Positions 1 to 64,000 of a DNA stretch of 64,000 nt are shown here, one piece after another. The number at the start of each line of letters is the position of its first letter. Position 1 is the stretch's first letter. The stretch comes from Deltaproteobacteria bacterium. GTDB lineage: Bacteria > Myxococcota_A > UBA796 > UBA2385. The notes under the pieces are model-generated. The model searched no databases, was not told the origin of the DNA, and saw only the letters and a list, made by a program, of their open reading frames with translations. The position numbers and the translations under genes are program-made. Location of the stretch: the NCBI GenBank assembly GCA_018401435.1, contig JAGYJW010000036.1:1-64000 (forward strand), written 5' to 3'.

Positions 1-23
1 GTGCCGGGGCTGCCCGGCGCCCA

Positions 24-1814
24 TCAGTCCTGCCCCTGGGCCTTGGCGTCCTTCTCGGCCTGGGCCTGATCCAGCCGCACCTGCACCACATCGATGCGCT
101 CGATGCGGTCGTCGCTGGTGAGGAAGATCACGCCCTTGTGCACGGCGAATCGGGGCCGTTGGATGGGCCGCTCGATCACCTTGGTCTTCTGCTCCAACTT
201 GCCGGGCTTCTTGAAGCGGAAGGCCCAGCCGGTGTCGGTGAGCACCCACAGACGCTTCTCCTCGTCCATCGCGAGGTCCATGTCTTCAAAGCCCTGGCCG
301 AGGATGTCGCTGCCGATCACCTTGCCATAGCGAAAGCCGTCGGCCGCGTTGAAGGCGATGACCTCGTCGCCAAAGGCCAGCAGCAGGCGGCCCTTGGCGT
401 CAATCTCTGCGGCATTGGGCGTGCCATCCTTGATCTCGAAGCGGCCGACCTCTTCGGAGTCCAAGGTGTAGACCACGGCCTGCTCTTCGATGATGGCGAT
501 GAGGTGCCCGCTCTTGGGGTCATATTCCAGGTAGGCCGACCCCCCGATGCCCGGCACCGCCGCCAGCTTGGTCTCGACCTTCCAGCCGATGACCGGGCGG
601 CCGTCCCCGTCAAAGACCTGGATGCGCCCGAGGGCGTCCAGGGCGGCAAAACCATCGGAGAGCTTGCCCGGGATGATCTCGACATCCACGGGATTGGTCC
701 ACTGGCCGGCCTCTTCGCCCGATGCCGAGCCCGAGACATACCACTTGCGGCCCTTCTGGAACCAGGCGGCGGAGATGTCGGGGGGCGGACCCCAGACCTT
801 CTCGGGCTTGCCTTCTTCGGACCACTTCTGGACGCGGTTGTTGCCGGTGTCGGCCACCCAGACGCCGCCATAGCGATCGGCCTCGATGGCGAGGGGCTCG
901 CCCAGGCCCTTGAGCTGGCCCGGCGCCCAGCCCGGCGCCCCCCAGTAGCCGACGTTGCGGCTGGGCCCACCCTTGAGCTCCTGGTAGGCGTAGAAGCGCT
1001 CGACGAGGTCCTTCAGCTCGGCCTGGTCGCGGTCCATGGCCCGCAAGGCGGCGAGCTCGAGGGCGGGGATGCCGTTGGGGTCGAGCAGCTTGCGGATGGC
1101 CTTCTGGGCGCGGGCGCCGGAGCGCACGGCCTGGGCGCGGTAGCCGGCAGGCACCAGCTTCTGGATATAGGGCCGCAGGAATTCCGGCCCATCGGCCACC
1201 GAGTCCGAGATCAAGGCCAGGGCGTCGGAGTCGCCGAACTCGGCGCTCTTGTGGCGCGCATAGGCCTCGTCGATGGAGGCGTTGTAGACCTCGGCCCGCT
1301 TGCCCGCGTCGGCGCTGGCCATCCACTGGTCGAGCTTCGTGGCCAGACTGTTGTCGGGGTAGTTGACCGCGATCTCGGCGATGCCGAGGTCCTGGAAGAC
1401 GATGCCCTCGTAGACATCGACCACCTCGACGCGGATCTTGCGGCCTGTGCGCCCCACCTTGGCGTCAAAGCGCTGAATCTCGTCCTGAACGCGCTGGTCG
1501 CCGCCCACCACCTCGCCGTCCACCACCACGCGCAGGGTGCGGGGGCGGGCATATTCGCGGTAGCTCTTGGCACCCTCGGAGAGGTTGCCCGGCCAGATGG
1601 ACAGGGTGTCGATCTGCACGGCCTTGCCCAGGTCCAGCTCGACCCACTGGCCCTCGCCCGAGCCCATCTCGCCCTCGGCCCAGCCCGACTTGAGCAGGCC
1701 GTCAAAGGCGAGGTCGGCGCTGGCCTTTCCGTCGGCGTTGCTGAGCACGCTGGAGGCGGAGCTGCCGGCAGCCAGGGCCGCCGTGCTGAGGGCGAAGAGC
1801 AGGACGTTGAGCAT
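24..1814 (-). CDS. secreted discoidin-like / NHL-repeat protein
   Basis: Predicted exported protein of 596 aa. A signal peptide (MLNVLLFALSTAALAAG) opens it. Residues about 25-160 look like a discoidin/F5-8C-type or NADase-type glycan-binding jelly roll (motifs SGWAEGEMGSGEGQWVELDL and VQIDTLSIWPGN). The C-terminal half is a beta-propeller with an NHL-like blade (VWVADTGNNRVQKW). I chose the ATG at 1814 because it starts the signal peptide; the open frame continues upstream without plausible protein. Such proteins usually bind carbohydrate or protein at the cell surface, and no catalytic motif is visible. It is divergent from the M19 peptidase gene. The domain calls are from motif reading only, so exact family membership is uncertain. 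Confidence 0.75.
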   Translation of the reverse strand: MLNVLLFALSTAALAAGSSASSVLSNADGKASADLAFDGLLKSGWAEGEMGSGEGQWVELDLGKAVQIDTLSIWPGNLSEGAKSYREYARPRTLRVVVDGEVVGGDQRVQDEIQRFDAKVGRTGRKIRVEVVDVYEGIVFQDLGIAEIAVNYPDNSLATKLDQWMASADAGKRAEVYNASIDEAYARHKSAEFGDSDALALISDSVADGPEFLRPYIQKLVPAGYRAQAVRSGARAQKAIRKLLDPNGIPALELAALRAMDRDQAELKDLVERFYAYQELKGGPSRNVGYWGAPGWAPGQLKGLGEPLAIEADRYGGVWVADTGNNRVQKWSEEGKPEKVWGPPPDISAAWFQKGRKWYVSGSASGEEAGQWTNPVDVEIIPGKLSDGFAALDALGRIQVFDGDGRPVIGWKVETKLAAVPGIGGSAYLEYDPKSGHLIAIIEEQAVVYTLDSEEVGRFEIKDGTPNAAEIDAKGRLLLAFGDEVIAFNAADGFRYGKVIGSDILGQGFEDMDLAMDEEKRLWVLTDTGWAFRFKKPGKLEQKTKVIERPIQRPRFAVHKGVIFLTSDDRIERIDVVQVRLDQAQAEKDAKAQGQD

Positions 1815-1945
1815 CTGGTTCTCCCGATCGGTGGCCACCTGGGGCCGCTTGGCCCGCTCTGGCGCGAAGCCCTTGAAGGCCCGTGATAGCTGGTCACAGC
1901 GGAAATCTCCAGACTTCCGACAAGACCTGGACAAGCGGAGCGACC
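1815..1945. promoter_or_regulatory. divergent intergenic region
   Basis: 131 bases separate two divergently transcribed genes, so promoters for both should lie here. A TTGAAG at about 1870 is a possible weak -35 for the rightward gene, but no convincing -10 follows. I see no strong inverted repeat. Confidence 0.3.
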
Positions 1946-2941
1946 ATGCCCGGCTGGGCCCTCCTTGCAACCCTCGGCGGTGCGACTGCATTCGCCACGC
2001 CGGTCCGCGCGGACCTCCACCTGGACACCCCCAGCCAGCTGCTGGCGCAGAACCTGCCCCTGGACGCGCCCACCGGGCTGGAAGCGGGCCTGGTGCAGCT
2101 GCGGGCCGGGGGCACCAACCTCGCCGTCATGGTGCTCTGGCCTCCGCGAAAGGCCGACCACAAGGCCCACAGCTTCGCCCTGCTCGACCGGCTGGACCAG
2201 GAGATCGGCCGCATCGACGGCGTCGAAAAGGCGCTTCACCCCAGCGGCGCCCGCGCGTTGATCGAGGCCGGCAATACCGCCGTCCTGATCAGCCTGGAGG
2301 GTGCCCATGGCCTGGGAGATGGGCCATGGGAGCCCGTTTTCGACGAGCTGCACCGAAGGGGTCTGCGGGTGTTGGGCCTCAGCTGGAGCTTCAGCAACCG
2401 CTTTGCCGGCAGCAGCGGCGATCAGGGGGGGGGCCTGACCGACGCGGGCCGCGCCCTGGTGCAGAGGGCCCAAGGGGCCGGCGTGCTGATCGATCTCAGC
2501 CATGCCAGCCGCCAGACCACCCTGGAGGTCTGCCAGGCGACCCCGGTGCCGGTGATCGCCTCGCACTCCAACGCCTTTCGCCAGCGGGGGCACGCGCGGA
2601 ACCTGACGGACGAGGAGATCCGCTGCATCGCCGAGAAGGGGGGCGTGATTGGCCTCAACTTCCATGCGCCCTTTGTGGGCCTGGGGGCGGATGTGGCCCA
2701 GGTGGCCGACCAGGCCGACGCCCTGGCCCAGGTCGGGGGCCATGGCGTGGTCGCGCTGGGCAGCGACTTTGACGGCTTCATCCAGACCCCGAAGGGCCTC
2801 GAAGACGCCAGCAAGCTGGGGGCGCTGTGGGCGGAGCTGGCCCGGCGGGGCTGGACCGAGGCGCAGCTGGAGGGCCTGCGCGGGGAGAACTTCATGCGGG
2901 CCTGGACCCGGGCCTGGGAGGGTCGGCAAGGCGCGCGCTGA
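1946..2941 (+). CDS. membrane dipeptidase (peptidase M19 / renal dipeptidase family)
   Basis: Zinc-dependent dipeptidase of 331 aa that would hydrolyse L-Xaa-D/L-Xaa dipeptides, probably in the envelope. M19 landmarks in order: an HxD metal motif near residue 28 (DLHLDTP), VLISLEGAH, IDLSHAS, a VIASHSNAF metal-ligand segment, and SDFDGF near the end. The start at 1946 (MPGWALLATLGGATAFATPVRA) gives a signal-like N-terminus and has GGAG 5-6 bases upstream; an upstream in-frame ATG at 1883 lacks this. The length is slightly short of the usual 350-400 aa. It is convergent with the following gene, only 6 bases away. Family is secure; substrate is not. Confidence 0.88.
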   Translation: MPGWALLATLGGATAFATPVRADLHLDTPSQLLAQNLPLDAPTGLEAGLVQLRAGGTNLAVMVLWPPRKADHKAHSFALLDRLDQEIGRIDGVEKALHPSGARALIEAGNTAVLISLEGAHGLGDGPWEPVFDELHRRGLRVLGLSWSFSNRFAGSSGDQGGGLTDAGRALVQRAQGAGVLIDLSHASRQTTLEVCQATPVPVIASHSNAFRQRGHARNLTDEEIRCIAEKGGVIGLNFHAPFVGLGADVAQVADQADALAQVGGHGVVALGSDFDGFIQTPKGLEDASKLGALWAELARRGWTEAQLEGLRGENFMRAWTRAWEGRQGAR

Positions 2942-2947
2942 GCGGCC

Positions 2948-3334
2948 TCAGCGGGCCTTGGGGTCGGCCTTGGGTCCGCGCGCCTTGGAAGGCGGCGCGC
3001 GGCGGCGCTGGAGGGCCGCGAGGCGGGCCTCGGCGGCTTCCGCCCGGGCGAGGGCCGCGGCCTCGGCTGCCCGCCGCTGGCTCAACTCCGCCTCCAAGGC
3101 CGCCAGGCGCTCGCCCAGGGCCTGGCACCGCGCCTCGGCCGCCTCCAAGCGGGGCGACAGGGCGGCCAGGCGCGCCTCCTGGCCGACCACCCGCTGCCGA
3201 AGTGCGGCCTGGGCCTCCGGGCCGCACCAGCCCTCTTCCTGCAGCAGGGCGTCGATCTGCTCGCGAATGGGGGTTTGCAAGGCCCGATCCAGCAGGGCGC
3301 TGGCCTGGGCCCACAGGAAGGCGCGGCCTGCCAC
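2948..3334 (-). CDS. small coiled-coil protein
   Basis: Predicted 128-aa soluble protein. The N-terminal third is helical (LWAQASALLDRALQTPI), followed by about 80 residues rich in Ala, Glu, Arg and Leu with heptad spacing (RLEAAEARCQALGERLAALE), then a basic tail. The likely start is GTG at 3334, two bases after the stop of the upstream beta-propeller gene, which implies translational coupling. No catalytic motif is present. The composition recalls phasin-like or structural coiled-coil proteins, but I cannot assign a family. Confidence 0.6.
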   Translation of the reverse strand: MAGRAFLWAQASALLDRALQTPIREQIDALLQEEGWCGPEAQAALRQRVVGQEARLAALSPRLEAAEARCQALGERLAALEAELSQRRAAEAAALARAEAAEARLAALQRRRAPPSKARGPKADPKAR

Positions 3335-3336
3335 GG

Positions 3337-4569
3337 TCAGCCCCCGGCCTGGGGCGCGAAGGTCGCGTAGTCCCCCGAGACCAGCGGCTGGGGGCGGGCC
3401 TCGGCCTGGTGAAGGTCCAGCACCTCGATGCGGGCGGATTCTCGGCCCGACCAGGGGCCATCGGGGGCACCCGGCCAGGTGGCGTAGATCAGCCAGCGCC
3501 CGTCCCCCGACACCAGCGGGTGGCTCTGGGCGAACTGCTCGAAGAAGTGCAGGTGGAACATCATGGCGCGGGTGGGCCGAAAGGCACAAAGAACCTCGAT
3601 CTCGGGCTGACCGAAGCGCTGGCGCTTCCACCACAGGCAGCGGCGCTCGGCGTCGCCGCTGGCCCAGATCAGCCCGCTGCCGTCCGGCAACCAGAAGAAG
3701 GCCACGCAGTCGTCGTCCACGACCTTGACCGGAGGCTGGCCACCGGCCACAGCCACCTGGAAGAGGCCCTGGTAGGGGCCGCGGTCGGCGCTGGCCTGCC
3801 CATAGACGATGCTGCTGCCGTCGGGCGACGGCAAGAAGGCGACCAGGCCCGCCAGCTCGACGAGGTGGACGGGCTCTGCGCCATCGGCGTCCATGGCGCA
3901 GAGCACCGAGGCCCCGGCGCCCTGCGAGAAGGCGACCACCACCCGATCGCCCAGGGCCATGGGCGCGCAGAAGGTGCCCGGACTGCCGGGCAGGGCCACG
4001 TCCTCGGCGCTGCCCAAGGCGTCGCGAATCACCAGCCGACCGCCCGAGGGCCCGCCGGCGTGCAGCACCAGTCGGCTGTTGTCGGGCATCCACGAGAAGA
4101 AGAGAGGCGGCCCCTCGTCCAGCAGGCTGCAGCCGCCCACCTGGTCGGTGCGACCCACCCACAGCTCCAGCTGGTCCTCCCGCTGGGTCAACAGGGCCAC
4201 CGCGCGACCGTCCGGGCTGAAGCGCGCATAGAGCGGCGCGCCCTCGTCCAGGCGCATCAGCTCGCGCTCCTCCAGTCCGTCCACCTCCAGCACCGAGGCG
4301 CTCAGCTCGGAGGGGCCCTCGCCCTGACCGGGTGACCGAAAACAGGCCAACCACCGCCCATCCGGTGACAGGGTGGGCCAGGCGCAGGAGTCCTCGCCAA
4401 TCATTCCCCCCCAGGAGGACAAGGGGCCTGGAACCTGGGGAAAGGTGAGCTGACGTCGCCCGGTGCCATCCACCCGGGCGAGGTGGATCTGCCGATCGCG
4501 GCCCACAAAGGCGAAGCGCGGCAACCCGTGAGCCGGCAGCGCGGCGGATGGGTCGGCCCCCCCGGTCAA
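3337..4569 (-). CDS. TolB/WD40-like beta-propeller protein
   Basis: Protein of about 410 aa built of repeated propeller blades with TolB-style signatures: [74 protein letters not shown] and [14 protein letters not shown] chose the TTG at 4569 because it overlaps the upstream stop as TTGA and blade homology begins within about 15 residues of it; a longer ATG start at 4923 would read through the upstream gene in the wrong frame. The Shine-Dalgarno is weak (GGTGGG). No signal peptide is visible, so it may be cytoplasmic or membrane-associated through its neighbour. Exact partner unknown. Confidence 0.72.
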
Positions 4570-4988
4570 ATGCCCACCAGCCGCAAGAGCACCCAGCACT
4601 GCACCGCCAGCGCCACCAGGGGCACGGCCAGGGCCACCCGTGGCGCGGGCCGCAGGCCCAGGGTCGCGTCCCGATCGCGCTCCAGCTCCTCTTCGATCTC
4701 GTCGGCCAGCGCGGGCGGCAAGGTGACGCCGGGCACGGCCCGGGCCTTGAGCGCGTGGGCCATCGCCGTGTCGTGGTTGGCGCCAAAAGAGGCCAGCGAC
4801 AGCCCAGTGCCAAAGAGGGCCAGCATGACCGTGGTGAAGGGCCCGCCAGCGACGCCCTGCACCACCGCGCCCAACAGCAGGGAGGCGCCGCAGAGCAGCA
4901 GGGGAAGGCCCGTCCAACGCCACTTCGCGTGCAGTTGGGCCTTCTGGATGTCGCGGGCGGCCGCGGCGGCGGCACCGGCGTCGCGCAT
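4566..4988 (-). CDS. small integral membrane protein
   Basis: Protein of 140 aa with a charged N-terminus ([12 protein letters not shown]), a hydrophobic pair ([19 protein letters not shown] then [20 protein letters not shown]), a cytoplasm-like acidic loop ([15 protein letters not shown]) and a final hydrophobic segment ([20 protein letters not shown]) reaching almost to the end. Start ATG 4988 with GGAG about 8 bases upstream. It is the first gene of a three-gene minus-strand cluster and overlaps the propeller gene by 4 bases. I do not recognise the family. Confidence 0.68.
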
Positions 4989-5102
4989 GGCGGCACTCCG
5001 GGAAAGGAGCAGAGGATAGCGCCTGGGGGGCAGCGGGGGAAGCGCGCGCCCAAAGCCGGCCCGGCGCCCCGACGCGGGGCCCCCAAGAGGCCGCCGGGCC
5101 GC

Positions 5103-5131
5103 TTGACAGGCCCCCTTCCCTCTTCTAAGTG
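5103..5131 (+). promoter_or_regulatory. probable sigma-70 promoter of metK
   Basis: A perfect TTGACA lies at 5103-5108, followed by a 17-base spacer and TAAGTG at 5126-5131 as a weak -10. It is 65 bases upstream of the metK ATG, in an otherwise GC-rich intergenic region. Confidence 0.5.
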
Positions 5132-5164
5132 TGCGGGCCGCGATGTGCGCCCCTCTCCCAACCC

Positions 5165-5180
5165 AGGGGAAGATTCCCCT
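5165..5180 (+). promoter_or_regulatory. hairpin in metK leader next to the ribosome binding site
   Basis: AGGGGA-AGAT-TCCCCT forms a perfect 6-bp stem with a 4-base loop, directly abutting the GGAGG (5182-5186) that serves metK. It could modulate initiation. It is too small to be any SAM riboswitch I know. Confidence 0.4.
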
Positions 5181-5195
5181 CGGAGGCCAAGCCTG

Positions 5196-6365
5196 ATGCC
5201 TGCCCGCGACTACCTCTTTACGTCTGAGTCGGTCTCCGAGGGTCACCCCGACAAGATGTGCGACCAGATCTCGGACGCCATCCTCGACGCCCACCTCGCC
5301 GGCGACCACCGCGCCCGTGTGGCCTGCGAGACCCTGGTCAAGACCGGCTTCGTGGTAGTCGCAGGCGAGATCACCAGCGGCGCACACGTCGACTACCAGC
5401 GCATCGTCCGCCAGACCGTCACCGAAATTGGCTACGACGACAGCCAGAAGGGCTTTGACGGCAACACCTGCGGCATCATGGTCGCCATCGAGCAGCAGAG
5501 CCCCGACATCAGCCAGGGCGTCACCGAGGGCCAGGGCCTGCACGCCGAACAGGGTGCGGGCGACCAGGGCATGATGTTCGGCTACGCCTGCGACGAGACC
5601 CCCGAGCTGATGCCCATGAGCATCAGCTACAGCCACAAGCTGCTCGAGCACTTCGCCCGGGTCCGCAAGAACGGCGAGATCGGCTGGGCCCGCCCCGACA
5701 GCAAGAGCCAGGTCACCATCGAGTACCGCGACGGCAAGCCCCTTCGCGTGCACACGGTCGTCATCTCCACCCAGCACGACCCCGACGTCACGCTGGACGA
5801 GATCCGCGAGACCGTGGTGGAGCGGGTCATCCGCCCGGTGATCCCCGCCGAGCTGCTTGACAAGGACACCATCTTCCACGTCAACCCCACCGGCCGCTTC
5901 GTGGTGGGCGGCCCCATGGGCGACTGCGGGCTCACCGGCCGCAAGATCATCGTGGACACCTATGGCGGCTGGGGCGCCCACGGCGGCGGCGCCTTCTCGG
6001 GCAAGGACCCCAGCAAGGTGGACCGGTCGGCGGCCTACCTGGGCCGCTACATCGCCAAGAACATCGTGGCGGCCGGCTATGCCACCCGCTGCCTGGTGCA
6101 GCTGGCCTATGCCATCGGCGTGGCCGAGCCGGTCAGCGCCATGGTGGACACCTTTGGAACCGGCGAGGTCGCCGACGAGAAGCTCGCCCGCGCCGTGCGC
6201 GAGCTCTTCCCCTGCAAGCCCGCCGATCTGGTGCGCCAGCTGGACCTGCTGCGGCCGATCTACCAGCGCACCGCGGCCTATGGCCACTTTGGCCGCGACG
6301 ACCAGGGCTTCACCTGGGAGCGCACCGACCACGTCCAGGCCTTGCGCGACTACTTCGGCGCCTGA
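5196..6365 (+). CDS. metK: S-adenosylmethionine synthase
   Basis: Makes S-adenosylmethionine from methionine and ATP in the cytoplasm. The 389-aa length fits the family. The signatures are intact: [13 protein letters not shown] near the N-terminus, the [15 protein letters not shown]-binding segment, and [19 protein letters not shown] near residue 265. The start ATG 5196 follows GGAGG with 9-base spacing and opens with the conserved [15 protein letters not shown]. The 3' end overlaps the convergent glycosyltransferase gene by 16 bases. Upstream are a TTGACA promoter and a small hairpin at the ribosome binding site. Confidence 0.98.
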
Positions 6366-7828
6366 GCCCCCGGGCAGCGCCAATAGGAGAAGCGCCGCAG
6401 GGGTCGGCCGCGCCGCGTCACGGTGCGGCCCCCCGCGGGCTGACAGCCGCCGCCTAGGTTCTGAGCCTGCCCCAGGGGGTAGCGGTCGGTCTCCACCAGA
6501 ATGGAGTCCCAGCCCTCATCTCCAGCGAATTGCCGCCAGAGGTCGAACTGGTCCGGGCGCCCCCCCACCCGGCTGACCACGGCGTCGCTGTGGCGCAGGG
6601 CGTATGCGGCCTGGGATGCCAGCTGGTAGCGGCCGGCGAGGATCCGGGTGCGATCGGGACGGTCCGAGGTCGCGCGCAGGGCCTCGAGGTCGGCCCCCAC
6701 CTCCTCCCAGCCCAGGGTGTCCACCGTGGGGTCTGCCGCCGCGGGCAGGGGCAGGATCCCGCTGAGGGCCTGCAGGTGGAGAAGGGCCGTGAGCAGCGCG
6801 CTGCCCGCGACCAGCACGGCCCCCAGCCGCGGCCGCTGTTGGCACCAGCCCGCCGCCCAGGGCACAGCCACCAGGGCCGCTGGGGCCAGCCAGTGGGCTT
6901 GGGGGCGAATCCAGGGCGCCGCCGCCGCAAAGAGCAGCACCGTGGGCAAGGCGAGGGCGCCGGCCAGGCCGCCCAGGCTCCGCTGGCGCAGCCCCTGCCC
7001 CAAGCCCGCGACCAGCGGGGCCGCCGCGGGCCCCAGCAGCAGCAGCATGCCACCCAAGAGCGTCGCCTCACCGGCCCAGAAACCCGGCGCGCCCCCGGGG
7101 CGACCCCGCAGGTGGAAGGCCGCGGAGATGAAGCCGTGCTGCCCATTCCAGACGAGAACCGGCAGCCAGCAGACCAGGGCCAGCGCCCCCCCCAGCCAGG
7201 GCCAGGGGCCCCGCAGCTGCCGGCGGCCCACGGCGCTGCACCCAAGCCCCAGACCAAGGCCCAGCACCAGCAGCACGGCGGTGTGCTTGGCCTCCAGTCC
7301 CAGGCCACACAGCAGGCCCGCCCCCAGCCACAGGCGGGGCCGATCCAGCTGCAGGGCCGCCGCGGCCAGGGCCATGGCGCCGGCCCAGGCCAGCAGGAGC
7401 AGGGCGTCCGGGGCGGCAAAGACCCAGGCCAGGGCAAAGAGCGGGCAAGCCTGAAGCAACAGCAGGGCCCAGAGCAGGGCTGGGCCCACCGGCCGCCCCT
7501 GCTCTTGGGCCAGGGCCGCCGACAGGGCCGCCATCGGCAGGGCCACCAGCAGCCCGCAGAGCACGCTGGGCAGGCGCACCCCCAGGCTCCCCTCCCCCAC
7601 CACCGCGATTGCGGCCGCGATGGCCCAGGCCACCCCGCCGGGGTGGTCGAAATAGGACAGGTCCAGCCGCCGCGACCAGGCCCAGTAATAGGCCTCGTCG
7701 TCCCCCAGGCCCACCTGGGCTGCCAGCCGCAGCCGCAGCAGGCTGAGGGCCAAGGTGGCGATCAGCCCCCCCGCCAGGGCGCGCACCGCGGAGATCAACC
7801 CAGGTCGAAGAGGGTCGCGTAGATCCAT
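6350..7828 (-). CDS. GT39/ArnT-like membrane glycosyltransferase
   Basis: Polytopic inner-membrane protein of about 492 aa. It has the [20 protein letters not shown] motif of polyprenyl-phosphate-sugar glycosyltransferases (PMT_2/ArnT type) in the first external loop, followed by about ten hydrophobic segments and a soluble C-terminal domain. It would transfer a sugar from a lipid carrier to lipid A, protein or another acceptor; the acceptor is unknown. ATG 7828 overlaps the end of cdsA by 34 bases; an alternative TTG overlaps the cdsA stop as TTGA at 7798. It follows cdsA where dxr/rseP often sit, so it probably shares the operon. It overlaps metK convergently. Confidence 0.8.
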
Positions 7829-8595
7829 GCGACCGGCGCCGTGAAGAGCAAGGCGTCCACCCGGTCCAGCAGGCCGCCATGGCCCGGCATGATCGACCCG
7901 GAGTCCTTCACGCCGAAGCTGCGCTTGAGCATGGACTCGACCAGATCACCGGTGATGCCCACCGCGTCCACCAGGATGGCCAGCAGCACGCAATGGAGCC
8001 AGGGCAGGCCCGGCAGGCCGAGGGTCTTGACCACGCCCGCCCCAAGGATCGCAGCGACCATGCCGCCGGCAGCCCCCTCCCAGGTCTTCTTGGGGCTCAC
8101 CCGCTCAAAGAGCTTGTGCCGCCCAAAGGCCCGCCCCGCAAAATAGGCGCCCGTGTCGCCGGCCCAGGTGATGGTGAGCAGCAAGGCGATCCAGGTGCGG
8201 CCGCTCTCGAACTCACAGATCCATGGGATGAAGGCCAACAAAACTGGGATGTAGACCAGGCCGGCCACCAGGCGCAGGCCCAGGGTGGCGGCCTGGGTGG
8301 TATCGGGCACCCGCAGCATCGCATAGACCATCAGGCCCACGGTGCCAGCGGCCAGGGCCGGGGTCACCAGGGCGGCATCCCCCCAGACCATCATGCCAAA
8401 GACCAGGCCACCGGCGGCCAACAAGGCCACCAGCCCCTCGAGTCCCAGGCTGGGGGCGGCCATGCGGCGGTACTCGTCCAGGCAGATCACCAGCACGATG
8501 GCCACGATGATCTGCACCGCCGGCAGCCCGAACCAGGCGATGGCGGGCACCACCATCAGCAGACCCACCACCGCCGCCAGCACGCGCTGCATCAT
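7795..8595 (-). CDS. cdsA: phosphatidate cytidylyltransferase
   Basis: Makes CDP-diacylglycerol from phosphatidic acid and CTP at the inner membrane, the branch point of phospholipid synthesis. It is 266 aa with multiple hydrophobic segments and a complete C-terminal family signature (SMLKRSFGVKDSG then MPGHGGLLDRVD). Two adjacent ATGs occur; the first, at 8595, overlaps the uppS stop as ATGA, so translation is likely coupled. Confidence 0.96.
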   Translation of the reverse strand: MMQRVLAAVVGLLMVVPAIAWFGLPAVQIIVAIVLVICLDEYRRMAAPSLGLEGLVALLAAGGLVFGMMVWGDAALVTPALAAGTVGLMVYAMLRVPDTTQAATLGLRLVAGLVYIPVLLAFIPWICEFESGRTWIALLLTITWAGDTGAYFAGRAFGRHKLFERVSPKKTWEGAAGGMVAAILGAGVVKTLGLPGLPWLHCVLLAILVDAVGITGDLVESMLKRSFGVKDSGSIMPGHGGLLDRVDALLFTAPVAWIYATLFDLG

Positions 8596-9338
8596 GGGCG
8601 GGCCTCCTTGATCTGTTCGCCGGTCTTTCCAAAGCGGCGTTCGCGGCGGGCAAAGTCGGAGAGGGCCGCGTCCAGGTGGGCCTCGCGGAAGTCCGGCCAG
8701 AGCACGTCGGTGACGTGAAGCTCGGCATAGGCGATCTGCCAGAGCAGGAAATTGCTGATGCGAAGCTCGCCGCTGGTGCGAATCAGCAGCTCGGGATCGG
8801 GCAGCCCGGCGGTGTAGAGGTGCCGGTCTACGCAGGCCTCGTCGATGGCATCGGGCGACAGGCGCCCGGCCTGCACCTCGCGCGCGATGGCCTGCATGGC
8901 ATCGACGATCTCGGCCCGAGAGCCGTAGCTGAGGGCCAGGTTGAGCACCATGCCGGTGTTGTCGCGGCTCTCGCGGATGAGGGCCCGCAGCGGGGTGCGC
9001 ACCAGCACCGGCAGCCGGTCAATCTGGCCGATGGCCTGCAGGCGGATGCCCTGGTCGAGGATCTCCCGGCGCTCCTGGAGCACATATTGGCGCAACAGGG
9101 TCATCAGCGCGCCCACCTCGTGGGCGGGGCGGCGCCAATTCTCGGTGGAGAAGCTGTAGAGGGTCAGGGCCTCGATGCCCTTGCGGCGGCAGGCGCGCAC
9201 CACCACCCGGACGCTCTCGGCGCCGGCCTGGTGGCCGGCCTCGCGCTCGGCACCGCGGGCCTTGGCCCACCGCCCATTGCCATCCATGATGATGGCCAGG
9301 TGGCGAGGCAGGCGCGCGCTGTGGGCAGGGTCGGTCAT
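8592..9338 (-). CDS. uppS: undecaprenyl diphosphate synthase (cis-prenyltransferase)
   Basis: Condenses isopentenyl diphosphate onto farnesyl diphosphate to make the C55 lipid carrier for peptidoglycan and O-antigen. 248 aa. The IIMDGNGRWAKARG segment with the catalytic Asp lies near residue 18; LTLYSFSTENWRRP and the late RTSGELRISNFLLWQIAY are also conserved. It sits between frr and cdsA, the standard order. Confidence 0.97.
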   Translation of the reverse strand: MTDPAHSARLPRHLAIIMDGNGRWAKARGAEREAGHQAGAESVRVVVRACRRKGIEALTLYSFSTENWRRPAHEVGALMTLLRQYVLQERREILDQGIRLQAIGQIDRLPVLVRTPLRALIRESRDNTGMVLNLALSYGSRAEIVDAMQAIAREVQAGRLSPDAIDEACVDRHLYTAGLPDPELLIRTSGELRISNFLLWQIAYAELHVTDVLWPDFREAHLDAALSDFARRERRFGKTGEQIKEARP

Positions 9339-9362
9339 GGAGGACGGGATCGAGCCGAGGGC

Positions 9363-9926
9363 TCAGACCTCGAGGATCTCCTTCTCCTTGCCGGAGGCGA
9401 CCTCATCGAGGGCCTTCGACGCGCTGTCGGTGGCGGCCTGCACCACGTCATTGAGCCGCTTCAGCTCGTCCTCGGAGATCTCCTTCTCGCTCTCCATCTC
9501 CTTGAAGATGTCGAGGTACTCGCGGCGCACCGACCGGGCGCGGACCTTGGCGTCCTCGAGCAGCTTGCGGATGGACTTCACCATGTCGCGGCGCCGCTCC
9601 TCGGTCAGGGCGGGCACGGGCACATGAATCACCTGCCCGTCGTTGCTGGGGTTGAGGCCCAGGCCCGCGGCGAGGATGCCCTTCTCGATGTCGGAGATGG
9701 TGCCCTTGTCCCAGGGGTTGAGGATCAGCAGGCGGGCGTCGGGGGCGCTGATCGTGGCCAGCTGGTTGATGGGCATGCGGCTGCCATAGGCGCTCACATC
9801 CACCGACACATTTTCCAGCAGGCGGGGGCTGGCCCGTCCCGTGCGAATGGAGATCAGCTCGCGCTTGTAGGCCTCTTCCACCTTGGTGAAATCTGCAGCC
9901 ATCGCGTCCAGGTATTCGCTACTCAT
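9363..9926 (-). CDS. frr: ribosome recycling factor
   Basis: With EF-G, splits post-termination ribosomes. 187 aa, normal length. Conserved segments are present: LISIRTGRASPRLLENV, PINQLATISAPDARLLILNPW and the LTEERRRDMVK region. ATG 9926 gives the correct N-terminus (SSEYLDAMAADFTKVEEAYK), although the frame stays open further upstream. It is the fourth gene of the rpsB-tsf-pyrH-frr cluster. Confidence 0.97.
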   Translation of the reverse strand: MSSEYLDAMAADFTKVEEAYKRELISIRTGRASPRLLENVSVDVSAYGSRMPINQLATISAPDARLLILNPWDKGTISDIEKGILAAGLGLNPSNDGQVIHVPVPALTEERRRDMVKSIRKLLEDAKVRARSVRREYLDIFKEMESEKEISEDELKRLNDVVQAATDSASKALDEVASGKEKEILEV

Positions 9927-9963
9927 CTCGCTCCTCTCCCCGGGGCTGGGCCGCAGGCGGGGG

Positions 9964-11392
<1,429 letters not shown>

Positions 11393-11496
11393 GGATGTGC
11401 TCCTCAGCGCTTCGACCTGCGCCGCCAGCCCGCGGGCAGCGGGTGGCGGCGGCGGCGAAGCAGGGGTTTTTTGTTGGGAGAGGTCCGGGAAGCGGA

Positions 11497-12279
11497 TCAG
11501 TCCTGCTGGGCGGCCTCGCCACCCTTGCGGATGATCTCGACATCGCCGACGTCGGCCTGGGACACCACAGCGTCGCCGAGGCTCTCGCGGCTGAGGTTGC
11601 CGCCGTCGAGGACGGCGTCCGCGATGGCCGTGGTGAAGAGCCGGATGCTCTTGATGGCGTCGTCGTTACCCGGGATCACGTGGGCGATGCCGTCGGGGTC
11701 GCAGTTGGTGTCGCAGAGGGCGACGACCGGGATGCCGAGCTTCATGGCCTCGCGCACGGCGATGTGCTCGCGCTTGGGGTCCACCACGAACATGACGCCG
11801 GGGGTGGACTTGGTGTTCTTGATGCCGCCCAGCGACCGGTCCATCTTTTCGATGCGGCGGCTGATGTCGAGGGCCTCCTTCTTGGTGAGGAGGTCCAGAC
11901 GGCCGTCGTCCCGAGCGCGCTCGAGGTTGACGAGGCGGTCGATGGAGCGCTTCACGGTCTGGAAGTTGGTGAGGGTGCCGCCCAGCCAGCGGTTGTTCAC
12001 GTAGAACATCCCGCAGCGCTCGGCCTGCTCCTGCACGATCTCCTGGGCGGAGCGCTTGGTGCCGACGAAGAGGACCGTGCCGCCGCGGGAGACCGTGTGG
12101 GTCACGAAGCGGGTGGCCGCGATGAGCGACCGGGCGGTCTTCTGGAGGTCGATGATGTGGATCCCGTTGCGGTCGCCGTAGATATACGGCTTCATCTTGG
12201 GGTTCCACAGGCGGGTCTGGTGACCGAAGTGCACGCCGGCTTCGAGCAGGTCGCGCAGAGACACGTTGACGTTGGACAT
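11497..12279 (-). CDS. rpsB: 30S ribosomal protein S2
   Basis: Small-subunit ribosomal protein of 260 aa. Conserved segments: [49 protein letters not shown], and the [20 protein letters not shown] region. The start at 12279 ([10 protein letters not shown]) has GGAG-like sequence upstream. It leads the rpsB-tsf-pyrH-frr-uppS-cdsA cluster. A 7-bp perfect hairpin lies 125 bases upstream in its leader. Confidence 0.97.
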
Positions 12280-12403
12280 GGTGGGGGCTCCGGGGTCACG
12301 CTGGACCCGTTCGGGTTGGTTCGTCCGTCGGCGTGCCTCCCAACCCCGTGCATGTCTGCAGTGGGGCACCACCGGGAGAGCGCGTGGCTCCGACGTGAGA
12401 AGT

Positions 12404-12420
12404 CTTCACCTTGGGTGAAG
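12404..12420 (-). promoter_or_regulatory. hairpin in the secA-rpsB intergenic region
   Basis: CTTCACC-TTG-GGTGAAG is a perfect 7-bp inverted repeat with a 3-base loop, upstream of rpsB. It may be part of an rpsB leader (many bacteria autoregulate S2 there) or a second terminator element after secA. No U-tract follows. Confidence 0.4.
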
Positions 12421-12440
12421 CTGCCGCCGGTTAGCCCGGG

Positions 12441-12461
12441 CCGCCTTGTCGGGCAAGGCGG
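12441..12461 (-). terminator. possible secA terminator hairpin
   Basis: CCGCCTTG-TCGGG-CAAGGCGG gives a perfect 8-bp stem 23 bases after the secA stop. It lacks a U-tract, so it may act as a Rho-assisted or weak terminator. It separates secA from the rpsB cluster. Confidence 0.45.
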
Positions 12462-12483
12462 GGGGCGCGCCGGCGGGAGGGGA

Positions 12484-15360
<2,877 letters not shown>

Positions 15361-15485
15361 TTCGTCTCCACGCCGGTCCGTTCGGGGGGGAGCGCGCCAG
15401 GGGGGCGGGCGCGCGGCCACCGGGCCTATGTTGACCCCCCAGAGCGGAGGTCAAGAGGCGATGGACGGCTTTCAGGACGCCCTGG

Positions 15486-16505
15486 CTATTCCAGATACTC
15501 CAGCGGGTCCACCGGCACGCCATCCACCCGAATCTCGTAATGCAGGTGGGGGCCGGTGGTGGCGCCGGTCATGCCCACCGTGCTGATGACCTGCCCTCGC
15601 CTCACCTTCTCGCCCACTGCGACCAGCAGGCGCGCGTTGTGGGCATAGCGGGTCACGATGCCGAAGCCATGATCCACCTCGACCATCCGGCCATAGCCGG
15701 ACTGGAAGTCGGCGGTGACGACGGTGCCCATCGCCGGCGTGACCACCGGGGCGCCCCGGGGCGCGGCGAGGTCGAGGCCGCTGTGGAACTTCCAACGTCG
15801 CGTGAAGGGCGAGCGCCGCCAGCCGAAGCCACTGGTGAGCACCGCACCGGCGACCGGCCAGCCCCGGGGCACGGCATGCTGCATGCTGCGCAGCTCTTCT
15901 GCGACCTCCGCCTGTTGGCCCAGCTCGACCTCGGCCAACTGCAAGGCGGCGAGCAGGCGGTCGGCGCGGCCATCCAGGCTGGCGAGGCCGGCCAGGGGAC
16001 CCGGCGCAAAGGCGAGGCCCGGCAGGTCGGGGTGCTCGTCCATGGGGGCGCCCGCCTCGCCCAGCATGGAAAGGCGGCCCTGGTCCACCACAATCCCCTC
16101 GCCCAGCTGCGCGGCGGCCTCCAGCTCGTCGCTGTCCATGGGCCCGAAGCCCGGCAGCAGCTCGGGGGGCAGGTCTTCGAGCTGGGCGCCATAGAGGCGC
16201 AGGCGCTGCATCTCGCGTTCAACCTGCTCCAGCTTCCCTTCAATCTCACCGATGCGGCCGCGCAGGGCGAGGTTCTCGTCGAGCAAGGCCCGGCGCGACA
16301 GGGTGGTGGGCACCGAGGACGCCATCAGCCCCAGGCCCATGAGCCCGAGGGTGGCCACCGCGACGGCCAGCACCAGCCAGCGGCGCACCGTGGCCAGCGG
16401 GATCGTGATCTGGCGGATCGGCCCCCGCGCCCCTTCGGGCACCACCATCAGGGTGTAGCGGACCTCGCCGACAGGCCCGCTGTCGCGGCGGCGCGGGGCC
16501 TTCAC
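15486..16505 (-). CDS. M23-family (LytM-like) peptidase with membrane anchor and coiled coil
   Basis: Envelope peptidase or amidase regulator of about 339 aa. After RYTLMVVPEGARG comes one transmembrane segment (WLVLAVAVATLGLMGLGLM), a coiled coil (LRGRIGEIEGKLEQVEREMQ), and a C-terminal peptidase M23 domain with zinc ligands in FHSGLDLAAPRG and GPHLHYEI, so the active site looks intact. The start is uncertain: GTG 16505 is in frame just after the PP2C stop, while an ATG at 16574 would overlap PP2C by 53 bases. It probably cleaves peptidoglycan cross-links. It lies downstream of the phosphatase gene. Confidence 0.88.
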   Translation of the reverse strand: MKAPRRRDSGPVGEVRYTLMVVPEGARGPIRQITIPLATVRRWLVLAVAVATLGLMGLGLMASSVPTTLSRRALLDENLALRGRIGEIEGKLEQVEREMQRLRLYGAQLEDLPPELLPGFGPMDSDELEAAAQLGEGIVVDQGRLSMLGEAGAPMDEHPDLPGLAFAPGPLAGLASLDGRADRLLAALQLAEVELGQQAEVAEELRSMQHAVPRGWPVAGAVLTSGFGWRRSPFTRRWKFHSGLDLAAPRGAPVVTPAMGTVVTADFQSGYGRMVEVDHGFGIVTRYAHNARLLVAVGEKVRRGQVISTVGMTGATTGPHLHYEIRVDGVPVDPLEYLE

Positions 16506-16521
16506 CGAGGCGGCCGCCGCA

Positions 16522-17286
16522 TCAGGGGGCCTCGTCGATGCGGGCCACCACCACGGTGACGTTGTCGTCACCACCGCGCTCGCAGGCGAGATCGATCAGG
16601 CGCCGGCAGGACTCTTGCGGGCCGAAATCCAAGGTGGCCTCGCCGATTTCGCCGGTCTCCACCAGGTTGGAGAGCCCGTCGGAGCAGAGGACATAGCGGT
16701 CGCCGCGGCGGATGGCGCGCACCTGGATGTCGATCTCCACATCCTCCATATAGCCGAGGGAGCGCGTGATGATATTCTTGAGCTTGTGGTTCTTGGCCTC
16801 TTCGGGGGTGAGCAGGCCGGCCTTGATCTTCTCGTTGACCAGCGAGTGGTCCTCGGTCAGCTGTTCGATGCGGCCGTCGCGCACGAGGTAGCCCCGCGAG
16901 TCGCCCACATGGGCCACGAAGGCGTTGCCGCCTTCGACCAGCAAGGCCAGGGCGGTGGTGCCCATGCCCTTGTATTCGGGCTCCTCCTTGGCCTTGTCGA
17001 AGATGCGCTTGCCCGCGAGTCGGATGGCGTAGCGCAGCTTCTCGCGGGTCAGCTCGACGGGGCCATCGTCGCCTTCGACACCGAGCTGTTCGGGCAGCAG
17101 CTCCATGGAGCTGAGCACCTCTTCGACGGTGTTCACGGCGATGGCGCTGGCGAACTCTCCACCGGCATGGCCACCCATTCCGTCGCAGACCACAAAGAGG
17201 TTCAGCTCATCGTTGATGAGGTAATTGTCCTCGTTGTTGGTGCGCTTGACACCGACATCCGTCGTGCCACAAGACGTGATGCGCAT
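16522..17286 (-). CDS. PP2C-type serine/threonine protein phosphatase
   Basis: Metal-dependent protein phosphatase of 254 aa (PrpC/Stp type) that would reverse Hanks-type kinase phosphorylation. All metal-binding motifs are visible: VGVKRTNNEDN, FVVCDGMGGHAGGEFAS, GMGTTALALL, VAHVGDSRGYL, VLCSDGLSNLV and ERGGDDNVTVVVAR. The start at 17286 (MRITSCGTTDVG) follows the family. A pseudokinase is encoded elsewhere in the window at 43 kb, but nothing links the two directly. Confidence 0.94.
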   Translation of the reverse strand: MRITSCGTTDVGVKRTNNEDNYLINDELNLFVVCDGMGGHAGGEFASAIAVNTVEEVLSSMELLPEQLGVEGDDGPVELTREKLRYAIRLAGKRIFDKAKEEPEYKGMGTTALALLVEGGNAFVAHVGDSRGYLVRDGRIEQLTEDHSLVNEKIKAGLLTPEEAKNHKLKNIITRSLGYMEDVEIDIQVRAIRRGDRYVLCSDGLSNLVETGEIGEATLDFGPQESCRRLIDLACERGGDDNVTVVVARIDEAP

Positions 17287-17380
17287 GGGGGCTCCGGGGT
17301 CAGGGGCAACCAGGTAGACAGCAGCCCAAGCGGCTAACCCAGCGGGCCCGGCTGCGTCCAGAGCCCGCGGGAGCGCCCGC

Positions 17381-18223
17381 TCAGTCAAGATCCTCGTTGC
17401 TCGCCCCATCCGGCAGACATGCGGCCAGGGTGATCCACTGGTCGAGATCGAGCACCGCCGGACGCGCGGTGGGATCGAGTCCGGCCTCGGCCAGGGCCTG
17501 ATCGACCCGTTCGCGCGGCCAGTCGGCGGACAAGGGGTTGCGAATGGACTTGCGCGGCGAGGCGAATGCCGACCGCACCACCCGCTCGAGGTGAGCGGGG
17601 CGAACCGGGCCGCTGTGGGGCTTTGGCAGCAGGTCCAGGCGAATCACCGAGGAGTGCACCTTGGGCGGCGGGTGGAAGGCCCCGGGGGGAACCGACAGCA
17701 CCACCTGCCCCTTTGCCCGGGCCTCCACATAGACGCTCAAAGAGCCCCGACGGCGATCCCCAGCCGGCGCCACCATGCGCTCTGCGACCTCTTTCTGGAG
17801 CATCAGCACCAGCTTGTCCAGGCGCTCGGGGTGGGCCAGCAGGTGGGTGGTGATGGTGGTGCCCACGTTGTAGGGCAGGTTGGCGACGCAGGCCCAGCCC
17901 GAACCTTCGAGCAGCGCGCCGAAGTCCAGCTTCGCGGCGTCGGCCTCGACCACGGTGAGCTTCTCGTGGTGGCCCAGGCGGTCGCGCAAGAAGGCGGCCA
18001 GGTCGCGGTCGAGCTCCACGGCGAGGACCTCGGCCCCCTCCTCCAGCAGCAGCTCTGTGAGACCGCCCAGCCCTGGCCCGATCTCGAGCACGCGGGGCGC
18101 GGGCCCCAGCTCGGCGGCGGCCACGATGCGCCGCAGCACGCCCTCGGAGGCCAGGAAGTGCTGCCCGAAGCGCTTGCGGGCACGCCCCTGAAGCTCCTTG
18201 AGCAGGTGGGAGGGGTGCTTCAT
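17381..18223 (-). CDS. rsmA: 16S rRNA dimethyladenosine transferase (KsgA)
   Basis: Uses S-adenosylmethionine to dimethylate A1518 and A1519 of 16S rRNA during late 30S maturation. 280 aa. Motifs: RKRFGQHFLASEGVLRRIV, the SAM-binding EIGPGLGGLTELLL, and catalytic VANLPYNVGT. Its ATG overlaps the tsaD stop as ATGA, so the two are coupled. Confidence 0.96.
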   Translation of the reverse strand: MKHPSHLLKELQGRARKRFGQHFLASEGVLRRIVAAAELGPAPRVLEIGPGLGGLTELLLEEGAEVLAVELDRDLAAFLRDRLGHHEKLTVVEADAAKLDFGALLEGSGWACVANLPYNVGTTITTHLLAHPERLDKLVLMLQKEVAERMVAPAGDRRRGSLSVYVEARAKGQVVLSVPPGAFHPPPKVHSSVIRLDLLPKPHSGPVRPAHLERVVRSAFASPRKSIRNPLSADWPRERVDQALAEAGLDPTARPAVLDLDQWITLAACLPDGASNEDLD

Positions 18224-19236
18224 GGGGTGCCCGGGGTCCAGGCGGCGCGCGCCGTGGTGCTCAGGGGGTCGGACTGCCCGCGAAGGTGCCGCAGCCGGCC
18301 CACATGGGCGATCATCGATCCGTTGTCCGTACAGCGAATTCGGGGCGGAATACAGGCTTCTACGCCGTCAATTGCCGCGATTCGTTCCCGAAGGCGGCTG
18401 TTGGCCGCCACGCCGCCCCCGATGGCCACCCGCCGGATGCCCGTTCGGGCCATGGCCGCCTCGACGCGCCCGCAGAGCACGTCCACCACGGCCTCCTGGA
18501 AGGAGGCGCAGACGTCGGCATCGCTGGCGCGGTCGGGGGCTTCGAGGTGCTGCCGCACGGCGGTCTTCAGCCCCGAGAAGCTCATGTCCAGCTCGGAGCG
18601 GGCCACCGCCTGGCGGCGCCGGCTGACGGTGGACAGGGGGCGCGGGTTGGGCCGGGGGAAGGCCACCGCGTCGGCGCGGCCCTGCCGGGCCAGGGCGTCG
18701 ACCGGGGGGCCGCCGGGGTAGCCCAGGCCCAGCATGCGGGCGACCTTGTCATAGGCCTCGCCGGCCGCATCATCGATGGTCTGGCCGAGAATCTCGTATT
18801 GGCCGACATCCTGGGCGAGATAGAGGGTGCTGTGTCCCCCCGAGACCACCAGGGACAAGAAGGGAAAGGCCGGAGCCGGGTCTTCCAACAGGGGGGCCAG
18901 CAGGTGGGCCTCGAGGTGGTTGACCGCGATGAAGGGCACCCCCCAGCCCGCCGCGAGGGCCTTGCCCATGCAGAAGCCCACCAGCACCGCGCCGAGCAGC
19001 CCGGGGCCGGCGGTGGCGGCGACCGCGTCGGGGCGCGCGATGCCCGCCTCTTCGAGGGCCGCGCGCACCGTCACCACCACCTTGTCGGCGTGGGCCCGGC
19101 TGGCCAGCTCGGGCACGACGCCGAGGTAGCGGGCGTGCACCCCCTGGCTGTGAATCACATCCGAGAGCACCCCGGCGCCATTGACGACGGCGGCGGCGGT
19201 CTCATCGCAGGAGGTCTCGATGCCGAGCACATTCAC
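18220..19236 (-). CDS. tsaD: tRNA N6-threonylcarbamoyladenosine transferase TsaD
   Basis: Catalytic ASKHA-fold subunit that transfers threonylcarbamoyl to A37 of ANN-decoding tRNAs. 338 aa. Conserved: LGIETSCDETAAAVV, the metal-binding HLEAH within NHLEAHLLAP, LVVSGGHSTLY, IDDAAGEAYDKVARML, and AIGGGVAANSRLR. Its partner tsaE is encoded at 47 kb. It lies 73 bases downstream of the selenocytochrome gene. Confidence 0.97.
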   Translation of the reverse strand: MNVLGIETSCDETAAAVVNGAGVLSDVIHSQGVHARYLGVVPELASRAHADKVVVTVRAALEEAGIARPDAVAATAGPGLLGAVLVGFCMGKALAAGWGVPFIAVNHLEAHLLAPLLEDPAPAFPFLSLVVSGGHSTLYLAQDVGQYEILGQTIDDAAGEAYDKVARMLGLGYPGGPPVDALARQGRADAVAFPRPNPRPLSTVSRRRQAVARSELDMSFSGLKTAVRQHLEAPDRASDADVCASFQEAVVDVLCGRVEAAMARTGIRRVAIGGGVAANSRLRERIAAIDGVEACIPPRIRCTDNGSMIAHVGRLRHLRGQSDPLSTTARAAWTPGTP

Positions 19237-19309
19237 AGGGGCCCCGGGGGCGAAAGCAGCAGGCGCTTCCAGCCCCTAATGCGCTGGCGGCCGGCCCACC
19301 CCAGGCGGC

Positions 19310-20896
19310 TCACAAGGCCGGGTCCGCCGGGTCCGGGCTCGTGGGGTGATGGCGCACCTTGTCCATATAGGCGTCGAGCTGGAAGCGCCCCTCGTCCCGC
19401 ACGCCGTCGTGGCATTGAATGCAGGCGGTGGCGGGGGGCGTGCGAAGCAGCGGGCTGCCCGCGGGGTCCGAGACATGGGCGCGGCCCGGCCCGTGGCAGG
19501 ACTCGCAGCCCACCGACCGCAAGGCCTCGTGCACCACCTCGCCGGCCTGGGGACCCTCGGGGTGGAAGGCGCCGGTGACATGACAGCCCGCGCAATCCTG
19601 GTCCTGGGTGCGGGCCTGGCCCACCAGCGAGGCCCAGGCCCGGGCGTGGGCGGTGGTGGCCCACTGGGTGGCGGGGCCGACATGGCAGCCGCTGCAGACC
19701 TGGCTGCCCACGAAGGGGCCATTCAAGGCGGCCGCGGGGCCGACCGCCACCGGCGCGGCGGCGGCTTCGATCTCGGCCTTGGCCGCATCCAGCAAGGCCG
19801 CGGTGGCGGCGTGATCCAGAACCTCGACATCCAGCCCCAACAGCTCGTTTTCGATGAGGTGTGAGGGTGCGGCCTGGGGGGTGCGCGCCGCCGCGATCAA
19901 GGACTCCAAGCGGCCGATATCCCCGTCATAGAAGCCCACGCGCTGCCTGGCGCGGGCCTGGGCGGCATCGCCCTCGGCGGCGGCGGCGTCTTCCACCGCC
20001 TTCTCGCGGCGGCCGCGGGCGCGGGCCAGCTGCCGTTCCAGATCGTCGAGATCGCCCCCGGATGCGAAGCCCTGCCCACCCGGCTGCAGCTGGATGCGCG
20101 CCAGGCCCAGCAGCTTGCCCCGGGTACCCGCGGCCAGCTGCAATGCGGCCTCGGGCAGGGCCTTGGGCGGGTGGGTGGTGGCGCCGATTCCAGCGTTGAC
20201 CACAAGGTCAAGGGCCGGCACGGCGGCCGCGAGGGCCTCGTCCAGGCTGGGATCCTGGTGGCTGAGCAGCACCACGAGGTCCACCGCATCGAGCCCGGCC
20301 AGGGCGGCCGTCAGCGCGACCGCCGGCGCCGTGGCCTCGCACCCGGCAGGCAGGGTCTCGCCCTCACCGAGGATGCCGAGAATTGCGACCGACACGCCAT
20401 CCTTGTCGATGCGACGCAGCGGCGGAAAAGGCGTCTGCCCGCCACAAAGCAGGTTGCTGGTCACAAAGGGGGCGCCGGTGCGGGTGGCCTCGGCCTGCAG
20501 CCAGTCCAGGCCAAGGGCGAGATCACCGTCTCCGGGCGTCATGCCATCGATGCCCACCAGGGTGAAGGCATCCAGCTGGAGCTGGGCCTTGCGGCGCTGC
20601 TGGGGCAGGCGGTCGTCGGGGAGCACGCCGCCCTTCCAGGCAAAGTCGCCCGCGTCTACTACAAAGACCGGGGCGCCCTTGGCGCGCTCCGTCTCGATGG
20701 CCGTGTTGCGTCGGGGCAGACCGCCCTGAGGGTGTTTCGGTCAACCACAGGGTTCGATGTCGCCGTTGACATTGTTCTGGTAGGCCAGGACCACCGCGCG
20801 GGCCGCATCGGTGGCCACCGGAGGGGTCGGGGGTGCTGCGGCCTCGTCTGCGCAGCCCAGCAGGGCCAAGGCAGCTGCGGGAATCCAGGCCTTCAT
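19310..20896 (-). CDS. metallophosphoesterase/tetraheme cytochrome c lipoprotein; probable selenoprotein (TGA at codon 52)
   Basis: Predicted 528-aa outer-membrane or periplasmic lipoprotein. The start ATG 20896 overlaps the DUF4340 stop as ATGA. Residues 1-15 form a lipoprotein signal (AALALLGC, Cys15). Residues about 34-260 resemble the UshA/5'-nucleotidase-like metallophosphoesterase domain: AYQNNVNGDIEPCG, then an in-frame TGA (20743-20741), then PKHPQGGLPRR, VFVVDAGDFAW and APFVTSNLL. The C-terminal third has four c-type heme sites (CSGCH, CAGCH, CESCH, CIQCH). From memory, relatives have EPCGC at the TGA site, so selenocysteine is the expected reading. A SECIS-like hairpin follows. Without readthrough only a 438-aa fragment from GTG 20626 remains, lacking the signal and the motif. 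Function is unknown; a redox or phosphoesterase role in the envelope is inferred. Confidence 0.82.
20711..20743 (-). promoter_or_regulatory. selenocysteine TGA codon and SECIS-like hairpin
   Basis: The TGA is at 20743-20741. After 18 bases, a stem GGGC (20726-20723) and GCCC (20717-20714) closes the 5-base loop GGTCT (20722-20718). Below it are one A-C mismatch and two more pairs (C-G, T-A). From memory, the E. coli fdhF SECIS presents GGUCU in its apical loop, also 18 bases after its UGA. The element lies within codons that encode the conserved GGLPRR segment, as bacterial SECIS elements do. Confidence 0.78.
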
Positions 20897-22398
20897 GGCT
20901 GTCCTTCGGGCGGGAGCGCGTCGCCTTCGCCCGAGGCGCTGGGGATGCGCTCGCGGCGGGCGGCCTTGTCGGCGTCGGCCTCGGCCTTGCGGTTGCCCTC
21001 GCGGATCAGGTCCTTGATGACATTGAGGCTGCGGTCGCTGACCAGGTAGACGGCGGGGTCGCCCTCGATGGCGGCATAACGCCGGGCGTGCTCCCGGCCT
21101 TCGGGGTCCACTTCGGGCGCCCCCGTGCTGCCGATCAGCACCACGCGCTCATTGCCATCCTTGTCAGCCAGGACCGCCCGGGCCAGCGGATCGGCCAGGC
21201 CATAGGCCGAGAGGTCGGTGGGGGCGTCCTCGACAAAGGCGTCCACCTCCAGCTCGGCCAGGGTGCGGGCCACCCGCTCTGGGGTGCTGCCGGGCACGGG
21301 CACGCCGTCCTTCCACAGCCACTGCTCAGCGGCGAATCGAACGCCGTGCTCCCCCTTGAGATCGTCGGTGCCATCGGCCTTCAGCGAGGCATCCACGCTC
21401 ACGACATCGGCCGTGGCCAGGCTGACCACGCGGCGGTTGCGCAGCTCGGCCGGATCTTGGCTGAACTCTTCAAGAAGGCCGCGCCGGGCGACATAGACGG
21501 TGTCGTCGCCCTCCAGCATCATATAGGCCAGCTCCTCGAAGCGGTTGTCCGCGGGGCTGTCCTGTCCCACCAGCACATGCAGCGGCTCGCGGCTGGCAAA
21601 GCGCACGGTGATGTCGGCCCGGGGCGGGTTCAGCCCGTAGTCCACCAGGCGCTGGGCCCGGTCGGCGTCGGTCAGCGTCATGAAGTCGCTGGCCTTCAGG
21701 GCGCTCACCCGCCCCAGCAGGCGACGCACCCGGTCGTCGTTGGCGCCCATCTGGGTGGGCGCGTGCATCTGCCACTCGTTGTCGCCCACCCGCTCGATGT
21801 CCAGGACGAGGTCGCCGCCCTCCTGGCGGAGGGTGGCCTGGATCCGGGTGGCGTCCTTGCTGTCGAAGCTCGCAAAGCGGCGCTCGCGGAACTCGTCCAG
21901 GGTGAGGCTATAGTAGTCCACCGCAGCCTTCTTGACCGTGTAGACCACCGACCCCGGCAGCGGCTGGATGTAGTAGCTGACGGACGAGGGGTTGGGGTCG
22001 CCGGCGAGGAAGGCCATCTCCTTGCCATCGCGCATCTGCAGCTTGACCTGCGTGGCGTTCTTGCCCAGGCCATAAAGCTCGGGCTGTTCGGGGTCTTCGA
22101 CCACCGTGGCCCGCGCGGTCAGGTCGTGGATCTGGTGCTTGACCCGGTTGACCATGCTGCGGCCCGCCGTGAAGTCGGTGCCCTCAATGGTCCACTGGCC
22201 GTCTTTCTCAGCCAGGGCGATCACGTCGCCGTCGGGCCTTGCGACCTCGATGCGCACCAGCTCGTGCTTCTCGAACTGAAAGAGCCGCGGCGGGCCCTCG
22301 GGGCCGTCGCTGAGCAGATCCGGCCGGAGCAGCAGCACCGCTCCCACCAGCAGAAGCAGCGCCACGGCTGCGATGAGCGTCCCACGAAAGGCCTTCAA
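20893..22398 (-). CDS. DUF4340-domain protein of a Gld-type ABC system
   Basis: Protein of 501 aa with one N-terminal transmembrane segment (LIAAVALLLLVGAVLLL) and repeated extracytoplasmic DUF4340-like modules (LVRIEVARPDGDVIAL, WTIEG, LYGLG, and LVDYGLNPPRADITVRF). The start is TTG at 22398, overlapping the GldG-like stop as TTGA and preceded by an excellent GAGGAGG; the next codons (KAFRGTL) begin the membrane anchor. DUF4340 proteins commonly follow GldG-like genes. The exact function is unknown; it probably acts with the ABC-2 transporter in the envelope. Confidence 0.88.
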   Translation of the reverse strand: MKAFRGTLIAAVALLLLVGAVLLLRPDLLSDGPEGPPRLFQFEKHELVRIEVARPDGDVIALAEKDGQWTIEGTDFTAGRSMVNRVKHQIHDLTARATVVEDPEQPELYGLGKNATQVKLQMRDGKEMAFLAGDPNPSSVSYYIQPLPGSVVYTVKKAAVDYYSLTLDEFRERRFASFDSKDATRIQATLRQEGGDLVLDIERVGDNEWQMHAPTQMGANDDRVRRLLGRVSALKASDFMTLTDADRAQRLVDYGLNPPRADITVRFASREPLHVLVGQDSPADNRFEELAYMMLEGDDTVYVARRGLLEEFSQDPAELRNRRVVSLATADVVSVDASLKADGTDDLKGEHGVRFAAEQWLWKDGVPVPGSTPERVARTLAELEVDAFVEDAPTDLSAYGLADPLARAVLADKDGNERVVLIGSTGAPEVDPEGREHARRYAAIEGDPAVYLVSDRSLNVIKDLIREGNRKAEADADKAARRERIPSASGEGDALPPEGQP

Positions 22399-23876
22399 CG
22401 CCCCCTCCTCGACATCCAGGTCCCGATCCCCATCAGCAGCACCATCACCGGCATCAAGCCGATGGTGAGGAGCCGGAGCAGGCCCAGCTCCTGTTGGGTG
22501 AGGGCCAGGCGCCGGGCCGCCGTGGACTTGCCCACGGTGCCGACGGTGACGCCCAGGCGGCGGTCTTCACCGGCCAGCCAGTGAAAGACGTTGACGGCGA
22601 AGAGCCGGTTGCCCGGCGCCTCTGCGAGCAGCGCGTTGGTGAAGGCGTCGCCGTCGCCAATCACGAAGACCCGGGCGGCGGGCTTGCCGGGGCGCACCAG
22701 GCCCTGGCCGGCCAGCAGATCGAGGGCCACCGCCAGGTTGACCGGACCCTGAATGTCGATGCCAGGCTCATAGACAGCGCCGCCCCCCTGCAGGGCCCCG
22801 CCCAGGTCGATCCAGCCGTCCCGGGTGGTGGTCAGCACCATGGTCGCCCGCACGCCCTGGGGCAGCGGGTCCACGACCCCCACGGGCGCGGGGTGGGCCA
22901 GCACCGTCACCAGCTTCTCTTCGAGCAGCTCGGTGGTGATGGGGTGGCTGCGGTAGACCGGGATGGGGCGGTCCCGGTAGGGCACCTGCATCTCGGGCTG
23001 AAGGGCCACGCCGTCCGGGATGCCGACGCCCATGCGGCCGAGCAGCTCGGGCACGGGGCGCCCGACATCCATGGCAAAGAGCACAGAGCCTCCGCGCCCG
23101 ATCCAGGCCAGCAGGCTGTCCTGTTCCTGGGCGGTCAGGGGCTCTTTGGGGCGGGCGACCACCACCACGGCCGCATCGTCGGGAACCACCGGCAGGCCGC
23201 CCTCGCGGTCGCTGCGCAGCAGGTCCAGGGTCTCGACGTCGTAGCGCTCCTGGTCCAGCGCCACGACCAGATCCGACAGGCCCGAGGGGGTGCGGTCTTC
23301 GGGGCTCAGCTCGCCATGTCCGGTCAGCACATAGATGGTGCGCCGGCTGGGGTTCATCAGCTGCGAAAACGCCCGGCTGATCGCCGGCTCTCCGACAAAT
23401 TCCAGAGAACGGTCCTTTCCCTTGCCCACCCGGCGGAACAGCTCCCGGTCCTTGATGTCGACGCGCTCGTCCCCGCGCTGGATGACGACGCGACCATAGT
23501 CGTTGACGCCGAGGCTCTCGGCGGTCAGCCGCTCCTTGTCGAAGTCCACCTGCCGCCACTCCACCATGGTGCTCTGCTCGCCCAGCTCGCGCAGCAGGTC
23601 CTTGATGGAGCGGTCCTTGAAGTAGGCGTCGTCTTTGCCCCGCTGGTTGCTGAAGGCGGTGATGGTGACGGGCCGGGCATCCTGGTCCAGCAGTGCCAGC
23701 TTCTGTACCGTCTCGGCTTGCAGCGTGTTGGAGGCACCCTCGCTGAGATCGACGCGCCAGCGGTACTTGTCGGCCAGCAGATAGCAGAGCACCAAGGCCC
23801 CGATGACCATCACGGTCACCAGAGAGGCGTTGCTGCCATAGGCCAGCAGGCGGCGGGTGGACTGCTTCACGACCAT
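22395..23876 (-). CDS. GldG-like ABC transporter auxiliary protein
   Basis: Protein of 493 aa with an N-terminal transmembrane segment (LVTVMVIGALVLCYLLA), a long periplasmic region resembling the GldG / ABC_transp_aux domain (YVLTGHGELSPEDRTPSG, LLRSDREGGLPVVPDDAAVV, LLAWIGRGGSVLFAMD), and a C-terminal transmembrane helix (LTIGLMPVMVLLMGIGTW). The start at 23876 overlaps the permease gene by 10 bases. In Bacteroidota GldG works with GldA and GldF; in Myxococcota homologues the role is unsettled. Confidence 0.88.
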   Translation of the reverse strand: MVVKQSTRRLLAYGSNASLVTVMVIGALVLCYLLADKYRWRVDLSEGASNTLQAETVQKLALLDQDARPVTITAFSNQRGKDDAYFKDRSIKDLLRELGEQSTMVEWRQVDFDKERLTAESLGVNDYGRVVIQRGDERVDIKDRELFRRVGKGKDRSLEFVGEPAISRAFSQLMNPSRRTIYVLTGHGELSPEDRTPSGLSDLVVALDQERYDVETLDLLRSDREGGLPVVPDDAAVVVVARPKEPLTAQEQDSLLAWIGRGGSVLFAMDVGRPVPELLGRMGVGIPDGVALQPEMQVPYRDRPIPVYRSHPITTELLEEKLVTVLAHPAPVGVVDPLPQGVRATMVLTTTRDGWIDLGGALQGGGAVYEPGIDIQGPVNLAVALDLLAGQGLVRPGKPAARVFVIGDGDAFTNALLAEAPGNRLFAVNVFHWLAGEDRRLGVTVGTVGKSTAARRLALTQQELGLLRLLTIGLMPVMVLLMGIGTWMSRRGR

Positions 23877-24580
23877 CTCCTCGACTCGATCGAGCGCCAG
23901 GTCAAGAAGAGGAAGCCGAAGGTGAAGAGCCCGAACCAGGCCAGGTGCGCGGTGTCGATGACCCCCCGGGTGAAGGGCTCGATATGGGTCAGGAAGGACA
24001 GCTCCCGCAACGCGTTGCGGGCCCACTCGGCCTCGACCATATCGGCCGCCGCCCCCGAAATCCAGAAGGGCAGCAGGATGAGCACCCCGCCCAGGCCCGC
24101 GGCCACGGGCTCATTGGTGAGGCTGGACGAGAAGAGCCCGGCCGCCACGAAAGCAAAGCAGCACAGGAACAGGCCCAGGTAGCTGGTGGCCACCACACCC
24201 CAGTCCGGGTCGCCATAATAGGCGAGCACCATGGGGAAGATGGCCGTCCCCCCCAGCAAGATGGCGCAGAGGGCCACGCTGGCGGCCCACTTGCCGGCCA
24301 GGAGCGCCCACAGGGGCACCGGCGCGGTCATCATCAGCTCGAAGGTGCCGCTGCGGCGCTCTTCTGCGAAGTGCTTCATGGTGAGCAGGGGCAGCAGGAA
24401 GAGCAGGGTCACCGACAGGTTGCCCAGCATGACGCGCAGGCTGGCCTCCCCCGTCAGGGTGATGCCCATATAGAAGAAGAGCCCCGCCAGAAAGAGGAAG
24501 ACGCCAAGAAAGACGTAGGCGAGCGGGCTCACGAAGTAGACCCGCATCTCCTTCTTGAAGATGGACCAGGCGATGGGCAT
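23867..24580 (-). CDS. ABC-2 type permease (GldF-like)
   Basis: Inner-membrane transporter subunit of 237 aa with six hydrophobic segments. It opens with AWSIFKKEMRVYFVSPLAYVF, typical of GldF-like ABC-2 permeases, and has MKHFAEERRSGTFELMMTAP, the common cytoplasmic loop motif. It follows the ATPase gene by 15 bases and overlaps the GldG-like gene, so the four proteins are probably made together. Confidence 0.92.
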   Translation of the reverse strand: MPIAWSIFKKEMRVYFVSPLAYVFLGVFLFLAGLFFYMGITLTGEASLRVMLGNLSVTLLFLLPLLTMKHFAEERRSGTFELMMTAPVPLWALLAGKWAASVALCAILLGGTAIFPMVLAYYGDPDWGVVATSYLGLFLCCFAFVAAGLFSSSLTNEPVAAGLGGVLILLPFWISGAAADMVEAEWARNALRELSFLTHIEPFTRGVIDTAHLAWFGLFTFGFLFLTWRSIESRRWS

Positions 24581-24595
24581 GGGTGTCGAGGCTCC

Positions 24596-25534
24596 CTACT
24601 TCTCGCGGCCGACGATGGCGAGGAAGGCCTCTTCGAGGCTGGGGACGTGGCGCTCCATGGCGCGAATCTGCCAGGAGTGCGCGGTTGCGAGGCCGGCGAT
24701 GGCGGTGCGGGGGTCGGCGGGGGCGCGCACCTCCAGCATCGAGAAGCCCTCGGACCGGGACAGCGGCTTGACCTGCTCGACCTCGGGCAGGGCGCCCACC
24801 TTGGCGGCGAGCAGCGTGTCGTCCAGGCCCTCCCCCCGAAGCTCGATGCGGTAGCGCAGGCCATGGCCCGCGCGCTCGCGCACCGCGTCCAGGGTGCCGT
24901 CGGCCACCACGCGCCCCTTGGCCACCATGACGATGCGCTGGCAGAGCAGCTCGACCTGGGGGAGGATGTGGGTGGAGAGGATGACGGTGCGGTCCTGCGC
25001 GAGATTGCTGATGTAGTCGCGGATCCCGACCATCTGCGCGGGATCGAGACCGGAGGTGGGCTCGTCGAGGATGAGCACCTCGGGGTCGTGAACCACCGCC
25101 TGGGCGAGGCCCACCCGCTGGCGGTAGCCCTTGGACAAGGAGCCCAGGATGCGGCCCTCCCAGCCCGACAGGCCCACCTTCTCCATCACCTCACCCACCC
25201 GCCGGCTGCGGGTGCTGCGCGGCACCCCGCGAATCTCAGCGATGAAGTGCAGATAATCCCCGATGGTGAGCTCGGGATATAACGGCGGCGTCTCGGGCAG
25301 GTAGCCAACCTTGCGGCGCACCTGCATGGTCTCTTCAAAGACATCGTGCCCGGCCACCACGCAGCGGCCTTCGGTGGCCGGCAGGAAGCCCGTCAGCATG
25401 CGCATGGTGGTGGTCTTGCCCGCGCCATTGGGCCCGATGAAGCCCAACAGCTCGCCCTTCTCCACCTCGAAGGAGACCTTGTCGACGGCCAGCAGGCTGC
25501 CGTAGCGCTTGGTCAGGCTCTGGGCCGAGATCAT
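24596..25534 (-). CDS. ABC transporter ATP-binding protein (GldA-like)
   Basis: ATPase subunit of 312 aa. Walker A is GPNGAGKT near residue 37, the Q-loop region follows (GYLPETPPLYPELTI), the ABC signature reads LSKGYRQR, Walker B is VLILDEP, and the H-loop is STHIL. A C-terminal extension of about 90 residues (DTLLAAKVGALPEVEQVKPL) matches DUF4162-like tails. The start at 25534 (MISAQSLTKRYG) is the family start. It is the first gene of a five-gene minus-strand operon ending with the putative selenocytochrome. Confidence 0.94.
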   Translation of the reverse strand: MISAQSLTKRYGSLLAVDKVSFEVEKGELLGFIGPNGAGKTTTMRMLTGFLPATEGRCVVAGHDVFEETMQVRRKVGYLPETPPLYPELTIGDYLHFIAEIRGVPRSTRSRRVGEVMEKVGLSGWEGRILGSLSKGYRQRVGLAQAVVHDPEVLILDEPTSGLDPAQMVGIRDYISNLAQDRTVILSTHILPQVELLCQRIVMVAKGRVVADGTLDAVRERAGHGLRYRIELRGEGLDDTLLAAKVGALPEVEQVKPLSRSEGFSMLEVRAPADPRTAIAGLATAHSWQIRAMERHVPSLEEAFLAIVGREK

Positions 25535-25637
25535 GGCGGGCTCGAGGAGGTGGCAGGCGACGAGAGGGCGGCGCCTGAGACTTCGATGTGTAATGGGTCC
25601 GCCCAGGCTGGTAAAGGGGAGCCCTCGGAGCCGACCC
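25535..25637. promoter_or_regulatory. divergent intergenic region
   Basis: Just over 100 bases lie between the ABC operon and the SurA-like gene and must hold promoters for both. I see no confident -35/-10 pair or large palindrome. Confidence 0.3.
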
Positions 25638-26198
25638 GTGATCGCCCTGACCCTGTGCCTCCACCTCTGCAGCCCCGCCCAGGCCCAAGCCCCGGAGGGC
25701 CCGAGCGCACCCCTGGTGCTGGACCGGGTGCTGGTGGTGGTGGGCGATCGCATCGTGACCGGCTCCGATCTGCGGCTGGAGTTGGAGCTGGCCCGACGGG
25801 ACCCCTGTCCGGTGCCCGCCCTCGAGGCGCGGCGCCGGGCCGACCCGCTGGAGCTGCTGGTGGATGCCGCCGTGGTGCGCAACCTCGCCGGCAACATCGC
25901 CATCTACGCCCCCAGCCCGACCGAGGTTCAGCAGCGCCTGGCCCGGCTGCGGGCCTCTTGGGTCGATCCCGACGACTGGGCCCGCTTCCTGCTATTCAAT
26001 GGCCTGGACGAGGATCGCCTGGCGGGCAGGCTCTACTCGCGCATGGTGGTGGAGCGCTTCGTCTACCGCAATGTGGGCATCGCCTCCGAGGCGGCCGAGG
26101 AGTCCGATGCCGAGGCCCTGGAGCGCTACCTGGCCTGGATCCAGGCCGCTCGGGACCCGGTGGAGATCCGGGCGGTAGACCCCCGGCAAGACCCATGA
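25638..26198 (+). CDS. exported SurA-N-like protein without PPIase domain
   Basis: Predicted periplasmic protein of about 186 aa. The GTG start at 25638 has GGAG about 8 bases upstream and opens a signal peptide (VIALTLCLHLCSPAQAQA). The mature start VLDRVLVVVGDRIVTGSDL matches the first strand-helix of SurA-type chaperones, and the rest is helical. There is no parvulin domain, so it may be a minimal chaperone or a SurA-N relative. An ATG at 25593 is an alternative start. Its stop overlaps the GNAT gene as ATGA. Confidence 0.75.
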   Translation: MIALTLCLHLCSPAQAQAPEGPSAPLVLDRVLVVVGDRIVTGSDLRLELELARRDPCPVPALEARRRADPLELLVDAAVVRNLAGNIAIYAPSPTEVQQRLARLRASWVDPDDWARFLLFNGLDEDRLAGRLYSRMVVERFVYRNVGIASEAAEESDAEALERYLAWIQAARDPVEIRAVDPRQDP

Positions 26199-26680
26199 CG
26201 CCCCGGCCGCTCCTGTATGAGGATGAAGCATCCATCGCTATTCTCGATGGTATCGCCTTTGCGATCGGCCCCTGGAGTGCTGCCGCCGTGGCCGAGGAGA
26301 TCCGGCGCCCGGGGGCCTGTGGGCTGGGGCTCCAAGACGGGCAGGGCGCCTGGATGGGCTACGCCTTGGGCTGGTCCATCGCCGGCGAGGCCGAGCTGCT
26401 GCGCATCGCCATCCACCCCGACCACCGGGGCCATGGTCTGGGCGGCCTGCTGCTGCGCGCTTTCATCGAGCGGGCATCGGGCCAGGGAGCGGAGGCCATC
26501 CACCTGGAGGTTCGCGAGGACAACGCGCCAGCCATCGCGCTTTACGAGCGGGAAGGCTTCGTGCTCGGCCACCGACGGCGCGATTACTACCAAGACGGCT
26601 GCGCCGCCCGGCTCTACCGCTTCGACGCCGCCCCAAAGCCGGAATCTCCCGCCGATTCTGCCCCTGGAACGTCGCCATGA
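26195..26680 (+). CDS. GNAT-family N-acetyltransferase (RimI-like)
   Basis: Acetyl-CoA-dependent acyltransferase of 161 aa. Motif A is ELLRIAIHPDHRGHGLGGLL with the R/Q-x-x-G-x-G/A pattern, and motif B is LEVREDNAPAIALYEREGF, the typical RimI end (ENxxAxxLYxxxGF). This suggests N-terminal acetylation of a protein such as S18, but the region is diverged and the substrate is uncertain. ATGA overlaps occur on both sides, so it is coupled to the SurA-like and deacetylase-like genes. Confidence 0.85.
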   Translation: MTPRPLLYEDEASIAILDGIAFAIGPWSAAAVAEEIRRPGACGLGLQDGQGAWMGYALGWSIAGEAELLRIAIHPDHRGHGLGGLLLRAFIERASGQGAEAIHLEVREDNAPAIALYEREGFVLGHRRRDYYQDGCAARLYRFDAAPKPESPADSAPGTSP

Positions 26681-27828
26681 TCGCCGCCTGGATCATTCCC
26701 CCCATCGCCGCCTTGCTCACGCTGGGCCTGGGGGCCGCCCACGCCGCCTGCCCCATCCCGCCCGATGCCCCGGATGGCGCCTTGCGCGGCGACGCCCTCA
26801 CCGGCGGGGGCCTCGTCCTGGAGCTGCGCATCGATCGCGGGGCCACCGCCGAATCCATCGCCGCGTTGATCGCCCCCCTGAGCGCACGCAAGCTGCCGGC
26901 GACGCTCCTGGTGGCCCCCGAGGTGGCCGAGGCCCTGGGCCCCACCTTGCGCGAGGCGGCCAAGGCCGGCCACGAGATCGGCCTGCTGCTGCCCCGCGCC
27001 GAGGTGGGTCCCCTGCTGATTGGCGGGGCCGAGGCCTATGCCCAGTGGTGGGAGGAGCTGCGGGCGGCCAAGAAGGTGGTGCAGAAGGCCGCCCACGCCC
27101 CGGTGCGGGTGGTGGCCCTGCGGCCCAGCCAGCGCGAAGCCGAATTGGCGGCGGATCAGCAGGGCTTTCGTACCATATTGCCCTTGGAGGATGGGGCCCG
27201 TTCGCCGGTGCGGCGCAGCGCGGCGACCGCTGGACAGCCCGGCCGGGCGCGGGTGCTGAGCCCGGGCCCCTACCCGGATAGCTGCGGCGCCCAGCTGCCA
27301 GCTTGGACGCCCGGCGCCTTGGACCGGGCCACCCGCTACGGCACCGCGGGCGCGCCGGGGCGCGTGGCCTTGCCCCTGGCGGGAGCCGATCCAGCCCTGC
27401 TGGCGCGCTGGTTGGACGAGGTGCTGGCGCCCGCCCAGGTGCGCCTGCTCAAGGCGAGCGAGGTGGAGCCGGGTGCGCATCGCCGCCCGCCGCCACTGCC
27501 CGCCCCCGGCGGCCCGGGACCTGGATGTGGCCACCCTGAAGGTCGCGGCCGCCTGCCCGGCCGCAGCCGCCTGCCGCGGACCCTTCCCGGCGGACTGAAC
27601 CTGACCGAGGCCTACGCGGCCTTGCTCTCCGCTGTGGCCAACCCCGGTGCCGAGCGCCTGCCCCTGCCCGACTCTTTACGTCCGGATTTCGGGCGCAGCA
27701 GCCTGCCTGCAGAGGGGCGCCCCGTCCCGGCCGCTGCGATCCGAAGCGCCGCCGAGCTGCTGCAGGCCAGCAAGGCCATCCCGCGGTGGAGGGACTCGCC
27801 CTCACGGCTGGGGAATTCCTTTGCTTGA
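26677..27828 (+). CDS. polysaccharide-deacetylase-like exported protein with probable frameshifts
   Basis: A signal peptide (MIAAWIIPPIAALLTLGLGAAHA) leads a region resembling the NodB/polysaccharide-deacetylase fold (KLPATLLVAPEVAEAL, GHEIGLLLPRAEV, VVALRPSQREAEL, VRLLKASE). The metal-binding Asp-Asp and H-x3-H motifs are not visible, so it is probably inactive. The frame is intact by chance: at about 27472 it should shift forward (next frame reads RDLDVATLKVAAACPAA to 27594), at about 27596 it returns (LNLTEAYAALLSAV), and at about 27786 it should shift again (VEGLALTAGEFLCLMAQVLL) to a stop at 27932. Without these changes the C-terminus would be about 35 residues longer. Sequencing error or decay are both possible. 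Confidence 0.6.
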   Translation: MIAAWIIPPIAALLTLGLGAAHAACPIPPDAPDGALRGDALTGGGLVLELRIDRGATAESIAALIAPLSARKLPATLLVAPEVAEALGPTLREAAKAGHEIGLLLPRAEVGPLLIGGAEAYAQWWEELRAAKKVVQKAAHAPVRVVALRPSQREAELAADQQGFRTILPLEDGARSPVRRSAATAGQPGRARVLSPGPYPDSCGAQLPAWTPGALDRATRYGTAGAPGRVALPLAGADPALLARWLDEVLAPAQVRLLKASEVEPGAHRRPPPLPAPGGPGPGCGHPEGRGRLPGRSRLPRTLPGGLNLTEAYAALLSAVANPGAERLPLPDSLRPDFGRSSLPAEGRPVPAAAIRSAAELLQASKAIPRWRDSPSRLGNSFA

Positions 27829-27974
27829 TGGCCCAGGTGCTGCTGGAGCAGCCGCCGGTGGCCGAGCGCCGAGCCCCCGATCCTTTTGGCGAAGGCGGCG
27901 GCTGGGGCCAGAGCAAGGCCGGCGCGCGCTGAGGCGGCGGCCGGCCCACCCAGGACGGGCGCGGTGGCCGCGGA

Positions 27975-28846
27975 TCAGAGACCGAAGCGCAGGGGGGTCT
28001 CGATGGGGGTGGCCTCGCAGAGCTGCGGGAAGCTCCAGCGCTCGATCTGGCGCACGATGCAGGCCTCGAGCCCCGGATCCGACACGCCGGCGCCCTTGGC
28101 CTTGACCGCTGCGGTGGTGCCGTCTTTTTGCACGACGAAGCTGGCGTCCCAGGTGCCGCGCAGGCCCTCGTTGGCCTTGATGGCGGTCTGGTAGCAGTGG
28201 TTGAGCTGGTTGCTGTTGACCCGCATCACCGAGCGCACCGCCTCGTAGATCTCGCCAGGACCGCACTTCACGATGCCTTGCACGCCCTTTTGGGCGGGGC
28301 CACCGCCGCCCACGGCGAAGGCGTCGAGGGGGTCGCCCGAAGGCGCGCCGCCGGACCCGACGGAGGGGCCAGAGCGGGCCTCCACCGGGGGATGCCGGGC
28401 TTCGGCGATCTCCTGCGCCGGTGCGGGGCGTCGCGTGGCCGCCGCAGAGGCGCGCCGGGCGCTGCTGCGGCCGCCGGTAGCGGCGACCGCCTCAGCCTCG
28501 GCTTCGGCTTCGGCTGCGCCTGGGCCTCCAGGTCCTGGTGCGCAGACATGGGCGCAAAGCTGAATTCGCCAAGTTCAACCTGCATGGTGTCGGCCTGACG
28601 CTGGGACCAGGCATAGGCCCCCCCGGCAACCACCAGCAGCCCGAAAGCGGCGCCCAACAAGGCCATGGATCGGCTGCGGCCCTTGGCCACCGCGGCGGCC
28701 TCGGCTTGCTGCTGGGCCTGGGCCTCTGCACCCGGATCGGTCGGCGTGTCCTCGCCCGGGATCTCGATCAAGCAGCTGGGACAGTGCCCCCCATTTCGGA
28801 GGAGCTCTTCGCCGACCTCAGCCCCACAGAAGGGACATGCACCCAT
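27975..28846 (-). pseudogene. zinc-ribbon / AgmX C-terminal domain membrane protein, frameshifted
   Basis: Two overlapping frames belong to one gene. The N-terminal part starts at ATG 28846: a zinc ribbon (CPFCG ... CPSC), a transmembrane segment (MALLGAAFGLLVVAGGAYAW) and a Pro/Ala linker. The C-terminal part, from about 28510 to 27975 in the other frame, ends with an AgmX/PglI-type domain (GEIYEAVRSVMRVNSNQLNH, CYQTAIKANEGLRGTW), a TonB-C-like fold. The frames join inside a GCCGAA repeat, where one base seems lost. If a consensus error, the intact protein is about 290 aa and would span the inner membrane. Family members occur in Myxococcota; function unclear. Confidence 0.6.
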
Positions 28847-29048
28847 TCGTCCTCCTCGCGGCCCACGGGCAGGCTCGCGGGAATCGGGACAGTAGCACCC
28901 GATTGGACCCCGCGGCAACCGTCAGGGGACAAGCAGATGGGATCGCAGGGTGGACACCCCGGACCCCACTCTGGTTCCCTCGCACGCCAAGGCTCCACCG
29001 GGTAGGAGGCCTGACAGCTCCCTAACGAGCGCCCCCCGGAGGAGGACC
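28847..29048. other. intergenic region, nothing firm
   Basis: About 200 bases between divergent genes. A strong ribosome binding site, GGAGGAGG at its right end, serves the gene starting at 29049. I see no reliable promoter or structured element. Confidence 0.3.
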
Positions 29049-29620
29049 ATGAGCAGCTCCCGCGATTTCGTCGCCGCCACCTTTGCCGATGCGCTGCTGC
29101 CCATTCTTCGCCGCCCCGTAGAAGACGTCATCTACGAGACCATCGACACCCGACAGATCCCCACCCGCACCGACTTCACCGAGATCCGCGACCTGGTGAA
29201 CCAGCTGAGGGCAGCTCTGGGGCCACCGGCGTCAGAAGCTGGCCGGACGGTGGACGACGGACCGAGCAATGGAAGCCCCTCGGGACGCAAGCCCGCGGCG
29301 CGCCGCCGCCTGGCCGCCGCATGGACGCTGGCCGCCCGCATGGGTGCCTGAGGCTGGCCGCGGCCGCATACAACGCGCTGCTGCTCTCCGATGCGCCCGC
29401 GCCCGCGCCCGCCGCCAAAGCCCCGGCCCGCAAAGCCGCCCGGGCCAAGGCCGCTGCCGCCAAGCCCGCCCCTGCCACCAAAGCGGATGCCCACGCCGAC
29501 CCCGAGGCGTGCCGCGTGTCCGGCTGCACCGGCAAGGTGCGGGCCAAGAGCTTCTGCGGCAAGCACTACCAGCAGTGGCGCCGCGGCAACCTGGATGGCT
29601 TCCCGGCTCCCACGGCCTGA
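29049..29620 (+). pseudogene. conserved-looking protein with C-terminal Cys/His cluster, frameshifted
   Basis: ATG 29049 follows an excellent GGAGGAGG. The first frame reads SSSRDFVAATFADALLPILR and continues to a stop at 29351 after a basic region (RRRLAAAWTLAARMGA). The next frame then reads LRLAAAAYNALLLSDAPAPA, a long Ala/Pro/Lys linker, and a Cys/His cluster (CRVSGCTGKVRAKSFCGKHY) to 29620. The two parts look like one protein, with a one-base change near 29340. The Cys/His end may bind zinc. I do not know the function. Translation as two separate genes is less likely because the second part has no ribosome binding site. Confidence 0.55.
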
Positions 29621-29628
29621 GCCCCCGC

Positions 29629-30396
29629 TCAGCGCAGGCCGTAGTAGGAGTCGAGCAGGGTCACGCCGATATTGCAGGCGGCGTGAAAGAGCGCCCCTGC
29701 CACCACCCCGCCGCTGCGCTCCCGCAGCCAGGCGAAGGCCATGCCCGGAAAGAAGGTGGCAAAGTGCCACCACTGCAGGCTCACCACCGAGTGGCCAAAG
29801 GCGAAGAAGAGGCCGGCGATGACGGCCCCCCACCCCATGGGCACGCCGAAAATGAGCCACCGGCGCGGAAAGACCTCGTTCAGCCGCGTCTGGAAATAGC
29901 CGCGATAGAAGAACTCTTCGGGGATGGCCACGAAGAAGAGCTGGTAGGCCACCAGCACCAGCAGGTCTTGGGGCAGGCCATGACCGGGCGCGGCGCCAAA
30001 GAGGCGGGTCTGGTAGACGTGGTAGCCGACAACAAAGGGCATCGCGACCAGCAGGCTGAGGCCCCCGGCAAGCACCAGGGCCTCCTTCCAGGCCCGCAGG
30101 TCCCGAAAGGCCGGAATGCTCAGCCGGTAGGACCAGGAGTCCACCCCGCGCAGCCGGCAGAGCAGGACCGGCGCATAGATGAAGAGCAGGGGAACCGCCG
30201 CCAGCACCCAGTCCGGCAGGCCCAGATCCGAGACGGCGACCACGCCACGAATGAGCAGCAAGGTGACCAGCCACAGGCCGAGCAGCTCGAGCAGGACCGG
30301 CCGTGGCCGCGCGTCGGGGTCGACGCGATCCCCTCGCTCTACAGGGCGTGGGACAGGCGCCCCCGCTGGTAGCCGAGGAGATCCAGGGTCACCCAC
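29629..30396 (-). CDS. CPBP-family glutamic intramembrane protease (myxosortase candidate)
   Basis: Polytopic membrane protease of about 255 aa. The three CPBP motifs are present: PEEFFYRGYF (EExxxR), FAFGHS, and LFHAACN (HxxxN). The start GTG 30396 has GGAGGG with about 6-base spacing inside larE; no other in-frame ATG or GTG precedes the first membrane segment. In Myxococcota some CPBP proteases (myxosortases) process MYXO-CTERM tails; a protein with such a tail is encoded about 0.9 kb away. Linking the two is an inference. Confidence 0.85.
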   Translation of the reverse strand: MGDPGSPRLPAGAPVPRPVERGDRVDPDARPRPVLLELLGLWLVTLLLIRGVVAVSDLGLPDWVLAAVPLLFIYAPVLLCRLRGVDSWSYRLSIPAFRDLRAWKEALVLAGGLSLLVAMPFVVGYHVYQTRLFGAAPGHGLPQDLLVLVAYQLFFVAIPEEFFYRGYFQTRLNEVFPRRWLIFGVPMGWGAVIAGLFFAFGHSVVSLQWWHFATFFPGMAFAWLRERSGGVVAGALFHAACNIGVTLLDSYYGLR

Positions 30397-31184
30397 GCAA
30401 AGCCCTCCGCCTGACAGACCTCGACGATGGATTCGCGCACCCCGGCTTCGACGAGTCGAGGGAGCTCGTCGGGGTGGACTTCGAGGCGGACCAGCGGCCG
30501 GCCCTCCAGCTCATGCCAGCGCGCCCGGAACTGCCGCAGCCCGAGCAGGCGCAGGTAGCTCTCCACCTTCTGCACCTGCCGGATGCGGGTGACCGTCACC
30601 CGGGTGCCCACCGGAAAGCGGCTGCCCAGGCAGGCAAAGGCGGGCTTGTCCCAGACGGTCAGCCCATAGCGGCGGGCGGCCTCGCGCACCGTGGCCTTGT
30701 CGAAGCCGGCCTCCACCAAGGGGTGGCGCACGGCCTTTTCAGCGGCGGCCTGCAGACCCGGCCGGTGGTCGCCCAGGTCGTCGGTGATGGTGCCATCGGC
30801 CACCCAGGGGATGTCGAGCTGCTGCGCGGTGCGCCGGGCCAGCGAGAAGAGCTCGGTCTTGCAGAAATAGCAGCGGTTGCCGGCGTTCTGCGCGTAGCCC
30901 TCTTGTTCCAGCTCGGTGGAGTCCACGATGACGTGCTGCAGGCCCAGCGCGTCGGCGATGCGACGGGCCTCGGCCAGCTCTTCGGGGGGGAAGGTCGGCG
31001 AATCCGCGGTCAGGGCCACGGCCCGATCACCCAGCACCTCGCCGGCCACGCAGGCCACCAGGGCCGAGTCCACCCCGCCCGAGAAGGTGACCAGCACCTG
31101 GCCCATCTCGCCGAAGATCGCCCGCAGGCGGTCCAGGGCGAGGTCAACCGCGTCGGGGGTCGGGGCGCTGGCAACGATGCTCAT
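30339..31184 (-). CDS. larE: ATP-dependent sacrificial sulfur transferase LarE
   Basis: PP-loop enzyme of 281 aa. In known LarE the protein donates sulfur to the pyridinium-dithiocarboxylate nickel cofactor. The PP-loop is LVTFSGGVDSALVA. NRCYFCKTELF and FACLGSRFPVGTRVT carry the Cys residues; the latter matches the sacrificial Cys region. larB, larC and larA are not in the window, so it may be an orphan. Its 3' end overlaps the CPBP protease gene by 58 bases. Confidence 0.9.
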   Translation of the reverse strand: MSIVASAPTPDAVDLALDRLRAIFGEMGQVLVTFSGGVDSALVACVAGEVLGDRAVALTADSPTFPPEELAEARRIADALGLQHVIVDSTELEQEGYAQNAGNRCYFCKTELFSLARRTAQQLDIPWVADGTITDDLGDHRPGLQAAAEKAVRHPLVEAGFDKATVREAARRYGLTVWDKPAFACLGSRFPVGTRVTVTRIRQVQKVESYLRLLGLRQFRARWHELEGRPLVRLEVHPDELPRLVEAGVRESIVEVCQAEGFAWVTLDLLGYQRGRLSHAL

Positions 31185-31295
31185 GGCCCGGCTCTAATGC
31201 CGGGCCTGGGGCCGGTCCACCGCCGGGCCCGCATGGGGACACCGCGATAGCCCCTCCCCGTTGGCCGCCAAGCTCTTTGGGGCCTGGGAGGCCCG

Positions 31296-33587
31296 ATGTC
31301 CCATCCCCAAGGCCGGCCACCCACAGCCTGGGCCCGAAGCGCGGTCGTCCTGGCCCTGCCGCTGCTGCTGGGCGTGGCCTGGCCCGACGAGGGAGAGTGG
31401 ATCCCCCTCACCCAGGCGGGTCTGCCGCTCCTGGACGACATCGACGTGGCCGACCCCGCCCTCGACATCGGCGGGCCGACCGGAGCAGCGGGCGCCTGGT
31501 ATGCCGATGACGCCCACTTGATGGTGCGCATGCGCCTGGTGGGCGAGCCCGGACCCACCTGGGCCGCACCGGGCCGGCGCTATGGGCTGCTGCTGGACCT
31601 CGACGGCGACGGGCTGGCCTATGAGCTGGCCGCAGGGCTCGCGGCGGATGGGCTCAGCCTCAGCCCCAATACCGCGGTCACCCGCCCCGATGGCTGGACC
31701 GACAGCCCGGACCGCGTGGATGGGCCGGTGGACGGCGATCCCGCTGGCTCGGGCCGGCTTTCGGTGATCGCGGCCGAAGGGGCCTGGCTCCTCGATCTCG
31801 CGCTGCCCGTCGATGCCTTGGAGGACCTCTCCTATATTCACGGCCAGCCATTCCGCCTGGCCCTGGTCACCGACGCCAATGGCGGGGGGGCCTTCACCAC
31901 CGATCTCGCGGGCGGAGCAGCCAGCGGGTCGATCCTCGAAGATGGGCTCAGCGACTTCATCTTCGTGGATGCCGACGAGGACGGACTGAGCCTGGGCGCC
32001 GAGGCCGCGGCCGGCACCGACCCCGATGATCCCGACAGCGACGACGATGGCATCAACGACGGCGCCGAGCTGGCCTGCTCCTTGGGGGGATCGGCCGAGG
32101 ACCGCGACGACGACGGCATCCCCGACATCGAGGAGGGGACGATGGACCCCGACGGGGACCGCGCGCCCGCCTTCTGCGACGCCGACGACGACGGCGACGG
32201 CTACAGCACCCGGGCCGAAGGCAGGGTCGACAGCGATGGGGACGGCACGCCCGACCACCTGGACCTGGACTCCGACGACGACGGCCGCCCCGACGCCGAA
32301 GAGCCCCTGGGCGACGACGACTGCGACGGCCTGCGAAACCGGATTGACCCGATGGACGCCGACGGGCCCTGCGGCGATCTGGACGGGGACGGCCTGGACA
32401 ACGCGACCGAGGCGGCGTGCGGCAGCGACCCGACCACCGCCGACACCGACGGCGACGGGCAGCTGGACGGCGTGGAGAGCTGTGAGGACGACGCCGATGG
32501 GGACGGCATCGCCGACATCTTCGACCCGAGGGACGACGCGGGCGAGCTGGACCCGGCGGTGCGCGAGGGGGAGGACCAATACGGCCTCACCGGCGGCCAC
32601 TTCGGGGGCGGCGGCGGCTGCGATCAGGGGGGAGGCTCCCCTGCCCTGCCCCTCGCCCTGGTGGGCCTGGTGGCCCTGGCCGGCCTGCGCCGTCGGTCCC
32701 GCCTCCTGCCGCTGCTGGTGGGCCTTCTGGCCCTTCGCCCGGCCGCCGCCCAAGAGCTGGACGCCCAGCTCCACCGACCGGCCCTGGGCCAGGGCAGCTG
32801 GGTCTCGGCCCCCGACGCCCGGCGCAGCAGGCCGGGCCCCGGGGTGGCCTTGCAAGCCAACCAGGCGGTGGACCCCTTTGTCTACCGGACGCAACCAGCC
32901 GATGGGAACACCGTTGACGTGCCCATTCTCGGTCGTGTCGGCACCCTTGATCTGCAAGCATGGTGGGGCTTGGGGCGTTGGCGTGTCGGGGTGGACCTGC
33001 CCTGGCACCTGCAAGCAGAGGGCCAGGGCATCAACCCCGCGGATCGGCAGCGGCTGGGCGATGTCGCGGTGGACGCGGCCCTCGCGCTGCTGGAGCGCGC
33101 GCCTGCCAACCTGGCCCTGGCCGCGACCTTGCGGCTGAGCGCGCCGACGGGCCCCGAGCGCGACTGGCTGGGGGCGCCCGGCCCCACCGCCCATGGCCAG
33201 CTGGCCCTCAGCCTGGGCCACACCCTGCAGGCCACGGCCGCCTTGGGGGCCCGGGTCGAGCCCCCCTCCTTTGTCGGCGACCTCGCCCTGGGATCGCGGC
33301 TGACCAGCGCCGTGGGGGCGGCCTGGTGGCCACGGCCCTGGGGGGCTGCGGCCCTGGAGCTGGGGGGCGCCCGGATCCTGCCCGCGGGTGATGCGCCGGG
33401 CGCCACGCCTGTCGAGCTGACCGGCAGCCTGCGTGGGCGGGCCGGGCTCGGGGCTGGATCTGCTCGTGGGCGGCGGGCTGGGCCTGACCGGCGGCCTGGG
33501 GCCCCCGCGCGGCGCCTGCTGCTGGGCCTCTCCTTCGCGCCGGGCGCATTGCCGACAAAAAATGCCAGGACGCCGCCCGAGAGCTGA
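31296..33587 (+). CDS. TSP3-repeat / MYXO-CTERM-like protein fused to a porin-like domain
   Basis: A 763-aa reading frame with two parts. Residues 1-445: signal sequence (VVLALPLLLGVAWP), a beta-rich domain, then Asp-rich calcium-binding type-3 thrombospondin repeats (DSDDDGINDGAEL, DRDDDGIPDIEEG, DADGDGIADIFD). A MYXO-CTERM-like tail follows (GGGGCDQGGGS, a hydrophobic stretch, then GLRRRSR). Directly after it a second signal-like stretch (LLPLLVGLLALRPAAAQ) opens an outer-membrane beta-barrel-like region (OmpA-associated type) to the end. I expected two genes; no stop intervenes. Near 33440 and 33510 the better protein (LDLLVGGGLGLTGGLG) lies in another frame, so two compensating one-base changes are likely. 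It is downstream of larE, on the opposite strand. Confidence 0.7.
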   Translation: MSHPQGRPPTAWARSAVVLALPLLLGVAWPDEGEWIPLTQAGLPLLDDIDVADPALDIGGPTGAAGAWYADDAHLMVRMRLVGEPGPTWAAPGRRYGLLLDLDGDGLAYELAAGLAADGLSLSPNTAVTRPDGWTDSPDRVDGPVDGDPAGSGRLSVIAAEGAWLLDLALPVDALEDLSYIHGQPFRLALVTDANGGGAFTTDLAGGAASGSILEDGLSDFIFVDADEDGLSLGAEAAAGTDPDDPDSDDDGINDGAELACSLGGSAEDRDDDGIPDIEEGTMDPDGDRAPAFCDADDDGDGYSTRAEGRVDSDGDGTPDHLDLDSDDDGRPDAEEPLGDDDCDGLRNRIDPMDADGPCGDLDGDGLDNATEAACGSDPTTADTDGDGQLDGVESCEDDADGDGIADIFDPRDDAGELDPAVREGEDQYGLTGGHFGGGGGCDQGGGSPALPLALVGLVALAGLRRRSRLLPLLVGLLALRPAAAQELDAQLHRPALGQGSWVSAPDARRSRPGPGVALQANQAVDPFVYRTQPADGNTVDVPILGRVGTLDLQAWWGLGRWRVGVDLPWHLQAEGQGINPADRQRLGDVAVDAALALLERAPANLALAATLRLSAPTGPERDWLGAPGPTAHGQLALSLGHTLQATAALGARVEPPSFVGDLALGSRLTSAVGAAWWPRPWGAAALELGGARILPAGDAPGATPVELTGSLRGRAGLGAGSARGRRAGPDRRPGAPARRLLLGLSFAPGALPTKNARTPPES

Positions 33588-33664
33588 GACAGCCTGAATG
33601 CAGAGGGAATCCGACCGATGCCTGGATCGTTGCTCTCCTGCAGACCCCCTCCCCCGGAGTGACC

Positions 33665-34645
33665 ATGGCTGCCCTCCTCCTCGTCCCCCTCTTCAGCGGC
33701 ATGCTCCTGGGCGCCAGCGTCGAGGGCGGGGCGGGGTTGACGGCGCCGCCCACACCCGTCCAGGACGCGGCAGCTCTCCCCGAAGACGCGGCCCTGCGCC
33801 TGCTGTCCCGCTTCGGACCCGGCGAATTGCCGGCGATTGACCCCGTCTTTGTGGCGCTTCAGACCCTCGGTGAGCAGGGCGGCGCCGACAGCCTCGCCCT
33901 GTTGGAGAGCCTGGTGGCCCAAGAAGCCCCCAGCCTCGCGGCGCCGGCCCAGCTGGCCCTGGATGCGGTGCGGGCCCGGGTGCAGGGTGAGCGCCGAGCG
34001 GCCTTCCTGGCGGCCCTGCCCGACGAAGCCGCCCTGTCGGCCTGGCGCGCCGCGCGCAGCGATCAGCTGGAGGCTGAGCCCGAGCTGGGCCGCCGGGACC
34101 AGGAGGCCCTGGCCTATGCCAGCCTGCTGTTGGGAGAGGGCGAGCCCGGCAAGGCCCACACCCTCGAGCTGCTGGACCCGGATGCCGCCGCACAGGCCTT
34201 TCAAGCCGGCGCCCAGGCCGAGTCCGAAGGCCACTTCGTCGCGGCCTTGACCCTCTACGCCCAGGCCGCCGCATCGGGGCTGCCCCAGGCCAGCGAGGCC
34301 CTCGCGGGGCTGGGCGTGTACCACCGCAAGCTGCTGCTGGGCATGACGGCCCATGGCGGCCCGATGCCCGCCAGCACCCTGCCGGTGCTCGCGGTGGACG
34401 CCCTGCTGCCCGACGCCGATCGGCTGGTGGTGGCCACCCTGCTGGAGCGGTCGGACCGGGGCACCCCCTTGCAGCGGGTGGTCGCCCTGGAGGCCTTGGC
34501 CGAGCTGGTGGAGCGGGGGCAGCTGAACGCCTGGGAGCGCAACGCCGCCCGCCGCAAGCTGCTCGATGCCACCGGCGATCCCCGCCCCGCCGTGCGGGCA
34601 GCGGCCATGTTTGCGCTGGCGGACGGCGGCGGCACGTCGCGCTGA
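33665..34645 (+). CDS. exported helical-repeat protein
   Basis: Predicted 326-aa secreted protein. A signal-like N-terminus (AALLLVPLFSGMLLGASVEG) precedes alpha-helical repeats with HEAT/TPR-like character (VVALEALAELVERGQLNAW, VRAAAMFALADGG). The start ATG 33665 has GGAG 5 bases upstream; a GTG at 33659 is an alternative. No catalytic motif. It lies just before the histidine kinase gene, same strand, and could be part of that operon. Confidence 0.65.
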   Translation: MAALLLVPLFSGMLLGASVEGGAGLTAPPTPVQDAAALPEDAALRLLSRFGPGELPAIDPVFVALQTLGEQGGADSLALLESLVAQEAPSLAAPAQLALDAVRARVQGERRAAFLAALPDEAALSAWRAARSDQLEAEPELGRRDQEALAYASLLLGEGEPGKAHTLELLDPDAAAQAFQAGAQAESEGHFVAALTLYAQAAASGLPQASEALAGLGVYHRKLLLGMTAHGGPMPASTLPVLAVDALLPDADRLVVATLLERSDRGTPLQRVVALEALAELVERGQLNAWERNAARRKLLDATGDPRPAVRAAAMFALADGGGTSR

Positions 34646-34690
34646 CGCCCGCGGGTGCCGGGCCCCGGGCCCCGCGCTAGGTACCGGGCA

Positions 34691-36727
34691 ATGAACGGTT
34701 CCAGGACCTCGGTGCCCCTGCGGTGGATCTCCACCATCCTGCTCGGTGCCGTGCTGGTGCTCATCGCCGTGCTGGCGGTCTTGCGCAGCCGGGCCCTGGC
34801 CGAGGAGGAGGGCCGCCTGAGCGCGGCCCGGGCCCGCACCGAGCTGAGCACCGTCGTGGGCATCTGGGACGGGCTCATCGGCGAACGCATCGCCAGCTGG
34901 CTGGTGGACCTGCCCGACGCCCCGGATCTGCGCCAGCGGGAGCAGCAGGTGCGGCAGCAAGTCTCCTGGTTCGACGCCTTCTATGAATGGGAGCGCGGTC
35001 CTGGCGGCCCCCGGCTGACCTACCCGTGGGCGCCCCCGAAGGATCTGCAGCCGCTGCTGGCCAGCCCATGCATGCGAAAGGCCCACGGGCTGGCGGTGAT
35101 GGGCAACCGGGACGGCGCCGCCCGCAGCTTCCTGGCCTGCCAGGGCCCGCCCCCCGAGCGCCTGCTGGCGAATAGCCTCGCCGCCCGAAACCAGCAGGAT
35201 CTGGGGCGCTCCGAAGAGGCCTGGCAGACCCTCTACCAGGCCGATCCCCCGCTGCTCCTCCCCTTTGTGGAGGCGGCGGAGGCCGGCCTCTCCCTGCGCC
35301 GCCTGCTCACCCGCCGCATGTTGGCCATCGAGGTGCTGGACGCCCTCAGCCGCCGGGCCGAGGCCCTGGACCTGGCCCAAGACAGCTTCGCCGAGATCGT
35401 CGCCTTGTCCGGACCCGACCTCGAGGCGCTGCTGCCCACGGCCGAGCGCCTCTTCCGGGTCGACCTCGCCTCGGCCCTGTCCGAGGAGGAGGTCGCCGAT
35501 TGCGAGGCCCGCCTGGGCCGGGCGCGGCGGCGGGTGGCGGGCTTCCTCGAAGTGCAAGAGCGCCTCAGCCGCATCGAAGACTCGCAGATCACGCCAACCG
35601 GCCCCAACCTGCCGGGCGGCATCGGGCGGCTGCGGGTCATGCACGATATGTATAGCGATCCGGGCTTCATCCTGGTCTGGGCGCCCCTTGGGGACAGCGG
35701 GCGCAGCGCCGCAGCCCACCTCGACGGCATGGCGCTGCTCGAAAACCTCGTCCGGGCCGAACGAAACACCGAGGAGTCGGGGCGGCGCATCGCCATCATC
35801 GACGCGACCAGCCAGCCGGTGGCCGGCCTGGGAGACCCGCCGCCCGAGGCCCTGCTCCTCGCCGATGTGCCCCTGGGCTGGCTCTTTCCCCACCTGCGCA
35901 TCGGCGTGCTGAGCACCCCCGGCGAGGCCCTCCAGCGACAGGTCGAAGGCGTGCTCGTCCAGCTGCTGCCCATGGGCGTGGCCATGGCCCTCGGCGTGCT
36001 GGCCATCGCCGTGCAGCTGGCGGCCAACCGCCGCGAGCGCGAGCTCTTCGACCGGCAGCAGGCCTTCATCGCCCGGGTGACCCACGAGCTGAAGACGCCG
36101 CTGGCCGGCATCCGCGTGATGGCCGAGACCCTGCAGATGGGCGCCGCCACCGAACCCGCCACAGCGCGGAAATTCCTGGACCGCATCATCCAAGAGACCG
36201 AGAAGCTGGGCAACCGCATCGACGAGGTGCTGACCGCCGCCCGCCGCCCCGAGGTCAGCGAGCGCACCCCCGTGCGCCTGGACGCCCTCGCCCAGGAGGT
36301 CGTCGACACCTGGCGGCCCCGCTTTCAACAGGCCGGCGCCGAGCTGACCACCGACCTGCGCCCCTGCCACCCGGTGCCCGCCGACCCCCCGCTCATGCGG
36401 GACGCCTTGGGCAACCTCCTCGACAATGCCCTCAAGTACCAGCGTCCCGGCGTGAAGGGCCGCTGCGTTGTGCGCACCGCCGAGACGGGGCGATGGGTGA
36501 TCTTCGAGGTGGTGGATAATGGTATGGGCGTCCCCCCCGCGATGCGCCGCCGGATCTTCGAACGCTTCACCCGCGTCGAAGGCCCGGGTCGGGGCAAGGC
36601 GGGGGGCCACGGGCTCGGATTGGCATTTGTCGCCGAGGCGGCCGCAGCCCACAAGGGTACGGTGGAGTGCTCCGAGGGCTTGGACGGCGGGGCCCGATTC
36701 CGATTGAAGTTGAGGAGAAAGCGATGA
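34691..36727 (+). CDS. membrane sensor histidine kinase
   Basis: Kinase of 678 aa. Transmembrane segment 1 is STILLGAVLVLIAVLAVL, a sensor region of about 380 residues follows, then a second membrane segment (VAMALGVLAIAVQLAA) and the HisKA domain with the phospho-accepting His465 in THELKTPLAGIRVMAETL. ATPase boxes: N-box NLLDNALKY, DNGMGVP, and GHGLGLAF. Start ATG 34691. The stop overlaps the response regulator as ATGA, so they form one system. The ligand is unknown. Confidence 0.93.
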   Translation: MNGSRTSVPLRWISTILLGAVLVLIAVLAVLRSRALAEEEGRLSAARARTELSTVVGIWDGLIGERIASWLVDLPDAPDLRQREQQVRQQVSWFDAFYEWERGPGGPRLTYPWAPPKDLQPLLASPCMRKAHGLAVMGNRDGAARSFLACQGPPPERLLANSLAARNQQDLGRSEEAWQTLYQADPPLLLPFVEAAEAGLSLRRLLTRRMLAIEVLDALSRRAEALDLAQDSFAEIVALSGPDLEALLPTAERLFRVDLASALSEEEVADCEARLGRARRRVAGFLEVQERLSRIEDSQITPTGPNLPGGIGRLRVMHDMYSDPGFILVWAPLGDSGRSAAAHLDGMALLENLVRAERNTEESGRRIAIIDATSQPVAGLGDPPPEALLLADVPLGWLFPHLRIGVLSTPGEALQRQVEGVLVQLLPMGVAMALGVLAIAVQLAANRRERELFDRQQAFIARVTHELKTPLAGIRVMAETLQMGAATEPATARKFLDRIIQETEKLGNRIDEVLTAARRPEVSERTPVRLDALAQEVVDTWRPRFQQAGAELTTDLRPCHPVPADPPLMRDALGNLLDNALKYQRPGVKGRCVVRTAETGRWVIFEVVDNGMGVPPAMRRRIFERFTRVEGPGRGKAGGHGLGLAFVAEAAAAHKGTVECSEGLDGGARFRLKLRRKR

Positions 36728-37425
36728 ATCCAGAGAGACGCGCGCGCATCATGATCGTCGAGGACGACGAGACCATCGCGCTGGGATTGGAGGCCGCCTT
36801 GCGCCTGGAGGGTCACGATGTGCGCCACCACGAGCGCGCCGAGATGGCCCTTGACGATGTCGCAAATTGGAAGCCCCATGTCGTCATCCTCGACCGCATG
36901 CTGCCCGGCATCGACGGGCTGAGCGCCCTTCGCTACATCCGGCAGCAGCACGGCGATCTCAAGGTGATCATGCTCACGGCCAAGGGGGCCGAGCAGGACC
37001 GCATCGACGGCCTGGATGCCGGCGCCGACGACTATGTGGCCAAGCCCTTCTCCATGCAGGAGCTGCTCGCGCGGGTCCGCGCCCGGCTGCGCGCCTTGCC
37101 GCCCGCCCCAGCCCAGGATGGCGACGACATCTTCAGCTTCGGCGATATGCGCGTGGACCTGCGCCGGCGCGTTCTGCACAAGGATGACGACGAGATCCGC
37201 CTGACCACCCACGAGGCCGGCGTCCTTCAGTACCTGATCGAGCACCGCGGCGGCGATGTCACCCGCGAAGAGCTGCTGGAGAAGGTCTGGGGCTATTCGC
37301 CCAGCATGCAGACCCGCACCGTGGACAACCAGATCCTCAAGCTGCGCAAGAAGATCGAAGAGCGGCCGGCCGACCCCCGCCACATCCTCACCATTCATGG
37401 CGTGGGCTACCGCTTCGAGCCCTGA
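36724..37425 (+). CDS. OmpR-family response regulator
   Basis: DNA-binding regulator of 233 aa. The receiver domain has acidic residues (IMIVEDDE), phospho-acceptor Asp57 in VVILDRMLPG, and MLTAKG and AKPFS switch residues. The C-terminal winged helix ends with RTVDNQILKLRKKIE and HGVGYRFEP. ATG 36724 overlaps the kinase stop as ATGA, so phosphotransfer from the upstream kinase is expected. Confidence 0.95.
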   Translation: MNPERRARIMIVEDDETIALGLEAALRLEGHDVRHHERAEMALDDVANWKPHVVILDRMLPGIDGLSALRYIRQQHGDLKVIMLTAKGAEQDRIDGLDAGADDYVAKPFSMQELLARVRARLRALPPAPAQDGDDIFSFGDMRVDLRRRVLHKDDDEIRLTTHEAGVLQYLIEHRGGDVTREELLEKVWGYSPSMQTRTVDNQILKLRKKIEERPADPRHILTIHGVGYRFEP

Positions 37426-37479
37426 TCCCCTAGGGGCCCAGCGGCAGCAGGCAGCCAGGCCGCCCCCCAAAAAGGCAGA

Positions 37480-37508
37480 ACGCGCGGCCCCAGCCAGGAG
37501 CCGCGCGT
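37480..37508 (-). terminator. intrinsic terminator, minus strand
   Basis: A perfect 9-bp inverted repeat (ACGCGCGGC at 37480-37488, GCCGCGCGT at 37500-37508) with an 11-base loop is followed on the minus strand by a T-rich stretch containing a run of five T. It lies 38 bases beyond the SDR stop, in the convergent gap with the response regulator. Confidence 0.7.
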
Positions 37509-37545
37509 CGCGGGGTGCAGGCGCGGCCCCGGGGCCGCCTTCGGT

Positions 37546-38289
37546 TCAGGCCAGCTCGCCACCGTCGAGGGTGACGAACTGCCCATTCATGCCGGCTGCG
37601 CCGGTAGAGGCCATGAACAGCAGGGTGTCGGCGATCTCGTCGAGGGTCAGGGGGCGACCGCGGGGCACCTTGCTCATCCAGGCGGCCTTGATGTCGCTCT
37701 CTGTACCCTCTCCCTTTTCGGAGATGCCCAGGGCGGCGGCGTCCACCAGCGGAGACTCGGTCAGACCGAGGATCAGCGCGTTGACGTTGACCCCGCTGCC
37801 GCCGACCTCGCTGGCCAAGGAGCGGGTGAAGCCCAAGAGCCCCGCCTTGGAGGCGCCATAGGCAGCCATGAAGTGCTGGCCGCGCAGGGCGCTGGTGCTG
37901 GAGATGTTGATGATGCGACCGGAGCCCCGGTTGATCATGCCCGGCAGCACCTTGAGGGCGCAGAGGAAGGCACCGGTCAGGTTGACCTTGAGGTGCTCCT
38001 CCCAGACGCGCACATCGGTCTTGGTGACCAGGCTGGGGCGGATCATGCCCGCGTTGTTGATGAGCACGTCCACCGGCCCGGCGGCCATGAACGCGGCCTC
38101 CACGCTGGCGGGGTCGCCCACATCGACACGGACCGCATAGGCGCCGATTTCATCTGCAAGTGCTTCGATCTCATTTCGGGTGCGGGCCATCACCGTGACG
38201 CGGTAGCCCTCCTTCTTGAAGCGTCGAGCAGTGGCTGCGCCGATGCCGCGACCGCCGCCGGTAACGACCACATGGGGTGCCTTGGGCAT
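37546..38289 (-). CDS. short-chain dehydrogenase/reductase
   Basis: NAD(P)-dependent oxidoreductase of 247 aa. The cofactor loop is VTGGGRGIGAATA, with NNAG (LINNAGM), catalytic Ser in INISSTSA and YGASKAG (Tyr-x3-Lys). The C-terminus FVTLDGGELA is typical of FabG-like SDRs. It is preceded by the flavin reductase 50 bases upstream, likely one operon. Substrate unknown; hydroxyacyl or ketone reduction is possible. Confidence 0.93.
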   Translation of the reverse strand: MPKAPHVVVTGGGRGIGAATARRFKKEGYRVTVMARTRNEIEALADEIGAYAVRVDVGDPASVEAAFMAAGPVDVLINNAGMIRPSLVTKTDVRVWEEHLKVNLTGAFLCALKVLPGMINRGSGRIINISSTSALRGQHFMAAYGASKAGLLGFTRSLASEVGGSGVNVNALILGLTESPLVDAAALGISEKGEGTESDIKAAWMSKVPRGRPLTLDEIADTLLFMASTGAAGMNGQFVTLDGGELA

Positions 38290-38339
38290 GTGCCAACCTC
38301 CGAACGGGGTGCCTCGCGCGAGGGCGCGGGGATTGTGAC

Positions 38340-38882
38340 TCAGGGGGCGGTGCCGACCGTCCGATACCGACCCGAGAAGTAGAGCAGCGGCGAGAGCTCG
38401 CTTTGAGCTTCGTCGCGAAGGGTCTCACCACGGAGGGTCGTTGCGTGGACCTCTCCGATGAAGATGCTGTGGTCGCCGCCATCCAGGCGGTTCCAGCGCT
38501 TGCAATCCAGCGTGGCCAGGGAGCCATCGATGAGGCGCGCGCCACTCACCGCACCCAGCTGGAAGGACAGGCCGTCCCAGGGCGAACCGCCCGGGGAGCC
38601 CCAGCCGGCAAAGCGGTTGGACACATCCACCTGGGCGTCGTTCAAGATGTTGATGGCAAAACCATCGGCCCGCAGCAAGCGGGCGTGGGTGTCCCCCCGG
38701 TTGCCCACGCAGACCAATACGAGGGGTGGATCCAGGGAAAGCGAACAGAAGGCGCTGGCCGTCATCCCGTGGTGGCCCGCATCGCCATCGGGGCCGGCAT
38801 CGGGATCGCGGAGGGTCACGACGGTGACCCCTGACGCGAAGCGACCGAGCGCAGCCTTGAAATCGGCGGGAGAGAGGGCCAT
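38340..38882 (-). CDS. flavin reductase / FMN-binding split-barrel protein
   Basis: Flavin reductase of 180 aa (HpaC/RutF-like). It has RFASGVTVVTLRD, GMTASAFCSLSLDPPLVLVC, and a late HSIFIGEV typical of the family. It probably supplies reduced flavin to a monooxygenase or binds FMN; no monooxygenase gene lies beside it, which leaves the partner open. Start ATG 38882 (MALSPADFKAALGRFA). Confidence 0.9.
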   Translation of the reverse strand: MALSPADFKAALGRFASGVTVVTLRDPDAGPDGDAGHHGMTASAFCSLSLDPPLVLVCVGNRGDTHARLLRADGFAINILNDAQVDVSNRFAGWGSPGGSPWDGLSFQLGAVSGARLIDGSLATLDCKRWNRLDGGDHSIFIGEVHATTLRGETLRDEAQSELSPLLYFSGRYRTVGTAP

Positions 38883-38962
38883 CGGAGGGGATTCCAGGGA
38901 GCACGGGAGGAGGCCGGGACCTGTCCCGACCACGGTGAGCGAGCGTCATAACATGCTACAGC

Positions 38963-38988
38963 CGACGACCGTTGCCCATAGGTCGTCG
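38963..38988 (+). promoter_or_regulatory. perfect inverted repeat upstream of a small gene
   Basis: CGACGACC (38963-38970) and GGTCGTCG (38981-38988) are exact inverses with a 10-base spacer, 7 bases before the ATG at 38996. The spacing fits a regulator operator or a leader hairpin. It lies in the divergent gap with the flavin reductase. Confidence 0.5.
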
Positions 38989-38995
38989 TGACGCC

Positions 38996-39448
38996 ATGCT
39001 TCTGGAGCCCGTCCGCATCAAGCGCCCCGACCTACGCGACGAGGTGCGCGATCTCGTCGAGTTGGTCTGTCAGCAGCCCGCTGGCCATGAGATCCCGCTG
39101 ACAGAGCTGGTGCGGGTCCTGGGCATCCAGATCGCCCCCGACTTCCGCCAGCAGCTTGCGGGCCGGGGCGATCTCCACCTGCGGCCCACGAGCTTCTTCA
39201 ACCAGGGGCCGGCCATCCAGCGACGGGTGCGGCTGCTGGGATTCGATGTGACCCTGCGCATCGCCAGCCAGCTCACAGGCCGATTGACCCGCTTCAACGA
39301 CAGCTTTCAGCTGGCATTCGAAAGCGAGCGCACCGTGGCCCTCTCAAAATTCCTCTTCAATGTCGAGCTGCGGCACCTCGACTTGAACCGGGAGCGCATC
39401 TTCGTTGACTTCGTTGGCGCCCAGGATGTCTTCATCGAGCTGGAGTGA
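38996..39448 (+). CDS. hypothetical protein
   Basis: Predicted 150-aa soluble protein (LLEPVRIKRPDLRDEVRDLV at the start; ELRHLDLNRERIFVDFVGAQ near the end). I do not recognise it. It is mostly mixed alpha/beta with no membrane segment or catalytic motif. An inverted repeat lies just before its ATG. The IcmF gene follows 84 bases downstream on the same strand. Confidence 0.65.
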   Translation: MLLEPVRIKRPDLRDEVRDLVELVCQQPAGHEIPLTELVRVLGIQIAPDFRQQLAGRGDLHLRPTSFFNQGPAIQRRVRLLGFDVTLRIASQLTGRLTRFNDSFQLAFESERTVALSKFLFNVELRHLDLNRERIFVDFVGAQDVFIELE

Positions 39449-39532
39449 GGGTCGGGGGCGCGCGGGCCCGGTCGGCAATTGCCCCGGGCCCGACGCCGAC
39501 GGGATAGGCCCAGGCCCTTCTGAGGAGGCGCC

Positions 39533-42500
39533 ATGAACCGCCCGGCGACCGAGATCTACCGCCCCAAGAACCCGATCCGCATCGTGACGGCCGCGTCCCT
39601 CTTCGACGGGCACGACGCCGCCATCAACGTGATGCGCCGCATCATCCAGGCCTCGGGGGCCGAGGTCATCCACCTGGGCCACAACCGGTCGGTGGGCGAG
39701 ATCGTCGACTGCGCGATCCAAGAAGACGCCCAGGCGGTGGCCATCACCAGCTACCAGGGCGGCCACGTCGAATTCTTCAAATATATGCACGACCTCTTCG
39801 CCCAGCGCGGGGCCGATGTGCAGATCTTCGGCGGCGGCGGCGGCACCATCCTGCCCACCGAGATCGCCGCCCTGCATGCCTATGGCATCAACCGCATCTA
39901 TTCGCCCGACGACGGCCGCGAGCTGGGCCTGCAGGGCATGATCAACGATCTGCTGGAGCGCTGCGACCGCCCCCGACGGGGGGCCGATTGGGCCCCCCAC
40001 CTCGCCCGCCTGCGCCAGGGCGACCCGGCCGACCTCGCCGCCCTGGTGACCATCGCCGAGAACCACCCCGAGGAGGGCGAGGCCCTGCGCCAGGCCCTGG
40101 TGGCCGCCCGGGGCGACCGCCGCGTGCCCGTGCTGGGTGTCACGGGCACCGGCGGCTCTGGCAAGTCCAGCCTGGTGGACGAGCTGGTGCGGCGCTTCCT
40201 GCTCGATCGCGCCGAGGGGCGCATCGCCGTCATCAGCGTAGACCCCAGCAAGCGGCGCACCGGCGGCGCCTTGTTGGGCGACCGCATCCGCATGAATGCC
40301 GCCGACGACCCCCGGGTCTTCGTGCGCTCCCTGGCCACCCGCCAGTCCAACCTCGCGCTGTCGGCCCATGTGCGCCACGCCATCGAGGCCTGCCAGGCCG
40401 CCGACTACGACCTGGTGGTGGTCGAGACCAGCGGCATCGGCCAGTCCGACACCGAGATCACCGAACACGCCGATGTCTCCCTCTATGTGATGACCTCGGA
40501 ATACGGCGCCCAGACCCAGCTCGAAAAGATCGACATGCTCGACTTTGCCGATGTGGTCGCCATCAACAAGTTCGACAAGCGCGGCTCTGAGGACGCCCTG
40601 CGGGATGTGCGCAAGCAGTTCCGCCGCAACCACAGCCGCTTCGGCGACAGCGACGACAGCCTGCCGGTGCTGGGCACCATCGCCTCGCGATTCGCCGACC
40701 CCGGGGTGGACGCCCTCTATGCCTTGCTCATGGACCGCATCGACGCGGTGACCGGCGCGGGCTGGAAGAGCAGCCTGCCCCTGTCGCCGACCGCCACCGA
40801 CCGCCAGGACATCATCCCGCCCCAGCGGGCCCGCTACCTCGCCGAGATCGCCGATACCATCGGCCGCCACGAGGCTGAGGTGGACGCAGCCTGCGCGCTG
40901 GCCCGGCGCCTCTTTCAGCTGGACGGCTGCATCGCCCTGCTGCGGGATAGCGGCAGCCAGGCGGTGGAGATCCCGGCGGGGCCACTGGCCACCCTCGACG
41001 AGGACGGGCCCGAGGTGCACGATCTCGTGCGCCGCTACAACGCGTTGCGGCAGCGCCTGCACCCCGACCACCGCGCCTTGTTGGAGACCTGGCCCGCCAC
41101 CCAGGCGCGCTATGCCGACGATGTCTTCCGCTTCCAGGTGCGGGGCCGCACCCTCGAACAGCCCCTGGTGCGCACCAGCCTGTCGGGCACCCGCATCCCC
41201 AAGGTCGCCCTGCCGCGCCTGTCGGACTGGGGCGATCTGCTGCGCTGGCAGCTTCGCGAGAATGTGCCCGGTGCCTGGCCCTATGCCGCAGGCGTCTTCC
41301 CGCTGAAGCGCGAAGGAGAAGACCCGGCCCGCATGTTTGCCGGCGAGGGGGGCCCCGAGCGCACCAACCGGCGCTTCCACTACCTGTCGCGGGGAATGCC
41401 CGCCAAGCGCTTGTCCACCGCCTTCGACTCGGTGACCCTCTACGGCGAAGACCCCGACCACCGGCCCGATATCTGGGGCAAGGTAGGGAATTCCGGGGTC
41501 AGCGTCTGCTCGCTGGACGACGCCAAGAAGCTCTACTCCGGCTTTGATCTCGCCGACCCCTCCACCTCGGTCAGCATGACCATCAACGGGCCGGCGCCCA
41601 TGCTGCTCGGCTTCTTCATGAACGCCGCCATCGACCAGCAGTGCGAGCGCTACATCCGCGAGAATGGGCTTCTGGAGCAGGTTGAGGCTCGGATGGAGGC
41701 CCTCTTTGCCGAGCGAGGGGCCAAGCGGCCGCGCTACCACGGCGAGCTGCCCGAGGGCCACGACGGCCTGGGCCTGCTGCTGCTGGGCGTCACCGGCGAC
41801 GAGGTCCTGCCCGCCGAGGTCTACGCCCGCATCAAGGCCGACACCCTCAGCCGGGTGCGGGGCACGGTGCAGGCCGACATCCTCAAAGAGGACCAGGCCC
41901 AGAACACCTGCATCTTCTCCACCGAATTCGCCCTGCGCATGATGGGCGACATTCAGGAGTACTTCACCGAAAACAAGATTCGAAACTTCTATTCGGTGAG
42001 CATCAGCGGCTACCACATCGCCGAGGCCGGGGCCAATCCCATCACCCAGCTGGCCTTCACCCTGGCCAATGGCTTCACCTTTGTGGAGTACTACCGGGCC
42101 CGGGGGCTGCAGGTGGACGACTTCGCCGCAAACCTGAGCTTCTTCTTCAGCAATGGCATGGACCCCGAATATAGCGTCATCGGGCGGGTGGCCCGGCGCA
42201 TCTGGGCGCGGGCCATGAAGCTGCTCTATGGGGCCAGCGCCCGCAGCCAGCAGCTGAAGTACCACATCCAGACCAGCGGCCGGTCCCTGCACGCCCAGGA
42301 GATCGCCTTCAACGACATCCGCACGACGCTGCAGGCGCTCTACGCCCTCAACGACAACTGCAATTCGCTGCACACCAACGCCTATGACGAGGCCATCACC
42401 ACCCCCACCGAGGAGTCGGTGCGGCGGGCCCTCGCCATCCAGCTCATCATCAACAAGGAGCTGGGGCTGTCCATGAACGAGAACCCCGTCCAGGGCTCCT

Positions 42501-42958
42501 TCATCATCGAGCAGCTGACCGATGGGGTGGAGGCCGCAGTGCTGGCCGAGTTCCGGCGCCTGTCCGACCGGGGCGGCGTGCTCGGCGCCATGGAGCGCAT
42601 GTACCAGCGCTCTCGCATCCAGGACGAGTCCCTGCACTACGAGACCCTGAAGCACACCGGCGCGCTCCCGGTCATCGGCGTGAACACCTTCTTGGACGAC
42701 CGGGGCTCCCCCACGCGCATCCCCGACGAGGTGATTCGCGCCACCCCCGAAGAGAAGGAGCAGGCCATCGCCGACCGCGACGCCGTCCGCGCCCGCCTGC
42801 CGGCCCGCTCCGCCGCCAGCCTCAAGCGCCTGCAGGCCGCGGCGCTGGCCCAGCAGAACCTCTTCGCAGAGCTGATGGAGGCATGCAAGACCTGCACCCT
42901 CGGTCAGATCTCGACCGCCCTCTACGCCGTGGGTGGCCAATATAGGCGGAACATGTGA
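39533..42958 (+). CDS. icmF: fused B12-dependent acyl-CoA mutase with G-protein chaperone (IcmF type)
   Basis: Protein of 1141 aa combining three parts in IcmF order. The N-terminal adenosylcobalamin-binding domain has [16 protein letters not shown]. The MeaB-like GTPase has the P-loop [21 protein letters not shown] and NKFDKRG. The large TIM-barrel mutase domain contains [24 protein letters not shown] and [16 protein letters not shown]. Known IcmFs interconvert isobutyryl-CoA and n-butyryl-CoA or related branched acyl-CoAs, with GTPase-assisted cofactor loading. GAGGAGG lies 5 bases before ATG 39533. Substrate preference cannot be read here with confidence. Confidence 0.94.
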
Positions 42959-43019
42959 CGTGACGGCCAACAGGCGGGGGGCGAGCTTGCCCGCCGCGAC
43001 TGGAGTCATCGGGGTCCGG

Positions 43020-44759
43020 ATGGCAGGCACACGCATTGGCCAGCGCATCGGCCCCTTCGAGCTGGCCGAGCGACTTGACGGCGACGGCAGCGCCGCCCTC
43101 TACCGCGCCGTGCGTCCGGCGGGCTCCCGCGAGCCCCGGGTGGTGGCCATCCGCGTCGCCGACGACCCCCGGGATGAGCGCGCGGCGGCCTGGATTCGCA
43201 ACGAATACGACGTCCTGCGGGCCTTGTCGGAGCCCGCACACCCCGCCATCCTGCGCCCCTATGGCTACTACGCCTCCCAGGTGGCCGTGGCCATGGAAGA
43301 CATCGACGGGGTGACCCTGGCCGACGCCCTGCGCCTGCGCCAGGCCGGGCGGGTGCCCATCGACGCCGCCACCGCCGTGGACATCCTGCTCAACCTCGCC
43401 CAGGCCCTGCGCCACGCGCACAGCACCTCGGGCCCGGGCGGTCTGATCATGCACGGGCACCTCAATCCGGACCGGGTGCAGCTCACCCGCAACGGCCAGG
43501 TCAAGGTGCTGGGCTTCGGGCGCGCGGCCCCCCGGCGGGTGCCCAGCTACACACCGCCCGAACAGGCCGCGGGCGCCTTCCTCGACGCCCGCAGCGACCA
43601 GTGGGCCTTGGGCTCGCTGGGCATCGAGATGCTGCTGGGCCAGGCCCTCTACAGCAATACGACCGATCCCACGGCCGAGGCCCTCTCGGGCCGGGTGGGG
43701 CCGTGGCTGGACCGCCTGGAGCGCCGCTGGCCCGAGGTCTGCCGCGTCCTGGCCCGCTGTCTCGCCCCCGCGGCCGGCGACCGCTACGAGCGCGAGGCCG
43801 ACCTGGTGCACGACCTGCTCACGGCCGGCCGCACCATTGGCGGGCGGGCCGATGTGACCGCCCTGGCCTCTCGGGTGGCCGCCTTGCTGCCGCCGCCCGA
43901 GGCCCCGGTCCAGAGCCCCGCCCCCACCGAGGGCATGCCCCAGGTCAAGAGCGCCGCCGAACCCAAGGTGGACAGCACCCTGGTCCCCCTCGAAGACGAT
44001 ATCGACCCCGACTCCGCGCGGCGCGCGGCCCAGCGCCTGGGCCAGGAGCCCCGCCGGCTGCAGGATCAGCCCGAGCATCCCGCCCTGCGGCGGGCCCAGC
44101 AGCGCGCCCTGTTGGCCCCCCCCGAGGCCCTTCAGGCGCCCGCGCCGGCCCCCGCGCCCGCGCCGGCGACGGCCCATGTGCACCTGCCCATGCCCATCTT
44201 GGTGGACCGCAGCCGCTTGGAGGAGGAGATCACCGACCCGGCGCCGGGCGCCCTGTTGGAGACCCTGCCCGCCGACGCCGCGCCCCCGCGGCCCCCGACC
44301 GTCGCCAAGGCCCCGGCCCAGATCAGCGCGCCAGAGCCCGACAGCGAATCCCATACGCCGGTGTCCATGGACCTGCCCCGCATCGACGAGGGCCTGGACC
44401 CGGCGCCACCCCGGCGGGCGCCGGCCCCACCCGACGAGGGGGACGACGTCTTGGAGGGCCTGGGCCTGGGGGTGGGGCCCGCGCCCGCCCGCGACCCGGA
44501 AGAGGAGCAGACCCTCAGCCCCGATGTGGACCCCGCCGAAGAGGAGCCCGAGACCCACGATCTCGACCCGGTGGACCCCGGCGCCATCGCCCCGGGCGGG
44601 CCCGACTCCGACGAGGAGCCCCTCGACGAAAATGCGCCCCCCAACCTCGTCTCTGCGCAGATCACCGAGGGCCTGCGCCTGACCGAGCTGCTCGCGGTGG
44701 TGATGATGGCCCTGCTGCTGATCATGGGCCTGTCCTTCGTGGCCTGGCGCTTCTTCTGA
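43020..44759 (+). CDS. tail-anchored Ser/Thr pseudokinase
   Basis: Protein of 579 aa. Residues 7-280 keep the Hanks kinase scaffold (IGPFELAERLDGDG, SDQWALGSLGIEMLLGQ), but key residues are lost: the beta-3 lysine is Arg45 (VAIRVAD), the catalytic loop reads HGHLNP (His147 and Asn149 replace Asp and Lys), and DFG is GFG (Gly165). After about 270 Pro/Ala/Asp/Glu-rich residues there is a C-terminal transmembrane helix (LLAVVMMALLLIMGLSFVAW) with few residues beyond it. It is probably a scaffold or regulator. The MBL gene begins 3 bases after its stop. Confidence 0.87.
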   Translation: MAGTRIGQRIGPFELAERLDGDGSAALYRAVRPAGSREPRVVAIRVADDPRDERAAAWIRNEYDVLRALSEPAHPAILRPYGYYASQVAVAMEDIDGVTLADALRLRQAGRVPIDAATAVDILLNLAQALRHAHSTSGPGGLIMHGHLNPDRVQLTRNGQVKVLGFGRAAPRRVPSYTPPEQAAGAFLDARSDQWALGSLGIEMLLGQALYSNTTDPTAEALSGRVGPWLDRLERRWPEVCRVLARCLAPAAGDRYEREADLVHDLLTAGRTIGGRADVTALASRVAALLPPPEAPVQSPAPTEGMPQVKSAAEPKVDSTLVPLEDDIDPDSARRAAQRLGQEPRRLQDQPEHPALRRAQQRALLAPPEALQAPAPAPAPAPATAHVHLPMPILVDRSRLEEEITDPAPGALLETLPADAAPPRPPTVAKAPAQISAPEPDSESHTPVSMDLPRIDEGLDPAPPRRAPAPPDEGDDVLEGLGLGVGPAPARDPEEEQTLSPDVDPAEEEPETHDLDPVDPGAIAPGGPDSDEEPLDENAPPNLVSAQITEGLRLTELLAVVMMALLLIMGLSFVAWRFF

Positions 44760-44761
44760 GC

Positions 44762-45588
<827 letters not shown>

Positions 45589-45592
<4 letters not shown>

Positions 45593-46248
45593 GGGGCTGG
45601 CTCGTCACCGGCACCGACACCGAGGTGGGCAAGACCGTCGCCACGGCCGCCCTGGCCGCCGCCTTGCGGGCGCGGGGTCATCGGGTGCGGGCGCTGAAGT
45701 CCCTGGCCACCGGGGGGCCGGCGCCGGGCGAAGACGCGACCCTGCTGGGCCTTGCCGCACAGCACGAACCCAGTGTATATGCCTGTTTTCACGAACCGGC
45801 CGCGCCACTGCGCGCCGCCAGGCAGCAAGGCCTGCAGGTCAATGGCGACGACCTGGTTCGGTGGATTCGCGCCCAGGCCAGCCCCGGCTTCACCCTGGTG
45901 GAGGGCGTGGGTGGCTGGCGGGTGCCCCTGGCGCCGGGGCTATCCGTGCGGGAGCTGGCCCAGGCCCTGGACCTGCCCGTGCTCGTGGTGGCCGCCAACC
46001 GCCTGGGCGTCCTCAACCACAGCCTGCTCACCGTGGAGTCCATCCAGGCGGCCGGCTGCCGGGTGGCGGGCCTGATCCTCAACCGGATCCAGCAGCCACA
46101 AAGCCCGCTGATGGCCTGGAATGCCGAGGATCTTCGCGAGCAGCTGGGGCCCGACCTGCCGCTGCTGCAGCTGGGCCCGGTGCAGCTGCCCGAGGGCCTG
46201 GCTGCCGCGGGCACAGCCTGGCTGGGGCCGCTGGGCGTCGGGCCCTGA
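45589..46248 (+). CDS. bioD: dethiobiotin synthetase
   Basis: ATP-dependent ligase closing the ureido ring in biotin synthesis. 219 aa. The P-loop is GTDTEVGKT (residues 8-16), followed by LKSLATGG and LVEGVGGWRVPL. ATGA overlap with the MBL gene. No other bio genes are in the window, and the region between residues 60-80 is diverged, but the fold and P-loop are clear. Confidence 0.9.
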
Positions 46249-46256
46249 CCGCCGGG

Positions 46257-46889
46257 TCAGGACCCCGGTGGCTCAGCGGCCTCGCCGGCGTCGGGGTCGG
46301 CCTGGGCCGCCTCGCGGGCGAGCCTGCGCCTGCGCAGCACCCGCCACAGAACCAGGCCGATCAGGCTGGCAAAGAGCACCGTGCCCACGATGCGGAAATT
46401 GTCGAGAAAGACCACCACACGCCCGAGGTCGTCGGCAAAGACCCGGCCCAGGGTGATGAAGACCCCCACGGTGATCCAGGCCGCCAGCCCGTCGATCACC
46501 AGGAAGCGGGGCAGGCTGATGCCGCTGGCCCCGGCAAAGAAGAAGGCGGGCAGGCGCATGCCGGGCACATTGCGGGCGATGGCGATGGCCCAGGGCCCAT
46601 AGCGCCGGTAGAAGCGCTCGATGCGCTCGATGTCTTCGGTGCCGACCAGCTTGGCGATGAAGCCGCGGGGGTGCAGCCCCACCCGACGGCCAAAGGTCCA
46701 GGAGATCACATCCCCGCCGACCACCCCGATATAGCCAACCACGATGGCCGCCGGCAGGGAGGCGTGGCCTGTGACGGTCAATACGCCCGCCACCAGCAGG
46801 CTGACGTCTTCGGGGATGGGCAAACCAAAGGGCGTGAGGATCAACGCCAGGAATACGGCCACCAGCCCATAGCGCAACAGGGTGTCCAA
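46257..46889 (-). CDS. DedA-family membrane protein
   Basis: Inner-membrane protein of 210 aa. Hallmarks of DedA/SNARE-associated proteins are seen: a reentrant region with PIPEDVSLLVAGV and GDVISWTFGRRVG, then FYRRYGPWAIAIARNVPGMR and several hydrophobic helices. DedA proteins act as undecaprenyl-phosphate or phospholipid flippases. Convergent with bioD by 8 bases. Confidence 0.92.
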   Translation of the reverse strand: MDTLLRYGLVAVFLALILTPFGLPIPEDVSLLVAGVLTVTGHASLPAAIVVGYIGVVGGDVISWTFGRRVGLHPRGFIAKLVGTEDIERIERFYRRYGPWAIAIARNVPGMRLPAFFFAGASGISLPRFLVIDGLAAWITVGVFITLGRVFADDLGRVVVFLDNFRIVGTVLFASLIGLVLWRVLRRRRLAREAAQADPDAGEAAEPPGS

Positions 46890-47038
46890 GCGGTGGCTCC
46901 TCGCTTCACAGCCCCCTATCCACCCCCGCCGGTCCTCGCCTCACAGCGGGGGCGGGCCCAATGGGGGGGGCGCGCATCTTGACCAGCCTTGACCTTCGCA
47001 CCGTTGCCCCGATCGGCGAGAGCGGGAAGGATTCATCG

Positions 47039-47503
47039 ATGTGGATTGTCCCCTGTGCGCAGCCTGAAGACACCCGCGCCCTGGGCCGCGCCCTGGGGGA
47101 GAGCCTGGCGGGCCCCCTGTGCCTGTCGCTGGAGGGCGACCTGGGTGCGGGCAAGACCTGCTTCGCCCAAGGAGCCGGCGACGGTCTGCAGGTGCAAGAA
47201 GCCGTCGTCAGCCCCACCTTCGTCCTGGTCGCCGAATATGAAGGCAGGCTGCCCCTTCTCCACGCCGACTGCTACCGGCTGGAGGCCGCGGACGCCGCTG
47301 GAATCGGCCTGGAGGAGGCGCTGGAGACCTGGCCGGGCCTGGCCCTGGTGGAGTGGGCCGAGCGCCTGCCCGGCCTGCTGCCCCTCGACCACATCCAGCT
47401 GCGCCTGAACATCGCCGCCCCGGGCCGGCAGGTGCAGATCCGCGCCCATGGCCCCCGCGCGACGGCCGCGCTGGCCGCCTGGAGGGCCGCGCTTGGCCGC
47501 TGA
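47039..47503 (+). CDS. tsaE: tRNA threonylcarbamoyladenosine biosynthesis ATPase TsaE
   Basis: ATPase of 154 aa that assists TsaD/TsaB in making t6A. P-loop LEGDLGAGKTCFAQG, then VVSPTFVLVAEY and LLHADCYRLE. The ATG 47039 gives the family's start and has GGAAGG upstream; the frame extends further upstream without useful protein. Its 3' end overlaps the ComEA-like gene. Confidence 0.95.
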   Translation: MWIVPCAQPEDTRALGRALGESLAGPLCLSLEGDLGAGKTCFAQGAGDGLQVQEAVVSPTFVLVAEYEGRLPLLHADCYRLEAADAAGIGLEEALETWPGLALVEWAERLPGLLPLDHIQLRLNIAAPGRQVQIRAHGPRATAALAAWRAALGR

Positions 47504-48092
47504 CGCCCCCCGCTTTCGGCGTCCGGGCCGCGCCCCTCCCGAGGTGGCGGGTCGGCTGCGGGCCATGGCGCTGCTGCTGGCCTTGGCGGCGGGCATGCTG
47601 GCGGCCACCCGCCTGTTCAGCCCGGCCCCCGCGCCCCCGCCCGAACGCCGGGTGGTCGAGGTGCGCGGCGCGGTCCCGCAGCCCGGCTTTCACGCCCTCG
47701 CCGGGCCCCTCACCGTGCACGCGGCCTTGCGGGCCGCCGGGGCCGACCCAGCCGGCCAGGTGGACGCCGCCTTGTCGCCGGGCACCCGCATCCGGCTGTC
47801 CGAGGCCGGCGAGCTGCGCTTGGAGCCCATGGACGACCTGCTGGTGGTGGGCCTGCCGGTCGACATCAACCGTGCCAGCGCCCGGGCCCTCACCGCGATC
47901 CCCGGCATCGGCGACCGCCGGGCAGCCGACATCGTGGCCAGCCGCGACGCCGACGGCCCCTACCGCTCCGTGGACGACCTGGCCCGGGTCAAGGGCATCG
48001 GCCCGGCAACCGTCGAGGATCTCCGCCCCTTTCTGGTGGCGGGCCCAGCCGATCAGGCGGCGTCCACCACCCGCAGCGCGCGCGCCCCCTGA
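47493..48092 (+). CDS. ComEA-like helix-hairpin-helix protein
   Basis: Protein of about 199 aa: transmembrane segment (ALLLALAAGMLAATRLF), SLBB-like segment (VVEVRGAVPQPGFHAL) and a C-terminal tandem helix-hairpin-helix (VDINRASARALTAIPGIGDR then DDLARVKGIGPATVEDL). In competence systems ComEA binds DNA in the periplasm. The TTG start at 47493 has GGAGGG 7 bases upstream; ATG 47448 is an alternative. Convergent with truB, overlapping 40 bases. Confidence 0.82.
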   Translation: MAADAPRFRRPGRAPPEVAGRLRAMALLLALAAGMLAATRLFSPAPAPPPERRVVEVRGAVPQPGFHALAGPLTVHAALRAAGADPAGQVDAALSPGTRIRLSEAGELRLEPMDDLLVVGLPVDINRASARALTAIPGIGDRRAADIVASRDADGPYRSVDDLARVKGIGPATVEDLRPFLVAGPADQAASTTRSARAP

Positions 48093-49015
48093 TCCTCCAG
48101 AACGGCCAGGGCCAGCAGCTCTTCGCCGCCCATCACCCGGTATCGGCCGCCCAGCTCCACCCCGGCCGGCGGGCCGGGCACGCCGCCGCCGCTGCGCACC
48201 CGGGCGCGCAGGGCCTCGGGCACATCCACGGCGGGCAGGTGATCCAGGGCTTGGGCGGGGCTGAGCAGCCAAGGCATCAGCTCGCGCCGCACCAGGTCCC
48301 GGGGCCGCCAGGGCATGCGCTCGGCGCCGCGGGCCGGCCGCAGCACCTTGCGCCAGTCGGGGTCGCCGCTCACAATCTCCGACAGGCGCGGGAAGTCCAG
48401 GGCGGCGGACTCCAAGAAGGGGCCGCTGCGCAACCGGCGCAAGGCCGACAGGTGACCGGCGCTGCCCAGGGCCTCGGCGATCTCGACCGCCAGCACCCGC
48501 GCATAGGTGCCGCGCCCGCAGTGGATCTCCACGCGCAGCCAGTCGGGCCCCCGATCGACCAGGTCGATGCGGTCGATGCGAATGGGCCGGGCGGCGGCCT
48601 CCACCTCTTCTCCGGCGCGGGCATAGGCGTAGAGCGGGCGGCCGTTGACCTTGACCGCGCTGTGGCGGGGCGGCACCTGCTGCCGGATGCCAGCAAAGCC
48701 CGCCAGGACATCGAGGATGCGGGCCTCATCCAAGTCCGGAATGGGCGCAGTACGCCCGATCTCGCCGGTTGGGTCGCCGGTGTCCGTCTCGGCCCCCAGC
48801 TGGATGGTGGCGTCGTAGATCTTGACGCCCTCGTCCAGGTACTGGATCAGCCGGGTCGCCGGACCCAGGGCCAGGGGGAGCACGCCGGTCGCAAAGGGAT
48901 CGAGGGTGCCGGTGTGGCCCACCTTCTTGATGCCGAGCACCGCACGCAGCACCGCCACCACATCGTGGCTGGTGATGCCCACCGGCTTGTCCATCACCAG
49001 GAAGGCGGGCTTCAC
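48053..49015 (-). CDS. truB: tRNA pseudouridine(55) synthase
   Basis: Forms pseudouridine at position 55 of the T-loop. 320 aa. The catalytic Asp lies in VGHTGTLDPFATGVLPLALG, with RHSAVKVNGRPLYAYAR and VEIHCGRGTYARVLAVEI following. The start is GTG 49015, overlapping rbfA's stop as GTGA, which matches the usual rbfA-truB pairing. Confidence 0.96.
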   Translation of the reverse strand: MKPAFLVMDKPVGITSHDVVAVLRAVLGIKKVGHTGTLDPFATGVLPLALGPATRLIQYLDEGVKIYDATIQLGAETDTGDPTGEIGRTAPIPDLDEARILDVLAGFAGIRQQVPPRHSAVKVNGRPLYAYARAGEEVEAAARPIRIDRIDLVDRGPDWLRVEIHCGRGTYARVLAVEIAEALGSAGHLSALRRLRSGPFLESAALDFPRLSEIVSGDPDWRKVLRPARGAERMPWRPRDLVRRELMPWLLSPAQALDHLPAVDVPEALRARVRSGGGVPGPPAGVELGGRYRVMGGEELLALAVLEDQGARALRVVDAA

Positions 49016-49440
49016 GACACCGCCCCGTCCTCGGTGGCCTCATCCGAGGTGTCTTCGCCGTCGCCGACGGTGCGACCCCCATCGCCCGCAGCCCGGTCTT
49101 CGATCATCTTGTCCAGCACACCGGTGATGTGCATGGCCTCGTCGAGGTGGGTGTCGAGGTGGAAGCGCAGCTCGGGCACATAGCGCAGGTGAACGCGGTT
49201 CCCGAGCTCGCGGCGGAGGTAGCCCGAGGCCGACTGCAGGCCCTGCACGATCTCTTCGGGGTCGCCCTGCCCGCCCAGCGGGATGAAATTCACCCGCGCC
49301 AGGCGCAGGTCATCGGTCATCCGCACCGAGGTGAGGGTGATCTGGCCCACCCGGGGGTCGCGCAGACCCTCGCGGAGGATCTGGGACAGGGCGGCGGTGA
49401 TCTCGCCAGCGACGCGGTCGGGACGGTTGGGAGCGCTCAT
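49012..49440 (-). CDS. rbfA: 30S ribosome-binding factor RbfA
   Basis: Late 30S maturation factor, 142 aa. KH-like fold with RVAGEITAALSQILREGLRD, VGQITLTSVRMTDDLRLARV and YLRRELGNRVHLRYVPELRF. An acidic C-terminal tail (EDTSDEATEDG) extends past the core. Coupled to truB by GTGA. Confidence 0.95.
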   Translation of the reverse strand: MSAPNRPDRVAGEITAALSQILREGLRDPRVGQITLTSVRMTDDLRLARVNFIPLGGQGDPEEIVQGLQSASGYLRRELGNRVHLRYVPELRFHLDTHLDEAMHITGVLDKMIEDRAAGDGGRTVGDGEDTSDEATEDGAVS

Positions 49441-49471
49441 GGCGACGGCCTATGGACACCGCCAGCCCCTG

Positions 49472-50836
49472 TCAATCCGGCAGCATCGGCTGACCGGGCA
49501 AGGCCCGCGCCCCCAGCCCCGTGCGCTGGGCAGCCATCTCGCGATCCAGGGGGGCCTTCCAAAAGGCCCGGTCTTCGAGAAGACGCCTTAGTGGTCCATC
49601 ATCAAGCACCAGCCCCGCCATCGGCCAGCGGTCCAGAATCGCCCGCGCCCGCACGATACAGGCCTGTCGGGTGGGGGCCCGCAGGCTGAGGGTGCCGCAG
49701 ATCTCGCCGGCCCGGAGCCGGTCTCCCGCGACGCCCGCCGCCGTCACCCGCACATCGTCGGGAAGGTCGGCAATGGCGTCCAGGACGCTGTCTTCGGCCA
49801 GAGGGAGCCGCAGGCTGATGCAGTGGCCCCGGGGCACGAGATCCGCCGGCTCCCACGCCAGATCGGCCCCGCCGGCCAGCCCCAGCTCTACCGCGACCAG
49901 GTCCACATCCAGGGATAGCTCTGTGGCCCCGTGCCAGGGGCGCAAGCCCGGGCGCAAGCCCAAGAACCAGGCCCGCTGGTCGGAGGTGAGCAGGAAGCGC
50001 ACCGAGCCCGAGCCTTGCCAGCCCAGGGCCTCGGCGATGCGCGCGGCGTCCCGATGCAGGGTGGCCCGCAGCGCAGGCGACAGGCCCGCCGCCGGCGACT
50101 CCACCAGCAGCCGGTCGGTGCCCGACCGCACGGTGGTCTCGCGGTCCGACAGGGTGGCCACCCGGCCATCGGCCCCCGCCAGCACCGGCACCTCGATCTC
50201 GCGGGCCGCCAGGACCAGGCGCTCGACCACCACCGGCCCCTCGGCCAGGATGTCGCCGACCTGCCCGGCCACCTCGTCCAGGCTGTCGATGCGCAAGGAG
50301 CGACCCGGGAGCCCCAGCGTGTCCACCGGCTTGAGCAGCGCGGGCTGACCGGCCCAGGCCAGCCAGGTCTGCACCTGGCTGCGCTCGCTGACCGGTTCGG
50401 AGCCAGGCACCAGCGGAATCTTCAAGCGCTCCGCCACCGCGCGCTGGGCCCCGCGATCGGCCACGGCCTCCAGCGCCCGCAAGGAGGGCCCCAGCCAGGC
50501 CATGCCGCTGCGCACCACCAGCTCTGCGGCGAGGGGGGAGCGCACCACGCCCTCCCAGCCGGGGTGAATGGCGTCGCAGCCAGCATCCACACCGGCAGAG
50601 ACCACCCGCTCGGGGTCGGGCCAGGCCGGGCCTTGCACCTCGGGCACCCACACGGAGTAGTCGGCCTCGTCCGGCCAGAGGGCCTCCGCGTCGGACTCCT
50701 GGATGAGCACCACGCTCTCGATGCCCGCGGCATGGGCTGTCTGGCTGATGCGCAAGGCGGCTTCGCCCCGGCAGGCCGCCAGCAACCGGAGGATGCGGCG
50801 TCCGGGTTCATCGGGCAGGGGGCGGCTGGCGCTCAT
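49472..50836 (-). CDS. degenerate biotin-carboxylase-like ATP-grasp protein
   Basis: 454 aa. The N-terminal and ATP-grasp folds follow biotin carboxylase (ILRLLAACRGEAALRI, AGCDAIHPGWEGVV), but the Gly-rich loop is DTLGLPGRSLR and the catalytic stretch FIEMNxRxQVEHPVTE reads FLGLRPGLRPWHGATE, losing the Glu, Asn and Arg needed for catalysis. It is probably a pseudoenzyme or has a different role. No biotin-attachment lysine motif is present. It follows rbfA by 31 bases on the same strand and may share its transcript. Confidence 0.75.
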   Translation of the reverse strand: MSASRPLPDEPGRRILRLLAACRGEAALRISQTAHAAGIESVVLIQESDAEALWPDEADYSVWVPEVQGPAWPDPERVVSAGVDAGCDAIHPGWEGVVRSPLAAELVVRSGMAWLGPSLRALEAVADRGAQRAVAERLKIPLVPGSEPVSERSQVQTWLAWAGQPALLKPVDTLGLPGRSLRIDSLDEVAGQVGDILAEGPVVVERLVLAAREIEVPVLAGADGRVATLSDRETTVRSGTDRLLVESPAAGLSPALRATLHRDAARIAEALGWQGSGSVRFLLTSDQRAWFLGLRPGLRPWHGATELSLDVDLVAVELGLAGGADLAWEPADLVPRGHCISLRLPLAEDSVLDAIADLPDDVRVTAAGVAGDRLRAGEICGTLSLRAPTRQACIVRARAILDRWPMAGLVLDDGPLRRLLEDRAFWKAPLDREMAAQRTGLGARALPGQPMLPD

Positions 50837-50930
50837 GGGGGCTCCCACCGACAGGTTGGGGCGGCGAACCCCATCGCGCGGCCCGGGCAGGATATCCGGT
50901 CCACCCGGTCGAAGCCCTGGATGCCGCCCG

Positions 50931-51704
50931 ATGCTCGCCCATCCCCCTGCCCCTCCCGACGCCGCCCCGCCCCTGGACCTCGTCCTGGTGGGCCCCGGCC
51001 GCCTGGGCCGCAGCGTGGTGGCGCTGCTCGCCGGGGGGCCGCACCGCCTGCGCATGGTGGGCCGCGGCGATCGCATCCCCGCCGCGCCGCTCACCTGGCT
51101 CACCGTGCCCGACCGCGAGATCGCCGCCGCCGCCGCCCTGGTGCCCCCCGGTGGGATCCTGCTGCACGCTTCGGGGGCTGCAGATCTCGGCGTGTTGGCG
51201 CCCCACGCCGAGACGGGGTCCTTGCACCCGCTGATGAGCTTTCCGGGGCCGGAGCTGGGCCTGCCCGACCCCCGCTTCGGGGTGCCAGCGGCCATCGCGG
51301 GCAGCCCCAGGGCCCGATCCGCCGCCCTTGCACTGGCCCAAGCCCTGGGTTGGACGCCATTTTCGGTGGATGGGGACCGCAGGCTCTACCACGCCGCTGC
51401 AGTGCTCGCAGGCAACTTCGCGACCGCCCTGCTGGCCGAGGCCACCCGCTGCCTCGCCGCCGCTGGCGTGCCCGAGGCCCAGGCCCCTGCCCTGCTCGCC
51501 CCCCTCGCCCTGGCCTCCATCCAGAATGCGGCCCAGGTGGGCCCCGCGCGGGCCCTCACCGGCCCGGTCGCGCGGGGCGACCATGCCGTCATCGCCGGCC
51601 ACCAGCAGGCCCTCACAGAGGCCGGCCTGGATGCCGAGGTGGGGGTCACCTACCGGGCCCTGCTCGAAGCGGCCCTCCGCCTGCGCAGCCCCCAATCGGA
51701 TTGA
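50931..51704 (+). CDS. DUF2520 / Rossmann-like oxidoreductase-like protein
   Basis: Protein of 257 aa. The N-terminal Rossmann segment LDLVLVGPGRLGRSVVALL and ILLHASGAADLGVLAPHAE, followed by SLHPLMSFPGP and a helical C-terminal dimerisation domain (YHAAAVLAGNFATALLAEA), match DUF2520 proteins, distant from ProC and 6-phosphogluconate dehydrogenases. Specific substrate unknown. Divergent from the biotin-carboxylase-like gene. Confidence 0.87.
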   Translation: MLAHPPAPPDAAPPLDLVLVGPGRLGRSVVALLAGGPHRLRMVGRGDRIPAAPLTWLTVPDREIAAAAALVPPGGILLHASGAADLGVLAPHAETGSLHPLMSFPGPELGLPDPRFGVPAAIAGSPRARSAALALAQALGWTPFSVDGDRRLYHAAAVLAGNFATALLAEATRCLAAAGVPEAQAPALLAPLALASIQNAAQVGPARALTGPVARGDHAVIAGHQQALTEAGLDAEVGVTYRALLEAALRLRSPQSD

Positions 51705-51934
51705 AGAAGTCGGCCACGTGTTCCGTACAACAGGAGGAGGCCCACCAATCGGGTTGGCCAAAGCTCCTGGAGGGCGCGATGCGAACCAACTCCCTCGACT
51801 TCGCCCGCGAAATCGGTTCGGACCTCGTCGCAGGCACCCAGCCTCAGCCGATCTTCGACGGCGCCAGCCCCAGCGGTTGCCGTCGCGGAGACCGGTGGTA
51901 TATTCCGACCGAAGCGGAACCGACCGGAGTCGAC
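51705..51934 (+). other. gap before the small conserved protein
   Basis: The 230 bases hold GGAGGAGG at 51733-51740, which has no obvious start within reach, and CTGGAGGG before an ATG at 51779. That ATG opens a frame continuing into the small gene at 51935, so the true start could be here. A short CCAA/TTGG repeat at 51745-51757 is weak. Confidence 0.3.
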
Positions 51935-52138
51935 ATGCTCGACGCCTACATCATCGATCGGATTCGGCGCGAGCGGGAGTCTCGGGACGTCGGGCTGCGC
52001 CTGCCGCTGCAGGTCGAGGTCCCGCCGCACCAGCCCCTGCCCGAAATCGACCGGCGCCGGCCCAAGGACGCCACCGAGGACGAGGGTCGCGAAGAGCGCG
52101 AAGAGCGCGGCGTCGCCATCATCGACTTCGGCATCTGA
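51935..52138 (+). CDS. small conserved-looking soluble protein
   Basis: Predicted 67 aa (or 119 aa from ATG 51779). MLDAYIIDRIRRERESRD opens a basic helix, followed by PLQVEVPPHQPLPEIDRRRP and an acidic stretch, ending in VAIIDFGI. GGAG lies about 6 bases before ATG 51935, and the shape and ending resemble small hypothetical proteins I recall in Myxococcota, but I know no function. It could interact with a larger partner through the hydrophobic C-terminus. Confidence 0.6.
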   Translation: MLDAYIIDRIRRERESRDVGLRLPLQVEVPPHQPLPEIDRRRPKDATEDEGREEREERGVAIIDFGI

Positions 52139-52197
52139 GGCGGGCGGGCGCCGCGCCCCGGCATTCCGGCGGGGAGGGTGATCGGGCGGACCCGGTC

Positions 52198-52215
52198 CAA
52201 GGTCCTCCGACCTTG
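52198..52215 (+). promoter_or_regulatory. hairpin in the rpmB upstream region
   Basis: CAAGGTC-CTCC-GACCTTG is a perfect 7-bp repeat with a 4-base loop. It overlaps the start of a possible -35, so it might act as terminator for the small gene or as an operator. Confidence 0.45.
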
Positions 52216-52241
52216 CCGCCACCAGGGCCTCGCGGTATACG
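52213..52241 (+). promoter_or_regulatory. possible rpmB promoter
   Basis: TTGCCG (52213-52218), a 17-base spacer and TATACG (52236-52241) form a sigma-70-like pair, about 115 bases before the rpmB ATG. Confidence 0.5.
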
Positions 52242-52353
52242 CCACGGGTTCAGCGTGCACCCCCGCTTCGGCTTCGGTCGAGGGCCCTGAGGGTCCCCGC
52301 TTCCCCGATTTCTGGGAGCCCTGCTGCTCCCCAAGACCTCTCGGAGTTTCGAT

Positions 52354-52590
52354 ATGGCACGCGTCTGCACGCTCACCGGCAAGCGCCCGAATGTGGCCAA
52401 CCGGGTCTCGCATTCCAATATCAAGACCAAGAAGCGGCAGCTGCCGAACCTCCAGACCCGCAAGATCTGGTTTGAGGAGGAGGGCCGCTTCGTGACCTTG
52501 AAGGTCTCGACCCGCGCGCTCCGCACCCTCAACAAGAAGGGTCTGGCCGCCTTCGCCGCCGAACAGGGCGTGGACCTCCGCGGCCTCTGA
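52354..52590 (+). CDS. rpmB: 50S ribosomal protein L28
   Basis: Large-subunit ribosomal protein of 78 aa. CTLTGKRPNVANRVSHSNIK, KKRQLPNLQTRKIWFEEE and VSTRALRTLNKKGL match L28. It stands alone rather than beside rpmG. A candidate promoter lies upstream. Confidence 0.97.
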   Translation: MARVCTLTGKRPNVANRVSHSNIKTKKRQLPNLQTRKIWFEEEGRFVTLKVSTRALRTLNKKGLAAFAAEQGVDLRGL

Positions 52591-52683
52591 TCGCCGCAGG
52601 GGTCCCCCACGGGGATCGCTGTGACCGCACCGCTTGGGGCTCCGCTGGCATGGCTGGCGGGGCCGCTTGCTGTTGGACCACCC

Positions 52684-54291
52684 TCAGCCGCTGCTCCGGC
52701 CTTCCAATGACCGCACCAGCCCCAACAGCTGGGCCGAGGTGAAGGGCTTCTGCAGATAAGGCCAGGGCCCCTTGGGGGTGTGGAGCAGCCCGCTGGTGAG
52801 CACCGTGCGCCCGCTCAAGGCCGGCCAGCGCTGGTCGATGATGCGCGCCAGGGCCTCGCCATCCATGCCCGGCAGGCGGTAGTCGGTCACGACCAGGTCG
52901 AAGTTGCCCAGGGCCAGCCGCTCCAGCGCCTCTTCGCCCGATTCGACGGTGACGATGCGGTGGCCCTCGGTGCTGAGCATCCAGCCCACCGCGTCGCAGA
53001 GCAGCTGGTCGTCGTCCACCACCAGCACGCTCAGGCGGCGGGGGGGATCGGCCACCGGCACGTCGGCTGCAAGATCCGGCAGGTAGACATGAAAAATGGC
53101 GCTTCCACCGTCATTTTCAGCGGTCAACCAGCCGCCGTGATCCTGGGCGATGGCCCAGGCGATGGCCAGGTGCAGGCCCAGGGCGGGGTCTACCTGGCGC
53201 CCGCAATAGGGGCTGCGCAGCTCGGCCAGCAGCTCCTCTCGCAGCACGCCGCCTTCGGCATGGACGCTCAGGCGCACGCCGCCCTCGGCGGGTCGGGCGG
53301 TCACCCGCAGGTGGCTGCCGGGGGGGCTGCCCTCCTTGGATTGCCGCAACAAGCCGCCCAGCAGCTGGCTGAGCAGATCGGGGTCCGCCCGCACCTGCAG
53401 ATCGCTGGGGCTCACGTCGATCTGCACCGATACCAGCCGCAAGCGAGACGAGCCGCTGTCCACCGCCTCGGCCAGGGCCGCCGCCACCGACAGCCACTGG
53501 CGCCGGGGGCTGGGCGGCACGGCAAAGGTCTGGAGGTTGCGCATCAGGCCGCTGATGCGCCCACATTGTTCGCGGATGATGGGCAGCTGGCGGAGCACCG
53601 CCGTGGGCACTGCGCCGGGCTGGGCCTCCATCAGCTCCAAGCGGCCCTGGATGACGGCCAGGGGGTTGTTGATCTCGGCGGCGACGCTGGCCGCCAGCCG
53701 CCCCACCGACGCCAGGCGGCGCTCGTGCAGGGTCTCCTGGTCGAGCTGGTGGCTGCGGGTGATGTCCCGCATCACGATCAGCCAGCCCTCGTCGGGCCGA
53801 GCGGCCACGGCAAAGCTCAGGCGCCGCCCGTCGGCCAGGGCGATGGCGGACTCGCCCGAGCCGGTGAAGCCGCTCCACAGCAGGGTGGTGAGGGCGGCGG
53901 CGCTGGCGGGATCCAGCAGGGCGGACAGGGTGCCGCCTTGCACCTCCTCGCGGCGCCGTCCAAAGAGCCGCTCGGCCGTCCGGTTGCAATCCGAGATGCG
54001 GCTGTCGGGGTCGATGGTGAGCACGGCGTCGGGGCTCTGGTCATAGAGCGCGCGGTAGTGGCCCGCGATCTGTTCGATGGCCCGGGTGCGCTGGCGCACC
54101 TCGTCCTGCAGCCCCGCGATGGTCTTGTGCAGGGCGAAGCGGTCGGCCCCGGCAGCGATGACGGGCCGCTCCACCCGGTCCATCAGCACCTCGATGGTGC
54201 GGTGGGCGGCGGCGAGTTCGGCCTCGAGGGCGGCCACCCGAGCCAATGCATCGGCCACCGCGGGGGACGCCAGGGGCGGGCCCTCAGCCAA
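52684..54291 (-). CDS. PAS-HisKA-like-receiver hybrid lacking the phospho-histidine
   Basis: About 535 aa: an N-terminal coiled coil, a PAS domain (ALYDQSPDAVLTIDPDSRIS), a HisKA-like domain in which AHEINNPLA has become AAEINNPLA (Ala codon at 53677-53679), an ATPase domain without a clear N-box (LLGGLLRQSKEG), and a C-terminal receiver that looks intact (VVDDDQ, VVTDYRLPGMDG, TSG, QKPF). So it cannot autophosphorylate in the usual way but may take phosphate on the receiver Asp. The start is uncertain: TTG at 54291 or 54315, overlapping the FIST gene end. Coupled to that gene. Confidence 0.8.
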   Translation of the reverse strand: MAEGPPLASPAVADALARVAALEAELAAAHRTIEVLMDRVERPVIAAGADRFALHKTIAGLQDEVRQRTRAIEQIAGHYRALYDQSPDAVLTIDPDSRISDCNRTAERLFGRRREEVQGGTLSALLDPASAAALTTLLWSGFTGSGESAIALADGRRLSFAVAARPDEGWLIVMRDITRSHQLDQETLHERRLASVGRLAASVAAEINNPLAVIQGRLELMEAQPGAVPTAVLRQLPIIREQCGRISGLMRNLQTFAVPPSPRRQWLSVAAALAEAVDSGSSRLRLVSVQIDVSPSDLQVRADPDLLSQLLGGLLRQSKEGSPPGSHLRVTARPAEGGVRLSVHAEGGVLREELLAELRSPYCGRQVDPALGLHLAIAWAIAQDHGGWLTAENDGGSAIFHVYLPDLAADVPVADPPRRLSVLVVDDDQLLCDAVGWMLSTEGHRIVTVESGEEALERLALGNFDLVVTDYRLPGMDGEALARIIDQRWPALSGRTVLTSGLLHTPKGPWPYLQKPFTSAQLLGLVRSLEGRSSG

Positions 54292-55477
54292 GCGTGACCC
54301 CGGTGCCCAACACAAGGCCAGCCAGCGTGTAATTCACCTGCAAGGGACCGAATTGCTCACCCAGGGTGGAGAAGCCCACCAGGGGCACACCCTCCAGGGC
54401 GCCATGCAGGTCCTTCAGGCGGCTGGGCGGGCACTGAATCAGCCGCCCGACACAGTTGAAGCCGAGGATGACCCGGGGCGGGCTGCCCAGCTGGGCGAGC
54501 ACCTCGCGCAGGCGGCGGCGGGTGGTCTCGACCACATCGCCCGCCAGGCCCACCCGCAGCACCATGCCCTCTTCCACCGCGCCGGCCAGGATGAGGTCGC
54601 TACCATCCAGACCCAAGAGCCCCCGCATATGCAGCTGCCCGCCCACCAGGAAGCCGAGCTGGCGCTCCAGGGCGAGGGTCTGCAGCCGGGGGCGGGCCAG
54701 CTCGACCAGGGGGATCTGCAGGAGCTCGGCGAGGCGGCCGGCCGCCGGCCGGCCATCCAGCTCGTGAATGCGGTGAAGGCCGGCAGAGGCGCCGGTCACG
54801 ACCGAGCGCTGCGCGGTGGCCTCGAAGTGGTGCACCGCGAATGTCCGGAAGGGCAGCCCCGGGTCCAGCAGCAGGATGGCCGCGGCCTCGCAGGCGGCGA
54901 CCCCATCGGCCCACACCCAGGTCTGGTGCAGGCGGTCGCCATCGCCGGCGCTGCCGCCCACCACGGGAATGCCCGGCGCGGCGTCGGCCAAGGCCGCGAG
55001 CAGGCGCTCTCCTCCCCCCACCAGGCCGTCGGTGAGGGTGATGAAGACCTGGCGGTCGGGCCGCAGCTGGGTGGGGGAGATGTCGGCAGAGGCGGCCAGG
55101 GTGCCGACGATGCGGGCCATGCGCTCGACGGCCAGCTCGGCGAGGTTGGGCACCAGGCTGACCGCCGCCCGCGCCGTACCGCCGATGGCCAAGGCCACCA
55201 TTCCCCCGCTGCTGAAGCCATCGGGGGATAGCTCGCCCGCGGTGGTGCAGCCTGCGGTGGCGCATCCGGGGAAGCGCCGGGCCACGCTCTCGGCCACGGC
55301 GGGGGCCGCGTGGCGCGGGCTGTGGAAGACCAGCACCAGGGCCGCCGCGCAGTGGGCCAAGGCGGCTTCAATCTCGTCGAGGGCGGCCTCGGTGTCGTCC
55401 AGGCTGCTCGCGGCCAGGGCGACCGGAGCGGCGCCCGATGGCGCGCGCTCTACCCCCCCATGGGCAAGCAGGGCCAC
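54284..55477 (-). CDS. FIST-domain sensory protein
   Basis: Sensor protein of 397 aa with FIST_N (ESVARRFPGCATAGCTTAGE, FITLTDGLVGGGERLLAAL, VVGGSAGDGDRL) and FIST_C (ELDGRPAAGRLAELL, ILGFNCVGR, PLVGFSTLGEQFGPLQVNYT). FIST domains bind small ligands such as amino acids and often feed signalling proteins. The start is GTG 55477. The next gene downstream is the hybrid sensor without its His, an appealing partner. Confidence 0.9.
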   Translation of the reverse strand: MALLAHGGVERAPSGAAPVALAASSLDDTEAALDEIEAALAHCAAALVLVFHSPRHAAPAVAESVARRFPGCATAGCTTAGELSPDGFSSGGMVALAIGGTARAAVSLVPNLAELAVERMARIVGTLAASADISPTQLRPDRQVFITLTDGLVGGGERLLAALADAAPGIPVVGGSAGDGDRLHQTWVWADGVAACEAAAILLLDPGLPFRTFAVHHFEATAQRSVVTGASAGLHRIHELDGRPAAGRLAELLQIPLVELARPRLQTLALERQLGFLVGGQLHMRGLLGLDGSDLILAGAVEEGMVLRVGLAGDVVETTRRRLREVLAQLGSPPRVILGFNCVGRLIQCPPSRLKDLHGALEGVPLVGFSTLGEQFGPLQVNYTLAGLVLGTGVTLG

Positions 55478-55480
55478 GGC

Positions 55481-55984
55481 TTAGAGCTTCACGCAGACCG
55501 CGTCGCCGACGACCTTCACGTCATAGGTGAGCAGTTCGACGTCGCCATTGGTCAGACAAGTGCCCTCGGCGAGGTCGAAGGACCAGCCGTGATAGGGGCA
55601 GGTGAGCACATTCCCGACCAATTCACCCTCGCCCAGGGGCCCACCGGCATGGGGGCAGGTGTTGGTGCAGGCGTGGAAGCCATCCCCGGTGTTGGCGACC
55701 GCGATGGCGGTGCCGCCGATGATGATCTCGGTGATCTTGCCGGGCTTGAGGGCCTCGCGGTGCAGCACGACCTCGTAGCCATCCGGCGGGGTGACGCCCC
55801 GCGGGGGCTCGGGCTTGAGCCCCAAGGAGGCTTCGGCCGGGCGGGGCGCGGGAGGATCGTCGTCGCGGGGGGCCGAATAGGAGGAGCCCGGCGAGGTGTC
55901 CACGGGGCCCTTGAACAGGCGCCGCCGGATGCCGGCCCGAAGCCCGTTTTCCCGCCCGACCAGCAGGGTGCGAAGGATGCCCAC
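55481..55984 (-). CDS. Rieske [2Fe-2S] protein
   Basis: 167 aa with a Rieske domain in its second half: CPHAGGPLGEG (CxH) and CPYHGWSFDLAEG (CxxH), the pattern of Rieske-type ferredoxins. The N-terminus has a basic region and a Pro-rich linker (PAPRPAEASLGL); no signal peptide is evident. It could deliver electrons to a dioxygenase or serve as a small ferredoxin. It lies 3 bases before the FIST start. Confidence 0.9.
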   Translation of the reverse strand: MGILRTLLVGRENGLRAGIRRRLFKGPVDTSPGSSYSAPRDDDPPAPRPAEASLGLKPEPPRGVTPPDGYEVVLHREALKPGKITEIIIGGTAIAVANTGDGFHACTNTCPHAGGPLGEGELVGNVLTCPYHGWSFDLAEGTCLTNGDVELLTYDVKVVGDAVCVKL

Positions 55985-56136
55985 GGATGCTCTCCCAGCG
56001 GCCAGAGGCCGGATGCCGACCCCCTGGTCATATCACGCCGGGCCGATCCCGCAGCGGCCCCCGCAGACCCCAGTCCACACGGGGCGGGCGCGGGGCGGTG
56101 CAAGGGCTATGATCGGGCGCCGCCCACGGAGCCTGA

Positions 56137-56805
56137 ATGATCCGCGACCGCCTGAAGTCCGCCGCCCGCAAGGCCGCCATCCGGCTGCTCAACATGGAAT
56201 TCGACACCCAGGACCGCGACCCCGCGGCCCGCGGCAACCCCGACGCCAGCCGCTATGATCCCGACAAGATCCCCCCGCTGGTGGACGGAGATGGCGACAC
56301 GCCCGGCCCCAACGCCAAAGAGGACATCGGCCGCCCCTGGGTCGCTGCCCAGCTGATCGGCGGGGTCGCCCCGGTCTTTGTGGACCTGCGCCCGCCCCAG
56401 GAGTGCATCGCCGGCATCCTGCCCGGCGCGCGGGTCGTCCCCAAAGACCTGCTCAAGCGCCGCCTGGACCTGCTCCCGGCCAAGGATGTGCGGGTCACGC
56501 TCTACGACCAGACCGGCGAGCTGGGCTCGGCCGAAATGGCGGCCTGGCTGCGGGAGCAAGGCTGGACGATGGCCCGCCGGTTGCAAGGTGGCTTCGCCGA
56601 GTGGATCGAGCACGACGAGCCGGTCGAGATCCCCGCCGTCCCGGCGGGCGGCGCCTTCAAGATCGGCGACTCGGTGCGGCAGCCCGATGGCACCCAGGCC
56701 TGGATCCTCGCGGTGGATGGCGATGCCAGCGCGCGCACCTACCGCACCTGGACCGAAGACGAGCAGGCCGCCGGCCCCTTCACCGCCGCCGACCTCGGCC
56801 GCTGA
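56137..56805 (+). CDS. rhodanese-like domain protein without the catalytic Cys
   Basis: 222 aa. Rhodanese fold: VAPVFVDLRPPQECIAGILP then VTLYDQTGELGSAEMAAWLR, in which the usual catalytic Cys of the C-x-x-G-x-R/K-S loop is Asp124. A C-terminal barrel-like extension (AFKIGDSVRQPDGTQAWIL) follows. Such degenerate rhodaneses are often regulatory or structural. The transglycosylase follows immediately. Confidence 0.8.
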   Translation: MIRDRLKSAARKAAIRLLNMEFDTQDRDPAARGNPDASRYDPDKIPPLVDGDGDTPGPNAKEDIGRPWVAAQLIGGVAPVFVDLRPPQECIAGILPGARVVPKDLLKRRLDLLPAKDVRVTLYDQTGELGSAEMAAWLREQGWTMARRLQGGFAEWIEHDEPVEIPAVPAGGAFKIGDSVRQPDGTQAWILAVDGDASARTYRTWTEDEQAAGPFTAADLGR

Positions 56806-56910
56806 GGCCCCCATGCGCCGCCGGGCCCCCTCCCTCCCCTGCTCCTGCTCGCGCTGCTGGCCGGGTCGCCGCAGCCGGCCAGTGGCCGAGGCGCCGCCGC
56901 CCCCGCCGAG

Positions 56911-59502
56911 GTGGTGGCCCCGCTGCCGGTGCCCGCCCCCGCGCCGGCCCCTGGACCGCGGACGCCGGGCATGGTGCTGGCAGAGGCACCCTCGGCCGCG
57001 CCGGGCCGGGTGGCCCCCGAGGTGACCGACCCCCTCAGCCTGGGCCGCGAACGCTATGCCGAGGGCGACCTGGCGGGCACCATCGCCGCCTTGACCCCCT
57101 GGCTGGAGAGCCGCAAAGGCCCCCACGGTCGCAGCCGAACCGCCGGACACCTGCTGCTGGGAATGGCTCACTTTGGGCTTGAAAACTGGAATCTTTCCAG
57201 CTACCACTTCTACCAGGTGCGCCGCACCGGGGGCCCCCTCGCCCCTTATGGCGCCTGGAACGAGGCCCTGGTGGACCACCGACGGGGCCGCCACCGGGTC
57301 GCCGCCCGAGAGTGCAGCAGCTACCGCAACAGCTGGCCCGACGGCCCCCACGCCGATGAGTGTCTGCTGCTGATGGGCGACGCCTATGCGGCCGATGGCG
57401 CGCGCAGCGCCAGCCTGGGCGCCTATGGCCAATACCTGGAGCACCACCCCGACACCCCGCGCAAGGAGGAGATCCAGCTGGCCACGGCCCTGGCTTATGC
57501 CCGCACCGACCCCAAGCGCGGCATCGCCCTGCTGCAGGCCCTGGGCCTGGATCACAGCTACCCCTCCACCGATCTGGCGGTGCAAGCCGAGCTCGCCGCC
57601 CTGCGGGAGGCCGGCCACCCCGAGGCCCTGCTGCCCACCGACCCGCCCTCCTTGATGCGGCGCACGGCCTCCTTGCGCCGCTCGGGGCTCTATGAAGACG
57701 CCTGGGCGCTCTTCAACGAGCTGGCCAAGCTGGGCGAGGCCAACCCAGAGGTGGCCCGCTGGATCGAAGACAACGAGGAGCGCATGGCCTGGGGCACGCG
57801 CAACTACGACGTCTATGCCGAGGCCCTCAGCGCCCAGTACGAGGCGGCCCCCGATCCCGACCAGGCCTGGAGCATCTTCGTGGCCTGGAGCCGGGCCGGC
57901 GAGTGGGCGAAAGCGGCAGACTGGGGGCGCAAGGGCCTGGACGCCCACAAGAGCCACTATCGCTGGAAGGCCGCCAAGGACGACATGGCTTGGGCCACCC
58001 TGCTGGCCGGCCAATACAAGGAGGCCCAGGAGCGCTGGTCGGCCCTATCCAAAGCAGGTGGGGATTTCGGCAGAAAAGCAGCCTTCTACGCTGCATTTTC
58101 AGCCTATCGCGGTGGAGACTTCGAGACGGCCAAGGCCGGCTTCGACGCCCTGACCGAACGCAGGACCGACTGGACCGCGCCGGCCCACTATTGGCGCGCC
58201 AAGGTGCACGCGGCCCAGGGCGACGACACCGCCGCCGAGAACGACCGCCAGATGGCCCGGGTCACCGACTCCGACGGCTGGTACGGCCTGCTCTTGGACA
58301 ACGCGGCCAAGCCCCCCACGGGCGACTTCAGCGGCTGGAGAGAGCGCGATGGCCGCTGGCACGGGCCGGCCGCCCCCAGCCTGCCCACGCTGGTGCGGCC
58401 CGGGGTGCAGGCCCTGGCCCAGACCGGCCTGGGCGGACATGCCCTGGACACCCGACTGGACCAGGCCCTCGGCCCCAGACCCTTTGCCACACTGCGCTGG
58501 CAGGCGCTTCAGGCTCCCCCGGCGGCCCCGGTCCGCACCGCCGCCCTCGACCCGGGTCCGGCCTTGCCCCAGTCCGGCCTCGCCCTGCCCGACGGCTACC
58601 CCGCCTGCTCCTGGTATGACCGCGACGCGGCCGCGCGGGACTTCCTGCGCTTCAGCGAGGCCCACAAGGCGCTCTGGCCCGGCCTTCCCGCCGCCTACGA
58701 CCTGGCCATGGCCGGCCTCTACACCGACGCGGCCCGCGAGCTCTTCGACGCCTACGAGGAGTGGCGGTCGGTGGTGCAAGATGGGGCCAAGGGCGACCCC
58801 CGCCGGCAGCAGATCGCGTCCCTGAGGCTGCGGCTCACGGACTGGCGGCCCTTTCTGCTCCTGGTGCGCGACCACTACCACGCCGCGCGGGCCTGCTGGG
58901 GCCTGGAGAAATCCGCCAGCGACGAGGCCGAACGCATCGCCGCCTTGCGGCTGGGCTACCCGCTGGTCCGCCCGGACCTGGTCTGGCAGACGGCCCGCCG
59001 CTACAACGTCGACCCCTACTTGATCTACGGCATCATGCGCCAAGAGAGCACCTACCGGAACGCGGCCCTCTCGCCGGTGGGCGCCATCGGCCTCATCCAG
59101 GTGATGCCCGCCACCGGCGCCAAGGTCGCGGCCCTGCTGGGAGAGCACCGCTATTCACCGGGCATGCTGGAAGATCCCAAGACCAACCTGCGCTATGGCA
59201 TCTACTACTTCAGTCGGTTGATGGATCGATTCGACGGGGTCTTTCCGTTGGCCGTGGCCAGCTACAATGGCGGCCCCCACAACATGAGCCGCTGGTATCG
59301 CCCCTGGACCGACAAGAAGGCGGGCGACGGCATCGATCTCGACGCCCTGGTCGAGACCATCCAATATGACGAGACGCGCGACTACGTCAAGCGCGTATCC
59401 AGCCACTATATGCGCTACATCGAGATCTACGAGGGGGCGGACGCACGGGTGGTCCTGCCGCCCCGGCCGGCGGGCGACGACGCCAGCGTCATCGACTTCT
59501 GA
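56911..59502 (+). CDS. soluble lytic murein transglycosylase (Slt70-like)
   Basis: Peptidoglycan lytic transglycosylase of 863 aa in this frame. A long helical superhelix (TPR-like, e.g. DECLLLMGDAYAADGARS) precedes a C-terminal SLT domain: catalytic Glu712 in MRQESTYRNAALSPVGAIGL, NLRYGIYYFSRLM and AVASYNGGPHNM. The true start is probably ATG 56813, giving a signal peptide (PPLLLLALLAGSPQPAS), but one base seems lost in the C-run near 56830, so the frame opens only at GTG 56911. Follows the rhodanese-like gene by 7 bases from that ATG. Confidence 0.9.
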   Translation: MVAPLPVPAPAPAPGPRTPGMVLAEAPSAAPGRVAPEVTDPLSLGRERYAEGDLAGTIAALTPWLESRKGPHGRSRTAGHLLLGMAHFGLENWNLSSYHFYQVRRTGGPLAPYGAWNEALVDHRRGRHRVAARECSSYRNSWPDGPHADECLLLMGDAYAADGARSASLGAYGQYLEHHPDTPRKEEIQLATALAYARTDPKRGIALLQALGLDHSYPSTDLAVQAELAALREAGHPEALLPTDPPSLMRRTASLRRSGLYEDAWALFNELAKLGEANPEVARWIEDNEERMAWGTRNYDVYAEALSAQYEAAPDPDQAWSIFVAWSRAGEWAKAADWGRKGLDAHKSHYRWKAAKDDMAWATLLAGQYKEAQERWSALSKAGGDFGRKAAFYAAFSAYRGGDFETAKAGFDALTERRTDWTAPAHYWRAKVHAAQGDDTAAENDRQMARVTDSDGWYGLLLDNAAKPPTGDFSGWRERDGRWHGPAAPSLPTLVRPGVQALAQTGLGGHALDTRLDQALGPRPFATLRWQALQAPPAAPVRTAALDPGPALPQSGLALPDGYPACSWYDRDAAARDFLRFSEAHKALWPGLPAAYDLAMAGLYTDAARELFDAYEEWRSVVQDGAKGDPRRQQIASLRLRLTDWRPFLLLVRDHYHAARACWGLEKSASDEAERIAALRLGYPLVRPDLVWQTARRYNVDPYLIYGIMRQESTYRNAALSPVGAIGLIQVMPATGAKVAALLGEHRYSPGMLEDPKTNLRYGIYYFSRLMDRFDGVFPLAVASYNGGPHNMSRWYRPWTDKKAGDGIDLDALVETIQYDETRDYVKRVSSHYMRYIEIYEGADARVVLPPRPAGDDASVIDF

Positions 59503-59508
59503 GGGCGC

Positions 59509-60159
59509 TCAGCCCTCGCTGGTGGGGTCCTCCGAAGCGCCAACGACGACGCCGACCGTCGGCTCCTCCTCGACCTGGATCGGCCCGGTGCCGGCCAACT
59601 TGCTGGCCGTCTTCTCGTCCTTGCCGCCCACGGCCTCGCGCAGGCGGTTCCACCAGTCGGTGCGCTCCTCGCCCTCGTCTTCGGGCAGCTGCACGGCGAG
59701 GTCCTCGCTCTCTACGATGACCGCGGCGGGACCCGTGTTCACGCGACCATCCAGCGGCAGCAGCGCGCCGCCGTGCAGGATGAGTCCGGTCACTTTTTGA
59801 CCGGCTCGGTCGATCACATAGTCCTGAACCGTGCCCAGGGAGCGCCCCCGCCGGGTGATCGCCGTGGTGCCCCGGTAGCTGCTGGCCCAGGCCCGACCGC
59901 CCACGGCCGCTGGCTTGCCGCTGGTCCATTCGACGGCGGCCTCGGTGCGGACAAAGGCGAGATCCCGCCCGATGAGGTTCATCTCGCTCGCCCGCACGCC
60001 GCCGGATCGGCCGAATACGCCCGCGGACTTCAGCCGCCAGCCATAGATGCGCAGGGTCTCGAGGTCGAATTGGAAGTCGTCGAGCCGCCCCACCAGCGCC
60101 CCCTCTTCGAGGGTGGCGACTTGCAGGTTCTGGGCGCGCTTCCAGGTGTCCATCATCAT
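59509..60159 (-). CDS. PRC-barrel-like protein
   Basis: Protein of 216 aa with three beta-barrel-like repeats resembling PRC domains (VGRLDDFQFDLETLRIYGW, LGTVQDYVIDRAGQKVTGLI). PRC barrels bind RNA or proteins and can act in ribosome maturation or photosynthesis. Three consecutive ATGs (60159, 60156, 60153) could start it. Convergent with the transglycosylase. Confidence 0.72.
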   Translation of the reverse strand: MMMDTWKRAQNLQVATLEEGALVGRLDDFQFDLETLRIYGWRLKSAGVFGRSGGVRASEMNLIGRDLAFVRTEAAVEWTSGKPAAVGGRAWASSYRGTTAITRRGRSLGTVQDYVIDRAGQKVTGLILHGGALLPLDGRVNTGPAAVIVESEDLAVQLPEDEGEERTDWWNRLREAVGGKDEKTASKLAGTGPIQVEEEPTVGVVVGASEDPTSEG

Positions 60160-60282
60160 CGGCGGCTCTCCATCCGGGCAGGGACCTGACAATGTCCCGG
60201 GTCCCGTTTATCCTCCACAGCGACCATGCACCGGCCATGCGAGAGCACGCCGCTCGCTTTCATGAATCGGCAGGAAGGAAGG
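60160..60282. promoter_or_regulatory. divergent intergenic region with a GGGAC/GTCCC repeat
   Basis: GGGAC (60181-60185) and GTCCC (60194-60198) form a short inverted repeat. CTGACA at 60186-60191 could be a -35 for the rightward lipoprotein gene with TTTATC at 60207-60212, but the spacing (15) is poor. AGGAAGGAAGG before 60283 is the ribosome binding site. Confidence 0.35.
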
Positions 60283-61239
60283 ATGGGCCCCATGAGATGG
60301 ATCACCGGACTGCTGCTGGCGGCCGCATGTGGGTCCAGCACCCAGGACGCGACGGACCAGAAGGGGCAGGAGCAGCCCGGCCTCGCCGACCCACCCAGCG
60401 CATATGTCTACACCCCGCAAGCGCAGGCAGAGGCCCGCTTCGACGCCGACGCCCTCGAAGCCATCCTCGATGAATACCTCACCGGGTCCATGGTCTTTTC
60501 GGCGACGCCGGTGATGGACGCCTATGCCCAGGTGCTGGAAGCGGCCGAACCCGGCTGCCCCGACTGGTACGAGGTGGACGGCAACACCTTCTGGTATGCC
60601 TACTGCAGCACCAGCACGGGCACCTCTTTCGACGGCTACGGCTTCTACACCGTCTATGACGGCGTCGACGCCTTCGGGGATGGCAACCTGTGGGAGCTGA
60701 CCGCCATCAGCGGCTCGGCCACCGTGCGCGACAATGCTGGCCACACGCTGCATATCGGCGGCGACCTCTACGACGGCACCGGCCTGTCCACCGACGGCGC
60801 CCGCCTGTGGGTGAGCCAGGTGGCCGGCGCCTTCTTGTGGGATGGCCCCGGCTCCGAAGGCAGCTGGATGGCCGAGGGCGGCAGCCCCTCCCTGCTGCTC
60901 TACGCCATCCAATACGAGCTGGGCGGGCTGGCCTACAACTACCGCTACGAGACCGGCGCCATCGCCGGCCTGGCCGGGGGCAGCGCCGCCCTGCACCTCA
61001 ACGACCTCAGCATGGCCCACACCGCCCTGGGCTATGCCTGCGAGGCCGAACCTATGGGCACGCTGTCGGTGCGCGACAGCAGCGGCCACTGGTGGGAGAT
61101 CCGCTTCGACCTGGACGACCGTGGGCGCCTGACCGGTGAATGTGACGGCTGCGGCGGCGTCTTTGACGGTGAGACCTATGTGGGCGAGGTCTGCGCGGAC
61201 TTCTCGCCCATGCTCGATTGGGAGACGAGTCCATGGTGA
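60283..61239 (+). CDS. lipoprotein, possible first gene of the DUF1549/DUF1501 cluster
   Basis: Predicted 318-aa lipoprotein. Signal MRWITGLLLAAAC ends in a lipobox (LAAAC). The body is beta-rich with regular strands (FWYAYCSTSTGTSFDGYGFY, HTLHIGGDLYDGTGLS), Trp and Tyr rich, with few charged residues. I do not recognise a domain. Its stop overlaps the next gene's start, so it forms an operon with the two genes after it. Confidence 0.72.
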   Translation: MGPMRWITGLLLAAACGSSTQDATDQKGQEQPGLADPPSAYVYTPQAQAEARFDADALEAILDEYLTGSMVFSATPVMDAYAQVLEAAEPGCPDWYEVDGNTFWYAYCSTSTGTSFDGYGFYTVYDGVDAFGDGNLWELTAISGSATVRDNAGHTLHIGGDLYDGTGLSTDGARLWVSQVAGAFLWDGPGSEGSWMAEGGSPSLLLYAIQYELGGLAYNYRYETGAIAGLAGGSAALHLNDLSMAHTALGYACEAEPMGTLSVRDSSGHWWEIRFDLDDRGRLTGECDGCGGVFDGETYVGEVCADFSPMLDWETSPW

Positions 61240-62921
61240 TGCAAGGCCCACCGGGCATCGGCCTCGCCCTGCTCCTGGGGCTCTCGGCCTGCCAGACCGA
61301 GGAGATCCCAGCGCCGGCCCCGGCTGCCGGCAGCGCCAGGGATCCGGCTGCGGCGGTGCCCGAGATGGCCCCCCCCGACCTGCTCACGCGCATCAGCCTG
61401 GACCTGCGGGGCGTGCGGCCCAGCCTCGCTGAGATCGCCCAGGTCCAGGCCGATCCCGGCGCGCTGCAAGAGCTGACCCTGGCCTTCATGGAGGATGCGC
61501 GCTTCGAGGGCCGTATGGTGGACTTCTGGGCCGAGATCACCCTCACCCGGGCCGACAGCTTCTTCTTCAGCGCCAGCGACTTCGGGCGCTACGACGAGGC
61601 CCGCTTTGCTCGTTCCGTGGGTGAGGAGCCCGTGCGCCTGATGGCCCGCGTGGCCGCAGAAGGCCGCCCCTGGACCGAGGTGGTCACCGCCGATTGGACC
61701 CTGGCCGACGACCTGTTGCTGGACATCTGGCCGCTTGAGCGCACAGGCGAGGCCGACGCCGCTGGCTGGGCCGAAGCCCGCTACACCGATGGCCGCCCCA
61801 GCGCCGGCATCCTGGCCAGCAACGGCATGTGGTGGCGCTACCAGAGCACCGACTCCAACGCAAACCGCAAGCGGGCCAACCAGATCAGCCGCATCCTGCT
61901 CTGCAACGACTACCTGCTGCGCCCGCTGGACTTCGACCGCAACGTGAACCTGCTGGACTCCGAGGCGGTCGAAGACGCCATCGCGACAGACCCGGGCTGC
62001 GTGGCCTGCCATGCCAGCCTGGACCCCATCGCCAGCTATCTCTTCGGTTTCTGGGCCTATAACCAGGATAGTTGGCTGGAAAACACCAGCTACCACCCCG
62101 AACGCGAGCGGCTCTGGCAGCAGGCCACCGGGGTGGCCCCCGCCTGGTATGGGGTGCCGGGGTCCTCGCTGGTGGACCTGGGCAACCAGATCGCCGGCGA
62201 CCCGCGCTTTCCCGCTTGCCTGGTCGAGCAGGTCTATGGCGGCCTGCTGCGTCGGGACGCCGCCCTGCTGGACGACGACACCCTCACCCACCACCGCGAG
62301 GCCCTGCTGGCCGGCGGCCTGTCCATCAAGCCCCTCATCGCCTCGGTCATCGCCGACCCGCGCTACCGGGCGGCCGACAGCGCCCACCCCGCCCTCGACG
62401 CCGTGGGGGCCGTCCCCAGCAAGATGGTCACCGTGGACCAGCTCGCCGACCAGGTGGCCGACCTCACCGGCTTCCGGTGGACCTGGGAGGGCTATGACTT
62501 GATGCGCAGCGACCTGTACGGGCTGCGCACGCTGGCCGGTGGCGCCGACGGCCAGAGCGTGGTGCGCAGCGCCCGCAGCCCCAACGCCACGCTGCTGCTG
62601 GTCCAGGAGCGCCTGGCCGAGGCCGGCGCCTTGCATGTGCTCGAACATGACGTGCTCGCCGAGGATCCCAGCGAACGCCGGCTCTTCACCCGGCTGGACT
62701 ATGGCGAGCGCCCCGGGGGTCCGGGCGAGGCGGCCATGGTGGCGCAGATCCAGGACCTGCACCTGCGCATCTTCGCCCAGGAGGTGGCCGCAGATGGCCC
62801 CGAGGTCGCCGCAAACCTCGCCCTCTGGCAAGAGCTGATGGCGGTGTCGGGCGACCCCTATGTGGCCTGGGCGGGCCTGCTCTCGGCCCTGCTGCGCGAC
62901 CCTGAATTCCTCCTCTACTGA
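61233..62921 (+). CDS. DUF1549-like lipoprotein with one heme c motif
   Basis: 562-aa lipoprotein: signal and lipobox (LALLLGLSAC), then ISLDLRGVRPSLAEIAQVQA, resembling the DUF1549 region of Planctomycete/Myxococcota cytochrome-linked proteins. A single heme-binding CVACH lies in GCVACHASLDPIASYLFGFW. The rest is helical. It precedes DUF1501 as is common. Function is unknown. Confidence 0.75.
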   Translation: MVMQGPPGIGLALLLGLSACQTEEIPAPAPAAGSARDPAAAVPEMAPPDLLTRISLDLRGVRPSLAEIAQVQADPGALQELTLAFMEDARFEGRMVDFWAEITLTRADSFFFSASDFGRYDEARFARSVGEEPVRLMARVAAEGRPWTEVVTADWTLADDLLLDIWPLERTGEADAAGWAEARYTDGRPSAGILASNGMWWRYQSTDSNANRKRANQISRILLCNDYLLRPLDFDRNVNLLDSEAVEDAIATDPGCVACHASLDPIASYLFGFWAYNQDSWLENTSYHPERERLWQQATGVAPAWYGVPGSSLVDLGNQIAGDPRFPACLVEQVYGGLLRRDAALLDDDTLTHHREALLAGGLSIKPLIASVIADPRYRAADSAHPALDAVGAVPSKMVTVDQLADQVADLTGFRWTWEGYDLMRSDLYGLRTLAGGADGQSVVRSARSPNATLLLVQERLAEAGALHVLEHDVLAEDPSERRLFTRLDYGERPGGPGEAAMVAQIQDLHLRIFAQEVAADGPEVAANLALWQELMAVSGDPYVAWAGLLSALLRDPEFLLY

Positions 62922-62934
62922 TGCCGGAGCACGC

Positions 62935-64000
62935 ATGAACCGCCGGACCTTCCTGGGGAGCAGCGCGCTGGCCACCGCCGGCCTCGCCTTGCCCTCCCGC
63001 CCGGCCCGCGCCGCGTCGGGGGCCGACCTCAAGTTCCTCTTCGTCTTCAACACCGGCGGCTGGGACCCCACGCGGGTCTTCGCGCCGGAATTCTCCAACC
63101 GAAACGTCGATATGGAGCCAGGGGCCGAGCCCGCCACCGCCGGCAACCTGCGCTATGTCGCCCACGCCGACCGCCCCAGCGTCGGCGCCTTCTTCCGGCA
63201 GAACTACGCCCGCATGCTGGTCATCAACGGCGTGCAGGTGCGGAGCATCGCCCACGAGATCTGCACGATGATCGCGCTGAGCGGCGACACTTCGGGCTTC
63301 GCGCCGGATTGGGCCACCATCATCGCCCATGCCGGAAGCAGCCAGAATACGCTGCCACACCTCGTTCTGGGCGGACCCTCCCTCACGGGTGCCCTGGGAA
63401 CCTCGGTGGCGCGCACCGGGATCAGCGGGCAGCTCGAGGGCCTGCTGAGCGGGCAGATCCTCGACCGCAGCGACATCCGGCTGCCCGGTCGCTTGCCCCG
63501 ACAGGCCGAAGACGTGGTGGACCGCTACCTGCAGCGCCGGGCGGGGGCCCGGGCCGCCGCCTCGCGCAGCCAGGGCGACGCCGCCCTCTCCGGCGCCTAT
63601 GCCGACGCCATGGACAAGGCGCTGGGGCTCAAGGACTACCGCTATGTGATGGACTTCACCGGCGGCCAGGGCCTGGCCAACCAGGCCGCGGTGGCGGTGG
63701 ATGCGCTGTCGCTGGGCTTGTCCCGCTGCGTGAGCCTCGGCTTCCCCGGCGCGGGCGCGGGGCTGGGCTGGGACACCCACGCCAACAACGACGAAGACCA
63801 GAGCACCCTGTTTGAGGCCCTCTTCAGCGGCCTCTCCCAGCTCATGGCCCTGCTGGACGCCACCCCGGGCGAGAGCAGCCCCAGCCTGGCCGACGAGACG
63901 GTGGTGGTCGTGCTCTCCGAGATGGGGCGCACGCCCCAGCTCAACGCCACCCTGGGCAAGGACCACTGGCCTTATACCAGCGTCATGATGCTGGGCCCGG
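62935..64000 (+). CDS. DUF1501 protein, Tat-exported, partial at window end
   Basis: The first 355 residues run off the right edge. A Tat-like signal (NRRTFLGSSALATAGLALP) opens it, and the DUF1501 (sulfatase-like) features include FLFVFNTGGWDPTRVF and VVLSEMGRTPQLN with GKDHW. GGAG is 6 bases before ATG 62935. DUF1501 proteins are alkaline-phosphatase-superfamily relatives of unknown function. Confidence 0.88.
   Translation, partial: MNRRTFLGSSALATAGLALPSRPARAASGADLKFLFVFNTGGWDPTRVFAPEFSNRNVDMEPGAEPATAGNLRYVAHADRPSVGAFFRQNYARMLVINGVQVRSIAHEICTMIALSGDTSGFAPDWATIIAHAGSSQNTLPHLVLGGPSLTGALGTSVARTGISGQLEGLLSGQILDRSDIRLPGRLPRQAEDVVDRYLQRRAGARAAASRSQGDAALSGAYADAMDKALGLKDYRYVMDFTGGQGLANQAAVAVDALSLGLSRCVSLGFPGAGAGLGWDTHANNDEDQSTLFEALFSGLSQLMALLDATPGESSPSLADETVVVVLSEMGRTPQLNATLGKDHWPYTSVMMLGP

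Follow-up and report, generated by a model that had tools for sequence, protein, structure and literature searches.

A divergent myxococcotal member of the UshA-like selenoprotein family NF041198, with a putative Cys-Gly-Sec site and four hemes

The PCGU gene described here carries an in-frame TGA at codon 52 that, judging from comparison with its relatives, is almost certainly read as selenocysteine. Its product newly joins a known selenoprotein family, NCBIfam NF041198, as a divergent member, and is not the first of a new family. The gene lies in a 64,000-nucleotide stretch of contig (hereafter the window), and its features are listed in Table 1. To the catalogued family we add the observation that the metal-binding and catalytic residues of its phosphoesterase-like domain have been lost family-wide, while the PCG[U/C] motif and all four heme motifs are invariant. 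The analysis also adds a class of uncultured Myxococcota to the known range of this catalogued but uncharacterized family.

Table 1. Features of the PCGU locus (positions in the window).
Feature	Position	Strand	Basis or remarks
UshA-like PCGU selenoprotein gene (predicted)	19310..20896	-	ATG start, Sec52, TGA stop, 528 residues
Lipoprotein signal peptide, lipobox ALLG-C15	20849..20896	-	Sequence; such signals in nearly all relatives
P49-C50-G51-Sec52 motif	20741..20752	-	Sec codon TGA 20743-20741; invariant PCG[U/C] in alignments A1 and A2
SECIS-like hairpin	20711..20729	-	Nt 12-18 pair with nt 24-30 after UGA, one A-C mismatch
Linker helices and remainder of the UshA/SoxB/5'-nucleotidase-like domain, whose metal site is degenerate	19730..20740	-	Fold, metal-site mapping, AlphaFold2
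Tetraheme cytochrome c554-like domain	19409..19696	-	PF13435, E 4.9e-11
CxxCH motifs	19696-19682, 19594-19580, 19507-19493, 19423-19409	-	Invariant in alignments
tsaD, conserved downstream neighbor	18220..19236	-	PF00814; beside or close to the PCGU gene in most of the relatives examined from the same order and class
Conserved upstream block: ABC ATPase, ABC-2 permease, GldG-like ABC_transp_aux/DUF4350 protein, DUF4340 protein	20893..25540	-	

Reading frame and family

When the TGA is read through, the frame translates without any other internal stop, and codon 52 sits in the context DIEPCG-TGA-PKHPQGGLPRR, as the initial annotation had described. Its other claims about the gene also agree with the sequence: the start codon shares an ATGA (20896-20893) with the TGA stop of the DUF4340 gene upstream, the lipoprotein signal (ALLGC, with Cys15) comes before the TGA, and the four CxxCH motifs come after it. 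The longest table-11 ORF does start at GTG 20626 and encodes 438 aa, without the signal peptide and the PCGU motif, and plain ORF calling in these genomes would drop both the signal and the presumed active motif. Against the Sec-form relatives, amino-acid identity averages 48 per cent over residues 29-51 and 40 per cent downstream of the TGA, and third-position changes are in excess both before and after it. By these comparisons, the sequence on either side of the TGA is protein-coding in one frame. General recoding of TGA in this genome was considered and excluded, because TGA is the ordinary stop of both the PCGU gene and its upstream neighbor.

The best-matching family was NF041198 (UshA_like_PCGU), with 261.8 bits (E = 1.1e-77) over positions 19-514 of the 519 in the model, against a curated cut-off of 275. 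Relatives from the same class exceed this cut-off, with scores up to 355 bits, and form one group with the PCGU gene in the tree. NF041198 has been entered as an 'UshA-like (seleno)protein' with the motif CxU (PMC13188914), and an UshA-like (COG0737) CxU selenoprotein family was described from the GOS ocean metagenomes in 2008 (PMC2398784). The suggestion in the initial annotation that this is a new selenoprotein therefore falls, since the family had already been catalogued as a CxU selenoprotein family. The PCGU protein shares with NF041198 a near-full-length architecture, the CxU motif with Sec second (PCG[U/C], ending in Sec or Cys), and a C-terminus with four CxxCH hemes. It differs in scoring just below the cut-off and in its place within a clade of Myxococcota that has a neighborhood of its own (ABC transporter, DUF4340, tsaD). 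A second family, NF049981 (UshA_like_Sel_2), likewise has an UshA-like N-terminal region and contains Sec, but its motif is CxxU (PMC13188914) and its model has 262 positions; the PCGU protein reaches only 21.5 bits against its cut-off of 140 and is not a member. Our literature searches on PCGU, on selenoproteins of Myxococcota, and on selenoproteins combining a metallophosphoesterase with a cytochrome found nothing relevant.

Conservation of the TGA codon

Of fifty-two loci that were read, forty-three (including the window) have PCG-TGA and eight have PCGC. A single-sequence search of the contig collection gave no match; the alignment-based search succeeded, returning twenty-five further named Sec-form contigs as well as many Cys forms. 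Many of these Sec-form contigs come from other phyla, among them Thermodesulfobacteriota, Acidobacteriota, Krumholzibacteriota, Eiseniibacteriota, Rokuibacteriota, and Planctomycetota. In total, sixty-eight different genomes or contigs have TGA at the PCGU position. Because the TGA recurs at the identical codon in forty-two relatives and in the twenty-five additional contigs, it is not there by chance. In nearly every TGA-form genome among the relatives, the best NF041198 match holds exactly one TGA.

Within the Sec clade, position 52 is never a Cys or Trp codon. More distant homologs, and a paralog in the same genome on contig C133, have Cys there (PCGC), in line with the EPCGC that the initial annotation gives for similar proteins. 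With the sel genes also present (see below), none of the three results that the initial annotation named as refuting its Sec reading was seen. The codon thus behaves as expected for a bacterial selenoprotein, with an in-frame UGA that aligns with Cys in homologs and is kept as UGA in relatives. In the tree, the forty-three TGA forms of this class make up one supported group (SH-aLRT 97), and the C133 paralog joins two other Cys forms outside it. This paralog (47557-48984 of the contig) is full length and tetraheme, so Sec and Cys forms coexist in one genome. As a separate observation, shorter UshA-like matches with one or two in-frame TGA codons occur in some relatives (L074, at G074:C3:3536-4654, and similar matches in G083, G087, and G091). 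These extend from the start of the model only to positions 376-392, leaving the heme part unmatched, and are further Sec candidates.

SECIS-like hairpin and Sec machinery

A SECIS-like hairpin is predicted directly behind the UGA. Its loop, GGUCU, occupies nt 19-23 after the UGA (20722-20718), and both the loop sequence and its distance from the UGA are identical to those of E. coli fdhF; the bulge base U17 of the fdhF SECIS is A in the PCGU gene, which counts against our account. GGTCT is found at nt 19-23 in forty of forty-one distinct sequences (the lone exception is GGACT), and in most of this order it is flanked by a GGGC/G(U,C)CC stem. In other families of the same class, nt 15 and nt 24 covary, and the stem can slip by one step with nt 15 bulged. 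Counting from the U of UGA, G23 is invariant and U24 is present in 40/41 distinct sequences, and these two loop positions have been reported to be conserved sites of SelB recognition (PMC8659212). The loop thus has G23/U24 just 3' of the UGA, as expected for a selenoprotein gene. Among the distant Sec forms, G23/U24 occur at this spacing in 12/25.

Codon usage within the hairpin is also constrained. The glycine codon at +7 is GGT in 42/43 Sec forms and in 0/8 Cys forms, compared to 12 per cent of glycines elsewhere in these genes. Across twenty-four conserved fourfold-degenerate columns, third-base entropy is lowest at the two hairpin glycines (0 and 0.18; range of the others, 0.83-1.94). As read from the aligned codons, the constraint on the hairpin acts on nucleotides, beyond that on the amino acids, which makes this a clean comparative case of selection at the nucleotide level on a bacterial SECIS within coding sequence. 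Single-sequence RNA folding after the TGA gave an unexceptional energy (z from -0.44 to 0.15), and we therefore treat folding as neutral on SECIS and use the comparative codon evidence in its place. A search of the window at Rfam gathering cut-offs returned no match.

The source genome is a draft of 7.13 Mb in 204 contigs (94.9 per cent complete). It contains all four Sec genes, the check that the initial annotation had proposed: selC (tRNA-Sec, 62.5 bits against the Rfam cut-off of 47; called by ARAGORN as tRNA-SeC with anticodon tca, i.e. UCA) and, by profile search and above cut-off, selA (496 bits), selB (277 bits, 615 aa), and selD (262 bits). They lie on contigs other than that of the PCGU gene; in a draft with an estimated contamination of 6.25 per cent this weighs against our interpretation, though their GC content (73-74 per cent) is similar to that of the window (71 per cent). 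Three relatives with only Cys forms (G077, G082, and G086) lacked both selA and an above-cut-off tRNA-Sec. Conversely, fourteen draft TGA-form relatives have no visible selC (thirteen with the TGA at the PCGU locus, and G005 with it at a paralog), and selA or selA fragments are present in 12/14.

Fold, metal site, and hemes

We used two alignments, one of forty-three sequences from the relatives' loci (A1) and one of forty-nine from the collection-search loci (A2). An AlphaFold2 model built from A2 (mean pLDDT 88, pTM 0.84) has the fold of 5'-nucleotidases and SoxB among its PDB matches in Foldseek, and a profile search agrees. The dimetal ligands of the UshA/5'-nucleotidase family (DxH, GD, GNH(E/D), H, GHxH) are largely missing: in the PCGU protein, motif I has D42N and H44N, NHE of motif III is DGD, and GHxH of motif V is GIG, leaving Asp84 and His213 as the only metal ligands. 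The description as a metallophosphoesterase thus stands for the fold and not for the activity, since with the metal-site residues lost phosphoesterase activity is unlikely.

The same positions vary widely across the Sec-form rows of both alignments (36 in A1 and 27 in A2); the motif I His is kept in only 1/36 and 1/27, and Asn-His-Glu of motif III is mostly Glu-x-Asp. P49, C50, G51, and Sec/Cys52 are invariant across A1 and A2, as are the heme residues. In the model, PCGU comes soon after strand 1 (residues 33-40), beside the former metal site. The PCGU protein therefore shares its fold with the 5'-nucleotidases UshA and CD73 and with the thiosulfohydrolase SoxB, but has largely lost their metal and catalytic residues and has gained PCG[U/C] and hemes. 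The tetraheme cytochrome domain proposed in the initial annotation is supported by the PF13435 match and the four CxxCH motifs. It resembles cytochrome c554 in its c-type heme motifs and in the sequence around CESCHGPG, but in the PCGU protein it is a domain fused to an UshA-like lipoprotein.

Alternative explanations and proposed function

We considered whether the TGA might really terminate translation, stem from a sequencing error, or mark a decayed gene, with translation restarting at GTG 20626. The 438-aa ORF obtained by plain table-11 calling is what this reading would produce. It is very improbable, however, given a TGA shared by so many genomes, constraint on both sides of it and in the SECIS, and the presence of the sel genes, and the restart product would be a c-type cytochrome without an export signal. 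As far as sequence allows, we regard it as refuted.

Two other explanations accept Sec insertion and differ in what the residue does. Cys50 and Sec52 could serve the structure of the protein or its hemes (as a heme ligand, as a cross-link, or in assembly), with the UshA-like domain only binding a ligand or a partner protein. The invariance of PCG[U/C] together with all four heme motifs would fit such a role, as would the co-occurrence of both domains in nearly all members read; against it, Cys forms are found in organisms without a Sec system, as for redox selenoproteins, and Sec is costly and generally retained for redox chemistry. We consider this role unlikely. Less likely still is that the domain remains a metal-dependent hydrolase, perhaps one resembling SoxB or one that hydrolyzes nucleotides, with Cys50/Sec52 as metal ligand or nucleophile. 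The nucleotidase/SoxB fold speaks for it, and some members do retain Asp42 (in A2, 13/27 Sec-form rows), the Asp of motif II, or a His of motif IV/V. The motif I His, however, is almost never retained and motif III is mostly altered; in the PCGU protein itself Asn replaces both motif I ligands and motif V has lost its histidines, and being fused to four hemes points to a redox role.

We favor a redox enzyme because the metal ligands vary while PCG[U/C] and the hemes are invariant, and because PCGU lies beside the former metal site. The most probable account as a whole, held with some reserve, is a UGA-decoded Sec in an exported lipoprotein whose pseudo-phosphoesterase domain has become a heme-wired Cys/Sec oxidoreductase of the envelope. 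UGA codon 52 would be decoded by the genome's own SelA/B/C/D, directed by the hairpin right behind it, and the product would be exported as a lipoprotein on the cell envelope. There, the 5'-nucleotidase-like domain would carry the invariant Cys-Gly-Sec on the loop after strand 1 in place of the residues that held two metals. The Cys50/Sec52 pair may cycle between thiol/selenol and selenenylsulfide, exchanging electrons with the fused four-heme domain, and by analogy to SoxB, which has the same fold, the substrate is probably a sulfur compound or a peroxide. A redox mechanism with a Cys-Gly-Sec center connected to four hemes is moderately supported; the redox function, the electron transfer between the two domains, and the substrate class are inferred. 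The two metal ligands that the PCGU protein still has, Asp84 and His213, count against this account.

Loss of the metal site beside a CxU motif and four hemes, all invariant, suggests a testable function for the family. More tentatively, the whole family may have given up the dimetal hydrolase site of the 5'-nucleotidase fold and acquired a Cys-Gly-Sec redox site linked to four c-type hemes. If true, this would be a type of enzyme in which a phosphoesterase scaffold carries a cytochrome-coupled selenol oxidoreductase, and we found no characterized example of it.

Gene neighborhood

In most same-order relatives examined, genes for an ABC ATPase, an ABC-2 permease, a GldG-like protein, and a DUF4340 protein are followed by the PCGU gene, tsaD, rsmA, PP2C, an M23 peptidase, and secA. 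This conserved order points to vertical inheritance, and we read no shared function from it. At the more distant loci, clustering of neighbors gave no common functional partner; by eye, DUF1573-like, DUF4159-like, and RarA-like genes appear in single lineages only. Homologs outside the class often adjoin a DUF1573-like gene (L122, L126, L131, L137, L160, L161, L162, and L166, also by eye). In the window, the block extends over 9363-25540 as frr-pyrH-tsf-rpsB-secA-M23-PP2C-rsmA-tsaD-[PCGU gene]-DUF4340-GldG-like-ABC permease-ABC ATPase and is kept in much of the order. A putative LarE-like (sacrificial sulfur transferase) gene, recognized from its sequence only, lies at 30339-31184 and is near the PCGU locus in some relatives.
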